This document shows, in pieces, positions 1 through 64,000 of a stretch of DNA of 64,000 nucleotides (the first letter of the stretch is position 1; each line of letters starts with the position of its first letter). A program made the translations under genes and the position numbers. The notes under the pieces are model-generated. The model searched no databases. It saw nothing but the letters and a program-made list of their open reading frames with translations, and was not told where the DNA came from. The DNA is from Sphingobacterium litopenaei (lineage in GTDB: Bacteria > Bacteroidota > Bacteroidia > Sphingobacteriales > Sphingobacteriaceae): contig NZ_JACOIJ010000007.1 in NCBI RefSeq assembly GCF_014692495.1, positions 62,001 to 126,000 on the forward strand, given 5' to 3'.

Positions 1-15
1 TATTCAATAAAAAAA

Positions 16-621
16 ATGCTTAAGCAGAAACTACGCAGACAATTAAGAGTTTACAAATACGTAGTTTATAAAGAAACTTTAGTCGATTTTAAAGATCACT
101 TTTGGTCTTTTATCGGCGCATTTATTGGGATTGGAATAATAGCTTATTTACAATCCATACAACTTCCTCAATTAGAAAACATTTTCCTTATTGGTTCTTT
201 TGGCGCATCATCAGTACTTATTTATGGTGTTGTTTATAGTCCACTAGCGCAACCTCGAAATCTGATTGGTGGTCATGTCGTATCAGCTATAGTTGGTGTA
301 ACAGTAGGGAAGTTCTTTCCAGACGTGGTTTGGTTAACGGCACCTATGGCAGTTGCCTTATCTATTGTCGCAATGCAGATTACACGTTCACTTCATCCTC
401 CTGGCGGAGCTACGGCTTTAATAGCTGTGAGCGGTGGAACAAAAATAACTTCACTGGGTTATATGTACGTGTTATCTCCAGTATTAACAGGGGCATTGAT
501 TTTATTCACAGTGGCATTGATTTTTAATAATATTACGAAAGATCGGCATTATCCAGTAAGGCATTCCAGATTAAGGAAATCGAGACGAATGATTTTAAGG
601 AAAAGATTTAATAAACAATAA
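16..621 (+). CDS. HPP family integral membrane protein
   Basis: A 201-residue protein with the motif HPPGGATAL near residue 128, the signature that names the HPP family. It has about four hydrophobic segments (around residues 32-50, 55-75, 85-120 and 145-168), a basic N-terminus and a very basic C-terminal tail rich in Arg and Lys. HPP proteins sit in the inner membrane; some cyanobacterial and plant relatives have been linked to nitrite transport, but the substrate here is unknown. Only 15 bases lie upstream in the window, so the promoter is not visible. The stop codon is embedded in the terminator hairpin that follows. Confidence 0.85.
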   Translation: MLKQKLRRQLRVYKYVVYKETLVDFKDHFWSFIGAFIGIGIIAYLQSIQLPQLENIFLIGSFGASSVLIYGVVYSPLAQPRNLIGGHVVSAIVGVTVGKFFPDVVWLTAPMAVALSIVAMQITRSLHPPGGATALIAVSGGTKITSLGYMYVLSPVLTGALILFTVALIFNNITKDRHYPVRHSRLRKSRRMILRKRFNKQ

Positions 622-654
622 AGGGAAGATGCATATTATCTTCCCTTTATTGTT
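614..654 (+). terminator. Perfect 17-bp terminator-type hairpin after the HPP gene
   Basis: Bases 614-630 pair perfectly with 638-654 around a 7-base loop. The stem includes the HPP stop codon. The usual T-tract is missing because the next base, 655, is the first base of a group II intron end. This fits an intron that inserted directly behind the stem. Confidence 0.75.
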
Positions 655-806
655 GTGTGCCCAGCATGGGCAATAACTCTAGGGTGTAAGTCTCGAACAC
701 GCCTTTACAGTGGGAAGTGTTAGCTTATGACAAGGGTGTCCACCGCGAGGTGGAATCTGAAGGAAGTCTGAGGCAAAACCTCGGTCCGACGAACAGAAAC
801 TACTAT
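655..806 (+). mobile_element. 5' fragment of a group IIC intron (domain I part only)
   Basis: The sequence starts with GTGTGCCC and GCATGGG and continues with AGGGTG, CAAGGGTGTCC (731-741), GGAATCTGAAGGAAG (752-766) and a GACGAACAG block near 788. From memory these blocks, in this order, match the 5' part of bacterial group IIC introns such as the Oceanobacillus iheyensis one. The first base abuts the terminator stem at 614-654, and group IIC introns are known to insert behind terminator hairpins. Reverse transcriptase, domains V and VI and the 3' end are absent. The right boundary, where fimbrillin coding resumes on the other strand, is uncertain by about 15 bases. Confidence 0.8.
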
Positions 807-807
807 C

Positions 808-2265
808 AAAGAAAGGGGATAGTATGGTTCTCCACCTGTGTCATTTTTAGAACCAAACATGGTAATATGTCCTTGTGGATCAATTTGTATTTTTATAATT
901 GGTTTTGAACCACTACGTCCATTCATTTTAAAAATCTCAGGCATCGTTACCGTATTATTATTTTTGTCCACATAGCTCTTACCCCATCGCGTGCCATCTG
1001 CAAATTGAATATTTGGTTTTAAAGAACGCTCATACTGATTAAATCCTTGAAATTGAATTTCATTGGTTTCAGTTTTTTGCTTTGGAGTGTTGGCGTTGTT
1101 TTGTGTTCCATAATATAACGTAGAGTCGTTAATGGTCATGTTGAATGAGTTGTCGATCTGGTATATATCGATAATAGCTCCAAAGTCCGAATCAGGAAAC
1201 GTAAATGTCAACGGTTTTGGAGTCGCAGACGCTACATTTGAACCGAAAATATCTACTTTAAAATCCCCAGTTGGCGTTGCGTCTACTACACATGGACAAA
1301 CTACTTTTAATTTTAAATTATATCTTACCCCTGGTTGTATTTTTATGTCCGGTATATTTATATGCTGAAATAATCCATTTATCTTTAGAGAGGATATATC
1401 ATAGGTGCTTTCTGCTCCATCTGCCAATATAAATAAAGATTCAGAACGTATGACATCACTGCCTATTGTGTTTGCGATAATTTTCAGTTCTTTTGCAGAT
1501 GTCAATTTATTTTGGAATGAAGGACTGCCTGTTGCGAGATCAAAACTCGCTTTTTCGAAACCTCCTGTAATAGTTGGATTGGTAAGTTCTGTGATTTTAC
1601 TTCCCAACCTCTTGTCTGTTTGATCCGCCTCAATGGTTGTGTACACCTCACTAAATTGGTGTTTAAGCTTCATCTCAATGGTATTTCCAGCAACTCGTAC
1701 AGTAATATTTTCGTGGTGATAAATGAATTCAGTTGTTAGATTTTCAAGTACAAGTTTTGATACATTAGTTGTGTCTTTGGGAACTGGTACTGTTGAGGTG
1801 CTATTGGTAGAATATGCAATAAATTGGTAAGTCGAGCCAATGTTTAACTTCTCAATTTTTATACTATTATCTCCTTTTTTATAGGTATGGGTTAAGTGAT
1901 TTGAAATAATTACCCTTGGAGTCAAAAACAAAAATCTTGATTTTAGTTCCATTTTCTAATTCCTTTGAGGAAGAAGTCTGCGTAGTTGCTGCGATTTTTT
2001 TGGATGAGTTTATTATCGACTCTGGTTCTACTGTAGCTTGTATAGCTAGTTCTGGACCTAAAGAAGTATATATCTTTTGAACATTAGATACATTGCTTTT
2101 CAATGAAGCCTGTAATGTGCTTGAATTACCTTCTGATAAATTATCGGCACTTATGTTCAGCGTAACATTACTAATCCCTTCGCCAACCTCGTCGTCAAAT
2201 TTTTTTTGACAGGAGAGTGTTACTGTTATAATAAGCAGAATTAATAAATTTTTAACAAAATTCAT
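808..2265 (-). pseudogene. Fimbrillin-like lipoprotein, frameshifted and 3'-truncated
   Basis: The N-terminal piece starts with a lipoprotein signal (lipobox TLSC) and runs to a stop at 1879-1881. Coding continues in another frame from about 1895 with YKKGDN and STYQFIAYSTNST, which follow naturally on KIFVFDSKGNY of the first piece; this order is typical of fimbrillin-family proteins. Near the far end, MFGSKN and GEPYYPL resemble the start of the conserved C-terminal part, but the reading frame then runs antisense into the group IIC intron fragment, so the true end is lost. The ATG at 2265 is preferred to 2304 because it lies 10 bases after the small upstream gene. The protein would have been a surface adhesin or pilus-type subunit. 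The frameshift could be a sequencing error; the lost end is physical. Confidence 0.75.
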
Positions 2266-2275
2266 TTGATTAAAA

Positions 2276-2443
2276 TTATTTTTGAAATTCATATTGTAAG
2301 TCAATTTCTTCTTCTTGCCATACTTCTAGCCAGCCTTGATTGGCTGGTTGTTGTATGGTAATGTTTGAGGTATTAGCTATGGATTCTTCCACAAATACGC
2401 TATAAACTTCCATTTTAGGAGGAGTGTATTTCTTCATTTTCAT
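2276..2443 (-). CDS. Small 55-residue protein in front of the fimbrillin-like gene
   Basis: ATG at 2443, stop at 2276. The protein begins MKMKKYTPPKMEVYSV and has an acidic C-terminal half with two Trp residues and no signal peptide. Small proteins with a basic MKK-Y-P-type start and an acidic tail commonly precede fimbrillin-like genes in Sphingobacteriaceae, as I recall; their role is unknown. It ends 10 bases before the preferred start of the downstream lipoprotein and would be cotranscribed with it. With that partner broken, this gene may now be without function. Confidence 0.6.
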   Translation of the reverse strand: MKMKKYTPPKMEVYSVFVEESIANTSNITIQQPANQGWLEVWQEEEIDLQYEFQK

Positions 2444-2686
2444 CACGTTTTTCTTTGTAGTTTTTTATTCAGCCATATGACTAATAGTATATGGTGACAT
2501 TAAATGATTCTTCTTATAGAATAGCCTTGTAGTAATATTTAGCCTGTGGATAAAAAATTAAAATAGCATGCATGCCAAAAAAGATCATTTTTTTGACCGT
2601 ATGTATTCAATAGTTTATCTGTTAGATTTTGCTAGCTATAGTAAAATTAGTGTGCGTTATATAGCTTTTATTATAAGAATCGCGCA

Positions 2687-2694
2687 CAAAGGTA
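2687..2694 (-). promoter_or_regulatory. Bacteroidota -7 box TACCTTTG
   Basis: On the minus strand this reads TACCTTTG, an exact match to TAnnTTTG. A clear TTTG -33 box at the right spacing is not visible. It would leave a leader of about 235 bases before the small protein at 2443, so it is tentative. Confidence 0.4.
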
Positions 2695-2856
2695 AATGAT
2701 TTTCACTAAGATTAAATGGTAAAATATGGTTTTTTATGGTATATTATGTTTTTTATTGTTTTGTTAAATTGAAATAAAGTTATGTTTATATTGTGTGTAA
2801 CAGAATAATATTCTGATTTTAGTAAATTGATTGTTGTCGTCTATTACCGCATCATT

Positions 2857-2888
2857 TTTGATTTTTGCGTCTGCTATATTTATATTTG
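2857..2888 (+). promoter_or_regulatory. Bacteroidota promoter for the exported racemase-like gene
   Basis: TTTG at 2857-2860 and TATATTTG at 2881-2888 are separated by 20 bases, an exact match to the TTTG-N19-21-TAnnTTTG consensus of the primary sigma factor. Transcription should start near 2895, about 50 bases before the ATG at 2948. Confidence 0.7.
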
Positions 2889-2947
2889 CATGTTTATTCG
2901 TGATTGGTTATTGAAATTTTTATTTTAGCATTTTCAACCTATGAAAT

Positions 2948-4471
2948 ATGAATAAAAGTCTTTTTAAAATAGCTTTCCTTGCTGGGTTATGCTTTTCATT
3001 AAAATTTTCTGTTGCACAAACTCCATTGAAAATAGAGGAAAATATTTTAAAGGAACCTAACAACTATTATTATATTAATTTCCAGAATTATGCTACGCCT
3101 TTGAATAAACTCCCTATTGGCGTATTCGACTCGGGAACAGGTGGATTGACTGTACTTGATGCACTAGTTAATTTTGATCAATTTAATAACCATACAAAGC
3201 ATCAAGGTAAGGATGGAATATTAGATTTTGAAAGCGAAAAATTTATCTATTTAGCAGATCAGGCTAATATGCCTTATGGTAATTATAATGCTACGGGTAA
3301 GGATGATTTGTTGAAAGAGCATATTATCAAAGATTTTCAATTTCTATTAAGTAATAAATATTATCAGAATTCGAATCAAACTTCATTTCAAAAGGATAAA
3401 GAACAGGTAAAAGCGATTGTCATTGCATGTAATACTGCTACAGCATATGGCTATGAAGATGCGGTAGCTTTTTTGAATACAACGGGTTTGAATATTCCTG
3501 TAATCGGTGTGATAAACGCTGCAGCAAGAGGGACGCTTTCGTTTTTTGATAAAAAGGAAAATGGTTCTATAGCGGTTTTTGCGACAGTCGGTACTATTGC
3601 TTCAAAAGGTTATGAACGGACACTGAGACAGCAAATAGTCGAAGGAAATTTTACTGGTGATATTGAGATATTTAATCAAGGTGGATACGGTCTTGCTGAA
3701 GCTGTAGACGAAGAACCTGATTTTATTCGCAAGAATGTAAAAGAACCGAGAAAAGAATATCGCGGCCCTTCGCTAGATAATCCAAATTATAGAATAGATC
3801 AAGCCCTATTAGAGGTTTACAACTTTAAAAAGGATAATAGTAGCCTCCTTTGTGATAATCAAAATGTTGACGATTGTTCGATTATTCAATTAAATGATGC
3901 TGAGAATTATGTACGTTATCATTTGGTTTCACTAATGGAACAGATGCGTAAGGCAGATAAGGCGCAGCCTTTGAAAGCTATTATTTTGGGATGTACGCAT
4001 TATCCTTTTTTGATAAAGGAAATTAAACAGGTTTTTGATGAGTTGAGAAATTATAAAGGCAAGGACGGAAATTATGTGTATAGAAATCTGATTTCCGAAA
4101 ATCTACATATCATTGATCCTTCGGTTTATGTAGCTCAAGAGTTATACACAGCTTTGAATTCGAAAAGTCTTTTCAATGACAGTAAAAATCCATTGATGAC
4201 AAAGTCAGAATTTTATATTTCGGTGCCTAATGTTACGAATAAGAACGTAAAATTGGATGCTGAAGGCAGATTTACTTACGACTATAAGTATGGACGTAAT
4301 GCTGGAGAGATTCAAGAATATGTTAAAGTCGTTCCTTTCGATAGGAAAAATATATCTGAGGAGACATTGAAACGTTTTGAATCACTTATTCCAAATACCT
4401 ATAAATTGATCCAAAATTTCTCCAAAGAGAATCCAAAGACAAGATATCTCAAAGCAGAAGAAAAAATATAA
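2948..4471 (+). CDS. Exported glutamate/aspartate racemase-like protein
   Basis: Clear Asp/Glu racemase (MurI) motifs: PIGVFDSGTGGLTVL near residue 56, ACNTAT with Cys161, and GCTHYP with Cys349, the two cysteines that act as the catalytic acid/base pair in MurI. Two features are unusual. It has an N-terminal signal peptide ending near VAQ, so it should work in the periplasm or outside the cell, whereas MurI is cytoplasmic. It is also 507 residues long against about 265, with roughly 75 extra residues between the two cysteines and a C-terminal extension. It may interconvert D- and L-Glu or Asp outside the cytoplasm, or act on another substrate. Racemase fold: confident; substrate: unknown. 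Confidence 0.8.
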   Translation: MNKSLFKIAFLAGLCFSLKFSVAQTPLKIEENILKEPNNYYYINFQNYATPLNKLPIGVFDSGTGGLTVLDALVNFDQFNNHTKHQGKDGILDFESEKFIYLADQANMPYGNYNATGKDDLLKEHIIKDFQFLLSNKYYQNSNQTSFQKDKEQVKAIVIACNTATAYGYEDAVAFLNTTGLNIPVIGVINAAARGTLSFFDKKENGSIAVFATVGTIASKGYERTLRQQIVEGNFTGDIEIFNQGGYGLAEAVDEEPDFIRKNVKEPRKEYRGPSLDNPNYRIDQALLEVYNFKKDNSSLLCDNQNVDDCSIIQLNDAENYVRYHLVSLMEQMRKADKAQPLKAIILGCTHYPFLIKEIKQVFDELRNYKGKDGNYVYRNLISENLHIIDPSVYVAQELYTALNSKSLFNDSKNPLMTKSEFYISVPNVTNKNVKLDAEGRFTYDYKYGRNAGEIQEYVKVVPFDRKNISEETLKRFESLIPNTYKLIQNFSKENPKTRYLKAEEKI

Positions 4472-4507
4472 CAAGAAAGACCTCGAATTAAGAGGTCTTT
4501 CTTGTTA
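4469..4507. terminator. Bidirectional terminator between convergent genes
   Basis: Bases 4469-4484 pair with 4492-4507 (16 bp, 7-base loop). Both stop codons, of the racemase-like gene and of the acyl-CoA ligase, lie inside the stem, so one hairpin serves both strands. Confidence 0.8.
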
Positions 4508-6274
4508 ATTATAAATTTCTTTGTAATTCTTACTATATTTTTCAATAATCTTTTTACGTTTCATTTTGAGGGTAGGAGTGAGTTCACCACCTTCAATAGT
4601 GAATTCCTCTGGAATAATGGAAAACTTTTTGATTTGTTCCCATTGTCCAAAGGATGTATTTATTCGATTAATTTCGTGGGTAATTTTTTCTTTGATCTCC
4701 TTTTGTGCTAAAAAATCTTCTTTTGATAATGAAGTAAGTTGCATTGCACTTTCCTTAGCCCAATCCAAAAGGTTATTATAAGATGGGACTATGAATGCTG
4801 CAGGAAATTTTTCGCCTTCCCCTATAACCATAAACTGTTCGATAAATAGTGATTCGACCATTTTTGATTCAATAGGTTGTGGTACAATATATTTTCCTCC
4901 AGAGGTTTTGAACATTTCTTTTTTACGATCGATAATTTTCAAATATTTTCCGTCAATCCATTGGCCAATATCTCCCGTATATAGCCAACCGTCTTTAATA
5001 ATCTCTTCTGTACCTTTTGGATCTTTAAAATAACCAAGCATGATATTATCGCCTTTGGCTAATATTTCTCCGTCTTCAGCTAATTTGATGTCAATATTTA
5101 TCAATGGCAAACCAACAGTCCCTAGTTTCATTCCGCGTTGAAAATCATTAACAGCTAAGCATGGTCCGGCTTCTGTCAAGCCATACCCCTCATAAATATT
5201 AATTCCTGCTGCCATATATAATCGAATTAAACGCTCTTGCAAAGCAGCAGAACCCGAAGAAATACCTACAATTTCTCCACCTAGAGCTTCTTTCCATTTG
5301 GAAAAAATCAATTTTCGGGCTATTGATAATTGAAAATTATACAAAGCACTGCGTTTGTCTTTTTCTAATTCGTATTTCTCACCCAAAGCGATAGCCCAAA
5401 AGAATAATTTACGTTTAATGCCAGTCAACGATTCTCCGGTTTTCATTATTTTCTCATACACTTTTTCTAAGACACGTGGTACAGCTGAGAAAATATGAGG
5501 TTTGACTTCTTTCATATCTGCGCCAATGGTTTCCATTGAATTGGCATAATAAATTGTTAAGCCTTTGTACATATATACATAATGAAACAAGCGTTCATAA
5601 GCATGACAGACAGGAAGAAAAGACAAAGCACGCATATATGAAGTCACTGGAAAAGAATATTCACTGCTCATCATATCTGCTAACAAATTTTTATGCGTAA
5701 GCATGACACCTTTAGGATTGCCAGTGGTGCCACTGGTATAAATTATTGTGGCAATATCTTCATGTTGTACAGCATTTCTTCGCGTATGAAACTCTGAATC
5801 GGAAATAACCTTTCCAGTTTGATTAACAATACTCCAATGAGGATAGACTGTACCTTGTTCTAAAATAAAAAGATTATTTAGTGTTAGAAGATCGGCTTTG
5901 AGATTAAAGATACGTTGGTATAAATCTTTATTGCTAATGAAGATGATATTAACCTCAGCATGATTTAAAATATATTTATAGTCGTTGTCTGAAATGTTGG
6001 GATATAATGCCACGACGATAGCTCCAATCTGTTGAATAGCAAAGTCTAGTAAGGACCATTCTATTCTATTTTCACTTACTATTCCGACTTTGTCTTGTGG
6101 TTTTACACCAAGGGCAATGAGTCCTTTAGAAAGTTCGTCGATTTGTTGTTGGAATTCTTCATTAGAGAGTTTCTTCCATTTTTTTTCTTCTTTATAAGAG
6201 AAAATAGAAGAAGTAGGGTAAGTGTCCTGTCTATACTTGACTAGATCAAATATACGTGTAGGCTCGTTTTTCAT
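4505..6274 (-). CDS. Long-chain acyl-CoA synthetase (AMP-forming)
   Basis: A FadD-type ligase that activates fatty acids to acyl-CoA through an acyl-adenylate. Visible motifs are the P-loop YTSGTTGNPKGVMLTH, YGLTEAGP, GWLYTGDIG and the hinge plus lysine region LKIIDRKKEMFKTSGGKY. The length, about 590 residues, is normal for the long-chain family of Bacteroidota. I chose the ATG at 6274, giving MKNEPTRIFDL, over an ATG four codons upstream because family members start this way. It is likely cytoplasmic or membrane-associated and has its own transcription unit downstream of the helicase terminator. Confidence 0.88.
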   Translation of the reverse strand: MKNEPTRIFDLVKYRQDTYPTSSIFSYKEEKKWKKLSNEEFQQQIDELSKGLIALGVKPQDKVGIVSENRIEWSLLDFAIQQIGAIVVALYPNISDNDYKYILNHAEVNIIFISNKDLYQRIFNLKADLLTLNNLFILEQGTVYPHWSIVNQTGKVISDSEFHTRRNAVQHEDIATIIYTSGTTGNPKGVMLTHKNLLADMMSSEYSFPVTSYMRALSFLPVCHAYERLFHYVYMYKGLTIYYANSMETIGADMKEVKPHIFSAVPRVLEKVYEKIMKTGESLTGIKRKLFFWAIALGEKYELEKDKRSALYNFQLSIARKLIFSKWKEALGGEIVGISSGSAALQERLIRLYMAAGINIYEGYGLTEAGPCLAVNDFQRGMKLGTVGLPLINIDIKLAEDGEILAKGDNIMLGYFKDPKGTEEIIKDGWLYTGDIGQWIDGKYLKIIDRKKEMFKTSGGKYIVPQPIESKMVESLFIEQFMVIGEGEKFPAAFIVPSYNNLLDWAKESAMQLTSLSKEDFLAQKEIKEKITHEINRINTSFGQWEQIKKFSIIPEEFTIEGGELTPTLKMKRKKIIEKYSKNYKEIYN

Positions 6275-6297
6275 AAGCAATATCACATAAAATATAA

Positions 6298-6323
6298 AGG
6301 CTACCTAAACAAATAGGTAGCCT
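6298..6323 (-). terminator. Terminator of the DEAD-box helicase gene
   Basis: A perfect 10-bp stem (6298-6307 with 6314-6323, 6-base loop), followed on the minus strand by a T-rich stretch. It lies between the helicase stop and the ligase start. Confidence 0.7.
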
Positions 6324-6349
6324 AACAAATTTACGCAATATTCTTAAGA

Positions 6350-8191
6350 TTAATATTTGCTTTTCGATTCACGGCGTTTGCCAGAGAAATCACGGAATCC
6401 GCCATTATCTCCACCACGTTCTCTTCTTTCGCCAGAGAATCCACCACGACGGTCACCGCCACGATCTCTTCTTTCGCCACCGAAGCCTCCGCTACGCTCA
6501 CCACGACCTCTTCCACCACGGTCACCGCCTCTAGAGCGACCACCACGGTCTCCACGATCTGAACGACCTTCCCCAGATACTTCGATACGAACTTGACGTC
6601 CGTTGAAGTCTACACCTTTGAAGCCATCGAATACTTTATTAACCTCTTCATCTTGAACTTCGAAGAATGTGAATACACCTTTCAAATCAATTTTACCAAT
6701 AGACTTGCCCGAAATATTTGCAGTATTACAAATAAATCCTAACATATCTCCACGGCTAAATTCATCTACAGAACCTAAGTTCATGAATAAACGAGTGTAT
6801 CCTTTTGAACTTTGGCGTTCACCACGTTCTCCTCTTTCACGTCTATCGCCGCTTACTTCACGTGCATCGATATTTAAATCAGGTGCGTTTTTGTAGTAAT
6901 CTAAGAAACGATTGAATTCAAGAGATGCAAATCTTTTTACAATTTCTTCTTTCGATAAATCTTCGAAACCTTCCATAATAGCTGGTAAGAAAGTGTTGAT
7001 TTGCTCTTCGTTAACTTCAACATTTTTTACCTTATCAATGATGGTCATCAATTGTTTTGCAACAACTTCTTCCCCTTGAGGTACTTGCATTTTAACGAAA
7101 GGTTTACCGATAACTTTTTCAAGTTGACGGATTTTGCTTTGCTCTTTAATGTTGATTAATGAGATTGAAATACCAGTTTTACCCGCACGAGCCGTACGAC
7201 CTGAACGGTGTGTATAGTTTTCAATTTCATCAGGTAATGAGAAGTTAATAACGTGTGTTACATCATTTACGTCGATACCACGAGCAGCTACGTCTGTTGC
7301 GATCAACATTTGTAAGCTACGGTCACGGTAACGTTTCATTACTTTATCACGTTGTTGTTGTGACAAGTCACCGTGTAATGCATCTGCATTGTAACCATCT
7401 TTGATTAATGCTTCTGCGATTTCTTGAGTTTCGATTTTAGTACGACAGAATACAATACCAAAGATTTCTGGATTAGAATCCACGATACGTTTGAATGCTG
7501 CGTATTTATCTCTTGCTTTTACCAAGAAGTATTGGTGCTCAATATTTGCATTACCTGTATTTTTTGTACCTACAGTTAATTCAAATGGATCAGTCATATA
7601 CTTTTGAGCGATACGACGTACTTCTCTAGGCATAGTAGCTGAGAACAACCAAGTTTTTTTATCTTCTGGAGTTTCTGATAAAATGTTGTTGATGTCTTCT
7701 TGGAAGCCCATGTTCAACATTTCGTCCGCTTCATCTAATACAACATATTTTACATTTGAGAAGTCAATAGCATTTCTGCCAATGATATCTAACATACGTC
7801 CTGGAGTAGCGACAACAATCTGTACACCACGTCTGATTTGACGTAATTGATCACTGATGTTTGCACCTCCGTATACAGCTACAACGTGTACGTTGTCGAT
7901 GTACTTAGCAAATTTTTCTAAATCTTTAGCGATTTGTAAACACAACTCACGAGTTGGGCATAATACTAATGCTTGTGGGTGTTTTTGAGAAAAGTCTAAC
8001 TGCTCTAATAATGGTAGACCAAATGCCGCTGTCTTACCTGTGCCGGTTTGGGCTAATCCGACAAAATCGTCGCTGCCAGTCAATAAAACAGGAATGGCTT
8101 TTTCCTGTATTTCAGAAGGTTTTTCGAAACCTATTTCTGAGATGGCTTTAACAACTTCCTCACGGATTCCCAGTTCTAAAAATGGGTTCAT
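6350..8191 (-). CDS. DEAD-box ATP-dependent RNA helicase with RGG tail
   Basis: All core helicase motifs are visible in order: Q motif (GFEKPSEIQ), AQTGTGKT, PTREL, DEAD, SAT, TDVAARGID and HRSGRTARAG, within about residues 1-370. A DbpA-type RNA-binding domain follows near residues 470-550. The last 60 or so residues are a low-complexity Arg/Gly-rich tail with repeated RGG-like units, which binds RNA without sequence specificity in related proteins. The likely role is ribosome assembly or RNA unwinding in the cold (CsdA/DeaD-like). It stands alone with its own promoter and terminator. The antisense of the repetitive tail creates spurious open frames. Confidence 0.92.
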   Translation of the reverse strand: MNPFLELGIREEVVKAISEIGFEKPSEIQEKAIPVLLTGSDDFVGLAQTGTGKTAAFGLPLLEQLDFSQKHPQALVLCPTRELCLQIAKDLEKFAKYIDNVHVVAVYGGANISDQLRQIRRGVQIVVATPGRMLDIIGRNAIDFSNVKYVVLDEADEMLNMGFQEDINNILSETPEDKKTWLFSATMPREVRRIAQKYMTDPFELTVGTKNTGNANIEHQYFLVKARDKYAAFKRIVDSNPEIFGIVFCRTKIETQEIAEALIKDGYNADALHGDLSQQQRDKVMKRYRDRSLQMLIATDVAARGIDVNDVTHVINFSLPDEIENYTHRSGRTARAGKTGISISLINIKEQSKIRQLEKVIGKPFVKMQVPQGEEVVAKQLMTIIDKVKNVEVNEEQINTFLPAIMEGFEDLSKEEIVKRFASLEFNRFLDYYKNAPDLNIDAREVSGDRRERGERGERQSSKGYTRLFMNLGSVDEFSRGDMLGFICNTANISGKSIGKIDLKGVFTFFEVQDEEVNKVFDGFKGVDFNGRQVRIEVSGEGRSDRGDRGGRSRGGDRGGRGRGERSGGFGGERRDRGGDRRGGFSGERRERGGDNGGFRDFSGKRRESKSKY

Positions 8192-8231
8192 GAAATAAAT
8201 TATACAATAGGCACTATTGCCTAAGGCGTTG

Positions 8232-8239
8232 CAAAGGTA
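8232..8239 (-). promoter_or_regulatory. -7 box TACCTTTG of the helicase gene
   Basis: TACCTTTG on the minus strand, 41 bases upstream of the ATG at 8191, exactly matching TAnnTTTG. A convincing -33 TTTG is not seen. Confidence 0.55.
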
Positions 8240-8420
8240 TGCATAATTATTCTAAAAACCTAATTTCTAATAGATTGATATGAGGTAGGCAACTTATGAA
8301 TTTTATTGTTTTAAATTAGTTGTAATTAAAACTAAGTTAATTATTTAAACGTTATTCTGTCACTTTTGCATCGCATCATGATTTAATTTGAAATATTCGA
8401 AAATAATAATTTCATTTTTT

Positions 8421-8428
8421 TACATTTG
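8421..8428 (+). promoter_or_regulatory. -7 box TACATTTG of the permease gene
   Basis: TACATTTG lies 26 bases before the ATG at 8454. The -33 position holds TTCG (8396-8399, spacing 21), three of four consensus bases. Confidence 0.45.
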
Positions 8429-8453
8429 ATAAACAAAAATTAACATCCGAATT

Positions 8454-10085
8454 ATGTGGTATAAAAAATCGATTGCAAATTTAATAGCCGAGGCTGAGCA
8501 AAGGGGCCAGGGAACATTAAAAAGAACACTTACTAGTGGGGCGCTAATTGCTTTGGGTATTGGAGCAATTGTTGGCGCTGGACTTTTTGTTCGTACAGCA
8601 GCAGCAGCTGCACAAAATGCTGGTCCATCCGTAACAATCGGCTTTATCCTGGCGGCTTTAGGTTGTGTATTTGCAGGTCTATGTTATGCGGAGCTTTCAT
8701 CTTCTATACCTGTATCTGGTTCTGCTTATACCTTTACCTATGCGACTATGGGAGAATTAATGGCATGGATTATTGGCTGGGATCTGGTTTTAGAATATTC
8801 AGTTTCTGCAGCGACAGTGGGTATTGCCTGGAGTGAATATTTAAATCATTTTCTAGTCGATATCATAGGTATCAAACCCATACCATATGAATGGTGTCAT
8901 TCACCATTTCAAAGCTTAAATCTTTTGCAGATAAATAGTCAGGAACAATTAACCGCCTTACAGAGTGCTTTTGAACCAGCAATAGCGCAAAAAATGCAAA
9001 TTGGAACTCAATTGGCTTTAGAACCAGAATTGCTAAGTAAAGTGCCCACACCCTATCAAAACCTTGTCACTACTTCTAAAGGTATTATGAATTTACCTGC
9101 TTTACTTATTGTAACGCTAATGAGTTTACTATTGGTTAGAGGAACTAGTGAATCTGTTGTTGTTAATAATATTATTGTGTTTGTTAAAGTAACAATTGTT
9201 GTTTTGGTAATTATCTTAGGTTGGCATTTTATTGATCCTGCAAATCACACTCCATATATTCCACAGTCCACTGTGTATGTAGACCATGAAGGTATTTCAC
9301 ATCGTTTTGGTGGAATTTGGGGAATATTAGGCGCAGCTGGAACCGTATTTTTTGCTTTTATTGGTTTTGATGCGGTTAGTACCGCTGCACAAGAGGCGAA
9401 AAATCCTAAGCGTACTATGCCAATTGGTATTTTAGGTTCTTTGGCTGTCTGTACTTTATTATATGTTTTATTTGGTCATGTATTGACAGGACTAGTGGAT
9501 ACAGAATTTTTCAGAGATCCTACGCGTGGTGGTGAAGCTTCGGTGGTAATGGCAATTCAAGAATCCATGCCTGGTTTTTCTTGGTTAAGCAAATCCATTA
9601 CAATAGCAATTTTAGCTGGTTTTAGTTCGGTTATTTTGGTGATGCTTTTGGGACAAAGTCGAGTATTCTATTCCATGAGTAAAGATGGATTATTGCCAAA
9701 AGTATTTTCAGATGTACATCCAAAGTATGGAACACCATGGAAAGGAAACTTATTAATCTTGTTATTGGTGGCTTTATTTGCAGCCTTTGTTCCAGGAAAT
9801 GTAGTGGGGCATATGACTAGTATTGGTACGTTATTCGCATTTAGTTTGGTATGTTTAGCTGTAATAATTTTACGCAAAAAAGAGCCTAATTTACATAGAG
9901 AATTTAAAACACCTTTAGTTCCTTTAATTCCTATTTTAGGTATATTGACCTGTGGAATTATGATCGCTGGATTAGGTAAAGAAAACTGGATTCGATTAAT
10001 AGTATGGATTTTGATTGGTCTTGTTATTTATTTCGGATACGGAAGAAAGAATAGTAAGATTAGAAAAGAAATGGAAGGAAAATAA
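8454..10085 (+). CDS. APC-superfamily amino-acid permease
   Basis: A 543-residue inner-membrane transporter with about 12 hydrophobic segments. The first segment carries GIGAIVGAGLFVRT, the Gly-rich substrate-binding break of APC transporters, followed by AGLCYAELSS and SGSAYTFTY. The best family guess is the cationic amino acid transporter (CAT/YfnA-like) group. A large hydrophilic loop lies near residues 150-215. Transport of basic or neutral amino acids into the cytoplasm is inferred; specificity cannot be read from sequence. Single-gene unit with its own promoter and a shared terminator. Confidence 0.88.
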   Translation: MWYKKSIANLIAEAEQRGQGTLKRTLTSGALIALGIGAIVGAGLFVRTAAAAAQNAGPSVTIGFILAALGCVFAGLCYAELSSSIPVSGSAYTFTYATMGELMAWIIGWDLVLEYSVSAATVGIAWSEYLNHFLVDIIGIKPIPYEWCHSPFQSLNLLQINSQEQLTALQSAFEPAIAQKMQIGTQLALEPELLSKVPTPYQNLVTTSKGIMNLPALLIVTLMSLLLVRGTSESVVVNNIIVFVKVTIVVLVIILGWHFIDPANHTPYIPQSTVYVDHEGISHRFGGIWGILGAAGTVFFAFIGFDAVSTAAQEAKNPKRTMPIGILGSLAVCTLLYVLFGHVLTGLVDTEFFRDPTRGGEASVVMAIQESMPGFSWLSKSITIAILAGFSSVILVMLLGQSRVFYSMSKDGLLPKVFSDVHPKYGTPWKGNLLILLLVALFAAFVPGNVVGHMTSIGTLFAFSLVCLAVIILRKKEPNLHREFKTPLVPLIPILGILTCGIMIAGLGKENWIRLIVWILIGLVIYFGYGRKNSKIRKEMEGK

Positions 10086-10106
10086 TTGCGCCAAAGAAAG
10101 TCTTAA

Positions 10107-10145
10107 AAATAAAGTCCTGCAAATTTACTTTGTAGGACTTTATTT
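10107..10145. terminator. Bidirectional terminator
   Basis: A 12-bp stem (10107-10118 with 10134-10145) carrying A/T runs on both sides, between the permease and the convergent small exported protein. Confidence 0.75.
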
Positions 10146-10149
10146 TTAT

Positions 10150-10566
10150 CTATTTCTTTCTACTATTCTGTATCTTACTTCGGAGTAAATTGAAGAAATC
10201 TTCTTCGACTTGAAAAAATTGTGAAGCTCGAGTTTGTCCTACAATTTTTGCAAATTCTGCACGATACGACTTTTTAAGTTCTACTTCTTTAGCATCAAAA
10301 GCAATTACATCACGTTTTTCCGCATTAAGAGAATTACCGCGAACGTTGAAGCCTCTTTTAGCACGTTTCAAATCCCACATTTCCTTATTATACTGATTGT
10401 ATATAGGGAAAAATCGTTCAGCTTCACTAGGACTTAATTTCAATTCCTTAGTGATATAAGCAATTTTCTCACTTTCTATTGCCTCAAAGTTTTGTTGTGC
10501 CTGTGAAGATAGATGTAAAGTGAAAATAAAGCAGATGGTTAATATAATATATCTCAATCGTAACAT
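10150..10566 (-). CDS. Small exported Spy/CpxP-like protein of the ECF sigma operon
   Basis: 138 residues with an N-terminal signal peptide ending near SSQAQ, then an all-helical, highly charged periplasmic domain including KELKLSPSEAERFFPIYNQYN. The LSPSEA...F.PIY pattern is typical of the small proteins annotated as 'sensor of ECF-type sigma factor' in Sphingobacteriaceae and resembles Spy/CpxP-like chaperones in general form. Its start codon overlaps the stop of the upstream membrane protein by one base, so translation is coupled. It probably senses or buffers envelope stress for the sigma factor two genes upstream. Family: fairly sure; role: inferred. Confidence 0.65.
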   Translation of the reverse strand: MLRLRYIILTICFIFTLHLSSQAQQNFEAIESEKIAYITKELKLSPSEAERFFPIYNQYNKEMWDLKRAKRGFNVRGNSLNAEKRDVIAFDAKEVELKKSYRAEFAKIVGQTRASQFFQVEEDFFNLLRSKIQNSRKK

Positions 10567-11528
10567 TATAGCATGTAATTTAAATACTCTTCTATTTCCT
10601 CTTTTCCAATTTCCAAATCCAATTGAACATTTTCATTTTTAGTATCAGACGTGTATTCTGCTAAATGGATTAAATCTTCACCTTCAGAAACTTGAGCTAA
10701 ATAATTTAATATTTCTTCATCACTCACATGATCAAGATTTACCTCTGTAGTTGAAAGTTGATTTCCATTTTGATTAGAAATCGTATTTTGAAAACCAAAA
10801 TAGGAGCCTACACCTACAATAAGCGCAATTGCTGCTGCTGCAGAATATTTTCTCCAATTTGTACGCTTTGGAAGAGTAAGTATAGTAGTTTCTTGTTTAG
10901 TCGTTCTTGCTAAAATTTTTTCATTCAATTGATTAAAATATCCTGTAGGAACAGTAAAGTGTTCTTGGTTTAATTCTTCAGACCATTTCTCTACAATGAT
11001 TTTAGCTTCAATTTCATTTGATGCTTCCTCAAAATAAGAAGTTGGTACACTAAACCCTGATTCTTTGCCTACTTGATCATGAATGTTACTCTCAGCAATT
11101 TTTGCAAAAATTTGATTTTCCGCAGCCTCAAAATAGTCCCCTGAGACTTGGAAGTCTAAAGCAGGTACAATAGATTTAAGATTTTCTTCTGCAATAGAAG
11201 CCTCTATACTTTGACTTAAATCATCAAAATAGTTTGTAGGAATAGTAAATCCATCTTCACTCACTTTATCTTTCAAACCCTGTTCTGCGATTTTTGCAAA
11301 AATAGAAGTTTCGAGTGTGTCAAAATATCCATTAGGAACATTTGCTGTAGCTTTTGTATCTAAACTTTCGTTTATATTTCCGACAGTACGTTCGAAATGA
11401 ATTTGACCGAGGATATGTTCTTCTTGATCCTCAAAGAAATTTTTAGGAATAAAAAAAGGATTTACACGCAATGAATCTGGTAGATTTTTGCCTCCTAATT
11501 CTTCGTTATATGTGTTGTGTTCCTTCAT
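10566..11528 (-). CDS. Single-pass membrane protein with six PxxYF repeats, likely anti-sigma partner
   Basis: 320 residues. The first 215 or so are made of about six repeats of some 36 residues with the pattern (V/I)P-x-x-Y-F-x-x-(L/A)-x-x-x-I-x-A-x-I: IPKNFFEDQEEHI, VPNGYFDTLETSIFAKI, IPTNYFDDLSQSI, GDYFEAAENQIFAKI, VPTSYFEEASNEIEAKI, VPTGYFNQLNEKI. A single membrane helix follows near residues 230-248, then an acidic tail of about 70 residues. Its position right after an ECF sigma gene, and the membrane topology, suggest an anti-sigma factor with a cytoplasmic repeat domain. No zinc-type anti-sigma motif (HxxxCxxC) is present. Function inferred from context. Confidence 0.6.
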   Translation of the reverse strand: MKEHNTYNEELGGKNLPDSLRVNPFFIPKNFFEDQEEHILGQIHFERTVGNINESLDTKATANVPNGYFDTLETSIFAKIAEQGLKDKVSEDGFTIPTNYFDDLSQSIEASIAEENLKSIVPALDFQVSGDYFEAAENQIFAKIAESNIHDQVGKESGFSVPTSYFEEASNEIEAKIIVEKWSEELNQEHFTVPTGYFNQLNEKILARTTKQETTILTLPKRTNWRKYSAAAAIALIVGVGSYFGFQNTISNQNGNQLSTTEVNLDHVSDEEILNYLAQVSEGEDLIHLAEYTSDTKNENVQLDLEIGKEEIEEYLNYML

Positions 11529-11563
11529 GAGTGTATATATAGATGAATTTAATAACCAAAGGT

Positions 11564-12109
11564 TTAATCGTGGCTATTGAAAAAATGCTCTATTTTTTTC
11601 ACTGCTAAATGGTATGAAGCTTTTAAGGCCCCTACACTAGTTCCTAAAATTTCGGATATCTCATCATACTTCAAATCTTCAAAGTATTTCATGTTGAATA
11701 CTAGGCGTTGTTTTTCTGGCAAGGTTAGCAAAGCCTGCTGTAATTTCATTTGGGCTTGATCCCCATTAAAATATGAGCCGTCTGTTAATGTTTCAGATAG
11801 GTAAGATGAACTGTCATCGTCTAACGAAACATTATTTTTTTGCTTTTTCTTGTTCAGAAATGTGATACATTCATTGGTAGCAATACGATACAGCCAAGTG
11901 TATAATTGCGAATCCTCTCTGAATTTATCTAAATTACGCCATACCTTCACAAAGATATCTTGGGTCACGTCATCCGCATCGTCATGATCGATGACCATGC
12001 GTCTGACATGCCAATATATTTTTTGTTGATATTTCTTCAACAATTGTTTGAAAGCCGCCTCACGTGTGCTTTCATCGGCAAACATGGATATGATTTGCGC
12101 GTCTTCCAT
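11564..12109 (-). CDS. ECF-type RNA polymerase sigma factor
   Basis: 181 residues. Region 2 (about residues 22-90) includes DDVTQDIFVKVWRNLDKFR and YTWLYRIATNECI; region 4 (about 125-175) includes LPEKQRLVFNMKYFEDLKYDEISEILGTSVGALKASYHLAVKKI. It would direct polymerase to an envelope-stress or similar regulon and be held in check by the downstream membrane protein. It starts only 3 bases after the transketolase C-subunit stop, which suggests read-through from the metabolic genes or an internal promoter within them. Confidence 0.9.
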   Translation of the reverse strand: MEDAQIISMFADESTREAAFKQLLKKYQQKIYWHVRRMVIDHDDADDVTQDIFVKVWRNLDKFREDSQLYTWLYRIATNECITFLNKKKQKNNVSLDDDSSSYLSETLTDGSYFNGDQAQMKLQQALLTLPEKQRLVFNMKYFEDLKYDEISEILGTSVGALKASYHLAVKKIEHFFNSHD

Positions 12110-12112
12110 TTA

Positions 12113-13069
12113 TTATTTTTTTCTGCTAATAACTTTTTGTGCAGCTGCTACAATGCTTGCTGCGTTTAAGCCGTATTTTTCCATCAATTGTGCAGGAGTA
12201 CCTGATTCACCGAAGCTATCATCTACTGCTACATACTCTTGTGGTGAAGGTAAGTTTTTAGCCAATACTTGCGCTACACTATCTCCTAAACCACCAAGAC
12301 GGTTGTGTTCTTCCGCTGTAACTACACAGCCGGTTTTTGCTACTGATGCTAAGACTGCTTCTTCGTCCAAAGGTTTGATGGTGTGGATATTGATGATTTC
12401 TGCATCGATACCTAATTTTTCAAGTTCTTCTCCAGCTTTGATTGCTTCCCATACCAAGTGACCAGTAGCAATAATAGTCACATCTTTACCTTCGTTCAAC
12501 ATGACCGCTTTACCAATCTCAAAAGTTTGGTCAGCAGGAGTGAAGTTAGGAACTACTGGGCGTCCGAAACGTAAGTAAACTGGACCTTCGTATTTTGCTA
12601 CCGCAATAGTAGCTGCTTTAGTTTGGTTAAAGTCACAAGGATTGATAACCACCATTCCAGGTAACATTTTCATCAAACCGATATCTTCTAAAGTTTGGTG
12701 TGTAGCACCATCTTCACCCAATGTAAGACCTGCATGTGATGCAGCGATTTTTACGTTTTTGTGTGAATAAGCGATAGATTGACGGATTTGATCGTAAACG
12801 CGTGCTGTGGAAAATTCAGCGAAAGTTCCTGTGAAAGGAATTTTACCACCGATAGTCAAACCAGCAGCAATACCCATCATATTTGCTTCAGCAATACCAA
12901 TTTGGAAGAAGCGTTCTGGAAATTCTTTGATAAAAGCATCCATTTTTAAGGAGCCCACCAAGTCAGCACATAATGCTACTACATTTTCGTTCTGCTTACC
13001 TGCTTCTAATAAACCAGCACCGAAGCCCGAACGTGTATCTTTAGATTCTGTGAATGTATATTTTTTCAT
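12113..13069 (-). CDS. Transketolase, C-terminal subunit
   Basis: 318 residues covering the pyrimidine-binding and C-terminal domains of transketolase: SAGLTLGEDGATHQTLEDIGLM, RFGRPVVPNF and EEHNRLGGLGDSVAQVL. With the N-terminal subunit encoded upstream it makes a split transketolase, moving two-carbon units between sugar phosphates in the pentose phosphate pathway. The 113-base gap to the N-subunit gene carries a simple tandem repeat. Split transketolases of about 280 plus 315 residues are common in Bacteroidota. Confidence 0.92.
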   Translation of the reverse strand: MKKYTFTESKDTRSGFGAGLLEAGKQNENVVALCADLVGSLKMDAFIKEFPERFFQIGIAEANMMGIAAGLTIGGKIPFTGTFAEFSTARVYDQIRQSIAYSHKNVKIAASHAGLTLGEDGATHQTLEDIGLMKMLPGMVVINPCDFNQTKAATIAVAKYEGPVYLRFGRPVVPNFTPADQTFEIGKAVMLNEGKDVTIIATGHLVWEAIKAGEELEKLGIDAEIINIHTIKPLDEEAVLASVAKTGCVVTAEEHNRLGGLGDSVAQVLAKNLPSPQEYVAVDDSFGESGTPAQLMEKYGLNAASIVAAAQKVISRKK

Positions 13070-13126
13070 GTTTGTATTTAGATGTGGATTTGAGACTTTA
13101 GATGTGAGATAGCTTATCTCGAATAA

Positions 13127-13180
13127 TTCTATTATCTAATGTCTACTATCTATCTTCTATTATCTATCTTCTATTATCTA
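13127..13180. repeat. Short tandem repeat, 14-bp unit
   Basis: TATCTTCTATTATC occurs twice in tandem at 13151-13164 and 13165-13178, with degenerate copies of TCTATTATCTA to the left. It lies between the two transketolase genes. It is a simple-sequence tract with no coding or structural signal that I can see; its copy number may vary between strains. Confidence 0.6.
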
Positions 13181-13182
13181 TA

Positions 13183-14031
13183 TTAATAATCGCCTAGAGT
13201 TGATGATAATTGATTCAATGCACTTTCTAGTTGCTCGTCGTTAGGAGCTACACCGTGCCATTTGTGCGTACCCATCATGAAATCAACACCTGAACCCATT
13301 GCCGTGTGCAATAAGATAATTACAGGTTTTCTTTTTCCTGAGCGAGATTTAGCTTCATCAATACCAGCTACTACTGAAGCCATATCATTACCCTTTTCTA
13401 CTTCTAATACATCCCAACCAAAAGCTTCCCATTTAGCTCTTAAGTTGCCTAAAGATAATACTTGATCTGTAGAACCATCAATTTGAGCTCCGTTGTAGTC
13501 AACTGCCGCGATTAAGTTATCCACTTTATTGTGTGGCGCATACATTGCAGCTTCCCAAACTTGACCTTCTTGCAATTCACCATCACCCATTAATACATAC
13601 ACTAAGCTGTTGTCTTTGTTTAATTTTTTAGCTTGTGCCGCACCAATAGCTGCTGAAAGACCTTGACCCAAAGAACCTGAAGCGATGCGAATACCTGGTA
13701 ATCCTTCATGAGTAGTAGGGTGACCTTGTAAACGTGAATCTAATTTACGAAAGGTAGCCAACTCACTTACTGGGAAATATCCAGCACGAGCTAATGTGCT
13801 ATAAAATACGGGTGAAATGTGACCATTAGATAAAAAGAATAAATCTTCACCAACGCCGTTCATGTTAAAAGCTGGATCGTGTTTCATAGCATAGAAATAT
13901 AAAGCTACGAAATAGTCTGTACAGCCCAATGATCCACCTGGGTGTCCGGATTGACATCCATGTACCATACGTACGATGTCACGTCTTACTTGTGTTGCAG
14001 TTTGTTCAAGTTTGTTGATATCTACACTCAT
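13183..14031 (-). CDS. Transketolase, N-terminal (thiamine diphosphate) subunit
   Basis: About 283 residues with the ThDP-binding region GDGELQEGQVWEAAMYA and the early motif CQSGHPGGSLG. It pairs with the C-terminal subunit downstream. The ATG at 14031 (MSVDINK) is preferred over 14049 because a -7 box at 14054-14061 puts transcription start at about 14047, leaving no leader for the upstream ATG. Functional only as a complex with its partner. Confidence 0.92.
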   Translation of the reverse strand: MSVDINKLEQTATQVRRDIVRMVHGCQSGHPGGSLGCTDYFVALYFYAMKHDPAFNMNGVGEDLFFLSNGHISPVFYSTLARAGYFPVSELATFRKLDSRLQGHPTTHEGLPGIRIASGSLGQGLSAAIGAAQAKKLNKDNSLVYVLMGDGELQEGQVWEAAMYAPHNKVDNLIAAVDYNGAQIDGSTDQVLSLGNLRAKWEAFGWDVLEVEKGNDMASVVAGIDEAKSRSGKRKPVIILLHTAMGSGVDFMMGTHKWHGVAPNDEQLESALNQLSSTLGDY

Positions 14032-14053
14032 TTTGATTGTTTTATACAAAATA

Positions 14054-14061
14054 CAAATTTA
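14054..14061 (-). promoter_or_regulatory. -7 box TAAATTTG of the transketolase genes
   Basis: TAAATTTG on the minus strand, 22 bases upstream of the chosen ATG at 14031. No clear -33 box was seen. It decides the start codon of the N-terminal subunit. Confidence 0.45.
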
Positions 14062-14171
14062 TGTGCGTAAAGTTAATGAAATTAAATGTTTTAGGAAGGG
14101 CGAAGGGGAGAATATTGATAAAAAATGTTACTTCTCTGAGTTATAAAGGATTTATCAATGAGGGCTTTAAA

Positions 14172-14206
14172 ACATAAAAGGCTCATTATGAATGAGCCCT
14201 TTATGT
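14172..14206 (-). terminator. Terminator of the cytochrome-b-like membrane protein gene
   Basis: A 16-bp stem with one G-U pair (14172-14187 with 14191-14206) and a 3-base loop, just past the stop codon at 14210. Confidence 0.7.
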
Positions 14207-14209
14207 TCT

Positions 14210-14626
14210 TTAGTTAATCAATGACCAAGTTGACCAAGGAATTCTGGATAGAATCAAGATCAATGCAATCGTGTATGTGATAAATACAGTTCTGTTTGCT
14301 GCGTAATCTTCTGTTGCCTTTTTAGCTTTTGAATAACCTATAGTAATTAATACAATAGCAATAATCATTGTAAGTGGGTGCTCTAAGAAATATAATCTCG
14401 ATAAGCTATTTCCCATGTTTTCACCAGAAAAGCTTTTGAATCCTAGTGGAGAAATAAAATAAATAATCAAACCAATCAATAATTGTAAGTGCGCAGATAT
14501 AAATCCGATTAAAGCAATTTTGCGGTTATATGGATTTGCTTTAAAATAATTTACTGCAGTAATTACAATAGAAATAACCAAAGCTAGTAATAAGATTACC
14601 GCTAAAGTTGAATGTAAATGTTTCAT
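14210..14626 (-). CDS. Four-helix membrane protein, cytochrome-b-like
   Basis: About 138 residues with four hydrophobic segments and few loops. His residues lie near the start of helix 1 (MKHLHST), in helix 2 (SAHLQLL) and before helix 3 (LEHPLTM), a spacing that could ligate haem. Similar small proteins of Bacteroidota are annotated 'cytochrome B', but no experimental function is known to me. The ATG at 14626 is chosen because it removes four residues ahead of the amphipathic start. Possibly a quinone or haem membrane protein; low certainty on function. Confidence 0.55.
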   Translation of the reverse strand: MKHLHSTLAVILLLALVISIVITAVNYFKANPYNRKIALIGFISAHLQLLIGLIIYFISPLGFKSFSGENMGNSLSRLYFLEHPLTMIIAIVLITIGYSKAKKATEDYAANRTVFITYTIALILILSRIPWSTWSLIN

Positions 14627-14674
14627 ACCTGTTAACATATGTTTTGTTTTTAAATTTCAGTTTTTACAAAAGTA

Positions 14675-16327
14675 CTATTTTGAAAGTCGTTTTTCACCTA
14701 ATTCCCTAAATTCGGATTTTGCCTTGAATTGTGGGAATGTTGTCTCGTAGCTCATCATATATCCAATATCGAAAAATAAACGAACATCTGCTATTATACC
14801 ATTAAAATCCCAATGTTCATTCACTTCATCTTGTGGAGAGTGGTATTTTCCTAATCCTTTTCTACGTGTGTCATTAGCCAATGAGTCTGTAGAAATTAAT
14901 TTCGAACCAGAGCCCATAAACAATCCAGGAACACCTTTTTTGACAAAGTTGAAATGATCCGAACGGTAAAAGCCACCAGAACCTGGATTTTTTTCGCCAG
15001 CTACGGTTCTACCAAATTTAGCTGCAGATTTAGCTACATAATCTTCAATTTCTGTTTGTCCATAGCCTACAATCGAAACATCTTTAGTCGCACCGGCTGC
15101 GCTGAATGCATCCATATTTAAGTTAGCAACGGTTTTGTTCAATGGATAAATAGGATTGTTCGTGTAATAACCAGAGCCTAATAAGCCATCTTCTTCACCT
15201 GTCAAGGCGATGAAAACAATGCTTCTTTCTGGTTGATGTTTGGCTGCTTTGAAAGCATTAGCAATTTCGAATAATGCGGAAACACCTGCTGCATTATCAA
15301 TCGCACCATTGTAAATCGAATCTCCATTTACTGGTTCGCCAACACCTAAATGATCCCAATGTGCAGTGTAAATAATAGTTTCATCCGGACGTTTCGTTCC
15401 TTTAATTTTAGCAATGACATTGCTGGACTTCGAATTACGAATAGTATTGTTTAATTCTACTTTGGTAGAAATATTTAATGGAACAGCTTTAAAATTTGGT
15501 TTCTTGGCTTCTTCCATTATTATAGGATCAATTCCTGCGAACTTAAATAAAGCGTTAGCCGTTTCTGTAGTAATCCACCCTTCAAAATCTGTTGTTTTGA
15601 TATTATCATCGGCCAACAAAAGTTGAGGGCCAGACCAACCTGAACGAACCACATCCCAACCATAACTAGCGGCGCCAGTTTCATGAATAATCAACACACC
15701 AGTTGCTCCCTGTCTTGCAGCTTCTTCGTATTTGTAATCCCAACGACCATAATACGTCATCGTATCGGCTTTGAAAAGATTTTTGTCATAACGCCCTGGA
15801 TCAGAAACCATGACTACAACAGTTTTCCCTTTGACATCCAAGCCTTCGTAATCATTCCAATTGTATTCTGGAGCAACTATACCAAACCCTGCAAATACTA
15901 AATCTGTTTTTTGAATAGCAACTTTGGGAGATGATTTACGTGAAACAATCACGAAATCGTCTAGATTTTTTTTAGCTAATGTGCCGTTTTTTCCTTCGAA
16001 AGTAAGTTGAGGAGTTGAAGGTTTGGAAGCTATTTCTACCATAGGGACTTCTTGGAAGTACGAATCTCCATTTCCGGGTTCTAGCCCAAGCGTCTTAAAC
16101 TGCTCTTGAATGTAATTTACCGTTAAGGTGTCGCCTTTAGTAAAAGGTTTTCTACCCAAAAACTCATCAGAAGATAACTTCTCCACGTAAGTACGATAAG
16201 CAGATTCTGTAATTGCATCGAGTGCGGTGCTATCCAATTTGCTCGCATCGTACATAGAGGAAGTTTGTTTGCACGAAGTCAAAGCTGTACAGATAAGCAA
16301 GGCAGCTACAAAAGATTTATTCATCAT
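14675..16327 (-). CDS. M28-family zinc aminopeptidase lipoprotein with PA domain
   Basis: 550 residues with a lipoprotein signal (lipobox LTSC). A protease-associated (PA) insert spans roughly residues 140-260, followed by the M28 catalytic domain with all metal ligand motifs: HWDHLG, GAIDNAAG, TGEEDGLLGS, NLNMDAF and YRSDHFNF. M28 enzymes are zinc exopeptidases that release N-terminal amino acids; this one sits in the periplasm or outer membrane. Single gene; the gap to the downstream membrane protein is about 50 bases, so cotranscription is possible. Confidence 0.9.
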   Translation of the reverse strand: MMNKSFVAALLICTALTSCKQTSSMYDASKLDSTALDAITESAYRTYVEKLSSDEFLGRKPFTKGDTLTVNYIQEQFKTLGLEPGNGDSYFQEVPMVEIASKPSTPQLTFEGKNGTLAKKNLDDFVIVSRKSSPKVAIQKTDLVFAGFGIVAPEYNWNDYEGLDVKGKTVVVMVSDPGRYDKNLFKADTMTYYGRWDYKYEEAARQGATGVLIIHETGAASYGWDVVRSGWSGPQLLLADDNIKTTDFEGWITTETANALFKFAGIDPIIMEEAKKPNFKAVPLNISTKVELNNTIRNSKSSNVIAKIKGTKRPDETIIYTAHWDHLGVGEPVNGDSIYNGAIDNAAGVSALFEIANAFKAAKHQPERSIVFIALTGEEDGLLGSGYYTNNPIYPLNKTVANLNMDAFSAAGATKDVSIVGYGQTEIEDYVAKSAAKFGRTVAGEKNPGSGGFYRSDHFNFVKKGVPGLFMGSGSKLISTDSLANDTRRKGLGKYHSPQDEVNEHWDFNGIIADVRLFFDIGYMMSYETTFPQFKAKSEFRELGEKRLSK

Positions 16328-16385
16328 CTAAATAATTATTGTACGGATAAAATTACAATTAAAAGTGTAAGAAAGTATGTTGTAT

Positions 16386-17000
16386 CTAATCTTTGACAGG
16401 AATAACTTCTGCTACAGGATGAAATAAATAGATTTTTTGCGTTGAAATCTCCAAACACTTATATCTTTTGCGAAGTTTTTCCATTTTTTGAAAAGTTCTT
16501 CCGTTTTTTAGTTGAAAAACTGCCTGTTCTGGCAATTCTTCTACATGTGTTACTTCCGAGATTTTGGTGTCGTATTTTTTCAAAACACGATATAAATTCA
16601 AATCCGTGCAGGAGGATGCGGCAGGATTATTCATGTAATTGTTAATAGCAATCACGATATCGGAAGGGAAGATGTTTAATTTCAAAAATGGCTGGATTAA
16701 GCTTTTAAAGTTGTTTTTCCATTCTTCGCCGTGCGGTTTTACCAGATTTTTGAAATCCTGATATGTTTTAAGATGGGCAAACTCGTGAACTGTAGTCATT
16801 AAAAAAGCATACGGATTTAAGTCGTGATTCACCGTAATTTGGTGTGGACTTCCTCGAAAAGGCGCACGGTAATCACCCAATTTAGAGGCACGGCTCCTGG
16901 TGACTTTAAATCGGCAAGCGGTATCATTAATCCATTGCGAAATAATTGGAGCAGCCTCTGCAGGAATATACTTACTCAATTGTTTGCTGAAATCGGGCAT
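16386..17000 (-). CDS. SprT-like zinc metalloprotease-fold protein
   Basis: 204 residues. The HExxH motif is at H72-E73-H76 (TVHEFAHLKTY), followed by GEEWKNNFKSL, the pattern of SprT/Spartan-like domains. The C-terminal third is basic and lacks an obvious zinc ribbon. Eukaryotic Spartan degrades DNA-protein crosslinks; bacterial SprT function is not established. A possible -7 box (TATGTTTG, 17008-17015) lies only 8 bases upstream. It is divergent from recN, another DNA-repair gene, which may or may not be meaningful. Confidence 0.8.
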   Translation of the reverse strand: MPDFSKQLSKYIPAEAAPIISQWINDTACRFKVTRSRASKLGDYRAPFRGSPHQITVNHDLNPYAFLMTTVHEFAHLKTYQDFKNLVKPHGEEWKNNFKSLIQPFLKLNIFPSDIVIAINNYMNNPAASSCTDLNLYRVLKKYDTKISEVTHVEELPEQAVFQLKNGRTFQKMEKLRKRYKCLEISTQKIYLFHPVAEVIPVKD

Positions 17001-17071
17001 ATCGTTACAAACATATTATTTTAATAGCAGAAAGTGAATTTTTTATGGTTTTCAAACCTAAATCTTATCCC

Positions 17072-17079
17072 TATATTTG
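17072..17079 (+). promoter_or_regulatory. -7 box TATATTTG of recN
   Basis: TATATTTG with TTTT at 17049-17052 as a three-of-four -33 box, spacing 19. It gives a leader of about 34 bases before the recN ATG at 17120. Confidence 0.5.
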
Positions 17080-17119
17080 AAATTAGTTTTTCGGTAGAAA
17101 TAACATCAACATATACTTT

Positions 17120-18784
17120 ATGCTATCACGATTATTAATAAAAAACTACGCTTTAATTGACAATTTGGATATCGCTTTTGATAAGGGATTGAATATTATC
17201 ACGGGTGAAACTGGTGCGGGTAAATCTATTCTGATGGGTGCATTGGGTTTGGTTTTGGGTAATAGAGCGGATGGAAAACAGTTTTTTAATGAAGATAAAA
17301 AATGTGTGATAGAAGGTTATTTTTCTATTTCATCGTATGATCTGAAAGGATTTTTTGAAGAAAATGATTTGGAATATGATGATGAAACAATTATCCGCCG
17401 TGAAATATCAGTCGATGGCAAGTCTAGAGCTTTTGTGAATGATTCACCTGTCAATCTTTCGATATTAAAAACTTTGGGTGAACGATTAATCGACATTCAC
17501 TCGCAACATGCAACCTTGCAAATCAATACCGAAGAATTTCAATTGTTTGTGTTGGATGCTATTGCAGGAAACGAATCTTTACTTGAAGAGTTTCGTAAGG
17601 AACTACAGCAACTAAGGCAAATCGATAAAAAACTTAAATCCTTAAAAGAAGAATCTCGTACAGCGAATGCTGAATTGGATTATAACCAGTTTTTGTTTGA
17701 TGAATTGGAAAAAGTAAATGTGCGTGAAGGTGAAGTGAAGGAGTTAGAAGAAGAGCAAAGCCAATTGGAAAATGCTGAAGAAATAAAGAGAGCTTTATTG
17801 GCTTCAAATTATTTGCTTTCGGACGGCGAACACACTGCTTTAGCTTTATTAAAAGAAAGTATTCAGCAAATTCAGCAAGCTTCTCGCTATTTTTCAGATG
17901 CTGAAGAACTGGCCAATCGTCTTAACAGTGCATACATAGAAATTAAGGATGTATCATCTGAAATTGCGAATCAAGAAAGTGCAGTGCATTTGGACGAACA
18001 GCGTTTAGATGAAGTTAATACACGCTTGAGTGATATCTATAGTTTACTGAAAAAGCATCATGTAGATTCTGAATCGGAATTAATTGAACTTAAAAATCAA
18101 TTAGAAGAGAAGCTTCAGGTCGCATTGAATCATGATGAAATCTTAGCGAAATTAGAAGCTGAGAAGCAAAAGCAAGAAACTAAAGTATTGCAAGTGGGTA
18201 AAAATATCCACAAGAATAGATCTAAGGTAAAATCTGAGGTGGAACACGCTGTTCAAAATACTTTGGCGCATGTTGGAATGGTTAATGCGCGATTGGATAT
18301 TTCCTTAACTCTTCAACCGTTGGAGAAAGTCTCTTCTAAAGGATTGGATACTGTTCAGTTTTTATTCTCCGCAAATAAAGGGCAAGCTTTACAACCTATT
18401 CATAAAGTAGCATCAGGTGGCGAGTTATCTCGTGTGATGTTGGCTATTAAGTCTTTAGTTGCTAGTAAATCGGCTTTACCTACAATTATTTTCGATGAAA
18501 TCGATACGGGTATTTCTGGGGAAGTTGCTTTAAGAGTGGGAGAGGTGATGCAAGGTTTAGCGATAAATATGCAAGTGTTGGCGATAACGCACTTACCTCA
18601 GATTGCTTCCAAAGGAACTTCACACTTCAAAGTGTATAAAGAAGATAAAGAAAATAAGACGAGATCGAATATTGTATTGATGAATGAAGATGAGCGAGTA
18701 ATGGAGATAGCGCAGATGTTAAGTGGAGCGAATCCAGGAGAAGCAGCATTGGCACATGCTAAAAATCTATTAGTTAATAACTAG
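17120..18784 (+). CDS. recN: DNA repair ATPase RecN
   Basis: 554 residues, the normal RecN length. Walker A GETGAGKS lies at residues 29-36; long coiled-coil arms cover roughly residues 155-365; the ABC signature ASGGELSRVMLAIK and Walker B TIIFDEIDTGISG are near residues 430-470. RecN is an SMC-like protein that tethers broken DNA ends during recombinational repair. Single gene with its own promoter and terminator. No LexA-type operator could be recognised. Confidence 0.95.
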   Translation: MLSRLLIKNYALIDNLDIAFDKGLNIITGETGAGKSILMGALGLVLGNRADGKQFFNEDKKCVIEGYFSISSYDLKGFFEENDLEYDDETIIRREISVDGKSRAFVNDSPVNLSILKTLGERLIDIHSQHATLQINTEEFQLFVLDAIAGNESLLEEFRKELQQLRQIDKKLKSLKEESRTANAELDYNQFLFDELEKVNVREGEVKELEEEQSQLENAEEIKRALLASNYLLSDGEHTALALLKESIQQIQQASRYFSDAEELANRLNSAYIEIKDVSSEIANQESAVHLDEQRLDEVNTRLSDIYSLLKKHHVDSESELIELKNQLEEKLQVALNHDEILAKLEAEKQKQETKVLQVGKNIHKNRSKVKSEVEHAVQNTLAHVGMVNARLDISLTLQPLEKVSSKGLDTVQFLFSANKGQALQPIHKVASGGELSRVMLAIKSLVASKSALPTIIFDEIDTGISGEVALRVGEVMQGLAINMQVLAITHLPQIASKGTSHFKVYKEDKENKTRSNIVLMNEDERVMEIAQMLSGANPGEAALAHAKNLLVNN

Positions 18785-18813
18785 AAAATTTTTTAAAAGC
18801 TAGAAAAAATAAG

Positions 18814-18842
18814 AAAGCCTGCGAATAAGTTTTGCAGGCTTT
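18814..18842 (+). terminator. Terminator of recN
   Basis: AAAGCCTGC (18814-18822) pairs with GCAGGCTTT (18834-18842), followed by TATGTTTTG. Confidence 0.75.
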
Positions 18843-18878
18843 TATGTTTTGATTGGTTTTATATATACTTTCATAGAC

Positions 18879-18971
18879 TTATTCTTCATTTTGTCCTATG
18901 ATAGCTAATAAAAGTAAATAATATCCTTTTTCTAAACCCAATTCTGCTGCTTTTTGTTCAATAGTTTTCAT
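18879..18971 (-). CDS. Possible 30-residue peptide
   Basis: An ATG at 18971 opens a frame of 30 codons encoding MKTIEQKAAELGLEKGYYLL and then LLAIIGQNEE: a charged amphipathic first half, a hydrophobic second half and an acidic end. A minus-strand TATTTTTG (19030-19037) fits a -7 box 59 bases upstream. It lies downstream of the phytochrome/heme oxygenase genes, on the same strand. I do not recognise it. The 359-base gap after recN holds nothing else except the recN terminator and a 6-bp inverted repeat (TGCCAA, near 19028). Confidence 0.3.
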   Translation of the reverse strand: MKTIEQKAAELGLEKGYYLLLLAIIGQNEE

Positions 18972-19143
18972 AATCTTGATATTTATATTAATATTTAATC
19001 CTATATCAAGTATTATTCAATTGGTATGCCAAAAATAAATTATTGGCACAATGTGATAATTAAACAAAGAAGTTAGGTACTAATTTTTTTAAGATGGAAT
19101 TTTAAACTGTTGCATGCGTATTTATACGTAAGCGTCTAGTTAA

Positions 19144-19674
19144 TCATTCTCCAAACAGCAAATAGCCATCTCTTGCTCCCTGAATCACTTGCTGTAATTG
19201 CGCAGGACTCAATTGATTATTTAAAACTTGAAAATTTTTCCAAATAATAGATAATTGATCTTGATGTTGGGAGAGGTATGCAAAAGGAAATCCATCAAAT
19301 GAAGGATATTCCTGTAGTTTCTTCAAAATCATTTTATTACCTAGCATCGCTCCTAAAACAATGTAAATTAATCCGAGCTTATAATGTTTATCAGAAGCAT
19401 TCACTACAACGGGTGAATATTGAGTATAATCAATATTCATATGCTTAAGATCAACCAATAATGAATCTTGCTTTTGAGACAAAATATCGCTTAATTCAAG
19501 CCATTCCAAACTTACTTTAGAAATAATGCCCGTGATATAGCAATATGATTTTAATATAAAATTTTTATAATGAGCGATAGTAAATTGATTACTAAATAAC
19601 AAGTGTGCATTCATCACCTGCTCAATTCTATCGTGTAAATCCTGCGTTTCTGTTTTTAATAATTTATTATTCAT
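19144..19674 (-). CDS. bphO: Bacterial heme oxygenase of the phytochrome operon
   Basis: 176 residues with TQDLHDRIE near the N-terminus, whose His is the expected proximal haem ligand, and GLIYIVLGAMLGNKMILKKL in place of the distal-helix GxLYVxxGSxLG segment. It resembles BphO-type heme oxygenases, which open haem to biliverdin. It overlaps the 3' end of the phytochrome gene by 8 bases, so the two are translated together and the enzyme supplies the chromophore for its neighbour. Confidence 0.8.
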   Translation of the reverse strand: MNNKLLKTETQDLHDRIEQVMNAHLLFSNQFTIAHYKNFILKSYCYITGIISKVSLEWLELSDILSQKQDSLLVDLKHMNIDYTQYSPVVVNASDKHYKLGLIYIVLGAMLGNKMILKKLQEYPSFDGFPFAYLSQHQDQLSIIWKNFQVLNNQLSPAQLQQVIQGARDGYLLFGE

Positions 19675-21853
19675 TCGGGAATTTTATTTTAAATACGGTT
19701 CCGGATCCAATTATACTTTCAAAGCTGATTTCGGCATTTAATCGATCGACAATTCTTTTTACAATCGACATACCCACTCCACTTCCTTCGAATTGAGTAG
19801 CATTGGATAAGCGTTTGAAAATACTAAATACCTTTTCTTTTTCTGTCTCTTCTATGCCTATGCCGTTGTCTTTTATGAAATAAACAGTCTTATTATCTTC
19901 TATTATACTATATATTTCCAAAACTGTCATGCTGTTTTTACTACTAAACTTAACCGCATTGTTAATTAGATTCATAAACAGCTGATACAGTAAAGTTTTT
20001 TCACCAAAAACTGGATGCAAATCTCCAAGGATGATTTCAAAATTCTGGACTTTGTACCTCTGAATAGCCTGCTGAATAAGCTGATTAATAAATGTTTCAG
20101 TTGCCACCAGTTCATATTTCAGAATATTGAAAGAGCTTTTTGTAGATTCAATGGTCTTATCAATAATATCATTAATCAGACTAGCGGCATCTGCAATATT
20201 TTTAGAAAATCTAGCTACAAATTCTTGAGAGATATCCTGTCGGGTTTGCATGAATTGTGCAGAAGTTTTGATTGTCGACAGCGGATTTTTAAGATCGTGC
20301 GCCAACTGATGTGTATATGTATCCAAGGCATTATTAGCCTCAATCAACTTCTGATTTAGTCGTCGAACTTCATTCAATTTTCTTAGCATAGACTCTTGAA
20401 TAAGTTTTTGAATCCTTACTAAAAAGTCATTATCAAATACTGACCATTTTTCTGACTGACCACTTACCTCTTTTTTCCACAATTGGAAAGAAGTACGAGG
20501 AGAGTAAATATAAGCTTGTTTTTCTTTCGAAAAAATTTGATGTTTTTCAGGGACCCCTGCCCATTTTTCTTCGGCTATAATTTCCTTTCTGAACCAATAA
20601 ATAGCAAATTCATTATCTTCATCAAAGCATAAGCGAGCGATGCCTGTCCAGTTTTTGTTATCTACATTTTTATTTGCCGATAAGGAAAACGAATGACTGG
20701 TAAAGATATTCTCATTACCCACTATTTTGTTTATTTCAGTGTGTATGTCTTGAAGCAAATATTCGTTAGGTGTGTCTCCAAATCGTAAAGTATAATCTGG
20801 AGATTTAATGATTAGACCAGTTGCAGAGATAGTTTGCATAAAACGATTCGCAAATTCACTCAAAGTTTTTTCAAAAGATTGGCTAAAGAATAATTTTTCT
20901 TTGAGTTCCAATTCGATTTCTTTGATAGTATGATCTTGCTGAATTTTAATACGCTGTTGTTTTACCAAATATTTATTTGCAGCATATTGAGTAACAAAAA
21001 GACAAAGACTTCTTTTGTCAAAAGGGATATATTTTGGTTCAATATTCTGGCAAGCTACTAATCCCCAAAGTTTATTGTCAATGACAATGGAAAAACTTGC
21101 ACTAGCTCGCACACCAAAATTATCTAAATATTGTAAGTGCATAGGAGATAAAGCCCGAATTTGAGATTTAGAAAGATCTATTTGTTCTGGTGATAAACCA
21201 TAAATATCTATAGTCTTTTCATGAATATCGGGGGTTTGACGCGAAAGATTTTTAAGATACAACTGTCTTGCTTGTTTAGGAATATCAAACTCTGGATATC
21301 TGTAGCCTAGAATAGATTCTTCTTTCAGTTTTTTGTTTTCGGCAATAACAATACCACTGCTGTCTTCCAAAAATTGATATACCATAATGCGATCAAAATC
21401 AATAATCTTAAAGATATTTTCGCACAAGGTTTGCCATACATTTTCGCTACGTTCGAAATTTTGCTGAAATTCATTCAACTGATTTAGTTCAATGATCATG
21501 TTTTCATTCATTTCGAACTCCAGAAACAATTTCTCATTGTGAACGTAAAGCGTCAGCTGGTAATTTCTACCATTTAATTTGGTCTTTGTCGATAATGGTT
21601 GCTGTTTTAATATTTGAAAATCCTTGATATTCAAATCAAGAGGAGAATCCGATGGAATGTTTTTAAGAAAATCATTCAATTCCAGATGCAACGCACTGGA
21701 TAAATCAAAAGGAAGCCATTCCGAGCAATTCTCACTAACGGCCACACATTTGCCCGATAAATTAAAAACAATGAGGTAACCAAAATTTTGAATTTTCCCG
21801 CACAAATGAATTGGCTCTTCCTCACAGTTTAGCGTTTTAAGCTCTTTAATCAT
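19667..21853 (-). CDS. bphP: Bacteriophytochrome histidine kinase
   Basis: 728 residues: PAS (about 1-110), GAF (130-300), PHY (310-490), HisKA and HATPase. Cys10, just before EEEPIHLCGKIQNFGYL, is at the biliverdin-attachment position of bacterial phytochromes. The GAF domain has FDIPKQARQLY and SPMHLQYLDNFGVRAS. Kinase boxes are HDLKNPLSTIK (His519), NLINNAVKF, DNGIGIEE and GSGVGMSIV. Odd points: the usual PASDIP reads PEFDIP, and the conserved ACHH reads ACQN, so one chromophore-pocket His is replaced. No response regulator is adjacent. It should be a red/far-red light sensor, fed by the overlapping heme oxygenase gene. Confidence 0.88.
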   Translation of the reverse strand: MIKELKTLNCEEEPIHLCGKIQNFGYLIVFNLSGKCVAVSENCSEWLPFDLSSALHLELNDFLKNIPSDSPLDLNIKDFQILKQQPLSTKTKLNGRNYQLTLYVHNEKLFLEFEMNENMIIELNQLNEFQQNFERSENVWQTLCENIFKIIDFDRIMVYQFLEDSSGIVIAENKKLKEESILGYRYPEFDIPKQARQLYLKNLSRQTPDIHEKTIDIYGLSPEQIDLSKSQIRALSPMHLQYLDNFGVRASASFSIVIDNKLWGLVACQNIEPKYIPFDKRSLCLFVTQYAANKYLVKQQRIKIQQDHTIKEIELELKEKLFFSQSFEKTLSEFANRFMQTISATGLIIKSPDYTLRFGDTPNEYLLQDIHTEINKIVGNENIFTSHSFSLSANKNVDNKNWTGIARLCFDEDNEFAIYWFRKEIIAEEKWAGVPEKHQIFSKEKQAYIYSPRTSFQLWKKEVSGQSEKWSVFDNDFLVRIQKLIQESMLRKLNEVRRLNQKLIEANNALDTYTHQLAHDLKNPLSTIKTSAQFMQTRQDISQEFVARFSKNIADAASLINDIIDKTIESTKSSFNILKYELVATETFINQLIQQAIQRYKVQNFEIILGDLHPVFGEKTLLYQLFMNLINNAVKFSSKNSMTVLEIYSIIEDNKTVYFIKDNGIGIEETEKEKVFSIFKRLSNATQFEGSGVGMSIVKRIVDRLNAEISFESIIGSGTVFKIKFPNE

Positions 21854-22240
21854 TCGGTAATAGTAGTAGATGTTTTATAAATATAGCTTTTCTGGAGGAT
21901 ATAGTCTATAGGCATAGACAAAATAGTGGGTTGGACGAAAATATATTTAATGAACGTATAGTTTATTAGGAGTAATGAAAGAAATCAATAGACAAGAACA
22001 AATTATAATAATAGTATTTTAATTTTCTTTTATTCTCTATTGGATAGCTACTGGTAGATATAAAAGATGAATACCTGTAAGCAACGAGGCTAACAGGTAT
22101 TCTAATCGTATGTTGTTATTATTTTACACTCCCAATTTAAACGGAATGAGCCCTGTAGAATACAGAGCTCATTATATCAAGAACATTGCATAAATTTGTC
22201 TAACTTTTTGGGGGCAGTCCCAAACATTCCTTTTTATTTT
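21854..22240. other. 387-bp intergenic region with two hairpins
   Basis: No gene seen. It contains two inverted repeats: AATACCTGT (22070-22078) with ACAGGTATT (22093-22101), and a 12-bp stem with one mismatch and a GAA loop (22145-22157 with 22161-22173). Either could end transcription of the 22241-22660 lipoprotein gene, but neither has a strong T-tract. Confidence 0.5.
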
Positions 22241-22660
22241 TTAGTTTCCGCCGTTGTCGGCGTCTGTAAGTGTTACTTTTACTTTAATATCTTTATCAAG
22301 TGCGTTCAGGTTTGAACCTAATCTATCTTCTGCATACAAAGAAACTGTACCGACTTTATATTCATAAGAATAGTGAATACCTTTAATCGTAGCAGGAATT
22401 GCATTGTAATATCCTTTGCTATCTGTAAATTCCAGATGAACCTGCACAGTACCATAGTTATAATACGCATTATCAAGTTCAGGAAACTCTAAATCTGTAT
22501 AATAAATATTTGTATTTCCATCCCGTACCCAATCATTTGGCTTTACAGTAGTAGTATAAGTCACACCTGGCAAATAATTGGTAATATACTCTTTTGTGCA
22601 AGAGCTCAATGTCACTAATGAGGCGCTAGCAATTGCTAAGGCAAGTAATACTCGTTTCAT
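22241..22660 (-). CDS. Small lipoprotein of unknown function
   Basis: 139 residues with a lipoprotein signal (lipobox LSSC, then TKEY). The mature part looks like a single beta-sandwich, with VQVHLEFTDSKGYYNAIPATIKG and a final strand KDIKVKVTLTDAD. I do not recognise a named family. The 94-base gap from the upstream lipoprotein gene shows no terminator, so the two may be cotranscribed. Confidence 0.6.
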   Translation of the reverse strand: MKRVLLALAIASASLVTLSSCTKEYITNYLPGVTYTTTVKPNDWVRDGNTNIYYTDLEFPELDNAYYNYGTVQVHLEFTDSKGYYNAIPATIKGIHYSYEYKVGTVSLYAEDRLGSNLNALDKDIKVKVTLTDADNGGN

Positions 22661-22754
22661 GTGTATAGTAGTTATATATTAATACTTAGTTATCTATTGT
22701 GACAATGATATTCAATAAAAGTTTAATGCATTTGTAATTTTATTATAACGAGAT

Positions 22755-23573
22755 TTATTCCAATATGCTACTTGTTCTTTCTACTGTTACATTGTCACCA
22801 GTTAGTGCATTCCCATCCTTATCTACTAAACTTAATTTTATGATAGCATCGCCTTTTGGTAGATTAGTGATTTGGTAAGGTACCCATCTATCTAACATAA
22901 ATTCGACACCATTTATCGTAGCTTTTACCTTGTTCGCATCTGGAGCAAGGTCGGTATTTACCAAGAAGAAGTCTAACAATACCGTTTTTGTATCGTCACC
23001 TTTATATTCACCTTTTGGTCTGCTATAAAATAAAGATGGTTCAGAAGGTACGCCTTGTTCTTCTACTTTGCCATCTGCGTTTACTTTGAATTTCACTAAT
23101 TTTGAGGCATCTGAAGTTTTGATAGATTCGTGAAATGAGCGAGACAAAAATGATAATAGATAATGTTCTGAATTTATCGAAACATTAAATATATGTTCGG
23201 GCTTATATAAAGCTACATAGGGCTTATTGTCTAAAATGAAATGTATATGTTGGCCATCCGCAGAATTGGCCATATGGTGATCGTGATCGGTTTGATCCGT
23301 TAAATTGAAATTTTGGACACTGTATTTAATAGTTACTTTGGCTGAATCATTACCCAACTTCTCGGAAGCTAGAGAAGAAATTGTAAGCGTTGCACCTGGA
23401 AATTCTTTAGCATGTGGTAAAGGAGTAACTTCTATGGATTCAGTAGAATCTACCGATGTTAGAGAGTCTTGAGAAGAAGTTGTATTAGAATTGTTGGATG
23501 AATTACAAGAAAAAGTAATAAATAAGCCGCAGGCTGCGGTTAAAAATAAATTTTTACGTACGATATTTTTCAT
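22755..23573 (-). CDS. His-rich lipoprotein of unknown function
   Basis: About 272 residues with a lipobox (TFSC) and a Ser/Thr/Asn-rich linker. A His-rich stretch, DHDHHMANSADGQHIHFILD (about residues 95-115), may bind metal. The rest is beta-rich with FMLDRWVPYQI near the end. The ATG at 23573 is used because the one at 23597 lies inside a long hairpin (23579-23618). Similar Bacteroidota proteins carry the label 'phosphopeptide-binding protein', which I would not trust as a function. A periplasmic or outer-membrane metal-related role is a guess. Confidence 0.55.
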   Translation of the reverse strand: MKNIVRKNLFLTAACGLFITFSCNSSNNSNTTSSQDSLTSVDSTESIEVTPLPHAKEFPGATLTISSLASEKLGNDSAKVTIKYSVQNFNLTDQTDHDHHMANSADGQHIHFILDNKPYVALYKPEHIFNVSINSEHYLLSFLSRSFHESIKTSDASKLVKFKVNADGKVEEQGVPSEPSLFYSRPKGEYKGDDTKTVLLDFFLVNTDLAPDANKVKATINGVEFMLDRWVPYQITNLPKGDAIIKLSLVDKDGNALTGDNVTVERTSSILE

Positions 23574-23578
23574 AATGA

Positions 23579-23618
23579 AGTGGTTTATTGTAATCAATAC
23601 TCATTACAACAAACCACT
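23579..23618 (-). terminator. 16-bp hairpin behind hemL and in front of a lipoprotein start
   Basis: Bases 23579-23594 pair with 23603-23618 (one mismatch, 8-base loop). It ends 6 bases before the ATG at 23573 and begins 14 bases after the hemL stop. It may terminate hemL or control translation of the lipoprotein. Confidence 0.5.
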
Positions 23619-23631
23619 ACACTAAAAAGTT

Positions 23632-24939
23632 TTATGAGAAAGCAACTAAAAGTGCTTCTTTAATAGCAGCAATAGCTGTTTGTAAGTCTTCAGCAGTATG
23701 TGCGGACGAAATAAAACCTACTTCATAACCTGAAGGTCCGAAGTAAATGCCTCTATTCAACAATTCACGGTGCATGATTTTATATTTTTCCATCGAAGCT
23801 GGATCGATTTGATCTGCAGATTGAATTTTTTCTAATGAAGTGAATGCAAACCAGAATATAGAGCCAATCGTAAAAATCTTTACTTCTAGATTTTTTTCTG
23901 TGATGAAAGCACGAATTTCTTCAACGAAAGCTAAAGTGGTTTGCTCTTGTTTTTCGTAGAATCCTGGTTGCGCTAGAATACTTAAAGCCGCAATACCCGC
24001 AGCCATAGCCACTGGATTTCCTGAAAGAGTACCTGCTTGATAAACCCCACCATCAGGAGAAATATGCCCCATAATTTCAGATGAAGCACCATATGCACCT
24101 ACCGGCATACCGCCGCCGATGATTTTTCCATACGTCAAGATATCAGGTTGAATATCATAATATTTAGCAGCACCTTCGAATCCTAAACGGAAACCAGTGA
24201 TTACTTCATCAAAAATCAACAATGAACCATTAGCTGTGGTAATATCACGTAAGAATTGAATGTATTCTTTATCTTGAATTAATAAACCGTTATTTGCAGG
24301 AACTCCCTCGATGATGACTGCCGCAATTTGATCTTTGAAATCAACAAAAACTTGTTCTAAAGCCGCCTTGTCATTTAAACCAATGACGATAGTTTCATCT
24401 GCAAAAGCTTTAGGGACACCAGCTGAAGAAGTCTCACCAAATGTTACTAATCCTGAACCAGCTTTTACTAATAAAGAATCCGAGTGGCCGTGGTAACAAC
24501 CTTCGAATTTGACGATTTTATCACGCTTAGTATAACCTCTAGCCAAACGAATAGCCGACATCACCGCTTCTGTACCTGAACTTACAAAACGGATTTTCTC
24601 CACATATTTATTGTTTGAAATAATCAATTCTGCTAATTCGTTTTCCAAAGCAGTAGGCGCACCGAAACTCAATCCCTTGCTCAATTGCGCTTGCACAGCT
24701 TCACGGATTTCAGGATTGTTGTGACCTAAAATAAGTGGCCCCCAAGAACAACAAAAATCTATAAACTCATTTCCATCCGCATCCCAAAGATGTGCTTTAT
24801 CACCTCTTTCGATAAATAATGGTGTACCATAAACCGATTTGAATGCGCGAACAGGAGAATTTACACCTCCTGGAAAATATTTTTTTGCTTTTTCGAAAAG
24901 TTCAGCTGACTTTTCTCTAGATATATCTTGTGCTTTCAT
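23632..24939 (-). CDS. hemL: Glutamate-1-semialdehyde 2,1-aminomutase
   Basis: 435 residues. It converts glutamate-1-semialdehyde to 5-aminolevulinate, the second step of C5-pathway haem synthesis. Visible motifs are SSGTEAVMSAIRLARGYT, FEGCYHGHSDSLLV, FDEVITGFR and YGKIIGGGMPVGAYG, whose Lys binds pyridoxal phosphate. It lies on the same strand as hemA, hemCD and hemB but is separated from hemB by a terminator and a repeat region, so it probably has its own promoter. Confidence 0.95.
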   Translation of the reverse strand: MKAQDISREKSAELFEKAKKYFPGGVNSPVRAFKSVYGTPLFIERGDKAHLWDADGNEFIDFCCSWGPLILGHNNPEIREAVQAQLSKGLSFGAPTALENELAELIISNNKYVEKIRFVSSGTEAVMSAIRLARGYTKRDKIVKFEGCYHGHSDSLLVKAGSGLVTFGETSSAGVPKAFADETIVIGLNDKAALEQVFVDFKDQIAAVIIEGVPANNGLLIQDKEYIQFLRDITTANGSLLIFDEVITGFRLGFEGAAKYYDIQPDILTYGKIIGGGMPVGAYGASSEIMGHISPDGGVYQAGTLSGNPVAMAAGIAALSILAQPGFYEKQEQTTLAFVEEIRAFITEKNLEVKIFTIGSIFWFAFTSLEKIQSADQIDPASMEKYKIMHRELLNRGIYFGPSGYEVGFISSAHTAEDLQTAIAAIKEALLVAFS

Positions 24940-25032
24940 GTGCTAATTCAATAGTCTTGCGAAGTTAGAGATTTAAACGTAAATTATATTCATTCTCAGG
25001 TCAGGATTTTAATAAAGCATTTTGTCTTTGCA

Positions 25033-25090
25033 AACGGAGTGAGTAATCTATTAGTTTGGATTTCTCCTTTCGTCGAAATGACATTAAGCA
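25033..25090. repeat. Degenerate dispersed repeat, copy 1
   Basis: Contains GTGAGTAATCT, then ATTTCTCC, then GTCGAAATGAC. Copy 2 at 25148-25202 has the same order of blocks: ATGAGGAATCT, ATATCTCC and GTCGATATGAC. Sequences of this type (AATCT...TCTCC...GTCG-ATGAC) are common intergenic repeats in Sphingobacteria and related genomes, as I recall. Confidence 0.5.
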
Positions 25091-25098
25091 GTTAAATA

Positions 25099-25131
25099 AA
25101 CACAGGCTCAACAATTTCTTGAGCCTGTGTT
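25099..25131 (-). terminator. Terminator of the hemA-hemCD-hemB genes
   Basis: A perfect 13-bp stem (25099-25111 with 25119-25131), followed on the minus strand by a T-rich tract (TTTATTTAAC). It sits between the two repeat copies, downstream of hemB. Confidence 0.7.
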
Positions 25132-25147
25132 ATAAATCGTCATTTAG

Positions 25148-25202
25148 AATGCAATGAGGAATCTGATGAGATATCTCCTAAAGTCGATATGACGACAAAG
25201 CG
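25148..25202. repeat. Degenerate dispersed repeat, copy 2
   Basis: Second direct copy of the block order seen at 25033-25090, diverged at about a third of positions. It ends at the hemB stop codon. Confidence 0.5.
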
Positions 25203-25209
25203 TAATATT

Positions 25210-26181
25210 TTATTTCAACCAACCTTTTTCCAAGACTTCTTTCGCGTGGTAGGTTAGGATAGAAGTAGCACCTGCACGTTTGAAACTTAGTAATGTTTCC
25301 ATAATAACTGCTTCTGATAACCAACCATTGGCGATAGCAGCTTTTAACATAGCGTATTCTCCCGAAACATTGTACGCGGCGATTGGCAAATCAAAGTTAT
25401 CGTGCAATAATTTGATTACATCCAAATAAGGAAGACCTGGTTTTACCATTAAGAAGTCTGCACCTTCTTCCATATCCAATTGCGCTTCAATTAAAGCCTC
25501 TCTGCTATTTGCAGGATTCATTTGATAGGTCTTTTTATCTCCTTTTTTAGGTGCAGAACCTAAGGCATCACGGAAAGGTCCGTAGTATGCAGAAGCATAT
25601 TTAGCCGTATAAGACATCAAGGATACATTCGTAAAGCCGTTTTCGTCCAAAACTTGACGTAAATAGCCAATACGACCGTCCATCATATCCGAAGGAGCAA
25701 TGATATCAGCACCATTTTGCGCATGTGCTAATGCCATTTTACCCAATACGACTAAGGTTTCATCATTTAGGATTTCACCATTTTCAACGATTCCATCGTG
25801 ACCATCCGAACTGTATGGGTCCATTGCAACGTCTGTAATAACACAGGCTTCTGGGAAATTTTTCTTTACGGCATCGATAGCGCGTAAATACAAAGTTCCT
25901 TCACGGTAACTTTCTGTCGCGAATTTATCTTTCAACGATTCTTCCACAGCAGGGAACAAATCGAATGCTTTCAATCCTAAATTCATACAGCTTTCTACTT
26001 CTCGTAGCAAGTTGTCAATAGAATAGCGAAAGATGCCCGGCATTGATTTTACTTCCTCTTTTTGGTTTTCACCATCGATGATAAATAATGGGAATATTAA
26101 GTTAGAAGGCGACAAGTGCGTCTCTTGAATCATGTCACGAATGACTGCTGATTTTCTGTTTCTTCTAGGACGTTGTAACAT
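25210..26181 (-). CDS. hemB: Porphobilinogen synthase (delta-aminolevulinate dehydratase)
   Basis: 323 residues, the usual length. It joins two 5-aminolevulinates into porphobilinogen. Motifs: FPLFIIDGE, TDVAMDPYSSDGHDG in the metal-binding region, MSYTAKYASAYYGPFRDA with the first active Lys, and DFLMVKPGLPYLD with the Schiff-base Lys. The metal-site segment has Asp and Ser where zinc enzymes have cysteines, so it should be a magnesium-type enzyme. It follows hemCD by 50 bases in the same operon. Confidence 0.95.
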   Translation of the reverse strand: MLQRPRRNRKSAVIRDMIQETHLSPSNLIFPLFIIDGENQKEEVKSMPGIFRYSIDNLLREVESCMNLGLKAFDLFPAVEESLKDKFATESYREGTLYLRAIDAVKKNFPEACVITDVAMDPYSSDGHDGIVENGEILNDETLVVLGKMALAHAQNGADIIAPSDMMDGRIGYLRQVLDENGFTNVSLMSYTAKYASAYYGPFRDALGSAPKKGDKKTYQMNPANSREALIEAQLDMEEGADFLMVKPGLPYLDVIKLLHDNFDLPIAAYNVSGEYAMLKAAIANGWLSEAVIMETLLSFKRAGATSILTYHAKEVLEKGWLK

Positions 26182-26231
26182 GGTATTTGTTTTATATAAA
26201 AGCCACTTCGTAAGAAATGGCTTAATGTTTT

Positions 26232-27821
26232 TTATTTATAATCTAATCCAAAAATAGCTTCTGCTAAGCCCATTTCGTCAGGAGAGAATGGAAGAGTATA
26301 TTTTAGTCCCATTTCTTCGATCGCTTTAGCTGTTGAATTTCCGATACAGATAATTTGTTGATCAGGTTCAGCAAGATTTTCAGCAAAATAAGCCTGTACG
26401 TTGCTTGGGCTAGTAAAGATCAAAACTTCAGCATTTGATTTATCCACATTTTCTTCCAATACCGTTTCATAAATAGGCATGTCGATAACTTGTGTTTCTG
26501 GAGTCAATGCTTTTTGGATGCTCATTAAAGAGTCCTTAGCACGTGGTATAAATACAGTTTGTCCATCCACCACTTTTGCAAATTCTTTCGCGATTTCTTC
26601 TGTGCTGATACCTAAATCATCACCCGAAAAATCTGCTACGCGACCAAATTTACGTAAAGTTGATTCTGAACCTCTACCTAAAACCCCGATTTTAGTTTTC
26701 TTCAAAATCAAAGGTTCCAATTTGAAGAAATGTTCAATCGCATTTTTGCTATTGAAGAAAATCCAATCTGCTCTTTTTAGGATAAAAGAATCCAATTTAT
26801 TGATAGTAGGGTAGATTTTAATCAAAGAGCGGCCATCTATAGCGATGTTATGTTTTGCTAACCATTTTCCTAAGTATGAATTATCATCCAAATCTCTTGA
26901 GATGAAAACCGAAGAAGGGAGTTTACGGTCTTTCTTATATTTTTCAAATATTTTTTCTGCCATGCTCTCAGTCGTATCCCATTGGATATAAAATCTATCT
27001 GGAAAATCTTCGTTATCTTCTGCAATAGAAGTCCAAGCTTCGTATTTTCCATTGCGCTCTCGGCAATAAGAACCTAGTGGTGCATGACAGCCTGCATCAA
27101 ACATATTTAAAACTTTACGTTCTACAGCGATAGTTTTTGCAACAGATTCACAGTTTATTTGTTGTAACACATCAAATAATTCTGTGTCTGTTTCACGGAT
27201 CTGAATCGCCAATACACCTTGGGCAGGAGCAGGAATGATTTCTACAGGAGCTATTTCTTGAAGATGAAAATCTGATAAATCCATCTCAATACGCGTAACA
27301 CCAGCTTTTGCTAATACGATGGCGTCGTATTGCTCATCACGTAATTTTTGAATACGTGTTTGCAAATTACCGCGGAGATCAGAAAATTCTAAATCAGGAC
27401 GTACAGAAAGCAATTGCGCTTTACGTCTGTTTGAAGATGTACCTACGCTAGCATTGTGCTTCAAAGAGAATGGTTTAGTTACATCTACACAATCTTTGTG
27501 AATGATGATTACTTCCGAAGGATCTTCGCGTTCTGAAACTGCAGCAATGATAAGTCCTGGAGGGTTTACCGTCGGTAAGTCTTTGTGGGAATGAACAGCA
27601 AGGTCAATCTTTGCAGACAATAATTCTTCTTCCAATTCTTTGGTAAAGAAACCTTTGCCTTCCAATTTATCCAAACGCAGGTGCTGGATAATGTCGCCTT
27701 GAGTTTTGATAATTTTTAAATCAGCTTCTACGCCGATTTTTGCTAATCTATCTTTTACGAAGTTGGCTTGCCAAAGTGCAAGTTGGCTACCTCTAGTTCC
27801 GATAATTAATTTTCTGTTCAC
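26232..27821 (-). CDS. hemC: HemC-HemD fusion: hydroxymethylbilane synthase plus uroporphyrinogen-III synthase
   Basis: 529 residues, against about 310 for HemC alone. Residues 1 to about 300 are hydroxymethylbilane synthase: IGTRGSQLALWQ, AVHSHKDLP, GTSSNRRKAQL and Cys245 in FDAGCHAPLG, which carries the dipyrromethane cofactor. The last 220 residues are uroporphyrinogen-III synthase: DWIFFNSKNAIEHFF, FTSPSNVQAYF and CIGNSTAKAIEEMG. Fusing the two would pass the unstable linear tetrapyrrole straight to the ring-closing enzyme. No separate hemD is nearby. The 113-base gap to hemA contains a -7 box. Confidence 0.92.
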   Translation of the reverse strand: MNRKLIIGTRGSQLALWQANFVKDRLAKIGVEADLKIIKTQGDIIQHLRLDKLEGKGFFTKELEEELLSAKIDLAVHSHKDLPTVNPPGLIIAAVSEREDPSEVIIIHKDCVDVTKPFSLKHNASVGTSSNRRKAQLLSVRPDLEFSDLRGNLQTRIQKLRDEQYDAIVLAKAGVTRIEMDLSDFHLQEIAPVEIIPAPAQGVLAIQIRETDTELFDVLQQINCESVAKTIAVERKVLNMFDAGCHAPLGSYCRERNGKYEAWTSIAEDNEDFPDRFYIQWDTTESMAEKIFEKYKKDRKLPSSVFISRDLDDNSYLGKWLAKHNIAIDGRSLIKIYPTINKLDSFILKRADWIFFNSKNAIEHFFKLEPLILKKTKIGVLGRGSESTLRKFGRVADFSGDDLGISTEEIAKEFAKVVDGQTVFIPRAKDSLMSIQKALTPETQVIDMPIYETVLEENVDKSNAEVLIFTSPSNVQAYFAENLAEPDQQIICIGNSTAKAIEEMGLKYTLPFSPDEMGLAEAIFGLDYK

Positions 27822-27853
27822 TGAGACTAATTTACGTTATGTAATTAACGATG

Positions 27854-27861
27854 CAAATTTA
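27854..27861 (-). promoter_or_regulatory. -7 box TAAATTTG upstream of hemCD
   Basis: An exact TAnnTTTG match on the minus strand, 32 bases before the hemCD ATG. No clear -33 box. It suggests that hemCD-hemB can be transcribed apart from hemA. Confidence 0.45.
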
Positions 27862-27934
27862 GCCAAATTGAACCACTTTCCGACTGTTTTAGTGTCAGAA
27901 TAAAGTATCTTTTGTCTAGGAAAGAAGAAGGAGA

Positions 27935-29176
27935 TTAATTCTTTTCGAATTCCGTGTTTTTTACAAGAATTTCTTTAGCCATCACCATAGGAACTTTAAT
28001 GTATTTTTTTTCCATATAGTTGATAACTTTCTCTAATACCTCACGGGCTTGTGGGTCAAGATTGTTAAGGTCTTGCGCAAAAACTTCATTCATTGCTATC
28101 TCACGAATTTCTTTAATCTTATCCGGAACCTGACGCATAGCTACTTCTACACGACGTTGTTTGATGATGGGAAGAAACTCTTTGATATTTGCATCAATGA
28201 TGGTTTCAGCACTTTCTAATTCGTTGTATCTTTCTTGGATGTTTTTCTCTGCGATAGCTTGCAAACCACTTACCTCAATGTAGTGAATAGGATTGTTTGC
28301 TAATACTTCAGCGTCGATATCATTCGGGATTGCTAAGTCTACGATCACTTTTTTATCTGTCTCGCCATTCAACAAGCTTTGGTATAATTCATTATCAATG
28401 ATAGAACCAGCAGCACCAGTACATGTAATCATCACGTCGAAACCTTGTTTGTAATTTGCTAATTCAGTCAAAGGATAAGCTTCACAGTTTAATTCTTCGG
28501 CTAATTTTTTAGCATTTTCAAGGGTACGATTGAAAATTACGAAATTTGAGTGTTTATGCTTTTCTAGGTATTTAGCGAAGTTTTGATTCGTTTCGCCCGA
28601 ACCGATAACTAAAATTCTAGGGTTTTCTGCTAATTTGATTTCTTTTAGTTTGCGGTAAGCTAAAGAAACTACAGAGATAGGATTGCGAGAAATGTTAGTG
28701 TATGTGTAAACTTCTTTTGCTGTCTTAACTAGTCTATCCATCATCAGACGAAGGAAGTCGCCAGTAAATCCAGCTTCACGACATTTTTCGTAAGCACGAC
28801 GCACTTGCGCTAAAATTTCTTTTTCTCCGACAACTAGACTCTCCAGAGAGCAAGACATACGGAACAAATGATTAAGCGCGTCCATTCCTGCATAGCGAGT
28901 TACTTGACCTAAATAACATTGAAGTCTTTCGGCAGGTACACAAAAATTCATTTTTTGCATGAAGTCAGCGATAAATTCGTCTGTCAATTCGTGCGCACCA
29001 TAAAATACAAACTCCACACGGTTACACGTCGCGATGTAGAATATTTCAGGAATATCTAATGCATTTTTAAGATTGATCAATCTGGCATCCAACTCTTCGT
29101 TACAGATAACCAAATTCCCCAAATCTTTAAGGTCAACGTGTTTGTGGGTGAATGCTATTACTTTTAAATTCTTCAA
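27935..29176 (-). CDS. hemA: Glutamyl-tRNA reductase
   Basis: 413 residues. It reduces Glu-tRNA to glutamate-1-semialdehyde, the first committed step of C5 haem synthesis. The catalytic Cys51 is in YIATCNRVEFVFY. SLVVGEKEILAQVRRAYEKC, the NADPH-binding GSGETNQNFAKYLEKH and ITCTGAA are all visible, and the C-terminal dimerisation helix is present. First gene of the hem cluster, oriented toward hemCD and hemB. Confidence 0.95.
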   Translation of the reverse strand: MKNLKVIAFTHKHVDLKDLGNLVICNEELDARLINLKNALDIPEIFYIATCNRVEFVFYGAHELTDEFIADFMQKMNFCVPAERLQCYLGQVTRYAGMDALNHLFRMSCSLESLVVGEKEILAQVRRAYEKCREAGFTGDFLRLMMDRLVKTAKEVYTYTNISRNPISVVSLAYRKLKEIKLAENPRILVIGSGETNQNFAKYLEKHKHSNFVIFNRTLENAKKLAEELNCEAYPLTELANYKQGFDVMITCTGAAGSIIDNELYQSLLNGETDKKVIVDLAIPNDIDAEVLANNPIHYIEVSGLQAIAEKNIQERYNELESAETIIDANIKEFLPIIKQRRVEVAMRQVPDKIKEIREIAMNEVFAQDLNNLDPQAREVLEKVINYMEKKYIKVPMVMAKEILVKNTEFEKN

Positions 29177-29207
29177 CGCTTTAACTTTCTAGCTCAAATA
29201 ACTGATG

Positions 29208-29215
29208 CAAATGTA
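29208..29215 (-). promoter_or_regulatory. -7 box TACATTTG of hemA
   Basis: TACATTTG on the minus strand, 32 bases before the hemA ATG. TTTG at 29239-29242 lies 23 bases further upstream, slightly longer than the usual 19-21. Confidence 0.5.
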
Positions 29216-29463
29216 TGCTAAAACCTTGGTTATTCTGTCAAAAATCTGTCAAACCGTTTAATTTAGAAAGACTCTAAATAATGAGTTTTGAATTTTTAAA
29301 CTGTTGATAATTAAATATTTACAAATATATTTTTTTGAATAATGATCTATATCATATAATCAAAATCTATTTTGTAATTACAATCATAATTTGGGGTTGA
29401 GATTGGTGCATAATTTTCCAGCGGAAAACAATGTTCAAATATAAGGATTAATTATTTGGGCAA

Positions 29464-29481
29464 GTAAATTTTGAAATTTAC
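29464..29481. promoter_or_regulatory. Perfect 8-2-8 palindrome, possible operator
   Basis: GTAAATTT-TG-AAATTTAC, ten bases before the ATG at 29492. It has the size and symmetry of a dimeric repressor site. No regulator gene is adjacent. Confidence 0.35.
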
Positions 29482-29491
29482 CTTTACTATT

Positions 29492-29890
29492 ATGTATATA
29501 TTAAGAAAACCAATCGCACTACTAGGTGTTGCTGCTGCAGCTTTATCGACTATTTTTTGTCCATTTTTGAAAGTTCCAATCAAAGGAAATTGGAATCTGT
29601 ATGAGACAGATACAAGTCTATTTTTAATTACCTTAGGTATTCTAGGCTTAGCTGTTTTATTTTTCGTGTCGCGAAAAATTGCTGCTTTTCGTTTTGTTTC
29701 TATAGCCTTCTTTATTTGGACTATTTTGGGACTAGTAGCTGTTTATTTTAAGATCAACAATTATTTCGGAATGAAATTAGTAGATGGTCTTTTGGCTAAG
29801 ACCTTGCATATCAAATGGGGATGGGCCGTATTGATTCTAAGTGCTGTGATTATGGTTTTGAGTGTTGGCAAAGTAAAAGAAGTAAAATAG
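29492..29890 (+). CDS. Four-helix membrane protein of unknown function
   Basis: About 132 residues with four hydrophobic segments, a short polar segment between helices 1 and 2 (VPIKGNWNLYETD) and a basic C-terminus. The ATG at 29492 (MYILRKP) is chosen because the alternative TTG at 29471 lies inside a palindrome. It ends one base before the downstream AI-2E-family gene, so the two form an operon. I do not recognise the family. Confidence 0.65.
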   Translation: MYILRKPIALLGVAAAALSTIFCPFLKVPIKGNWNLYETDTSLFLITLGILGLAVLFFVSRKIAAFRFVSIAFFIWTILGLVAVYFKINNYFGMKLVDGLLAKTLHIKWGWAVLILSAVIMVLSVGKVKEVK

Positions 29891-29891
29891 T

Positions 29892-30950
29892 ATGAGACAC
29901 AAACAGATAAATAATACACCTATAAATCAGATTATGCTGATTTTGATTATTCTTCTTATATGTATTTTGATATTTAAGAACTTGCTGTATTATTTACCTG
30001 GCTTTTTAGGTGCTGTTACTTTGTATATTTTGTTTCGAAATTCCTATTTCAAATTGACTGAAAAACGTCGTTGGAATAAATCTTTAGCGAGCATTCTCTA
30101 TATCCTAATTTCTATTGTATTTATTGTTCTACCGATTTGGGCTATAGTGGATTACCTAGTTCCACAGGTCAGTAATATATTAAGCAATCCAGCTGATATC
30201 ATAGCGAAATTTAATCAAGTAAAAGTATTTATGGAGGATAAGCCTATCTTGAAAGATATCGATATGTCGGATCAGTCCTTAATGAATTTTTTGCAACGAT
30301 TGACAAAATATATTCCAAGTATTCTTAATTCGGTAATGGAAGTAGGGGTTAATATTTTGGTAGCGCTATTTGTCCTGTATTTTATGCAAGTTCACGGCCG
30401 CCAAATGGAAAATTATATAAGACGAGCTATACCGTTTTCTGAAACGAGTAAGAATGAAATTTGGGCAGAAGTAGATCTAATGGTTCGATCGAATGCGATA
30501 GGTATTCCAATTTTGGGGTTGTGCCAAGGCTTGGTAGCGATGTTTGGGTATTGGATTTTTGGTGTGGAGAATTATATCCTATTGGGAACTTTAACAGGAG
30601 TCTCTTCTATAATTCCAGTGTTGGGAACTATGACTATTTATATTCCAGTATGTATAACTGTATTTGCTACGGGGACAGTTGGAAGTGGTATTGGACTTAC
30701 GTTGTATTGTTTTTTATTGGTTGGAGGGATTGATAATATTCTACGTTTTACGATACTTAAGACTTTAGGTAATGTTCCGCCTTTAATTACTGTTTTCGGT
30801 GTATTATTAGGGTTAAATATGTTTGGTATGCTTGGATTGATTTTTGGTCCATTAATCCTATCCTCTGTAGGTGTTTTAATAAAAGTTTATTCCAATGAAT
30901 TCGGAAAAGGTAATGCAATCGATTTACTAGAATCAGAAACAAATAAGTAA
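29892..30950 (+). CDS. AI-2E family (PerM-type) transporter
   Basis: 352 residues with the PF01594 layout: an N-terminal helix pair, a long soluble stretch (about residues 80-145), and C-terminal helices with GVSSIIPVLGTMTIYIPV and GVLLGLNMFGMLGLIFGPL, which are diagnostic. The family was named for autoinducer-2 export, but other members are ion antiporters, so the substrate is open. Cotranscribed with the membrane protein just upstream. Confidence 0.85.
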   Translation: MRHKQINNTPINQIMLILIILLICILIFKNLLYYLPGFLGAVTLYILFRNSYFKLTEKRRWNKSLASILYILISIVFIVLPIWAIVDYLVPQVSNILSNPADIIAKFNQVKVFMEDKPILKDIDMSDQSLMNFLQRLTKYIPSILNSVMEVGVNILVALFVLYFMQVHGRQMENYIRRAIPFSETSKNEIWAEVDLMVRSNAIGIPILGLCQGLVAMFGYWIFGVENYILLGTLTGVSSIIPVLGTMTIYIPVCITVFATGTVGSGIGLTLYCFLLVGGIDNILRFTILKTLGNVPPLITVFGVLLGLNMFGMLGLIFGPLILSSVGVLIKVYSNEFGKGNAIDLLESETNK

Positions 30951-31158
30951 GCACTTACTTTTTTTTAAATTTTTCTTTTGTAATCCGTTTTAACTCATTA
31001 TGTTTGTAACCACAAAGGGAGATGAAAGAATGAAACTTTGTGAGTATTTACTCACGAGTGAATAACCAAAAAAACACAATTCATGATAGACCGCAATGTC
31101 TTAAAACTTCACCAAGAAATTTTCTATCCAATTATAAAACTATTTTAGACTAATTATA

Positions 31159-31191
31159 GACTTGTCCAAACCCGCGACAAGTCTTTTTTTT
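31159..31191 (+). terminator. Intrinsic terminator with T8 tract
   Basis: GACTTGT (31159-31165) pairs with ACAAGTC (31177-31183), followed by eight Ts. It ends the AI-2E operon. The 200 bases before it hold only a small 6-bp hairpin at 31040-31055. Confidence 0.8.
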
Positions 31192-31219
31192 TGTCGTGCA
31201 ATTAAAAGCTACAAATCCG

Positions 31220-31227
31220 TATATTTG
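31220..31227 (+). promoter_or_regulatory. -7 box TATATTTG of rbfA
   Basis: TATATTTG puts transcription start near 31234, so translation must begin at the ATG at 31266, not at an in-frame upstream codon at 31230. The nearest TTTG upstream is 26 bases away, too far for a good -33. Confidence 0.5.
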
Positions 31228-31265
31228 TATTGACATTTGTCAAAATAAACCATGAGGACATTCAT

Positions 31266-31637
31266 ATGGGAACGGAGAGTAAGAGACAACAACGATTTGC
31301 AGGTGTTATTCAGCAAGATTTAGCAGAGCTATTTCAGCGTGAAGGTGGAGCTTGGGCACCAGGAGCTTTTATCACGGTAACAAAAGTTCGTGTGACTCCA
31401 GATTTAGCTATAGCGCGTGTATTTTTAAGCTTTTTGAATACAAAAACTGCAAAGGATGATATAGCATCCATCAAAACGAAAACGAATGAAATTCGATATA
31501 AATTAGGCGCTCGTATTAAGAATCAAGCGAGAATAGTTCCGCAATTGGAATTCTTCTTAGATGATACTAACGAATATGTAGAGCATATGGATAAGATATT
31601 CGAAGAGATAAGTAAAGAAACTAGACAGCCAGATTAA
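31266..31637 (+). CDS. rbfA: Ribosome-binding factor A
   Basis: About 123 residues with the KH-like RbfA fold: RQQRFAGVIQQDLAEL, ITVTKVRVTPDLAIARVFLSFL and PQLEFFLDDTNEYVEHMDKIF. RbfA binds the 30S subunit during 16S rRNA maturation and helps cells in the cold. The start at 31266 (MGTESKRQQRF) is set by the promoter position. First gene of a run with aat and an aminotransferase. Confidence 0.92.
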   Translation: MGTESKRQQRFAGVIQQDLAELFQREGGAWAPGAFITVTKVRVTPDLAIARVFLSFLNTKTAKDDIASIKTKTNEIRYKLGARIKNQARIVPQLEFFLDDTNEYVEHMDKIFEEISKETRQPD

Positions 31638-31658
31638 TCAATCTGGCTTTTTTGGCTT

Positions 31659-32339
31659 ATGATATTTCGACTAGACGAGCAACAAATAATATTTCCTGAT
31701 CCCTCTTTGGCCGAAGAAGATGGCTTACTTGCTGTAGGCGGTGATTTAAGCTTAGACCGTTTGCGGAATGCTTATGCAAATGGAATTTTTCCATGGTATT
31801 CAGAAGAAACGCTCATATTGTGGTATGCTCCACACGAAAGATTTGTATTATATCCTCAAGAGATTAAAGTAAGTAAATCTATGTCTAAGATAATGGACAA
31901 AGGCAGTTTTGAAATTACTTTTGATATCGCTTTTGAACATGTTATTCATAATTGTGCTTCTGCGGATAGAAAAGACCAAGATGGGACATGGATCGTCGAT
32001 GAGATGCAAAAAGCTTATATTAATCTACATCAAAAAGGTTTTGCACATAGCATAGAAGTTTGGCAAGATGGAAAATTGGTGGGGGGATTATATGGCGTAT
32101 TAATTGGGAAAGTATTTTGTGGGGAAAGTATGTTTTCAAAAGTTTCTAATGCATCTAAGGCGGCACTGATTTATTTGTGCAAGAATTTTGATTTGGATCT
32201 TGTCGATTGTCAAATTCATTCGGATCATTTAGAATCTATGGGGGCTAAGCTAATTGATTCCAAAATATTTTATAATTTGCTTCAAAACCAACAATATAAT
32301 ACCCATGGATTACAAAATCTACTTCGATATTCCGACTGA
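31659..32339 (+). CDS. aat: Leucyl/phenylalanyl-tRNA-protein transferase
   Basis: 226 residues with the family hallmarks: FPDPSLAEEDGLLAVGGDLS, LRNAYANGIFPWY, ILWYAPHERFVL, GTWIVDEMQKAY, GGLYGVLIGKVFCGESMFS and VDCQIHSDHLESMGA. It transfers Leu or Phe from tRNA to the N-terminus of proteins with basic N-terminal residues, marking them for ClpSAP degradation. It lies 21 bases after rbfA. Its 3' end overlaps the next gene by about 35 bases. Confidence 0.93.
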   Translation: MIFRLDEQQIIFPDPSLAEEDGLLAVGGDLSLDRLRNAYANGIFPWYSEETLILWYAPHERFVLYPQEIKVSKSMSKIMDKGSFEITFDIAFEHVIHNCASADRKDQDGTWIVDEMQKAYINLHQKGFAHSIEVWQDGKLVGGLYGVLIGKVFCGESMFSKVSNASKAALIYLCKNFDLDLVDCQIHSDHLESMGAKLIDSKIFYNLLQNQQYNTHGLQNLLRYSD

Positions 32340-33387
32340 TATTACTTATCTTAATACACCAGGAAATGGATTAATGCCGCGTACTCATTATAGCTGGCGA
32401 GCAAATAGGGAAAAGGATTTCTTTGATGTACGAGGTAATTTACGTGATCAGCAAGGTGCATTTATTGCGGAAGCGAAAGCTGAATTTGCAACTCTTTTCA
32501 ATTGTCCATTAGCTAATTTATTTGCATTACCTAACTTTTCCTTTGGATTGCATACTTTGGTGAATGGCTTACCAGAGGGCTTGCGATATGCTATTTTGGA
32601 TGAAGATTATCCATCATTGAATTATCCCATTATCAGCAGAGGATTGGATTATGTAAAAGTAAAGGTGGACGAAAATCTCGAAGAAAATATAGAACATACA
32701 ATTCGTGAGAAAGCAGTAGATGTATTGCTGTTGAGTATTGTGCAATATATAAATGGGGTGAAAATTGATTTGAGTTTCGTCCAAAAATTGAAGAAAGAAA
32801 ATCCTAATTTGCTAGTTATTGCAGATGCTACTCAATATCTCGGAACAGAACCTTTTGATTTTTTGAATTCTGGGTTTGATGCTGTAGGAGGTTCGGGATA
32901 TAAATGGTTGATGGCTGGGTTTGGCAATGGTTATATGATGATTTCGGAGAATTTGAAATCGAAAATCTATGCTGAATCCCAACAAGGCGAGCGGCCTAAG
33001 GAGGAGATGTGGTCTTCGAAAAGTATTTTGGATACATTTTTTGAGCCTGGACATCAAGATACTTTGAGTCATGGTACCTTAGGACAATCAGTTCGTTTGT
33101 TGAAAAATCTGGGGTTGGAAAATATTCAAAAATATTTGCACGAGCTTAGTACTTACGCTTACGAAAAATTAGAAGAAAGAAGTTTACTTTTGCCCGAAAT
33201 AAAAAACAGAAAGGTCAAATCTTCGTTATTTAATGTGCAGATCAATCCGAAATATTATGATTTGTTGATGGCAGAAGGAATTAAATGTTTTCCTCGCGGA
33301 ACTGGAATTCGAATAGGATTACATTTGTACAATACGAAAGAGGATGTAGATAAGTTGATAGCAGTGATTGATAAAATAGAGAAATAA
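32305..33387 (+). CDS. Class V aminotransferase-like PLP enzyme
   Basis: About 360 residues with the fold-type-I layout: LLLSIVQYINGVKIDL, DATQYLGTEPFDF (Asp and Gln contacting the cofactor) and GGSGYKWLMAGFGNG, whose Lys should form the Schiff base. It belongs to the cysteine-desulfurase/kynureninase-like class V group. The exact substrate is unknown. The ATG at 32305 (MDYKIYFDIP) is preferred to 32254 because it reduces overlap with aat to 35 bases and begins like other members. The next gene starts one base after its stop. Confidence 0.82.
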   Translation: MDYKIYFDIPTDITYLNTPGNGLMPRTHYSWRANREKDFFDVRGNLRDQQGAFIAEAKAEFATLFNCPLANLFALPNFSFGLHTLVNGLPEGLRYAILDEDYPSLNYPIISRGLDYVKVKVDENLEENIEHTIREKAVDVLLLSIVQYINGVKIDLSFVQKLKKENPNLLVIADATQYLGTEPFDFLNSGFDAVGGSGYKWLMAGFGNGYMMISENLKSKIYAESQQGERPKEEMWSSKSILDTFFEPGHQDTLSHGTLGQSVRLLKNLGLENIQKYLHELSTYAYEKLEERSLLLPEIKNRKVKSSLFNVQINPKYYDLLMAEGIKCFPRGTGIRIGLHLYNTKEDVDKLIAVIDKIEK

Positions 33388-33388
33388 G

Positions 33389-34036
33389 ATGAATTTGAAA
33401 ATAGGAGATTTAGTACGTTTTATAGATGAACCCATAGAAGGGCATATCACATCTATGCAAGCGAATGATATAATCGGTGTAACCGATGATACTGGTTTTG
33501 AAATTCCTGTATTGCGTACGAAAGTGACATTGGTGCATGGAAATATGCGCACCATCGAAGATGAATTAGATGATTTGCCAGCTCAAGCAAATTTACCTTT
33601 TGTGGATAAAGGAATCTTTATTGGGGTTGCTGGCGAACAAAAGGATGGATTGGCGAAGTTTTATATTATTAATGAAACTTCATATGAATTATTAGTTTCG
33701 GTGTCTGAAATTTCTGGTTCTAAAACTACTGGCATTTTTGCTAATTCTGTCCCGAAACATGATTTCGCACAAATTTATACCGCGAATTTTTCGGCAGTAG
33801 GTAAGTGGCCCAACTTTCATTTACAGATTATTCGTCATACACGTTTAGCGCAAACACAAACACAGCCGATTAGCAAAGAGTTTCGTGTGAAACCTTTGGA
33901 TTTGATTAACTCCAAAGAGCGTGTAGAGATGCTGAATGATAAAGTATGGTTATATGAGATTGACAAAATAGAAGAAGATATTGGTTTGGATAAATTGAAA
34001 TCTCATTTTATTTCACATCGACCAAAGGGAAGATAA
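33389..34036 (+). CDS. DUF2027 protein, apparently lacking its C-terminal Smr domain
   Basis: 215 residues beginning MNLKIGDLVRFIDEPIEGHI, the start of the Bacteroidota DUF2027 (Smr-associated) family. From memory, family members are about 330-360 residues and end in an Smr domain with a DLHIE motif. Here the protein stops after SHFISHRPKGR, near where the linker to the Smr domain should begin. Four bases beyond the stop is an insertion-sequence-like end, then a headless sulfatase. The simplest reading is that a deletion removed the Smr domain. The remaining domain may still fold; nucleic-acid function is unlikely without Smr. Confidence 0.75.
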   Translation: MNLKIGDLVRFIDEPIEGHITSMQANDIIGVTDDTGFEIPVLRTKVTLVHGNMRTIEDELDDLPAQANLPFVDKGIFIGVAGEQKDGLAKFYIINETSYELLVSVSEISGSKTTGIFANSVPKHDFAQIYTANFSAVGKWPNFHLQIIRHTRLAQTQTQPISKEFRVKPLDLINSKERVEMLNDKVWLYEIDKIEEDIGLDKLKSHFISHRPKGR

Positions 34037-34040
34037 ACAC

Positions 34041-34060
34041 AAGAGGCCGTCTCAAAATAA
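34041..34060. mobile_element. Insertion-sequence-like terminal scar
   Basis: GAGGCCGTCTCAAAATAA follows the DUF2027 stop. It looks like the terminal inverted repeats (GAGGCTGTCTCAAAA type) of transposons common in Bacteroidota. This is a recollection; the family was not determined. No transposase or second end is present. It sits exactly between a gene lacking its 3' part and a gene lacking its 5' part. Confidence 0.5.
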
Positions 34061-35335
34061 TTATGTGCTCCTGCGCGATGTATGTTGCTTACGGGCAAGC
34101 ATGGAGGACATTCGTACATTCGTGGTAATTATGAGATGGGCGGTTTTACCGATGAAACTGAAGGCGGACAAATGCCCTTGCCAGAAGGCATTTATTCTAT
34201 TCCAAAAATGTTGAAATCTGCAGGATACAAAACAGGAATAATTGGTAAATGGGGCTTGGGTATGCATTTTACTTCTGGTAATCCAAATCTGCAAGGCTTC
34301 GATTATGCTTATGGTTATTTAGATCAAAAGCAGGCACATAATTATTTCCCGACCCATCTTTGGGAAAATGGAAAATGGCATACGTTAAACAATACATCTT
34401 TTGCTGTACATAGAAAGTTAGATTCTACAACAGTAACAGTTGCAGATTTCGAAAAATTCAAAGGTAATGAATATGCAGGAACGAAATTCACCGATAAAGC
34501 GTTAAAATTTCTAGAGGAAAATCAAGCTGATCCTTTTTTTCTCTATTTACCATATACCATTCCTCATGTAGGGTTGCAGGTTCCAGATAAATACATCCAA
34601 CAGTATATTGGGAAATTTCCAGGAGAAAAGCCATATTATGGACAGTCAGGCTATAATACATCTCAATATCCATTGTCTACTTACGCAGGGATGATTAGTT
34701 TTCTTGATGAACAGGTTGGCATCCTCATGCAAAAAGTGAAAGAGCTTGGATTGGACGAGAATACAATTATTCTATTCTCCAGTGATAATGGAGCAACATT
34801 CAATGGTGGTGTGCAAGCCAAATATTTCAATAGTGCAGCTGATTTGCGAGGCTTGAAGATGGATGTGTTTGAAGGAGGAATTCGAGTACCTTTTATTGTA
34901 AGATGGCCCAAAATGATTAAGTCAGGATCTACTAGTGATTTTATTTCCGTTCAGTTTGATATGATGGAAACATTTACTGACATATTAGGAATTGAAACCC
35001 AAAAGAATGATGGTATATCGATTTTGCCCACTTTATTGAATCAACTACAAAATCAAAAGCAGCGGGAATATATATACTTTGAATATCCAGAAAAGGGAGG
35101 TCAAGTCGCTATTCGGATGGGGGATTGGAAAGGAGTACGTGTAAATGTCCGAAAGGATAAAAATAGTCCCTGGATGTTATTCAATTTAAAAGATGATAGA
35201 GCAGAAACAAGGGATTTAGCAAAATTATATCCTGAAATAATTGAAAAGTTTAATGCTATACAACTCAAAAAACATCAGAATTCACATATAACAGAATGGG
35301 AATTTTTAAACAATAAAAGCTCAACAATTAAGTAG
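34061..35335 (+). pseudogene. Arylsulfatase, 5'-truncated just before the active-site cysteine
   Basis: The frame is open from a stop at 34058-34060 and reads L-C-A-P-A-R-C-M-L-L-T-G-K-H. CAPAR matches the CxP(S/A)R sulfatase signature, whose Cys (34064-34066) becomes formylglycine. Later motifs GYKTGIIGKWGLG, LFSSDNGATFNGG and FEGGIRVPFIVRWP confirm an arylsulfatase. The signal peptide and the first metal-ligand DD segment, about 70-90 residues, are missing. The first usable ATG (34082) lies after the catalytic Cys, so any product would be inactive. It originally worked alongside the GH78 rhamnosidase downstream, probably on a sulfated rhamnose-containing polysaccharide (inference). Confidence 0.8.
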
Positions 35336-35368
35336 TATTAATTTGAGCGATTTAATAGTGTGTGTGTG

Positions 35369-35399
35369 GAAGATAGCTGAGAAGCTATCTTCCTTTTTT
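35369..35399 (+). terminator. Terminator after the sulfatase remnant
   Basis: GAAGATAGCT (35369-35378) pairs with AGCTATCTTC (35383-35392), followed by CTTTTTTA. The remaining 155 bases before the next gene show no recognisable promoter. Confidence 0.75.
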
Positions 35400-35554
35400 A
35401 TATGCTTTACTCTTACTTTATACGTATGAGATTTAAAGACATTATATTGATACAAAAATATTAAATATCGATGCGTAAAAATCCTTATCTTTCTGATGGT
35501 TAAGTTTTTGAAGATCTTTCTATCCGAGGCTTAATTGCTAATCCATACCTGGTT

Positions 35555-38197
35555 ATGAAAACACTGTTATCTATACTACTTTTTCTAGTTAGCTTCAATC
35601 TTGGAGCAAGTATCATTCAAACTAATGGTAAGCCAATTGATTTAAAAGTCGAACATCTTACAAATCCAATAGGAATTGATGCTATGAACCCGAGATTTTC
35701 GTGGAAAATACAAGACAATAGAAACGGTGCTATTCAGAAGGCTTATCAAATATTAGTTAGCATAGATTCAAGCGCTTTGACTCAAGGTATTGCTGATTAT
35801 TGGGATAGTGGGAAAATAAACCAATCCGCTATATTAGTTTCATATTCAGGCAAAAAATTAGAGGCTCTAACACACTACTATTGGAAAGTTATAGTTTGGG
35901 ATAAAGACCAAGTAGCTCACAGTTCAGAAATCGCTTCATTTGAAACAGGAATGATGGGAATGAACAACTGGAAGGGAAGCTGGATTAGTGATCACAAAGA
36001 TATTCATCATCGACCTGCGCCTTATTTTAGAAAGGAATTTTCAACGAGTAAAAAGATTAAATCTGCTCGGGCATATATAGCTGTAGCTGGATTGTATGAA
36101 CTGTCAATCAATGGAAAGCGTGTAGGAGATCATTATTTAGATCCAATGTATACGCGATTTGACAGAAGAACATTGTATGTGACGCATGATGTTACGGCTC
36201 ATCTACAATCTGGAAAAAATGCTGTTGGGGTAGTATTAGGAAATGGATGGTATAATCATCAACCTTTGGCGGTTTGGGATTTTCACCAAGCACCTTGGCG
36301 TGGAAGACCTACTTTTGCTATGGATCTGCGTATTCAATATGAAGATGGTACAATAGAAACATTAGTTACCGAACGTGATTGGAAAACTTCCTCTGGTCCG
36401 ATTATTTCTAATAGTATTTATACAGGAGAACATTATGACGCACGGCTTGAACAGAAAGGTTGGGATCTGCCGGACTTCGATGATTCGAAATGGGAAGGAG
36501 TTCGGTACAGAAGTGTGCCTTCTGGTAATATAGTAGCCCAACAAATAGCCCCTATTCGATTGGTAAAAGAATATAAACCTATAAGCTTTAGAAAAATTGA
36601 TGTTTTTACATACATCTACGATATGGGGCAAAATATGGCTGGGGTCACCAAAATAAAAGTAAAGGGTAAATCAGGAACAGAGCTTCATATAACGCATAGT
36701 GAGCGTCTTGATAAAAATGGTCGTTTGGACCTTTCTAATATAGATGTCTACTATTTAGGTGATAAAGAAAAAGATCCTTTCCAGACTGACATCTTAATAC
36801 TAAGCGGTACTAAAGAAGATGAATTTATGCCCAAGTTTAATTACAAAGGTTTTAGGTATGTTGAGGTTACCAGTAGCGAGCCTATAGAAATCGATGAATC
36901 CAGTCTTACTGCTTATTTTGTCCATAGTGATGTTCTTCCCAAAGGAAATGTAAATACTTCTTATTCGCTTATAAATGATCTTTGGCGCATCACCAATAAT
37001 GCCTATTTATCCAATTTAATGGGTTATCCTACTGATTGTCCACAGCGTGAAAAGAATGGTTGGACAGGAGATGGACATTTGGCTATAGAAACAGCTCTTT
37101 ACAACTACGATGGTATTACAGTTTATGAAAAATGGTTAGCTGATCACCGTGATGAACAGCAACCAAATGGCGTATTGCCTGATATTATTCCAACAGGTGG
37201 TTGGGGATACGGTGCTGCTAACGGTTTGGATTGGACCAGTACCATTGCTATTATTCCATGGGAAATTTATCAGTTTTATGGGGATAGTAAGTTGTTGCAA
37301 GATTGTTATGAGAATATTAAGCGATATGTAGATTATGTAGAAGGAATAAGTGTGAAAGGCTTAACAACCTTTGGACGCGGTGATTGGGTGCCTGTAAAGT
37401 CCACTTCTAATTTAGAACTAACTTCTTCGGTTTATTTTTATGTAGATGCTAAGATTTTGGCAGAAGCAGCTAAATTATTTGATAAGGAGGAAGATTATCA
37501 ACGTTATTATGCCTTATCTGAGAAGATCAAAAAGGCTATAAATGACAAATTCTTAAATAGACAAACAGGTGTCTATGCATCTGGAACACAGACAGAATTG
37601 AGTGTGCCATTACACTGGGGCGTAGTACCTGATGACATGATTAGTAAAGTTGCTGCTAATCTCAATAGAAAGGTAGTTGAAACGAATTTCCATTTGGATG
37701 TTGGGGTATTAGGAGCAAAGGCATTACTTAACGCTTTAAACAATAATGGTTATAGTGAATCCGCTTATAAAGTTGCGGTACAAAATACCTATCCTTCGTG
37801 GGGATGGTGGGCTGTTAATGGAGCGACTACCTTGTTAGAAAATTGGGATTTAGATGCCAAAAGAGATATTTCGGACAACCACATGATGTTTGGTGAAATA
37901 GGAGGGTGGTTCTTTAAATCTATTGGTGGTATTCTTCCAGATCCTACGCAACCAGGATTTAAACATATTTTATTGAGACCTATTTTTCCAAAAGGATTAG
38001 AACATTCGAAAGTGTTTCATGAGTCGCCTTATGGGAAGATTATTTCTAATTGGAGGAAAAACAAAAAATCTATTACTTACGATATCACCATTCCTGCCAA
38101 TTCATCTGCAACTTTTTATGCACCCAATAATATAGAAGGTGAAAGAGAAATTAAGTTGGAAGCTGGAATGCATCAATTGAAATTAAAGTTGAAATAA
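35555..38197 (+). CDS. Alpha-L-rhamnosidase, GH78 family
   Basis: 880 residues with a signal peptide (cleavage near LGAS). An N-terminal Ig-like domain (PRFSWKI) and beta-sandwich domains (IAVAGLYELSINGKRVGDHYLDP, YDMGQNMAGVTKIKV) precede the (alpha/alpha)6 barrel with GYPTDCPQREKNGWTGDGHLAIETALYNYD, which holds the acidic catalytic residues, and NTYPSWGWWAVNGATTLLENW. A C-terminal beta domain includes SPYGKIISNW. It cleaves terminal rhamnose from polysaccharides or glycosides in the periplasm. It stands next to a dead sulfatase and has no SusC/D of its own here, so it may be a remnant of a larger utilization locus. Confidence 0.92.
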   Translation: MKTLLSILLFLVSFNLGASIIQTNGKPIDLKVEHLTNPIGIDAMNPRFSWKIQDNRNGAIQKAYQILVSIDSSALTQGIADYWDSGKINQSAILVSYSGKKLEALTHYYWKVIVWDKDQVAHSSEIASFETGMMGMNNWKGSWISDHKDIHHRPAPYFRKEFSTSKKIKSARAYIAVAGLYELSINGKRVGDHYLDPMYTRFDRRTLYVTHDVTAHLQSGKNAVGVVLGNGWYNHQPLAVWDFHQAPWRGRPTFAMDLRIQYEDGTIETLVTERDWKTSSGPIISNSIYTGEHYDARLEQKGWDLPDFDDSKWEGVRYRSVPSGNIVAQQIAPIRLVKEYKPISFRKIDVFTYIYDMGQNMAGVTKIKVKGKSGTELHITHSERLDKNGRLDLSNIDVYYLGDKEKDPFQTDILILSGTKEDEFMPKFNYKGFRYVEVTSSEPIEIDESSLTAYFVHSDVLPKGNVNTSYSLINDLWRITNNAYLSNLMGYPTDCPQREKNGWTGDGHLAIETALYNYDGITVYEKWLADHRDEQQPNGVLPDIIPTGGWGYGAANGLDWTSTIAIIPWEIYQFYGDSKLLQDCYENIKRYVDYVEGISVKGLTTFGRGDWVPVKSTSNLELTSSVYFYVDAKILAEAAKLFDKEEDYQRYYALSEKIKKAINDKFLNRQTGVYASGTQTELSVPLHWGVVPDDMISKVAANLNRKVVETNFHLDVGVLGAKALLNALNNNGYSESAYKVAVQNTYPSWGWWAVNGATTLLENWDLDAKRDISDNHMMFGEIGGWFFKSIGGILPDPTQPGFKHILLRPIFPKGLEHSKVFHESPYGKIISNWRKNKKSITYDITIPANSSATFYAPNNIEGEREIKLEAGMHQLKLKLK

Positions 38198-38272
38198 ATT
38201 TTTAAACTACATTAAAATTTATTTTTTTTGTTTTACTTAAAACAATTTTCTATATAGTTTGTGTTGTGTATA

Positions 38273-38302
38273 GGTAATTGTACTTCTCTAGTACAATTAA
38301 CC
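38273..38302 (+). promoter_or_regulatory. Hairpin 20 bases before a hypothetical gene
   Basis: TAATTGTAC pairs with GTACAATTA around TTCTCTA, extended by GG/CC and an outer GTGT/ACAC. It lacks a T-tract, so a leader structure of the gene at 38323 is as likely as a rhamnosidase terminator. Confidence 0.4.
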
Positions 38303-38322
38303 ACACTAACTAATTATTTGTT

Positions 38323-38637
38323 ATGAGTAAAAAACAGACCAACCAAGCTGTCAAAACGAAGTATTTGTTTTTGGCAACAATAGATGTCACATCCCTACAC
38401 CTTGCATACATCCGTAGTTTTCTTGCTATGTACGAGATGATGTATGTTGAAGTTGCTGGAACTTTTTTAATAAGTTGTGATAATAAATTTCGAGATGATT
38501 TTGATAAAGAATTAAAGTCAGAAGGCATTAATTATCTTCTTGTATTTGTTAATCGGAAATCAGGATCGAAAGCTCTGGTAAATGGGCTTTCTGATCATGA
38601 TTTTGAAAAAATTAAAGAGATTGTAGAAGAAAATTAA
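38323..38637 (+). CDS. Hypothetical 104-residue protein
   Basis: No signal peptide; the start is basic (MSKKQTNQAVKTK). The predicted alternation is strand KYLFLATID, helix LHLAYIRSFLAMYEMM, strands VEVAGTFLISCD, helix KFRDDFDKELKSEG and strand INYLLVFVN, then an acidic end. This looks like a small alpha/beta (ferredoxin-like) domain. I do not recognise a family. It ends 6 bases before the next ORF's ATG, so it is probably cotranscribed with the outer-membrane protein. Confidence 0.6.
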   Translation: MSKKQTNQAVKTKYLFLATIDVTSLHLAYIRSFLAMYEMMYVEVAGTFLISCDNKFRDDFDKELKSEGINYLLVFVNRKSGSKALVNGLSDHDFEKIKEIVEEN

Positions 38638-38643
38638 TTGGCT

Positions 38644-39654
38644 ATGAAAAAGTTACTTTTGGTAATTGTGTTTATCTCCAGTATTTTGAATACCAAAGCA
38701 CAAGGCGTTCTTCGGGATGTCTATCCAATTGGAGAGAGTGCTAATGTCGGCTATAAGACGAGCATGGTTCCGGAGATAGAAAAAATATTGTTTGAGGCGA
38801 ATCCAATAGTTCGATTGGCATTCTTTAATACTATACAGGAAGATTTAGAAAACGATAAGAATAAAACTTCGGTCTTATATCTTCATTTCAAGCCACAAAT
38901 ACGGATGTATCATGACAATAGCAAACCTGTGCGTATGCCTTCATACCATATTGGAATCGCTTATCAGCAACTTCGACGACTGAAGTCTATAAATAATGCT
39001 TTTGTAGCTTTAGCTGTTGAATCTGGACATTATTCAAATGGTCAGGATCGAAGTGCTTTTGATCCTAATTTGGCAGATGGTACTCCGGAAGCAGAAGCCT
39101 TATATGATAAGATAAATAAGGATTCCGACTTATCTGCTATGATTAATCGTTACAGTGGGAATTTCTCCACTAATTTTACGGAATTAAATGTCAAATACAT
39201 ACAGGCTTTGGGCGAATTGACGGGTAATAATAGGCCTAAATCTTCTTTCTCTGTACAATTTGGATACAATCGTTTTCATGATCGAATATTGTGGATACTT
39301 CCCGATATTGGAGGTTACACAGAAAATGACATCAAAATATATGGAAAAAATCGCTTCAAATTGGGTGGTGATTTTATGAAGATGTTTAATAAAGATGAAG
39401 ATGAAATGTCAGATTGGAGTTTTGATCGTTATCAAGTAGCTTTAAATTTCAATTTAATCCATAAACCTCATCCATATGTTAATCCTTTCCGGACAGATTT
39501 AACAGGGACAGTGTATTTCCACAATAATCTCGGTTTATATGTTTCTGGAATATATGGTCACGATAATTACAATTATCGCTTCGTGGATAGCGGATTCCAA
39601 TTGTTTACCGGGCTTGTTTTCGATCCATTTCCAAGAATTCAATGGAAGCGGTAG
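38644..39654 (+). CDS. Exported protein, probable outer-membrane beta-barrel with HxSNG motif
   Basis: About 336 residues with a signal peptide ending near TKAQG. The rest alternates hydrophobic and polar residues and ends in FDPFPRIQWKR, barrel-like. It contains ESGHYSNGQDRSAF. The outer-membrane phospholipase A (OMPLA) active site is HxSNG followed by RSWNR; the first half is matched here, the second is not. It could be a distant OMPLA-like lipase or an unrelated barrel of unknown role. The ATG at 38644 is preferred over a TTG two codons upstream. Confidence 0.55.
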   Translation: MKKLLLVIVFISSILNTKAQGVLRDVYPIGESANVGYKTSMVPEIEKILFEANPIVRLAFFNTIQEDLENDKNKTSVLYLHFKPQIRMYHDNSKPVRMPSYHIGIAYQQLRRLKSINNAFVALAVESGHYSNGQDRSAFDPNLADGTPEAEALYDKINKDSDLSAMINRYSGNFSTNFTELNVKYIQALGELTGNNRPKSSFSVQFGYNRFHDRILWILPDIGGYTENDIKIYGKNRFKLGGDFMKMFNKDEDEMSDWSFDRYQVALNFNLIHKPHPYVNPFRTDLTGTVYFHNNLGLYVSGIYGHDNYNYRFVDSGFQLFTGLVFDPFPRIQWKR

Positions 39655-39731
39655 TGTTTCCTCTGTAATTATGTAATTGTTATGGAATCTGATTACGGAT
39701 GGCATCATCTATTTAATCAATTCTATAAAAT

Positions 39732-40493
39732 ATGAGAATATTAATTTTAGTATTATTTATTCCTCTACTATTATCATGTAATATGGATAATAAATCGATT
39801 ACAAATAATGATAGTCATGTTTCAGATCTTCAATTTTATTTTTCAACAGGAAATGAATTTATACGTTTAATTTCAAAAGATAGTTCAATGATTTTGTATG
39901 AATTTCATGCAAATGTAGGTCTTATTAGAAAATGTGTTTTAAACCCAGTAGGCAAAGAGATTCCTAACTGTGAAATTTATATTTCCGATAATTTATTACT
40001 GAAGGATTATGTAGTACACGATAGGCTAGTAGAAAATCTAAGCGAAATTATACAGTATCATAACAATAATAGTGAGCGGATAGATTCATTAAAATTTTGG
40101 CAAGCAGTATCAGTCTTTTTGGATACAGTTACTATTGTTTTACCAAAAGATAAATTTTTGGTGGATCAAACATATTCATCTTCAAGTGTAGATCAAAGTC
40201 TTGTAATAGATGCCATAAATTTCACTAGAAATACAGCAATCCACAAGTCGGGGATTCCCAAGTTATTTTTTGATGTAATTATAGATAGGAATGGCAGTAA
40301 GATCTGTTGAGTATAATTCTTGGGGAAAAGATGTATATAAAGACCTTATCGTTGAGATTAAAGAATCTTACTTACAAAGTCAACGAAGCCATATAAAATA
40401 CTCGGATATCCTATAAATGTGAAAATGACTGTTGGTGTCGTAATTCGTAATGGAGTTTATTTATCAAAGGAAAGTAGACAAATCTTAAAATGA
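39732..40493 (+). pseudogene. Lipoprotein gene with two compensating frameshifts
   Basis: The first 192 residues begin with a lipoprotein signal (lipobox LLSC) and run to a stop at 40308-40310. From 40294 the next frame is open (AVRSVEYNSWGKDVYKDL and on to HIKYS); from 40404 the original frame resumes (GYPINVKMTVGVVIRNGVYL) to a stop at 40491-40493, just before the terminator. Stitched together the text reads as one natural protein of about 250 residues. Family unknown. Either the gene carries two small indels or the sequence has two errors. Confidence 0.65.
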
Positions 40494-40494
40494 C

Positions 40495-40527
40495 AAAAGC
40501 CTTGCTTATCATCTAAGCAAGGCTTTT
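40495..40527. terminator. Bidirectional terminator
   Basis: A perfect 14-bp stem (40495-40508 with 40514-40527, 5-base loop) with A/T runs at both sides. It serves the lipoprotein gene and the tsf operon. Its position 2 bases after 40493 supports the longer reading of the lipoprotein gene. Confidence 0.8.
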
Positions 40528-40558
40528 CTATATCTAAATTTAGTACTTAATACTAAAA

Positions 40559-41395
40559 TTATGCTCCTAATTGTACGCGTTTGAAAGCAGTAACAGTTAA
40601 TCCTTTAGATACTGAATCTAAGAATTGAGCGATATTTTTAGAAGAATCTTTAACGAACTCTTGGTTCAATAAAGTAGTATCTTTGAAGAATTTGTTCAAT
40701 TTACCTTGAGCAATTTTCTCAGCCATTTCAGCTGGTTTACCTTCAGCGATGATTTGTTCTTTAGCGATAGCGATTTCACGCTCGATAGTGTGTTGATCAA
40801 CACCATCTTTATCGATAGCGATTGGGTTCATCGCAGCGATTTGCATTGCTACGTCTTTACCAGCTTCTTCAGCACCTTCTACAGCAGCAGAAAGACCTAC
40901 TAATACACCTAAACGGTAATTACCGTGAATGTAAGCAACAACTTTCTCACCAGTTACGATTTCGTATTTAGAAACATCGATTTTCTCACCGATAACACCA
41001 GTTTGCTCGATTAATGCTTCTGAAATTACTTTACCATCAACTGTTAAAGCTTTTAATTCTTCTAAAGAAGCAGGAGTGCTAGTTAAAGCTACTTCAGCGA
41101 TTTTGTCAGCGAAAGCTACGAAATCAGCGTTTTTAGCTACGAAGTCAGTTTCACAGTTTACTTCTACTACGATACCAGTTTTACCATCAGCTGAAGCTTT
41201 AGCGATGATAACACCTTCGTTAGAATCACGGTCTTGACGGCTAGCAGCTACTTTAGCACCTTTTTTACGTAAGTAGTCAACAGCAGCTTCGAAGTCTCCG
41301 TTAGATTCTACTAAAGCTTTTTTACAATCCATCATACCTGCGCCTGTTTGTTGACGCAATTTGTTTACATCTGATGCAGAAATTTGTACTGACAT
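40559..41395 (-). CDS. tsf: Translation elongation factor Ts
   Basis: 278 residues. It recharges EF-Tu by releasing GDP. The UBA-like N-terminus VNKLRQQTGAGMMDCKKALVESNGDFEAAVDYLRKKGA and the core VVEVNCETDFVAKN are unmistakable. Last gene of rplM-rpsI-rpsB-tsf, separated from rpsB by a structured 165-base gap with a terminator-like hairpin. Confidence 0.96.
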   Translation of the reverse strand: MSVQISASDVNKLRQQTGAGMMDCKKALVESNGDFEAAVDYLRKKGAKVAASRQDRDSNEGVIIAKASADGKTGIVVEVNCETDFVAKNADFVAFADKIAEVALTSTPASLEELKALTVDGKVISEALIEQTGVIGEKIDVSKYEIVTGEKVVAYIHGNYRLGVLVGLSAAVEGAEEAGKDVAMQIAAMNPIAIDKDGVDQHTIEREIAIAKEQIIAEGKPAEMAEKIAQGKLNKFFKDTTLLNQEFVKDSSKNIAQFLDSVSKGLTVTAFKRVQLGA

Positions 41396-41477
41396 GATAT
41401 TTTCTTTTTTAATAAAATTACAATGTTGTCATTAACAAAGCGATGAGCTATTGTTAAGTTTTTTGGTTCTTTTTAAC

Positions 41478-41544
41478 AAAAAAACCGGAAAGACGTGCGT
41501 GGGTAAGGAAGCAAACTTCCAGAAACCTACACTTGTCTATCCGG
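41478..41544 (-). promoter_or_regulatory. Long hairpin plus T7 between rpsB and tsf, possible attenuator
   Basis: On the minus strand a roughly 60-base imperfect hairpin opens and closes with CCGGA/TCCGG (41541-41544 with 41485-41488), has an inner GGAAG/CTTCC stem and is followed by seven Ts. It looks like an intrinsic terminator placed before tsf, which would lower tsf relative to the ribosomal genes or be regulated. Confidence 0.6.
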
Positions 41545-41560
41545 CTTTATATATAGAATA

Positions 41561-42364
41561 TTATTCTACGTCTTTTGCTTTACGAGTGCGTTTTCCTGAA
41601 GTTGCATCAGCATCTCCATTATCTACTGCAGCTTTAGCAGCAGCAGCTTCTTTTTCCGCATCTTCTTCTTTGTCGCGTTTACGCTCCTCTAAACCTTCTA
41701 CGATCGCTTGACCTATGATACCAGCGATAAGGCTAATAGATTTAGTAGCATCATCATTAGCTGGGATAGGGAAGTCGATGTTAGTAGGATCAGAGTTTGT
41801 ATCTACCATTGCAAAAGTAGGGATGTTCAATTTGATAGCTTCAGCCACAGCGATGTGTTCTTTTTTCACATCGATGATGAATAAAGCAGCTGGCAAACGG
41901 TTTAAGTCAGCGATACCACCCAAAAGTGCTTCTAACTTAACGCGCTCACGTTGAATCATCAATTTTTCTTTTTTAGATAATACATCGAATGTACCATCTT
42001 TTTGCATTTTGTCAATGTTAGACATTTTTTTGATAGACTTACGAACTGTTGCGAAGTTTGTAAGCATACCACCTAACCAACGTTCAGTAACGTAAGGCAT
42101 GTTAACAGCCTTAGCTTGTTGAGCGATGATTTCTTTAGCTTGTTTTTTCGTAGCTACGAATAAAACTTTGCGACCCGATTTTACGATTTGTTTGATAGCT
42201 GAAGCAGCTTCTTCTAATTTCGTAAGAGTTTTGTTCAAGTCAATGATGTGGATACCGTTGCGTTCCATGAAAATGTACTTAGCCATTTTCGGATCCCATT
42301 TACGAGTAAGGTGACCGAAGTGAACACCTGCATCCAATAAATCTTGATAAGTAGTTCTTGCCAT
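41561..42364 (-). CDS. rpsB: 30S ribosomal protein S2
   Basis: 267 residues with DAGVHFGHLTRKWDPKMAKYIF, VATKKQAKEII, ERWLGGMLTNF and DTNSDPTNIDFPIPANDDA. The C-terminal 30 residues form an Ala/Lys/Asp-rich extension after the conserved core, as often seen in Bacteroidota. Third gene of the ribosomal operon, 18 bases after rpsI. Confidence 0.96.
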   Translation of the reverse strand: MARTTYQDLLDAGVHFGHLTRKWDPKMAKYIFMERNGIHIIDLNKTLTKLEEAASAIKQIVKSGRKVLFVATKKQAKEIIAQQAKAVNMPYVTERWLGGMLTNFATVRKSIKKMSNIDKMQKDGTFDVLSKKEKLMIQRERVKLEALLGGIADLNRLPAALFIIDVKKEHIAVAEAIKLNIPTFAMVDTNSDPTNIDFPIPANDDATKSISLIAGIIGQAIVEGLEERKRDKEEDAEKEAAAAKAAVDNGDADATSGKRTRKAKDVE

Positions 42365-42382
42365 TTTGTGTTCCTCCTTTGA

Positions 42383-42769
42383 TTAACGTTTACTGAATTG
42401 GAATCTTCTACGTGCTTTACGACGTCCTGGTTTTTTACGCTCAACCATACGGTCATCACGAGTCATTAAACCTTTAGCACGTAAAGCTGGTTTTACTTCT
42501 GGGTTAAGCTCTACTAATGCTTTAGCGATTGCTAAACGCACAGCTTCTGCTTGACCTTTAACTCCACCACCTTGAACGTTAACTTTCACATCAAAATTTG
42601 CTAATGACTCCGCTACTAATAATGATTGAGTAGCGATGTATTGCAATGGCAATGTTGGGAAATATTCTTTGTAGTCTTTACCGTTTACGGTAATGTTTCC
42701 GCTACCTGCTCCTAAGTAGATACGAGCAACAGCAGTTTTTCTTCTTCCTGAAGTGTTAGTTGTTGACAT
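42383..42769 (-). CDS. rpsI: 30S ribosomal protein S9
   Basis: 128 residues with GRRKTAVARIYLGAGSG at the start and the basic C-terminal tail KKPGRRKARRRFQFSKR, whose last Arg contacts P-site tRNA. It follows rplM by 11 bases, the standard gene order. Confidence 0.97.
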   Translation of the reverse strand: MSTTNTSGRRKTAVARIYLGAGSGNITVNGKDYKEYFPTLPLQYIATQSLLVAESLANFDVKVNVQGGGVKGQAEAVRLAIAKALVELNPEVKPALRAKGLMTRDDRMVERKKPGRRKARRRFQFSKR

Positions 42770-42780
42770 GTTTGTTCTCC

Positions 42781-43224
42781 TTAAAATTTAACTGGTTTTG
42801 GATTTTGCGCTTCGTGTTTGTGCTCAGTACCAGCATAAACAAAAAGGTTTTTGAATAACTGACGACCTAAACGGTTTTTAGGTAACATACCACGTACCGC
42901 TTTTTCGATGATGCGCTCAGGGTGTTTAGCCAATAATTCTTTTGGAGATACAAATCTTTGACCACCTGGGTAGCCTGTATAGCGAACATATGTTTTGTCG
43001 CCTAATTTGTTTCCAGTCAACTTAACCTTGTCTGCATTAATAACGATCACGTTATCTCCGCAGTCTACGTGTGGGGTAAATGTTGGCTTGTGTTTTCCAC
43101 GAATTACTTTTGCAATTTCGCTTGCCAAGCGTCCCAAGATCTCGCCTTCAGCGTCAACAACGATCCATTCTTTGTTAACGGTGTTTTTGTTGGCAGAGAC
43201 AGTTTTGTAACTTAACGTATTCAC
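42781..43224 (-). CDS. rplM: 50S ribosomal protein L13
   Basis: 147 residues with [31 protein letters not shown], broken here for length at the conserved GRLAS, then [22 protein letters not shown] and [10 protein letters not shown]. First gene of the operon, with a promoter 60 bases upstream. No L13 autoregulatory leader was recognised in the short 5' region. Confidence 0.97.
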
Positions 43225-43283
43225 TTGCTTTTATTTAATTAATTAATAATGTTTTAATGATTGTAATCACTACAATCGGACTG

Positions 43284-43291
43284 CAAAGGTA
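43284..43291 (-). promoter_or_regulatory. -7 box TACCTTTG of the rplM operon
   Basis: TACCTTTG on the minus strand, 60 bases before the rplM ATG, an exact consensus match. The -33 region holds only TTTT. Confidence 0.6.
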
Positions 43292-43455
43292 ATAATTTTA
43301 TTTTCAATTATAAAACATCTTTACACTAAAATATTTTTTAACTTTTTTTAAGTTTTTAGCATTTAAACTTATAGTTTAGAATTTACTCTTTTGTAAGACT
43401 AGAATGCTACATTAGTATGTTTAGCGAGAACACGATGAATTTTTATTATTTTATG

Positions 43456-45165
43456 ATGAATAAACAATTAATATATAGCTTTCGAAAATACTTGATGCTG
43501 CTTGTTTGCATTTGTACAACATTAATAGTACAGGCACAGACGGAGTCAGAAGTAGCATATCGTGAAGAATTAAAAGCGGTAGAAGCAAAATTAAGAGAAG
43601 GTAGATTTCAAGAAGGATTACAACTATTAGATGATATTACAGCTAAATATCCTGAGGTAGCTGATATTTATTATGCAAAATCTTTGATTCTTGGGCAGAG
43701 GGGAAACTATGATGAAGCGGTGCAAAATGCGGCATTAGCGTATGATAAAAGTAAACATATGTTTTACGCAAATCATCTTTTAGAGTTATATAAATCAAAA
43801 AAAGATCTGGCTAAAGGAATTGAATTACTTCAAGACTTAAAAGTGAAATATCCTGAACACGAAGGTTTGAACCGTGAATTGTTGATTTTATATGCGGAAA
43901 ATAAACAATTGGATCAAGCACAGAAATTATATGGGAAATTAACCTCAGCGAATCCCTCAGATACTTTGCATTTGGTCATGTCGGAAGTATATATTAATTC
44001 GAAAGACTTTACTTCTGCTAAGAAAATATTAACAAAGTTAGATGGTAAGACAATGATTCCTGATGTGTACGGTTATTTAGGTTATATACATGCTAATGAA
44101 AATAAACCTAAAGAAGCATTAGCGGTTATCGAACGCGGAATCAAACGTACTAATGATAAAAGCCTTTATCTGGACTTGGCGGACACTTATAAAAACATGG
44201 GGAAGACAGAGCCTATGTATACAGCTTTAAAGATAGCTTTCGATGCTTCTGAAGTTGTTTTTTGGGATAAATATAAGTTTATAATGGGACTGATGAATGA
44301 AGAGCAAATATTGTCTGATGACAAGATGCAACTCTTAGCTAATTCATTAGTAGCGCGTCATCCCGATATATTAGAAGGACAGATTTTGAAAGGTGAGTTG
44401 CTTTGGAAAGGTGGAAATGCTGCTGAAGCGAGATCGGTGTTTTTAAATGTAGTTTCTTCTAATCCACGTTATATCAATGCTTGGCGATTAGTCATCAATA
44501 CAGATTTAGGATTAGGACAGGCAGATGAAGCAATCAAACATGGCTTAGAAGGTTTAAAATATAATCCTAATAATCCTCAATTATTGTATTTCACCAGTTT
44601 AGGATTTGCTGGAAAGCAAGATTACGAGTCGAGTAAGGGTATGCTCGAAACAGCTTTAAACTATTCTGAAAATGAAAATAATTATTTGCGCTCATTGATT
44701 TATGGCTCATTAGGTGATTTATACCATGAATTAAAAATGGAAAACATGTCTGATGCAGCGTACGATGAAGCTATAGCTTTAGATAGTCTGAACGTGTCGG
44801 CTTTGAATAATTATGCTTATTATTTGGCGGTACGCAAAAAGGATTTGGAAAAAGCTGCTGATTTTTCTAAAAGATCAATTGAAATTGAACCTAATTCTGC
44901 AACATATATGGATACCTATGCTTGGGTTTTATTCCAACAAGGAGAATACCAAGAAGCGTTGAAATGGATAGAAGAAGCGGTAAAATTAAATAAAACATCT
45001 GCTGTATTGTTAGAACATTATGGTGATATTTTGAGTAAGTTGAATCGTGAAAAGGATGCTCTTGTACAATGGCAAAAAGCATTAGATATAGAGATTAAAT
45101 CCGAATCAAAAGGAAGTTTTGCGAAGATTCAACAAAAGATAAAAGAGAAAAAATATGTGGAATAA
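43456..45165 (+). CDS. Exported TPR-repeat protein
   Basis: About 569 residues with a signal peptide (cleavage near VQAQ), then at least ten tetratricopeptide-like helix pairs such as PDVYGYLGYIHANENKPKEALAVI and NNYAYYLAVRKKDLEKAADFS. It is a protein-binding scaffold in the periplasm or outer membrane. The ATG at 43456 (MNKQLIYS) is chosen because it gives a compact signal peptide. Its end overlaps the next gene by 11 bases. With DUF4292, an EnvC-like protein, TatA and a transglycosylase it forms an envelope-assembly block. Confidence 0.82.
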   Translation: MNKQLIYSFRKYLMLLVCICTTLIVQAQTESEVAYREELKAVEAKLREGRFQEGLQLLDDITAKYPEVADIYYAKSLILGQRGNYDEAVQNAALAYDKSKHMFYANHLLELYKSKKDLAKGIELLQDLKVKYPEHEGLNRELLILYAENKQLDQAQKLYGKLTSANPSDTLHLVMSEVYINSKDFTSAKKILTKLDGKTMIPDVYGYLGYIHANENKPKEALAVIERGIKRTNDKSLYLDLADTYKNMGKTEPMYTALKIAFDASEVVFWDKYKFIMGLMNEEQILSDDKMQLLANSLVARHPDILEGQILKGELLWKGGNAAEARSVFLNVVSSNPRYINAWRLVINTDLGLGQADEAIKHGLEGLKYNPNNPQLLYFTSLGFAGKQDYESSKGMLETALNYSENENNYLRSLIYGSLGDLYHELKMENMSDAAYDEAIALDSLNVSALNNYAYYLAVRKKDLEKAADFSKRSIEIEPNSATYMDTYAWVLFQQGEYQEALKWIEEAVKLNKTSAVLLEHYGDILSKLNREKDALVQWQKALDIEIKSESKGSFAKIQQKIKEKKYVE

Positions 45166-45934
45166 AATATTAACTATAACATTGGGATTGGCGATTTTGA
45201 CTAGTTGTGGGACACGCAAACAGACAGCTAAATTGCCTTCTGATACAGCGGTAAATACAGTTAACTCTTCTGATAAAAATGCAGATTATCTCATCAATAA
45301 TTTGGATTATCATAGCTTCTCGGGAAGAGCTAAAGCAAGGGTAGAATTAGGCGATGAAAATCAGGATGTCACGATGCATGTGCGTATTCAGCGTAATAAA
45401 GCAATATGGATTTCCGTGACAGCTACATTTTTGAATGTGGAAGGAGTACGCGTTCTAATAACACCTGACAGTGTTAAGATTATGAATAAATTACAAGGTG
45501 AATACATTGCGAAACCTTTCAATTATATTCATCGCTATACTGGTGCTGGTGTGACTTTTGGGGTTTTACAAGATTTGCTTATTGCAAATGTGTCTTCGGA
45601 TTTGTTGCGCACAGATAAATTGACCGTTGCTCAGGCGACGGAAGATGTGCAGATCGTAGGCGTGAGAGATGATGTTTCATTTCAATACAGCTTGAATAAC
45701 AAATATCGTCCGAAAGTAATTCGCCTGACGCCTGTAGGAAGTAGCAATAGTTTAGAAGCTTATTACAGTTCTTTCAATGACGTAACAGGTTATAATTTTC
45801 CGCAAAATCAAAATATAAAACTTAATACTTCGAATATTAATGTTACTGCTGTGTTGAATTACAATAAAATTGATTTTAATCAAGAATTGGAAATGCCTTT
45901 TACGGTACCTGCTAAATATAAAGTTTTGGATTAA
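45155..45934 (+). CDS. DUF4292 lipoprotein
   Basis: 259 residues with a lipobox (LTSC, then GTRKQ). The body has the DUF4292 pattern: FSGRAKARVELGDENQDVTM, AIWISVTATFLNVEGVRVLITPDSVKIMNK and FQYSLNNKYRPKVIRL. The fold is LolA/LolB-like (a lipid- or lipoprotein-binding half barrel), by general similarity of pattern. Translationally coupled to the TPR gene by an 11-base overlap. A role in moving lipoproteins or lipids to the outer membrane is plausible but unproven. Confidence 0.82.
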   Translation: MWNKILTITLGLAILTSCGTRKQTAKLPSDTAVNTVNSSDKNADYLINNLDYHSFSGRAKARVELGDENQDVTMHVRIQRNKAIWISVTATFLNVEGVRVLITPDSVKIMNKLQGEYIAKPFNYIHRYTGAGVTFGVLQDLLIANVSSDLLRTDKLTVAQATEDVQIVGVRDDVSFQYSLNNKYRPKVIRLTPVGSSNSLEAYYSSFNDVTGYNFPQNQNIKLNTSNINVTAVLNYNKIDFNQELEMPFTVPAKYKVLD

Positions 45935-46027
45935 TGACGTGTTAAATAAATCTTTTTATTAGGCAAGTCAGTTAGATATCACTATTTTTGGAAGTTGTAC
46001 AAATACGAGAAAGCTGAGCTCATTTTC

Positions 46028-47293
46028 ATGAATTTTAGACAAATACTATTAAGCATATTTTTTATTTTCTTTTGTAGCCAACTGTCATTTGGTCAAAGCA
46101 GTGCGCAATTAAAGAAGCAATTAGAAAAAATCAATTCCGAAATTGCTAGTTTGAACAAAGAATTATTGGCTAAGACTAAGGAAAAACTATTGTCACAGAA
46201 AGAAGTGACAGCTTTAAGCAAACAGTTAAACCTGAGGGAAGAAAAAATTACGGTAATCAGCAGAACGGTTAATAGTCTGACTTATCAAATTAATCAAAAT
46301 ACTAAGTCTGTAAATGAACTAAAAGCCGAATTGGAGAAAATGCGTAAAGATTATGAAAAAATGATCATGTTCGCTTTTCGTAACAAAAATGGATACAACA
46401 AAATGATGTTCATTTTTGCTTCTAAGGATTTCAACCAAGCTTTCAAACGTATTAAATATTTGCAACAGTTCTCCGACGCGCGTAAAACCAAAGCTGCCGA
46501 GATCGAAAAAGTGAAGAAAGATATTGAGCTGAAGATTGCGCAGATGGAAGCGGATAGAAATACTCAACGTGTTCTATTGGCGGATCAACAAAAAGAAAGG
46601 GATATCATTCGTAAAGACCGCTCACAGCATCAATCGCAGCTGAATAGCATTGTGAAGCAAGAGCGTTCATTCAAAAGTCAATTGACTAAAAAGCAGCAAG
46701 AGAAGAAAAAGATGGAAGCTATGATACGTGCTGCAATCAATAGAGAAATAGCTGAACAAAGACGTAGAGAAGAGGCAGAGCGTAAACGCCTTGCGGAAGC
46801 TGAAGCTAAACGTACTGGTAAATCAGTGGCTGAAGTAGAAAAAGCAACACCTAAGAAAACGGATAGTGAGATTCTACGCTCTACACCAGAAGCTGCACGT
46901 TTGTCTGCCGATTTCAAATCAAATAGAGGACGTCTACCGTGGCCGGTTGCTCAAGGAACTATTATCCGTAATTACGGTTTGTCTTCAAACGAAGGCGTAA
47001 CAACATCAGAGCCTGATATTACCATAAGGACTACCGAAGGTGCAGCGGTGAAAGCTGTATTTGACGGAGAGGTTATTACATCATTACCAGAAGTTATTGT
47101 TATTAAACACGGGGAGTATTTTACATTCTATTCAAATTTAGGCTCTGTCTCGGTAAGACGTGGTCAGAAGGTAAGTCGTGGTCAGACTATTGGTACCGCA
47201 GGACGTGATTTAGAGAGCGGTGTACCGATTGTAAGTTTCGGTATTTCACAAGGAGCTAACGATTTTAACCCAGCACCTTGGTTAGCAAGATAG
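46028..47293 (+). CDS. EnvC-like murein hydrolase activator, degenerate LytM domain
   Basis: About 421 residues: signal peptide (to SFGQ), a coiled coil over about residues 25-270, then a LytM/M23 domain. The zinc ligands of active M23 enzymes are missing: the HxxxD site reads NEGVTTSEPDITI, and the HxH site reads VSFGISQ. This matches EnvC, which does not cut murein itself but activates amidases at the division site through its coiled coil. The ATG at 46028 (MNFRQILLSIFF) starts directly on the signal peptide. Confidence 0.82.
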   Translation: MNFRQILLSIFFIFFCSQLSFGQSSAQLKKQLEKINSEIASLNKELLAKTKEKLLSQKEVTALSKQLNLREEKITVISRTVNSLTYQINQNTKSVNELKAELEKMRKDYEKMIMFAFRNKNGYNKMMFIFASKDFNQAFKRIKYLQQFSDARKTKAAEIEKVKKDIELKIAQMEADRNTQRVLLADQQKERDIIRKDRSQHQSQLNSIVKQERSFKSQLTKKQQEKKKMEAMIRAAINREIAEQRRREEAERKRLAEAEAKRTGKSVAEVEKATPKKTDSEILRSTPEAARLSADFKSNRGRLPWPVAQGTIIRNYGLSSNEGVTTSEPDITIRTTEGAAVKAVFDGEVITSLPEVIVIKHGEYFTFYSNLGSVSVRRGQKVSRGQTIGTAGRDLESGVPIVSFGISQGANDFNPAPWLAR

Positions 47294-47368
47294 TTACATT
47301 AGGATAACAATTAATTCTATATATTTGTAAAATAGAGATTTGATAAGTAATTAAAGAAAGAACATAAA

Positions 47369-47560
47369 ATGTATACATCTAATTTATTATTCATAGGAAC
47401 ACAAGAAATCATCATTATCGTGATTTTAGTTCTTTTATTATTTGGGGGTAAAAAAATTCCTGAACTAATGCGCGGTCTTGGTAGAGGTGTGAAAGAATTT
47501 AAGGATGGACAACGCGAAGATCCAGCTGACAAAACAAACGAAAAAACAAATAATCAATAA
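47369..47560 (+). CDS. tatA: Twin-arginine translocase subunit TatA/E
   Basis: 63 residues: one membrane helix ([21 protein letters not shown]), the FG hinge, an amphipathic helix ([14 protein letters not shown]) and a charged tail. TatA oligomers form the passage for folded proteins with twin-Arg signals. No tatC is nearby in this window. Confidence 0.92.
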
Positions 47561-47570
47561 AAAATAATAG

Positions 47571-47611
47571 CAAAGATTACATTTCGAGAAAAATGTAATC
47601 TTTGTGTTTTT
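47571..47611 (+). terminator. Terminator after tatA
   Basis: A perfect 14-bp stem (47571-47584 with 47591-47604, 6-base loop), then TGTTTTTG. A 12-bp palindrome GCCAATATTGGC (47612-47623) follows directly, just upstream of the transglycosylase gene. Confidence 0.75.
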
Positions 47612-47660
47612 GCCAATATTGGCTAAATATTGCCAACTAGTATCCAAAAACTAGCACAAT

Positions 47661-49097
47661 ATGAAAAAATCATTATACACCGTATTATTAACTACCATAA
47701 TCAGTGTACACATAACTAAAGCTCAAACCGCTTACAAGGATCTTATCGGAGACGATTATTATAATCAAACAACTTTTGCGACCTCGATGGATGAGCATAA
47801 AGCCTTATTAGTTGAATTAGATTCTATTAAGAAAAATGTAGATGTCAAAGTGGATGTATCCATAGAGGATGCAAATACATTACGTCGCATGAAAGCTTCT
47901 GTAAAGACTATTCCCTTAGATTACAATTCTCAAGTAAAATTCTTTATTGACAAATACGTGTCTTCGAATTATAGACCTTATATGAATCGTATGCTTGGTT
48001 TAAGCAAGCACTATTTTAAGGTCTATGATCAGATATTAGGCGAGATGGGTATTCCTGAAGAAGTGAAGTATTTATCTTTAGTGGAGTCTTCATTGAACCC
48101 TCATTTGGTTTCGTCTGCAGGGGCTGTAGGGCCGTGGCAGTTCATTTATACCACGGCGCGCATTTATGATCTGGATATGAATTCGCATATAGATGAACGT
48201 AAGGATATTTATTCCGCTACTTATGCTGTTTCCAAATATTTGAAAGAATCCTACAATCAATTCAATGATTGGTTATTGGCATTAGCATCCTATAACTGCG
48301 GTCGTGGCTGTGTGCAACGCGCTATTCAACGTTCGGGTATGACAAATCCTACATTTTGGGAATTGTCACCTTATTTACCAAAAGAAACCCAAAACTATAT
48401 CCCAAAATATGTAGCAATGACCTATGTACTGAGTAATGCGTCAACTTTGGGTATTGAGCCAGCGAAGACGGAATTGGATTTTGAAACTAGGGTGGTTATG
48501 GTGGATAAAGCTGTAAATATGCGACATATTGCAGAAGCTGTTAATGTGGAAGTTTCCCATATTAAACATTACAATCCAGCATATAAAAAAGATGTCATTA
48601 ATGGTACAGTAGATAAGCCAAAACGTTTGTTTATTCCAGTTACTCCTCAACTGAATGATAGTTTATTGTATGTAGCATTACATGCGCCATCTTCTATTCA
48701 ATTGGCAATCAAAGAGGAACCTGAAATGCAATTAGCTAATGTTTCTCAAAAGTACAAAGTACGTAAAGGTGAAACATTGTCAAGTTTGTCCAAGAAATTT
48801 GGTGTAACTGTCCAGAATTTAAAGGCGTGGAATGGTTTAAAAAACAACAGTTTGGTTGTTGGTCGCTCTTTGGTAGTCGCTCAACCCATTAATTCTACTT
48901 TAGCGAAGAATGTATCTAAAAGCATAGTGAAAACGGAAAAATCACGTACTGCCTATTATGTGGTGCAAAAAGGTGATTCTTTGGATCGCATAGCTAGAAA
49001 ATTTGAAGGGAGTACAGTCTCTAAGATAAAAGAAGATAATGCTTTGAAAAATTCGGTAATTAAACCAGGAATGAAGCTAAAAATAAGAAAGGGTTAA
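47661..49097 (+). CDS. Lytic transglycosylase with two LysM domains (MltD-like)
   Basis: 478 residues: signal peptide, an SLT-type catalytic domain (about residues 95-260) with LSLVESSLNPHLVSSAGAVG, whose Glu is the catalytic acid, PWQFIYTTARIY and LALASYNCGRG, then two LysM repeats (YKVRKGETLSSLSKKFGV and YYVVQKGDSLDRIARKF) that bind peptidoglycan. It cuts glycan strands to 1,6-anhydro-muropeptides during wall growth. Located next to the EnvC-like gene and oriented the same way. Confidence 0.92.
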   Translation: MKKSLYTVLLTTIISVHITKAQTAYKDLIGDDYYNQTTFATSMDEHKALLVELDSIKKNVDVKVDVSIEDANTLRRMKASVKTIPLDYNSQVKFFIDKYVSSNYRPYMNRMLGLSKHYFKVYDQILGEMGIPEEVKYLSLVESSLNPHLVSSAGAVGPWQFIYTTARIYDLDMNSHIDERKDIYSATYAVSKYLKESYNQFNDWLLALASYNCGRGCVQRAIQRSGMTNPTFWELSPYLPKETQNYIPKYVAMTYVLSNASTLGIEPAKTELDFETRVVMVDKAVNMRHIAEAVNVEVSHIKHYNPAYKKDVINGTVDKPKRLFIPVTPQLNDSLLYVALHAPSSIQLAIKEEPEMQLANVSQKYKVRKGETLSSLSKKFGVTVQNLKAWNGLKNNSLVVGRSLVVAQPINSTLAKNVSKSIVKTEKSRTAYYVVQKGDSLDRIARKFEGSTVSKIKEDNALKNSVIKPGMKLKIRKG

Positions 49098-49121
49098 TCG
49101 TTGTTGATTAACCCTTTCTTA
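49084..49121. terminator. Bidirectional terminator
   Basis: A 16-bp stem (49084-49099 with 49106-49121) that includes the transglycosylase stop codon and ends 6 bases before the stop of the convergent phosphoribosyltransferase gene. Confidence 0.8.
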
Positions 49122-49126
49122 ATTTA

Positions 49127-49642
49127 TTATGCTAACCATGCAGCATCTTCTTGTTTATCGAATTCTTCTAAATACACTTCTACATTTTCTTTCAAAATAG
49201 TCGAAAGCTTCTGACCATAGAAAGTGCTGTGTACAGGGAATTGTGGGTGACTGCGATCAATCAATACTGCAGTGCGCATTTTCTTTAATGGTACATTTAT
49301 GAAAGCGCCCAAAGCATAAGCTAACGTTCTTCCGCTATTCAATACATCGTCTACGACAATTACAGCCTTGTCTTTAGCGGTTTCAATAGGTAAGTCTGTG
49401 GAAGCTTCTAATGATCTTTTTACTTTATTAATTGAGACTTTTACCAATTCAATCTCTTTGTCTGGAGCGAAGCCTTGTAGGATTTTTTGTAGGCGTTGAG
49501 CAAATACATATCCTCTATCTGCAATACCGACCAATACAATATGACTTTCGTCGAAATTATCTTCTAAGATTTGATAAGCAATACGCTTTGACTTTTGAAG
49601 TATTTGTTCTTTATTAAGTATAAGGGTTCTTTTTGTTGACAT
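49127..49642 (-). CDS. PyrR-like phosphoribosyltransferase
   Basis: 171 residues with the PRPP-binding loop VIVVDDVLNSGRTLAYAL and the PyrR-type segment LIDRSHPQFPVHSTFYGQKL followed by ENVEVYLEEFD. PyrR proteins regulate pyrimidine genes and have uracil phosphoribosyltransferase activity in Firmicutes. There are no pyr genes around here and no visible PyrR binding loop, so the role may be just nucleobase salvage. Substrate is inferred. Confidence 0.78.
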   Translation of the reverse strand: MSTKRTLILNKEQILQKSKRIAYQILEDNFDESHIVLVGIADRGYVFAQRLQKILQGFAPDKEIELVKVSINKVKRSLEASTDLPIETAKDKAVIVVDDVLNSGRTLAYALGAFINVPLKKMRTAVLIDRSHPQFPVHSTFYGQKLSTILKENVEVYLEEFDKQEDAAWLA

Positions 49643-49674
49643 AAATTCAAATCTGATGGAACAAAAATAAATAA

Positions 49675-49706
49675 AAAGTCCGAATGCGTAGTATCATTCG
49701 GACTTT
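49675..49706 (-). terminator. Terminator of the NlpC/P60 gene
   Basis: A 12-bp stem (49675-49686 with 49695-49706) followed on the minus strand by T-rich sequence. It separates the NlpC/P60 gene from the phosphoribosyltransferase gene. Confidence 0.75.
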
Positions 49707-49729
49707 CTAATATAGTTAATTTTTGCTAA

Positions 49730-50296
49730 TTATTTATCTTCTTTAAAAGATGACGCATCAGCAGTCATAGTGTGCGAATCTTCTGGTTTTGGGCGTCCGC
49801 CATTATAATAATAACGTTTCCAATACGCTTCGTTAAGATTACTTACCATTACGCCTTTACTTGAAGAGGCGTGCGCAAATTTATCATCACCAAGATATAC
49901 ACCTACGTGTGTAATGTTTTTGCTTCTGATTTTGAAAAATACCAAATCTCCTGCTTGTAAATCTTTACGGCTAACAGGTGTTACGTTAGCATATTGATTT
50001 CTGCTGTTAAAACCAATGGTTGTATTAAATACATTTTCGTAAACTGCAAGGGAGAATTTAGAACAGTCAATTCCTCTTTTAGAGTCACCACCTAATCTGT
50101 AAGGTGTGCCTAACCAATCATATACAAATTGATAAAGTTTTGTATTAGTTGTAGCATTTACCGCTACGCCCATGATTTGCGAGAAATACTCTTTAGCAAG
50201 GTTATCTTGCTCATTGTTCTTTTTGGTAGTTTGTGCTTGCGACACTAGACAAAAGCCTATAAATAGCATTGACGCTATTAGTTTTTTTGTGTTCAT
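49730..50296 (-). CDS. NlpC/P60 family peptidoglycan endopeptidase
   Basis: 188 residues with a signal peptide (to SQAQ). Catalytic motifs are GIDCSKFSLAVY (Cys), ITHVGVYLGDDKFAHAS (His) and the following third polar position. Cysteine peptidases of this C40 group cut the D-Glu-diaminopimelate bond of wall peptides. No SH3 or LysM targeting domain is present. The last 20 residues are polar and probably flexible. Part of the envelope gene block on this side of the thr operon. Confidence 0.9.
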   Translation of the reverse strand: MNTKKLIASMLFIGFCLVSQAQTTKKNNEQDNLAKEYFSQIMGVAVNATTNTKLYQFVYDWLGTPYRLGGDSKRGIDCSKFSLAVYENVFNTTIGFNSRNQYANVTPVSRKDLQAGDLVFFKIRSKNITHVGVYLGDDKFAHASSSKGVMVSNLNEAYWKRYYYNGGRPKPEDSHTMTADASSFKEDK

Positions 50297-50463
50297 TAAA
50301 TCGCTTTTTTTTATTTACAACTTTCCTTCGATCTACTCTTTTCCAGGGAGCAGATAATACGAAGATAATAGATACGTGCGTACTATCCAAACAAATTAAA
50401 GTATTTTTAACAGTTTCTTAACACTTTTTAAGATATAAGTACCTGGTATAGAGTATAAATACG

Positions 50464-50471
50464 CAAAGATA
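50464..50471 (-). promoter_or_regulatory. -7 box TATCTTTG upstream of the NlpC/P60 gene
   Basis: An exact TAnnTTTG match on the minus strand, giving a leader of about 160 bases. No matching -33 was found, so tentative. The 457-base gap here is divergent and otherwise holds only the thr leader elements. Confidence 0.35.
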
Positions 50472-50523
50472 GATGCGCTTCTATCGATTGTAACAGCGGT
50501 TTTTGTGATTTTTTTAAAATAAA

Positions 50524-50556
50524 TTTGATTTTAATGTCAAAATAATTCTATCTTAG
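50524..50556 (+). promoter_or_regulatory. Possible thr operon promoter
   Basis: TTTG at 50524-50527 and TATCTTAG at 50549-50556 with 21 bases between them, one mismatch from consensus. An alternative -7 box, TAAATTTG, is at 50520-50527. Either puts transcription start shortly before the leader peptide. Confidence 0.35.
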
Positions 50557-50573
50557 ACGCAGATTTAAAAAAT

Positions 50574-50642
50574 ATGAAAATTAATAACTCAATTATTTCA
50601 ACAATTATTATTACTACGGGGGGATATTCTCGGAGGAAGTAA
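50574..50642 (+). CDS. thrL: Threonine operon leader peptide
   Basis: 22 codons: ATG at 50574, TAA at 50640-50642. It starts MKINNSIIS and then reads TIIITTGG before a short Arg/Lys end, with six Ile and three Thr codons of 22. The E. coli thr leader peptide has the same character (MKRISTT...ITITTGNGAG). The last Thr codon is at 50616-50618. It lies 112 bases before thrA, followed by an antiterminator and a terminator, so its translation should report the supply of charged Thr and Ile tRNAs. A coding role in its own right is not expected. Confidence 0.85.
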   Translation: MKINNSIISTIIITTGGYSRRK

Positions 50643-50707
50643 CTTGTGTGTACAATTGAGTGTAAATATAAAGAAGCCTTCCTCCGAAAGAGAGGAGGGC
50701 TTTTTTT
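50631..50707 (+). promoter_or_regulatory. Thr operon attenuator (antiterminator and terminator)
   Basis: Terminator: 50674-50684 pairs with 50692-50702 (11 bp, one G-U), followed by a T tract to 50707. Antiterminator: CGGAGGAAG (50631-50639) is perfectly complementary to CTTCCTCCG (50678-50686), which contains part of the terminator's left arm. Both cannot form. The antiterminator strand is the last coding part of the leader peptide, so a ribosome at its stop codon would hide it and let the terminator form, while a ribosome stalled at the Ile/Thr codons 13 or more bases upstream would leave it free. Confidence 0.82.
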
Positions 50708-50753
50708 GTTGGTAGACTATTATGACAAACTAAACATATATTAAATAAACCCA

Positions 50754-53204
50754 ATGAAAGTTCTAAAATTTGGCGGAACATCTGTAGGAACAGTAGAAAG
50801 TATCAAATCTGTATTAGAGATTGTAAAGTCTTCTTATGAAAAGGGAGAAAAGCCTTTGGTGGTATTATCAGCAATGTCTGGAGTGACCAACTTATTGACA
50901 AAAATGGCTGAAAATGCTGCTGACCGCAAATCTTTCACCGAAGACATTAAATTGTTAGAGGAAAAGCACTTCGAAGTTGTAAAACAACTTATTGCAATTA
51001 AGTATCAAAATCCAGTTTTCACCAAACTGAAGTTGATGCTTAATGAGTTAGAAGAAATTTTGCAAGGTGTTTATGCGTTGAAGGAGTTAAGCTTGCAAAG
51101 TAAAGATTTGATTATTTCATTTGGTGAGCGCTTCTCCAACTATATGGTTTCTAAAATCATGGAACAATACATTCCCGAAGCTATATACGTAGATGCATCA
51201 CATTATGTGAAAACAGATTCAAATTTTGGAAATGCGCATTTGAATGAAGAATTAACCAATTCGTTGATCAATTCTTTGAATCATTCGCATGCAGATAAAT
51301 TGATGTTTGTGACGGGTTTCATTGGATCAAATGAAGCTGGTCGTGTGACTACCTTAGGCCGTGGAGGTTCGGATTATACTGCTGCAATTTTTGGATCGGT
51401 ATTGAATGCTTCGGTAATCGAGATATGGACCGATGTAAATGGTATGTTGACGGCGGATCCACGGATAGTGAAAAAAGCATTCTCTCTGCCTGTATTATCT
51501 TATACAGAGGCGATGGAATTGTCCTATTTCGGCGCGAAAGTAATCTACCCACCGACGATGATCCCGGCATTTTTGAAACGTATTCCTATTGCGATTCGCA
51601 ATACTTTTGAACCAGAATTTCCAGGTACGATTATTCAGTTCGAATCAGATTGTACACAATATCCAATTAAAGGTATTTCGTCCATCTCTGATATTTCTAT
51701 CATCAATCTTTCAGGTTCTGGAATGATTGGCAAATCAGGATTTTCAGGCCGTTTATTTACTTTATTAGCTCGCGAGCAGATCAATGTGGTGTTAATAACG
51801 CAGTCTTCATCCGAACATAGTATTACGTTTGCAGTAAATCCTAGCGATGCAGAAAGAGCACTGAAGTTGATTTCTTCGGAATTCGAATTGGAATTGGAAG
51901 CCAATAAATTGGTAATGCCAGAAGTAGAAACGAATCTTTCGGTATTGGCAATCGTAGGTGAAAATATGAAACGTACACCTGGTATGTCAGGACGTTTGTT
52001 CGCTGCGTTAGGACGTAATGGTATTAATGTACGCGCAATAGCACAAGGTTCTTCTGAATTCAACATCTCCGTAATTATCTCAAAAGATGATTTGGCTAAA
52101 GCCTTGAATGCAGTTCATGATGCTTTCTTTGCAGAATTGAAAAAAACGCTGCACGTATTTAACTTGGGTACTGGTAATATCGGCTCTACTTTATTTAGAC
52201 AGCTGGCTGAGCAGCATGATTTCTTATCAGAGAAAAATGATTTAGAAATCAAAGTTGTTGGTGTTGCTAATTCCCGTAAAATGTATTTTGATGCCAATGG
52301 AATTGATTTGGATTCTTGGGCTCAAGCATTGGATAGCAAAGGTCAGGTGGCGGATTTGTCTAGCTTTGTTGAGATCATGAAAAACATGAACTTGCCAAAT
52401 GCAGTCTTCATAGATAATACAGCCAGCAAATTACCTGCTACCTATTATGTGGATATTTTCAAATCTAATATTTCTATTGTCACTTGTAATAAAATTGCCA
52501 ATTCGGGTGAATATGCTAACTATAAATTGTTGCGCGACACAGCACGTAAACACGGTGTAGATTTCTTCTACGAAACTAATGTTGGAGCAGGTTTACCAAT
52601 AGTACGTGTATTGAAAGATTTGATGTTGAGTGGTGACAGAATCATAAAAATAGAAGCTATCCTTTCTGGTACGATTTCTTATATCTTTAACAATTTCGTA
52701 GGAGATGCTTCTTTCTATGATGTAGTAAAAAATGCACAAGCTTTAGGCTATACAGAACCAGATCCTCGCGATGATTTGGGAGGTGTAGATTTTATGCGTA
52801 AGATGCTTATCTTAGCTCGTGATGCAGGGCATGTGATTGAAGCTTCTGATGTTGATTTGGGTGCTATCTTACCAGAATCATGTTTGCAGGCCGCTTCAGT
52901 AGATGAATTCTATACGGAATTGTTAAAAGCTGACCAATATTTCAATGACCTAAAAGATAAAGCAGCTTCAGAAAATAAAGTAATTCGTTACATTGGTAAA
53001 TTGGAGGATGGAAAAGTTTCTATCTCTATGCAAATGGTAGATGAGACACATCCATTCTATGCGTTGTCGGGAAGTGATAATATTATCTCATTCACAACAG
53101 AACGCTATAAAGAACGCCCATTAGTAGTAAAAGGTCCTGGAGCTGGTGCGGAAGTAACCGCAGGAGGTGTGTTTGCTGATTTGGTAAACGTAGGAGCAAA
53201 ATAA
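50754..53204 (+). CDS. thrA: Bifunctional aspartate kinase / homoserine dehydrogenase I
   Basis: 816 residues. The N-terminal aspartokinase (KFGGTSVGTVESI, GRGGSDYTAAI, WTDVNGMLTADPR) is followed by two ACT regulatory modules (about residues 310-460) and by homoserine dehydrogenase (LGTGNIGSTLFRQL as NAD(P)-binding loop, CNKIANSG, YETNVGAGLPIV, ILSGTISYIFN). It phosphorylates aspartate and reduces its semialdehyde to homoserine; the ACT modules suggest threonine feedback. First gene of thrABC, behind the attenuator. Confidence 0.96.
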   Translation: MKVLKFGGTSVGTVESIKSVLEIVKSSYEKGEKPLVVLSAMSGVTNLLTKMAENAADRKSFTEDIKLLEEKHFEVVKQLIAIKYQNPVFTKLKLMLNELEEILQGVYALKELSLQSKDLIISFGERFSNYMVSKIMEQYIPEAIYVDASHYVKTDSNFGNAHLNEELTNSLINSLNHSHADKLMFVTGFIGSNEAGRVTTLGRGGSDYTAAIFGSVLNASVIEIWTDVNGMLTADPRIVKKAFSLPVLSYTEAMELSYFGAKVIYPPTMIPAFLKRIPIAIRNTFEPEFPGTIIQFESDCTQYPIKGISSISDISIINLSGSGMIGKSGFSGRLFTLLAREQINVVLITQSSSEHSITFAVNPSDAERALKLISSEFELELEANKLVMPEVETNLSVLAIVGENMKRTPGMSGRLFAALGRNGINVRAIAQGSSEFNISVIISKDDLAKALNAVHDAFFAELKKTLHVFNLGTGNIGSTLFRQLAEQHDFLSEKNDLEIKVVGVANSRKMYFDANGIDLDSWAQALDSKGQVADLSSFVEIMKNMNLPNAVFIDNTASKLPATYYVDIFKSNISIVTCNKIANSGEYANYKLLRDTARKHGVDFFYETNVGAGLPIVRVLKDLMLSGDRIIKIEAILSGTISYIFNNFVGDASFYDVVKNAQALGYTEPDPRDDLGGVDFMRKMLILARDAGHVIEASDVDLGAILPESCLQAASVDEFYTELLKADQYFNDLKDKAASENKVIRYIGKLEDGKVSISMQMVDETHPFYALSGSDNIISFTTERYKERPLVVKGPGAGAEVTAGGVFADLVNVGAK

Positions 53205-53228
53205 GTGGAAAGAACTAAAACAGATAAT

Positions 53229-54227
53229 ATGCCTGTTTATCAACATAATTTAAAGGACAAAAAGATAGATTTTAATACAATCTTAGATAAGGTTCGCGTA
53301 TTTGCACCTGCAACAGTAGCTAATATGATATGCGGCTTCGATATATTAGGGTTTGCGGTTGATGAACCTGGTGACGAAGTTAAAATGTACCGTGTCGCCG
53401 AACCTGGTGTTCGTATTCGTTCCATAGTTGGGGACGGAGGCAGATTGCCGCTTGGTGCTGATCGAAATACGGTAAGCGCTTGCGTGAAAATGCTATTGAA
53501 TGATTTGGGTATTTTGCAGGATATAGGGGTAGAAATTGAATTAATCAAGCATATGCCCATTGGTTCGGGATTAGGTTCGAGTTCAGCGAGTACGGTGGCG
53601 GGTTTGTTTGCAATAAATGCTTTGCTTAACAATCCACTGACTAAGGATGAGTTAATGCCATACTGTGTGGAAGGGGAACGATTGGCTTGTGGGCATGGAC
53701 ATGCTGACAATGTAGCTCCTGCTTTGATGGGAGGTATTACATTAGTTCGTGGCGGTGCGGATTTGGATATTGTAAAAATTCCTGTTCCTAAGGAACTCTA
53801 TGCTGGTATTGTCTTTCCACAAGTAGATGTGCCTACACGTGATGCGCGTCAGTTGATTAAGGAGAAAGTTCTTTTGAAAGATGCGGTAACCCAATGGGGA
53901 AATATTGCCGGTTTGGTAGCTGGTTTATTTCAAGAAGATTATGATTTAATCAGCAGAAGTATGCAGGACGTTATTATTGAACCTTCTCGCGCTATTTTGA
54001 TTCCGGAATTTTATGCAATGAAAGAAATAGCTTTAGCACATGGCGCCTTGAGTTTTGGTATTTCGGGTTCAGGACCATCGGTTGTAGCGGTTTCGAAAGG
54101 GCCAGAAGTAGCGGAATTGGTAACTACGAAAATCCAAGATCATCTTTCTGCAAATGGCATCGAAAGCTTTAAATATGTTTCGGCTGTCAATGTAGAAGGT
54201 CCAAAAGTATTATCCTTTAATGACTAA
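53229..54227 (+). CDS. thrB: Homoserine kinase
   Basis: About 332 residues of the GHMP kinase family: APATVANMICGFDILGFAVD at the start of the core and the ATP-binding loop PIGSGLGSSSASTVAG. It makes O-phosphohomoserine. Upstream of the usual start region there is an extra stretch of about 20 residues; I chose the ATG at 53229, while a GTG immediately after the thrA stop (53205) is possible and would couple translation. The next gene, thrC, starts 6 bases after the stop. Confidence 0.94.
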   Translation: MPVYQHNLKDKKIDFNTILDKVRVFAPATVANMICGFDILGFAVDEPGDEVKMYRVAEPGVRIRSIVGDGGRLPLGADRNTVSACVKMLLNDLGILQDIGVEIELIKHMPIGSGLGSSSASTVAGLFAINALLNNPLTKDELMPYCVEGERLACGHGHADNVAPALMGGITLVRGGADLDIVKIPVPKELYAGIVFPQVDVPTRDARQLIKEKVLLKDAVTQWGNIAGLVAGLFQEDYDLISRSMQDVIIEPSRAILIPEFYAMKEIALAHGALSFGISGSGPSVVAVSKGPEVAELVTTKIQDHLSANGIESFKYVSAVNVEGPKVLSFND

Positions 54228-54233
54228 CAAATT

Positions 54234-55541
54234 ATGAAACTATATAGTACAAATAATAAAGATTTACGTGTATCTTTTCAGGATGCGGTATTCAATTCCT
54301 TGCCTCAGGACAAAGGCTTATATATGCCAGAGGTTATCCCAAATTTAGATCCCTTATTTATCAAAAATATTCAGCAATATTCTTTGCAAGAAATTGCGTT
54401 GACAGTAGCTTCTGCTTTGATTGGCGATGATATACCGAAAGAAGATTTAAAGAAAATCGTCGAAGATGCCATCAATTTTGATGCCCCTGTGAAATTCTTA
54501 GATGCTGAGACTGGAGTTTTGGAATTATTTCACGGACCTTCTTATGCATTCAAAGATTTTGGAGCGCGTTTTATGAGCCGTGTGATGGGTTATTTCTCCA
54601 AACAAGGTGATAAATTGTTGGATGTGTTGGTTGCTACTTCGGGTGATACAGGTGGTGCGGTTGCTTTAGGTTTCTTAGGCGTGGAAGGCACTCGCGTGAC
54701 GATTTTGTATCCCAAAGGAAAGGTCTCTAAAGTACAAGAAGAGCAATTGACAACTAATGGTCAAAATATCCGTGCGTTAGAGGTGGATGGAACTTTTGAT
54801 GACTGTCAAGCTTTGGTAAAGCAAGCTTTTAACGATGCCTCGTTGAATGCTGAATTGCGATTGACTTCAGCTAATTCTATCAATATTGCTCGTTTGATTC
54901 CTCAGACTTTCTATTACTTTTGGGCATATGCACAGTTAAAAGCACAAGGTGTCAACGAAGTTGTGTTTACTGTTCCTAGCGGAAACTTTGGTAATATCGG
55001 GGCTGGTTTATTAGCCTACAAAATGGGCTTGCCTGTAAAACATTTTGTCGCAGGAACGAATGTCAATGATACTGTTCCTCGCTTCTTACAGTCGGGAGCT
55101 TACGAACCAAAACCTTCTGTTCAGACTTTAGCAAATGCAATGGATGTAGGAAATCCAAGCAATTGGGTACGTATTCAAGATTTATTTGATAATGAATTAG
55201 ACAAATTGCGTAGCATTATTTCTTCATTTACATATACAGATGAAGAAACTCAGGTTGCTATGCGTGAATTGTTCGAGAAATACAATTATGTAGCATGCCC
55301 ACACACAGCAATTGCGTATTTAGCAGCTCAAGCATACAAAGCTGAAAATCCAGGAGAATATGCTTCGGTATTTTTATCAACAGCACATCCATGCAAATTC
55401 CCTGATGGCATTGATGCAGATATTTTTGAAAAAGTTACTTATCCAGCAGGAGCTGAAGAATTGGCAGGAAAGCCAAAATTAGCAGATCCTTTAGCAGTTA
55501 GCTACGAAGATTTTAAAGAATATTTATTGAAGAATAAATAA
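54234..55541 (+). CDS. thrC: Threonine synthase
   Basis: 435 residues. It converts O-phosphohomoserine to threonine with pyridoxal phosphate. FHGPSYAFKDFGARFM contains the cofactor Lys; VATSGDTGGAVA, PSGNFGNIGAG and CPHTAIAYLA are standard for the long-form enzyme. Last gene of the operon, closed by a strong terminator. Confidence 0.96.
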   Translation: MKLYSTNNKDLRVSFQDAVFNSLPQDKGLYMPEVIPNLDPLFIKNIQQYSLQEIALTVASALIGDDIPKEDLKKIVEDAINFDAPVKFLDAETGVLELFHGPSYAFKDFGARFMSRVMGYFSKQGDKLLDVLVATSGDTGGAVALGFLGVEGTRVTILYPKGKVSKVQEEQLTTNGQNIRALEVDGTFDDCQALVKQAFNDASLNAELRLTSANSINIARLIPQTFYYFWAYAQLKAQGVNEVVFTVPSGNFGNIGAGLLAYKMGLPVKHFVAGTNVNDTVPRFLQSGAYEPKPSVQTLANAMDVGNPSNWVRIQDLFDNELDKLRSIISSFTYTDEETQVAMRELFEKYNYVACPHTAIAYLAAQAYKAENPGEYASVFLSTAHPCKFPDGIDADIFEKVTYPAGAEELAGKPKLADPLAVSYEDFKEYLLKNK

Positions 55542-55562
55542 AAATTAAAATATTTAATTTAT

Positions 55563-55595
55563 AAACGCCCCTTTTGAAACAAAAGGGGCGTTTTT
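55563..55595 (+). terminator. Strong terminator of thrABC
   Basis: A perfect 14-bp stem (55563-55576 with 55580-55593) with a 3-base loop followed by Ts. It separates the thr operon from the SusC/SusD operon. Confidence 0.85.
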
Positions 55596-55674
55596 ATTAT
55601 AGAGTAAGATTTAATTTATAATATTTTTAATAAAAATACTAGATTAGCAAAGTAAACACTACCAACTTAATCTT

Positions 55675-58600
55675 ATGAAGAGTATTTTTTTTATTAGGAG
55701 TGGGTTTAAGCCCATTCTAGGAGAAGTTCCATTAGGACTTTCAATGTGTGGACTGTTTTTGATGTCTACTTTGAATGTTCATGCTAACCAAACCAATTCA
55801 CCCTTATCAAACTTATCTAAATATCATATTTCTCAACAGCAACTAGTAGTAAAAGGGGTTGTATTAGATGTTCATGGTAATGTAATTGCTGGTGTTTCTA
55901 TTGAAGTAAAAGGTAAAAGTGGCAAGACTTTAACATCTGTACTCGGGGAATTCAGTATAAACGCTGCAATTGGCGACGAACTTATTATCTCACATTTATC
56001 TTATGAGCCTAAAATAATAAAGGTGTCAAACAATACCAATCTTCAAATTATATTACAATCTATAGATAATTTAATTGAAGAAGTGACAATAACGGGGTAT
56101 ACTGATTATTCAAAAGGTAAAAGCCCAAGTGCAGCATCACTCGTTAAGGCTGATGATATTAATCAAGTTCCAATGAGTTCTTTAGATCAGATACTTCAGG
56201 GAAAGGTAGCAGGAATGAGTGTTATTTCAAGTTCAGGACAACCAGGTCAAAGTGCTGCTGTGGTTATTCGTGGAATAGGTTCTATTAGTGGTTCTACGAC
56301 ACCATTATATATTATGGATGGCGTTCCTATTGAGGGAGGTTATTTTCAAACCATTAATCCGCAAGATATAGAATCCGTGAACGTATTAAAGGATGCCTCT
56401 GCAAAAGCCTTATATGGTTCTAGAGGATCAAATGGTGTTATTATTATTACGACCAAAAAAGGTAAGCAAGGTCGTCTAGCGATAAATTATAGCTCTCAAT
56501 ACGGAACATCAAAGCTTACACGTCCTAATTTTGAGATGATGGATGGTCGTGAACGTCTTAGATTCGAAGAAGAGGTTGGATTAGAAACTGGAAAAGATAT
56601 AGGTCCAGGATGGAGATTTTCTTCACGAAATCCATATTATAATACGCAGTCAGCGAGCTGGCAACAAAATGCGGATAGGACATTGGATAGTTTACGCAAT
56701 GTGAATACAGATTGGCGAGATTTATTTTTTCAAAATGCCAATTTCATGGAGCAACAAGTAAACTTAAGTGGTGGAAATGAAAATGTGCAAACCTACAATG
56801 CGTTGAGTTATTGGAAAGAGGAGGGTATTGTCCGTGAAACGGGTATGGATCGTTATACTTTGCGTAGCAATACGAATATGAATTACGGAAAGTTCTCAGC
56901 GGCATTCAACTTGAACTTGGGATATTCTAACTCTAGATTTACGTATAATGAGGGCGGAACAAGCGTTGGAACGCCAATGGCTTCTGTCTATTATGGTCTA
57001 CCTTATGAGTATCCTTATACTGCAGATGGGGCATTTCATGCGACTAATGAAGAAATTACTTTCTTGGATTCGCGGGAAGGAAGTCGAGGATTAGACGTTT
57101 TGTTTGGTACGTCTGATAAAACTCAACAAATTAAAGCCATTATAGGTTTTAACATGGCTTATGCTATTACACCCAGTTTGAAAATAAGTACTCGTGCTGG
57201 TCTTGATTTGAGAAATTCAGCAGATCAGGTATATATCAATCCGTCATCCTATATAGGTAGTCGTCAATCTGGACAGAAAGGAGCTTTCGGAGAAGGATAT
57301 AGACGTAATTTTAATTTTGTATCTACATCTGGGTTGACTTACAAAAAAGAAATCGAAGCTCATGATTTTGAACTTTCGGGATTCTTCGAATATCTTTTTG
57401 ACAACTATAGAGCATTTAGCTACCGCGGTTTTGGACTAGATGATAGACTCCCTGAAACACCAGCTGCTATCACCGTAAGTACAACATTCCTACCAACATT
57501 AAGTGGAAGTCGTAGTGCAAGTGCTTTAATGTCTTACATTGGCGCTGCGCGTTATACCTATGCCAATAAGTATACTTTTACAGGTAGTTACCGCTATGAC
57601 GGAGCTTCGCTTTCATCTGTCCCAGACAAAAATCGCTGGCATGGTTTCTATTCATTGGGAGCAATGTGGGATGTAAAGCGTGAAGAATTCCTTCAATCGT
57701 CAAGCCTCATTTCAGATTTAAGAATCAGAGCAAGTTTCGGGCAAACAGCAAGTCCATTTGGAAGTAGTTTTGCGTACTTGCCTACTTACGGCGTAACTAC
57801 AAGTTATGGTGGTCAGCAAGGTATTCGTCCGAATAATATTGGTAATCCAGACTTCGATTGGGAATATGTGGATGAATTCAATACTGGATTTGATTTGTCA
57901 TTATTCGAAAGTAGAAGAATAAATATTGAATTTGACTGGTACAATCGTATTACAAAAAATATGTTTATCGATCAACCATTATCAGCAACCTCTGGTGCGT
58001 CGTCTGCATTATTGAGTACGGGTAAAATGAGAAATCGTGGTGTTGAATTAAAAATCTCAGCTGACATTATCAAAAAAGAGGAATTCACATGGACTGTAGG
58101 TGTTAATGGTGGATATAATAACAATCAAATCTTACGCGTAACTGATATTACGGACGAATTGCCTGATGGTGATACGCGTATTATAAAAGTCGGATTACCT
58201 TACGGAACGTATTATGCTCCACAATGGGCTGGTGTGAATCCTGAAACTGGAGAAGCGCAGTATTACAATCGAGATGGCTCTATTTTAACAGTATATAATG
58301 AGGAAGAGCAGGCGGTGCCATTAAACGCGAGTCTCTATCCTAAACTTACTGGAGGTATATCTACATCTTTCAATTGGAAAAATTTAACACTTAGTGGTTT
58401 GCTATCATTCGTGTCTGATGTGCAACGATGGAATAATATTGATTTTTACAATGAAAATCAGGCCTATATGACCAGCAATCAGAGCAAACGAATGCTTTAT
58501 GATAGATGGAAGAAGCCAGGAGATATAGCCACACTACAGCGTATAGATATTCCAAGGAATTTTACTTCCAAGGATATTCAGGATGCAGCATTTATGCGTT

Positions 58601-58806
58601 TACGTAATTTGAAATTGAATTACACTATACCAGGGACAGTATTTAGACAAACTGTATTTAGATCAGCAGCCATATTTGCACAAGGAGAGAATTTATTCAC
58701 ATTGACTAATTGGCGCGGTTTGGATCCTGAAAACAATCGTCAATATGGACGTTTTGAATATCCAAATGCACGTAAGTATACGATTGGTATTAATGTTAAC
58801 TTCTAA
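55675..58806 (+). CDS. SusC/RagA-type TonB-dependent outer-membrane transporter
   Basis: 1043 residues with a long signal region (to HANQ). A carboxypeptidase-like regulatory domain (VVKGVVLDVHGNVIAGVSIEVKG, about residues 60-140) is followed by the plug (SLDQILQGKVAGM, VVIRGIGSISG, TTPLYIMDGVPI, SVNVLKDASAKALYGSRGSNG) and a 22-strand-type barrel ending ARKYTIGINVNF. It lacks the N-terminal secretin/TonB short domain seen when such receptors signal to an anti-sigma factor. With SusD it should import an oligomer across the outer membrane. The neighbours indicate a peptide polymer, cyanophycin, not a glycan. No clear promoter was found in the 79 bases between the thrC terminator and the start. 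Confidence 0.92.
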   Translation: MKSIFFIRSGFKPILGEVPLGLSMCGLFLMSTLNVHANQTNSPLSNLSKYHISQQQLVVKGVVLDVHGNVIAGVSIEVKGKSGKTLTSVLGEFSINAAIGDELIISHLSYEPKIIKVSNNTNLQIILQSIDNLIEEVTITGYTDYSKGKSPSAASLVKADDINQVPMSSLDQILQGKVAGMSVISSSGQPGQSAAVVIRGIGSISGSTTPLYIMDGVPIEGGYFQTINPQDIESVNVLKDASAKALYGSRGSNGVIIITTKKGKQGRLAINYSSQYGTSKLTRPNFEMMDGRERLRFEEEVGLETGKDIGPGWRFSSRNPYYNTQSASWQQNADRTLDSLRNVNTDWRDLFFQNANFMEQQVNLSGGNENVQTYNALSYWKEEGIVRETGMDRYTLRSNTNMNYGKFSAAFNLNLGYSNSRFTYNEGGTSVGTPMASVYYGLPYEYPYTADGAFHATNEEITFLDSREGSRGLDVLFGTSDKTQQIKAIIGFNMAYAITPSLKISTRAGLDLRNSADQVYINPSSYIGSRQSGQKGAFGEGYRRNFNFVSTSGLTYKKEIEAHDFELSGFFEYLFDNYRAFSYRGFGLDDRLPETPAAITVSTTFLPTLSGSRSASALMSYIGAARYTYANKYTFTGSYRYDGASLSSVPDKNRWHGFYSLGAMWDVKREEFLQSSSLISDLRIRASFGQTASPFGSSFAYLPTYGVTTSYGGQQGIRPNNIGNPDFDWEYVDEFNTGFDLSLFESRRINIEFDWYNRITKNMFIDQPLSATSGASSALLSTGKMRNRGVELKISADIIKKEEFTWTVGVNGGYNNNQILRVTDITDELPDGDTRIIKVGLPYGTYYAPQWAGVNPETGEAQYYNRDGSILTVYNEEEQAVPLNASLYPKLTGGISTSFNWKNLTLSGLLSFVSDVQRWNNIDFYNENQAYMTSNQSKRMLYDRWKKPGDIATLQRIDIPRNFTSKDIQDAAFMRLRNLKLNYTIPGTVFRQTVFRSAAIFAQGENLFTLTNWRGLDPENNRQYGRFEYPNARKYTIGINVNF

Positions 58807-58835
58807 GCTAGGCACACTCTAATAAAATTAAACGT

Positions 58836-60260
58836 ATGATAAGTATCAGAAAAAATATATGTATTGTTTTATCATTAATTGGACTAGGTCTCCAATCATG
58901 TGATAAATTAGATATGGCGCCAACAGATAGTATTGATCCAAGCAAAGCATTTCGAAATTTGGACGATGTGAATATGGGCGTTTTAGGAGCTTACGCTCCA
59001 CTTTCAACAACTTTGTTGGAAGCAGGTGCAATTGTGTCAGATGAAGTTTTGTTGCCAACAGAAAATACAGTTTCAAATACTGCTTTACACCGTTGGATGT
59101 ATAACTCTAGCTATGGATCTGTAACTTCTGCATGGAATGAATATTATGTTGTAATTGATCGTGTTAACCATGTCCTTGAAGCATTGCCAAATATTACGGT
59201 AACAGGAAATAATCAAATTTTAAAAAATCAATATGAGGCAGAACTTTTGGCTTTGCGGGCATACAGTCATTTTGAACTGTTGAGAGGATATGCTTCTTCG
59301 TATGATGCAGAGGGAATGGGGGTTCCGTATATGAAGGCAAGAGCATTAGGCTATCCAGCTCGACCAACTGTCAAATCCAATTATGAGGATATCAATGCAG
59401 ATCTACAAGCTGCAAAAGATTTAATGCCAACATCTTTTACAGAGAATATACGAATTACTAAAACAGCTATATCTGCAATTCAGGCACGAGTTGCATTATA
59501 TGCAAAGAATTGGCCAGATGCAATTAAGTATGCGTCTGAAGTAATCTCAGCAGAGCCTCTCGCACCTAAAAATGATTTTCCGAAAATTTGGGTAGACAAC
59601 AGTAATTCAGAGGTTGTTTGGAAATTAGCTAGAGTGATCGGAGATTCTCGTCTTGGAGCTGCGTTTTATAGAGAAGCCGGTGGAATAGTTTTATATGCGC
59701 CATCTTCTAAATTAATTAATACCTTCAATAAGACAGATGATATTCGTTACGCTGCATATATTAAGGATGATCCTTCACGTGTTGGTCCTCCTCCAAGTAT
59801 AAAATCACAATATTTGGTGAATAAATATATCGGTGGAAATACCACAAACCCAGGTTTGACAGATGTTAAGATTTTCCGTACAGGAGAAATGGTTCTGATC
59901 AGGGCAGAAGCTGAGGCCGAAAGTAATAGTGCTACAGGATTAACTAATGCTGCAAATGATCTTAATACATTACGTAGAGAGCGTATTCATAACTATGTGA
60001 ATCAGACATTCTCATCGAAGCAGATTTTATTAGAAAATATTTACAACGAAAGATTTAAAGAATTGGCTTTTGAGGGACATCGTTTTTATGATTTAAAACG
60101 CTTAAAGCTTCCGGTGGAGCGATTAACCCAAGATGCGGCAAATACTTCTGGTGCTGTAAAATTAGAACCTACGGCGGCACAATACTGTTTCCCAATTCCA
60201 AATGACGAGATGGCTGTAAACAAAAACATGGTTCAAAATCCAAAATACGGAAAGGATTAA
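58836..60260 (+). CDS. SusD/RagB-type surface lipoprotein
   Basis: 474 residues with a lipobox (LQSC, then DKLDMAPTD). The SusD N-terminal region (SIDPSKAFRNLDDVNMGVLGAYAPL), TPR-like middle (AELLALRAYSHFELLRGYAS) and C-terminal RagB/SusD domain (ENIYNERFKELAFEGHRFYDLKRL) are all clear. It forms the lid on the SusC barrel and binds substrate at the cell surface. It follows SusC by 29 bases, and the cyanophycinase gene starts one base after its stop. Confidence 0.92.
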   Translation: MISIRKNICIVLSLIGLGLQSCDKLDMAPTDSIDPSKAFRNLDDVNMGVLGAYAPLSTTLLEAGAIVSDEVLLPTENTVSNTALHRWMYNSSYGSVTSAWNEYYVVIDRVNHVLEALPNITVTGNNQILKNQYEAELLALRAYSHFELLRGYASSYDAEGMGVPYMKARALGYPARPTVKSNYEDINADLQAAKDLMPTSFTENIRITKTAISAIQARVALYAKNWPDAIKYASEVISAEPLAPKNDFPKIWVDNSNSEVVWKLARVIGDSRLGAAFYREAGGIVLYAPSSKLINTFNKTDDIRYAAYIKDDPSRVGPPPSIKSQYLVNKYIGGNTTNPGLTDVKIFRTGEMVLIRAEAEAESNSATGLTNAANDLNTLRRERIHNYVNQTFSSKQILLENIYNERFKELAFEGHRFYDLKRLKLPVERLTQDAANTSGAVKLEPTAAQYCFPIPNDEMAVNKNMVQNPKYGKD

Positions 60261-60261
60261 C

Positions 60262-61314
60262 ATGATAAAATTAGTAGGGATTATAGCATTGTTGTATGGA
60301 TTTACTAGTTGTGGTAATAAGGAACTACCGAATCCATTTGACCCCAATGCACCCAAACCAACTTCACCATTAGCACGTCCGTCATCGTTAGGTATATTAG
60401 GAGACACTACTGATGTAAAGACAATTACTAAAGGAGGTGTGGTCATCATGGGAGGCGGTACCGATGTTGATGCAGCTTTCAAGTGGATGATCGACCGTAG
60501 TGGAGGTGGTGACGTAGTTATTATCCGTGCAACTGGAACAAATGCATACAACGATTATGTAAATCGTCTAGGTAAAGTGAATTCAGTGGAGACGCTAAAA
60601 ATTGATTCGCGCAAATTGGCCGATGATGATCGTGTTGCTGGTATCATTAGAAATGCGGAGATGCTCTTTATTGCAGGAGGCGATCAGGCTGATTATGTGG
60701 GCTATTGGAAGGGCACAAAAGTTATGCAAGCGATTAATTATCTACTTGCTGATAAAAAAGTACCTGTTGGAGGAACAAGTGCGGGGGCAGCCATTCTGGG
60801 TAATTATTATTTCGGAGCTGATCGCGGAGGAGTAGATTCTGAGGAAGCGCTAAGTAATCCTTATAATACAAAGGTGTCTTTGGGAAAAGATGATTTTCTT
60901 AAAGCACCATTTATGAGTAACATTATTACAGATCAGCATTTCGCACAGCGAAATAGAGAGGGCAGATTGACCGTATTTCTTTCTAGAATATTGAAAGATT
61001 GGGGAAAGGCAGCTAATGCGATTGCGGTAGATGAACGTACCGCAGTATGTATTGATGAAAACGGAGTCGCTGAAGTTTTTGGGTCTAACAATGCTTTTTT
61101 TGTTAAATCAGATATTACGAAACAGCCAGAATCGGTTTTGAGCGGTGTTCCACTAACTTGGGATCATTCCGGAAAAGCATTACAAGTATTTTCTGTTTCA
61201 GGTACAGAAAGCAATAATAAATTTAATATGAATACATTCCAACCTCAAAGTTCATCCTTATATAAAAGTGCTTGGTGGTCCGTGGTTGCGGGTGGTTGGA
61301 AATCGGTTCAATAA
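60262..61314 (+). CDS. Cyanophycinase-like S51 serine peptidase, lipoprotein form
   Basis: 350 residues with a lipobox (FTSC, then GNKELPNP), so probably anchored at the outer membrane. The S51 core has VVIMGGGTD, FIAGGDQADY, the nucleophile Ser173 in VGGTSAGAAILG and the cyanophycinase-type segment NIITDQHFAQRNREGRL with the catalytic His. Cyanophycinases cut the poly-aspartate arginine polymer cyanophycin to beta-Asp-Arg dipeptides. The C-terminus is extended by about 50 residues beyond the usual core. The position right after SusD is where a surface-acting endo-enzyme of a utilization locus is expected. Confidence 0.85.
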   Translation: MIKLVGIIALLYGFTSCGNKELPNPFDPNAPKPTSPLARPSSLGILGDTTDVKTITKGGVVIMGGGTDVDAAFKWMIDRSGGGDVVIIRATGTNAYNDYVNRLGKVNSVETLKIDSRKLADDDRVAGIIRNAEMLFIAGGDQADYVGYWKGTKVMQAINYLLADKKVPVGGTSAGAAILGNYYFGADRGGVDSEEALSNPYNTKVSLGKDDFLKAPFMSNIITDQHFAQRNREGRLTVFLSRILKDWGKAANAIAVDERTAVCIDENGVAEVFGSNNAFFVKSDITKQPESVLSGVPLTWDHSGKALQVFSVSGTESNNKFNMNTFQPQSSSLYKSAWWSVVAGGWKSVQ

Positions 61315-61326
61315 ACGATTATATAT

Positions 61327-62376
61327 ATGAAAGGTATTTTAAAATATGTGATTATAGGTTTTATAATTCAATCATTTTATGGTTGTAATTCTAAAACTAA
61401 CGAGAGCGAAAATGATAATAAAATCGTTTTGGTAATTCATGGTGGTGCTGGAACGATAGAAAAGAAGCATATGACTCCTGAAAAAGAGAGATTGTATCAT
61501 GAAGCATTGACAATGGCACTGCAAAAAGGTTATGATGAGATAAAATCAGGGAAAGAAGCATTAGATGCAGTTCAAGCAGCAGTTAATGTCTTAGAAGATT
61601 CTCCATTATTTAATGCAGGTAAGGGAGCAGTATTCACAAATGAAGGTAAAAATGAATTGGATGCTTCAATAATGGATGGCGCTACTTTGAAGGCCGGTGC
61701 TGTTGCTGGTGTATCAACACTAAAAAATCCAATTAATGCAGCACGTGCTGTGATGGAGAAATCTGAGCATGTGATGATGGTAGGCAAAGGTGCAGAACTC
61801 TTTGCGTTATCTCAGGGCTGTGATACGGTATCTCCTTCTTATTTTTACACCAAGGAACGTTGGGAACAATTAGAACGTACAAAAAAGGAGGAGGAAGAGG
61901 GCAGAGCTGCTTACAACTTTAATCCTCGTGAAAGTATGATTGCAGGGGTAACGAGCGAAGATAAAAAATTCGGAACTGTAGGAGCTGTCGCTTTAGATCA
62001 GAAAGGGAACTTAGCTGCAGGAACATCCACTGGAGGTATGACAAATAAGCGCTATGGCCGTGTAGGCGATTCTCCAATAATTGGTGCAGGTACTTATTGT
62101 AATAACGCTACTGCAGGGATATCTTGTACAGGTTGGGGGGAATTTTATATACGAGAAGTGGCTGCACATCGTGTTTCTAACCTAATTGAATTAAAAGGAT
62201 TATCAGTGGTTGATGCGACCAAACAGGTAATTGGAGAAATTGGGAAACTTGGTGGAGACGGAGGTATTATTTCTTTAGATAAAAATGGAAAAGTAGCGAT
62301 GGAGTTCAATACTTCGGGAATGTACCGCGGTACTGTGGATGAAAAGGGTAATATATCAATTTACATTTATAAATAA
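61327..62376 (+). CDS. Isoaspartyl peptidase / plant-type L-asparaginase, lipoprotein
   Basis: 349 residues with a lipobox (FYGC, then NSKTNE). Ntn-hydrolase motifs: VIHGGAGTIEKKHM, NAGKGAVFTNEGKNELDASIMDG and the autocleavage and nucleophile site KFGTVGAVALD with Thr217, then AGTSTGGMTNKRYGRVGDSP. The family cleaves beta-aspartyl peptides and asparagine. Enzymes of this group split the beta-Asp-Arg dipeptide released by cyanophycinase into Asp and Arg. It lies 12 bases after the first cyanophycinase and 4 bases before the second, so the three act in series. Confidence 0.88.
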   Translation: MKGILKYVIIGFIIQSFYGCNSKTNESENDNKIVLVIHGGAGTIEKKHMTPEKERLYHEALTMALQKGYDEIKSGKEALDAVQAAVNVLEDSPLFNAGKGAVFTNEGKNELDASIMDGATLKAGAVAGVSTLKNPINAARAVMEKSEHVMMVGKGAELFALSQGCDTVSPSYFYTKERWEQLERTKKEEEEGRAAYNFNPRESMIAGVTSEDKKFGTVGAVALDQKGNLAAGTSTGGMTNKRYGRVGDSPIIGAGTYCNNATAGISCTGWGEFYIREVAAHRVSNLIELKGLSVVDATKQVIGEIGKLGGDGGIISLDKNGKVAMEFNTSGMYRGTVDEKGNISIYIYK

Positions 62377-62380
62377 TCGA

Positions 62381-63223
62381 ATGGCAAGAGTAAGTATAAC
62401 TGGATTTTTATTGCCTATCCTGATAATGTTTATGTCTTTAGCTCATGCCCAGAAGGGTAAATTATTCATTATCGGCGGTGGAGAAAGATCCTCAGCTTTA
62501 ATAGCAGATTTAGTGAAAACATCAGAATTACGTTCGACGGATTATATAGTAATATTGCCAATGGCTACAAGTGTACCTGAAGAATCTATTGCATATATCA
62601 GTGAACAGATTTCCGAATTCTCTAATAATAAGATTGTAAGTTTCAATTTTTCTAAAGAACAAGCCAATAACAATACAAATTGGATCGATTCCGTGAAAAA
62701 TGCCCGATTGATTTATGTAACGGGTGGCGATCAAAATAAATTTATGGAGATAGTTCGCGATTCTAAATTATATGAAGCTATGCATGAGGCCTATCGTGAT
62801 GGTGCGACCATTTCTGGTACAAGTGCTGGAGCCGCAATCATGTCCAAAGTCATGATTACTGGTTCACAAAAGCAAGACTCAAAAAGTGATTCATTCCGTG
62901 AAATAAAAGCAGATTATGTAGAGGTTTCCTCTGGAATGGGATTTTTGAAAAATGTAATTATTGATCAACATTTTATAATTCGTAGCCGATATAATAGATT
63001 GCTAAGTGTGTTATATGATCATTCTGATAAAACAGTTGTTGGGATTGATGAGGGTACAGCATTAGTAGTTTCTAAAAATAAGGCCCGCATCAGTGGTGAT
63101 AGCCAGGTACTCGTGGTGAACAATCCTAAAAACAAAAAAAATATGCCTAATGGAAAAGTCTCTTTTCAGCAAGCAAACTTATCGATTTACGTCCACGGAC
63201 AAGAATTTAAATTAAAAAACTAA
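62381..63223 (+). CDS. Second cyanophycinase-like S51 peptidase, exported
   Basis: About 280 residues with a cleavable signal peptide (to LAHAQ) and no lipobox Cys, unlike the first copy. S51 motifs: KLFIIGGGERSS, IYVTGGDQNKF, Ser148 in ISGTSAGAAIMS and NVIIDQHFIIRSRYNRLLSVL, then VVGIDEGTALVV. It should be soluble in the periplasm, where it could finish fragments brought in by SusC/SusD. The ATG at 62381 (MARVSITGF) is chosen because it follows the isoaspartyl peptidase stop by 4 bases; an upstream start would overlap that gene. Confidence 0.85.
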   Translation: MARVSITGFLLPILIMFMSLAHAQKGKLFIIGGGERSSALIADLVKTSELRSTDYIVILPMATSVPEESIAYISEQISEFSNNKIVSFNFSKEQANNNTNWIDSVKNARLIYVTGGDQNKFMEIVRDSKLYEAMHEAYRDGATISGTSAGAAIMSKVMITGSQKQDSKSDSFREIKADYVEVSSGMGFLKNVIIDQHFIIRSRYNRLLSVLYDHSDKTVVGIDEGTALVVSKNKARISGDSQVLVVNNPKNKKNMPNGKVSFQQANLSIYVHGQEFKLKN

Positions 63224-63240
63224 TTATTTAACATATAACT

Positions 63241-64000
63241 ATGAAAAGGTTTTTACTACTAGCTGGATGTATTATCAACATAATGTTGATAGGTTCGTGT
63301 TCCGGTGAAAAATATAATTTCGACGATTTGCCTCGAGCAGTGAAAAGTTACTTCACAATATCGAACGTTGAGCTTAATATAAATGAAGCTATTTTATTCA
63401 AGAACGAGTCTGAAGATGCGACAACCTATCTTTGGGATTTTGGTGACGGTACGACTTCATCCGAAGCAAATCCTTCCAAAATATATACAGTACCAGGTAT
63501 GTATACGGTTAAGCTAAAGGCTATTGGCGATGGAGGGACTGGTAATTATTCACAGGATATTGCTGTTATTGATCCTAATGTGGTCATAGAAACGGATAAT
63601 GAGTTATATTTTATAGAATATAATTCTGATCTTATCAGAAAACTATCCTTAATTCCAGGTTCTAATGTTGAGACCGTGGCTAATATGTCAGGAAAAGGTG
63701 GTCATGGAATGACTTATGATCATGTAAGCAATAAGATCTATTTTTGTGATTTTGAAAATACCAACAACGGTAAGATTTTGCGTATGAATCTAGACGGAAC
63801 TAACATTGAAGAGGTGTTAACAGGTTTAGGATCTCCTTATGGGGTAGCGATCAATTATGCAGAAGGTAAAATGTACATTGCAGATGGTGCAAACGTTTCA
63901 AGAGCTAATCTCGATGGAACCGGCTTTGAAAAGCAATTTGTAAATATCTCAGGTGGTGCTATGCGCGCTGTTGGATTCAGTACAAAAACTAACCTTATTT
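63241..64000 (+). CDS. PKD plus beta-propeller lipoprotein (runs past window end)
   Basis: An open frame from the ATG at 63241 to the window end (253 codons, incomplete). It has a lipobox (IGSC, then SGEKYNFDD), a PKD domain (about residues 35-110; TTYLWDFGDGTTSSEANPSK) and the first blades of a YWTD/NHL-type propeller (GKILRMNLDGTNIEEVLTGL, SPYGVAINYAEGKMYIADGA). PKD and propeller domains bind ligands at surfaces. In SusC/SusD loci this position often holds a surface binding lipoprotein. It lies 17 bases after the second cyanophycinase, in the same operon. Confidence 0.75.
   Translation, partial: MKRFLLLAGCIINIMLIGSCSGEKYNFDDLPRAVKSYFTISNVELNINEAILFKNESEDATTYLWDFGDGTTSSEANPSKIYTVPGMYTVKLKAIGDGGTGNYSQDIAVIDPNVVIETDNELYFIEYNSDLIRKLSLIPGSNVETVANMSGKGGHGMTYDHVSNKIYFCDFENTNNGKILRMNLDGTNIEEVLTGLGSPYGVAINYAEGKMYIADGANVSRANLDGTGFEKQFVNISGGAMRAVGFSTKTNLI

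What the first reader, a model, noticed from the sequence alone, without database searches (positions are those of the whole stretch)
55675..64000. A SusC/SusD-type utilization locus built for cyanophycin instead of a glycan
One tight operon encodes SusC, SusD, a lipoprotein cyanophycinase, an isoaspartyl peptidase, a second exported cyanophycinase and a PKD/propeller lipoprotein. Gaps are 1-29 bases, and no glycoside hydrolase, lyase or sulfatase is present. Cyanophycinase releases beta-Asp-Arg dipeptides, and isoaspartyl peptidases split them to Asp and Arg. All three enzymes carry export signals, so the polymer would be attacked at the surface, imported by SusC/SusD and finished in the periplasm. 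Using the SusCD machine for a poly-amino acid is uncommon, and I know of no characterised example for cyanophycin.
Basis: partly seen in the sequence, partly recalled or inferred. Interest (0 to 1): 0.82.

Follow-up and report, generated by a model that had tools for sequence, protein, structure and literature searches.

The report
Cyanophycin-scavenging SusC/SusD operon in Sphingobacterium
A soil-type bacterium carries a six-gene operon that very probably digests and imports cyanophycin, a nitrogen-storage polymer made by other bacteria, using a transporter type best known for sugars; this kind of locus is already in the literature, and what is added here is strong evidence that it is real, widespread and put together several times.

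Summary
Window 55675-64368 (the last gene runs past the window) is one operon, susC-susD-S51a-iaaA-S51b-PKD/propeller. Hairpin-plus-U-run terminators flank it and it holds no carbohydrate enzyme. The genome is a Sphingobacterium that lacks cyanophycin synthetase; its only S51 genes are these two. Both S51 proteins keep the nine CphB active-site positions checked. The IaaA keeps its catalytic Thr and ligand residues. All three enzymes have export signals.

In 401 genomes of the order, 75 of 75 orthologues of this SusD sit beside S51 genes, against 0 of 25 of the next-nearest SusD group. S51-linked SusCs fall into at least three lineages (Sphingobacteriales/Chitinophagaceae, Flavobacterium, Flammeovirga/Cyclobacteriaceae/Bacteroidales). 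Exported IaaA goes without, and cytosolic IaaA goes with, a YfcC-type inner-membrane transporter.

The claim of no precedent is wrong. A "cyanophycin utilization locus" was described in the Bacteroidete L21-Spi-D4 (Salinivirga) in 2017, TonB-receptor/cyanophycinase linkage in 2012, and the Flammeovirga pacifica cluster was cited in 2023.

Verdict: real, well supported, a new member of a known kind. Substrate and transport are inferred, not shown; one close structural homologue (titled pseudo-CphB) was, as I recall, inactive.

The parts
55563..55593 (+). intrinsic-terminator-like hairpin (14 bp stem, U-run) that separates thrC from the operon
   Evidence: L003 564-594
55675..58806 (+). SusC-type TonB-dependent outer-membrane transporter
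   Evidence: TIGR04056 696 bits, cut-off 368; closest solved chain is RagA, 338 bits
58836..60260 (+). SusD-type lipoprotein lid / substrate-binding protein
   Evidence: PF07980, PF14322; orthologues tied to S51 genes in 75 of 75 genomes
60262..61314 (+). S51a: lipoprotein cyanophycinase-like enzyme, proposed surface depolymerase
   Evidence: PF03575 and TIGR02069 below cut-off; lipobox FTS|C; nine CphB active-site residues kept; AF2 model closest to cyanophycinases 7uqv/7uqw/3en0
61327..62376 (+). IaaA: lipoprotein Ntn isoaspartyl aminopeptidase / plant-type asparaginase
   Evidence: PF01112 387 bits; closest PDB is E. coli IaaA; N67 T179 T197 R207 D210 T230 G231 G233 equivalents kept; lipobox FYG|C
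62381..63223 (+). S51b: cyanophycinase with an ordinary signal peptide, proposed periplasmic
   Evidence: TIGR02069 161 bits, cut-off 126.6; residues kept; signal peptide MARVSITGFLLPILIMFMSLA|HAQ
63241..64000 (+). PKD + YWTD-type beta-propeller lipoprotein (continues to 64368 outside the window), proposed surface binding protein
   Evidence: PF18911; propeller similarity to LRP4/LRP6; full ORF; lipobox read directly from the sequence (IGS|C)

Best explanation
This is an operon for scavenging extracellular cyanophycin. The SusC/SusD pair, with the PKD/propeller lipoprotein as an accessory surface binder, captures the polymer or large fragments at the cell surface. The lipoprotein S51a trims the insoluble polymer outside. 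SusC/SusD imports oligomers or beta-Asp-Arg dipeptides. The periplasmic S51b finishes depolymerisation to beta-Asp-Arg, and the lipoprotein IaaA splits the isopeptide bond to Asp and Arg, which enter the cell through general transporters. The organism cannot make cyanophycin, so this is feeding, not turnover of its own store. Shown by computation: gene content, motifs, export signals, terminators, conservation, absence of cphA1. Inferred: substrate, activity, compartment of each enzyme (inner or outer leaflet of the outer membrane), import by SusCD, induction.
For: S51b passes the cyanophycinase cut-off. Both S51 proteins keep Q101 S132 D172 Q173 H174 R178 R180 R183 E201 of CphB, while PepE-like proteins of the same genus do not. 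The S51a model matches cyanophycinases better than peptidase E (E about 1e-17 to 1e-16 against 1e-9 or worse). IaaA keeps the Ntn Thr and ligand residues and is nearest E. coli IaaA. All are exported. No cphA1 in the genome, and only these two S51 genes. SusD orthologues lie by S51 in 75 of 75 genomes, against 0 of 25 for the next SusD group. S51-linked SusC falls in at least 3 lineages. Some relatives add a basic-amino-acid-antiporter-like gene. Nearest solved SusC is RagA, the P. gingivalis transporter implicated in protein uptake (PMC11817032 abstract).
Against: No member of the S51a or S51b clades has been assayed, to my knowledge. The nearest solved sequence to both, 7uqv, is titled pseudo-CphB and also keeps all nine residues; from memory its authors found no activity, so residue conservation is not proof. 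S51a is below the curated cut-off. IaaA-type enzymes are promiscuous (PMC10206079), so IaaA does not by itself specify Arg. No arginine transporter or regulator lies in this operon. Unlinked SusC proteins in the tree were few (8).
Confidence: 0.75

Rival explanations
1. The operon handles isoaspartyl (beta-Asp) peptides or other aspartyl polymers, such as damaged proteins or poly-aspartate, rather than cyanophycin; the S51 enzymes are relaxed exopeptidases and IaaA is a general isoaspartyl peptidase.
For: IaaA/IadA from cyanophycin clusters are promiscuous (PMC10206079); SusC is nearest RagA; neither S51 clade has a characterised member.
Against: The Arg-pocket residues R178, R180, R183 and D172-Q173 of CphB are kept in both window enzymes; two different cyanophycinase-type enzymes in one operon point to a polymer; the PepE type differs at these sites.
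Confidence: 0.15
2. Cyanophycin is digested by these enzymes, but SusCD and the propeller protein import something else, or only take up free dipeptides; the genes are merely co-regulated.
For: Exported S51b+IaaA gene pairs exist without SusCD in some Pedobacter-type relatives (L119, L122, L123, L125).
Against: Near-perfect linkage of this SusD clade with S51 and at least three separate SusC lineages linked to S51.
Confidence: 0.12
3. One or both S51 proteins are catalytically dead (pseudo-CphB-like) and act as cyanophycin-binding proteins; the other carries the activity.
For: Nearest solved sequence to both is 7uqv, titled pseudo-CphB, which keeps the same nine residues.
Against: Triads are intact; S51b passes the cyanophycinase equivalog cut-off; the operon supplies the downstream peptidase.
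Confidence: 0.12
4. Turnover of the cell's own or kin-released cyanophycin instead of scavenging from other species.
For: In family members outside the genus the locus usually coexists with cphA1 (51 of 55 carriers, my count).
Against: The window genome has no cphA1; none of 20 locus-bearing genomes of its genus has it; both enzymes are exported.
Confidence: 0.04

Closest known systems
Cyanophycin utilization locus of Salinivirga cyanobacteriivorans L21-Spi-D4 (Ben Hania et al. 2017, PMID 27943642; cited in PMC10206079)
   Same: Bacteroidota; cyanophycinase genes, an isoaspartyl dipeptidase and a transporter in one locus for scavenging. Its two S51 homologues differ in build, one with a Por/T9SS domain (PMC6243061). 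From memory, the abstract calls the transport complex homologous to polysaccharide utilization loci.
   Different: It uses iadA, not iaaA. Here the outer S51 is a lipoprotein without a T9SS tail, IaaA is exported, and a PKD/propeller lipoprotein is added. The paper itself could not be read here.
Flammeovirga pacifica WPAGA1 cluster (named as cyanophycin-scavenging in PMC10206079; locus L111 here)
   Same: susC-susD-PKD-S51b-iaaA in one direction, with further S51 genes
   Different: IaaA is cytosolic, followed by a YfcC-type transporter and an S51a-type protein that is large (696-717 aa; T9SS tail shown for the Flammeovirga SJP92 copy, L096); SusC belongs to another lineage
TonB-dependent receptor next to a cyanophycinase gene in Citromicrobium JLT1363 (PMC3400609)
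   Same: TonB-dependent transporter proposed to take up cyanophycin, from gene neighbourhood
   Different: Alphaproteobacterial; no SusD mentioned there
RagAB of Porphyromonas gingivalis
   Same: SusCD-type pair that takes up a non-glycan (protein/peptide) substrate; closest solved relative of this SusC (PMC11817032 abstract)
   Different: General peptides; not in an operon with cyanophycinases (own knowledge)

Membership tests
Cyanophycin utilization locus | cyanophycinase gene(s), an isoaspartyl dipeptidase gene and a transporter clustered | tested here: met
   definition from PMC10206079
Cyanophycin utilization locus | no cyanophycin synthetase beside it or in the genome (scavenger) | tested here: met
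   best TIGR02068 match 107 bits against a cut-off of 850
Cyanophycin utilization locus | growth on, induction by, or degradation of cyanophycin | not testable with these tools
   needs bench work
SusCD (polysaccharide) utilization locus | adjacent SusC and SusD genes in an operon with degradative enzymes | tested here: met
SusCD (polysaccharide) utilization locus | carbohydrate-active enzymes | tested here: not met
   none in the operon; so it works like a PUL but is not a polysaccharide locus
Cyanophycinase (TIGR02069), S51b | curated model score above 126.6 | tested here: met
   161.1 bits
Cyanophycinase (TIGR02069), S51a | curated model score above 126.6 | tested here: not met
   85.2 bits; fold and residues agree all the same
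Cyanophycinase | Ser-His-Glu triad and Arg/Gln/Asp pocket of CphB | tested here: met
   all nine positions in both proteins; choice of pocket residues recalled from the CphB structure work
Cyanophycinase | hydrolysis of cyanophycin | not testable with these tools
   7uqv, titled pseudo-CphB, keeps the same residues
IaaA isoaspartyl aminopeptidase | Ntn Thr nucleophile and Asp-binding residues | tested here: met
   site numbering recalled from the E. coli IaaA structures
IaaA isoaspartyl aminopeptidase | curated equivalog cut-off (PRK10226, 567 bits) | tested here: not met
   349 bits: same family, not the E. coli equivalog

The most novel reading that the evidence does not exclude
Bacteroidota built cyanophycin 'utilisomes' at least three times from different SusCD pairs, with two alternative endings: beta-Asp-Arg is cleaved in the periplasm by an exported IaaA (Sphingobacteriales, this window), or it is carried into the cytosol by a YfcC/DcuC-type transporter that would be a dedicated beta-Asp-Arg importer and cleaved there by a cytosolic IaaA (Flavobacterium, Flammeovirga, Robertkochia).
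Probability: 0.5. Interest if true: 0.6.

Novelty: new member of a known kind. Interest (0 to 1): 0.45.

Why it matters
It supports a SusCD machine working on an isopeptide-branched amino-acid polymer and gives named, cultured species in which this can be tested at once. Cyanophycin synthetase genes are very common in the same family (216 of 401 genomes), so soil and water bacteria other than cyanobacteria may supply the polymer, and Sphingobacterium would be a specialised consumer that makes none. The surface/periplasm split of the two cyanophycinases and the two ways of ending the pathway are concrete predictions. As a category it is not new.

Tried and rejected
RNA element upstream of susC: none in Rfam. 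YfcC-type transporter elsewhere in the window genome: no match, although no positive control was run in that search. Naming S51a a cyanophycinase by the curated model alone: rejected, it scores below the cut-off. Conserved active-site residues as proof of activity: rejected, because the PDB entry titled pseudo-CphB keeps all nine. Reading the source paper for Salinivirga (10.1111/1462-2920.13639): not held. The PNAS cyanophycin dipeptide hydrolase paper: not held. Salinivirga was not among the loci returned by the genome scan, so its locus was not compared directly. An own-genome search with the TIGR02068 family gave only weak matches, best 107 bits; I take these to be Mur-ligase/ATP-grasp relatives. 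A class-wide search found the S51b clade sparse (9 of 345 genomes).

Full report
WHAT IS THERE. The window lies in a Sphingobacterium genome: the nearest named locus is S. bovisgrunnientis, 94% identical over S51b. Six genes run on the + strand: SusC 55675-58806, SusD 58836-60260, S51a 60262-61314, IaaA 61327-62376, S51b 62381-63223, and a PKD + YWTD-propeller lipoprotein 63241-64368 that ends outside the window. A hairpin-plus-U-run terminator stands between thrC and susC (55563-55593) and another hairpin follows the sixth gene (64387-64414; called on the - strand, but the stem is palindromic). The scan as a whole found no more terminators than shuffled sequence (5 against 4.8), but these two have 14- and 12-pair stems and sit exactly at the operon's ends. 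No carbohydrate-active enzyme is present.

THE ENZYMES. S51b scores 161 bits on the cyanophycinase model (cut-off 126.6); S51a scores 85, below it. With Synechocystis CphB (3en0) as ruler, both keep Gln101, Ser132, Asp172, Gln173, His174, Arg178, Arg180, Arg183 and Glu201, whereas PepE-like proteins from the same genus differ at four of the nine. An AlphaFold2 model of S51a (mean pLDDT 77) matches cyanophycinases first (7uqv, 7uqw, 3en0; E 2e-17 to 4e-16), then another S51 peptidase (8e-11) and peptidase E (9e-10 and weaker). In a tree, S51a-type and S51b-type proteins form two well supported Bacteroidota clades, apart from PepE-like proteins and from the two solved cyanophycinase-family proteins. 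The peptidase keeps the catalytic Thr and the ligand residues of E. coli IaaA, its closest solved relative. Export signals: lipoprotein for S51a and IaaA, ordinary signal peptide for S51b (heuristic script, not a trained predictor).

A CAUTION. 7uqv, the nearest solved sequence to both S51 proteins, is titled 'pseudo-CphB' in the PDB. I recall that its authors found it inactive, though I could not read that paper. It also keeps all nine residues. Activity must therefore be measured.

THE ORGANISM. The genome has no cyanophycin synthetase (best match 107 bits against a cut-off of 850) and no S51 gene other than these two. Cyanophycin synthetase is common in the order (216 of 401 genomes). Among carriers of this SusD I count 0 of 20 with cphA1 in the window's genus, and 51 of 55 outside it. 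For this organism, scavenging is the natural reading.

CONSERVATION. In 401 genomes of the order, 75 SusD matches score at least 440 bits and 74 have an S51b within 8 kb. The one exception has S51a and IaaA beside it. None of the next 25 SusD matches (250-440 bits) has an S51b nearby. Spacing comes in two main classes: SusD-IaaA-S51b, and SusD-S51a-IaaA-S51b. Of 58 Bacteroidota loci from the genome scan, 41 have a same-strand SusC within the fetched stretch, 39 of those with SusD and 35 with IaaA. These counts are not independent, since the genomes are related.

SEPARATE ORIGINS. A SusC tree (30 linked, 8 unlinked) places the linked ones in separate lineages: Sphingobacteriales/Chitinophagaceae (15), Flavobacterium (4), and Flammeovirga/Cyclobacteriaceae/Bacteroidales (8); at least four label changes are forced by supported branches. 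Few unlinked sequences were included and some branches are long, so 'at least three' is a cautious reading.

TWO ENDINGS OF THE PATHWAY. Among loci with S51b and IaaA, 38 have an exported IaaA and no YfcC-type gene; 14 have a cytosolic IaaA and 13 of those carry a YfcC/DcuC-type transporter gene beside S51b or IaaA (annotation). The transporter scores 368 bits on 'putative basic amino acid antiporter YfcC', below its cut-off of 500. This complementarity fits a dipeptide that is either split outside the inner membrane or carried in first. It rests on few independent lineages. S51a-type proteins are lipoproteins in all 19 Sphingobacteriales/Chitinophagaceae cases and carry T9SS sorting domains in the Flavobacterium (L092) and Flammeovirga (L096) copies scanned, which suggests that S51a is the outer enzyme by two different export routes.

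KNOWN OR NEW. PMC10206079 states that Ben Hania et al. described a cyanophycin utilization locus (cyanophycinase genes, iadA, a transporter), and names strain L21-Spi-D4 and Flammeovirga pacifica WPAGA1 as scavengers. F. pacifica is locus L111 here and has SusC-SusD-PKD-S51b-IaaA. PMC3400609 had proposed cyanophycin as a TonB-receptor substrate in 2012. PMC6243061 notes two S51 proteins in Salinivirga, one with a Por domain. The concept is therefore known; I found no paper on this locus in Sphingobacterium. RagAB, the closest solved SusC relative, is an example of a SusCD-type system with a non-glycan substrate.

HOW IT PROBABLY WORKS. Surface capture by SusD and the propeller protein; trimming by lipoprotein S51a; import through SusC; completion by S51b in the periplasm; isopeptide cleavage by IaaA; uptake of Asp and Arg by general transporters. 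The gene facts are shown; every step of flow is inferred.

Noticed in passing
L091-L094, L098, L099, L113 (Flavobacterium), L096, L105, L109-L111 (Flammeovirga), L104 (Robertkochia): A YfcC/DcuC-type transporter gene lies in the locus exactly where IaaA is cytosolic; candidate importer of beta-Asp-Arg.
   Followed up: partly
L119, L120, L121, L125: Exported S51b (with exported IaaA in L119 and L125) near a Na+:dicarboxylate symporter gene, without SusCD, in Pedobacter-type relatives; fits uptake of released Asp.
   Followed up: partly
L049 8063-8962; L051-L053 S51-like ORFs of about 540 aa: Other S51-like proteins of the same genus with altered motifs (GGRQ or GGFQ, GSSAGA; R183 replaced by D in L049) lie beside or near other SusCD pairs; possibly a different substrate.
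   Followed up: no
L046/L061 (S. cavernae) and L064 (S. tabacisoli): susC is split into two ORFs in these two species: decay or assembly error.
   Followed up: no
order-wide: Cyanophycin synthetase is in 216 of 401 genomes of the order, but in only one listed genome of the window's genus.
   Followed up: partly
L065 and L075 loci, cluster c5/c7 genes: FecR and ECF sigma-factor genes stand beside the locus in many relatives but not in the window, so regulation differs between genera.
   Followed up: no
window 50754-55541: The operon follows thrA-thrB-thrC (Asp-derived threonine pathway), separated by a strong terminator; a threonine-synthase-sized gene (cluster c35) also precedes it in L058, L059 and L088.
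   Followed up: partly
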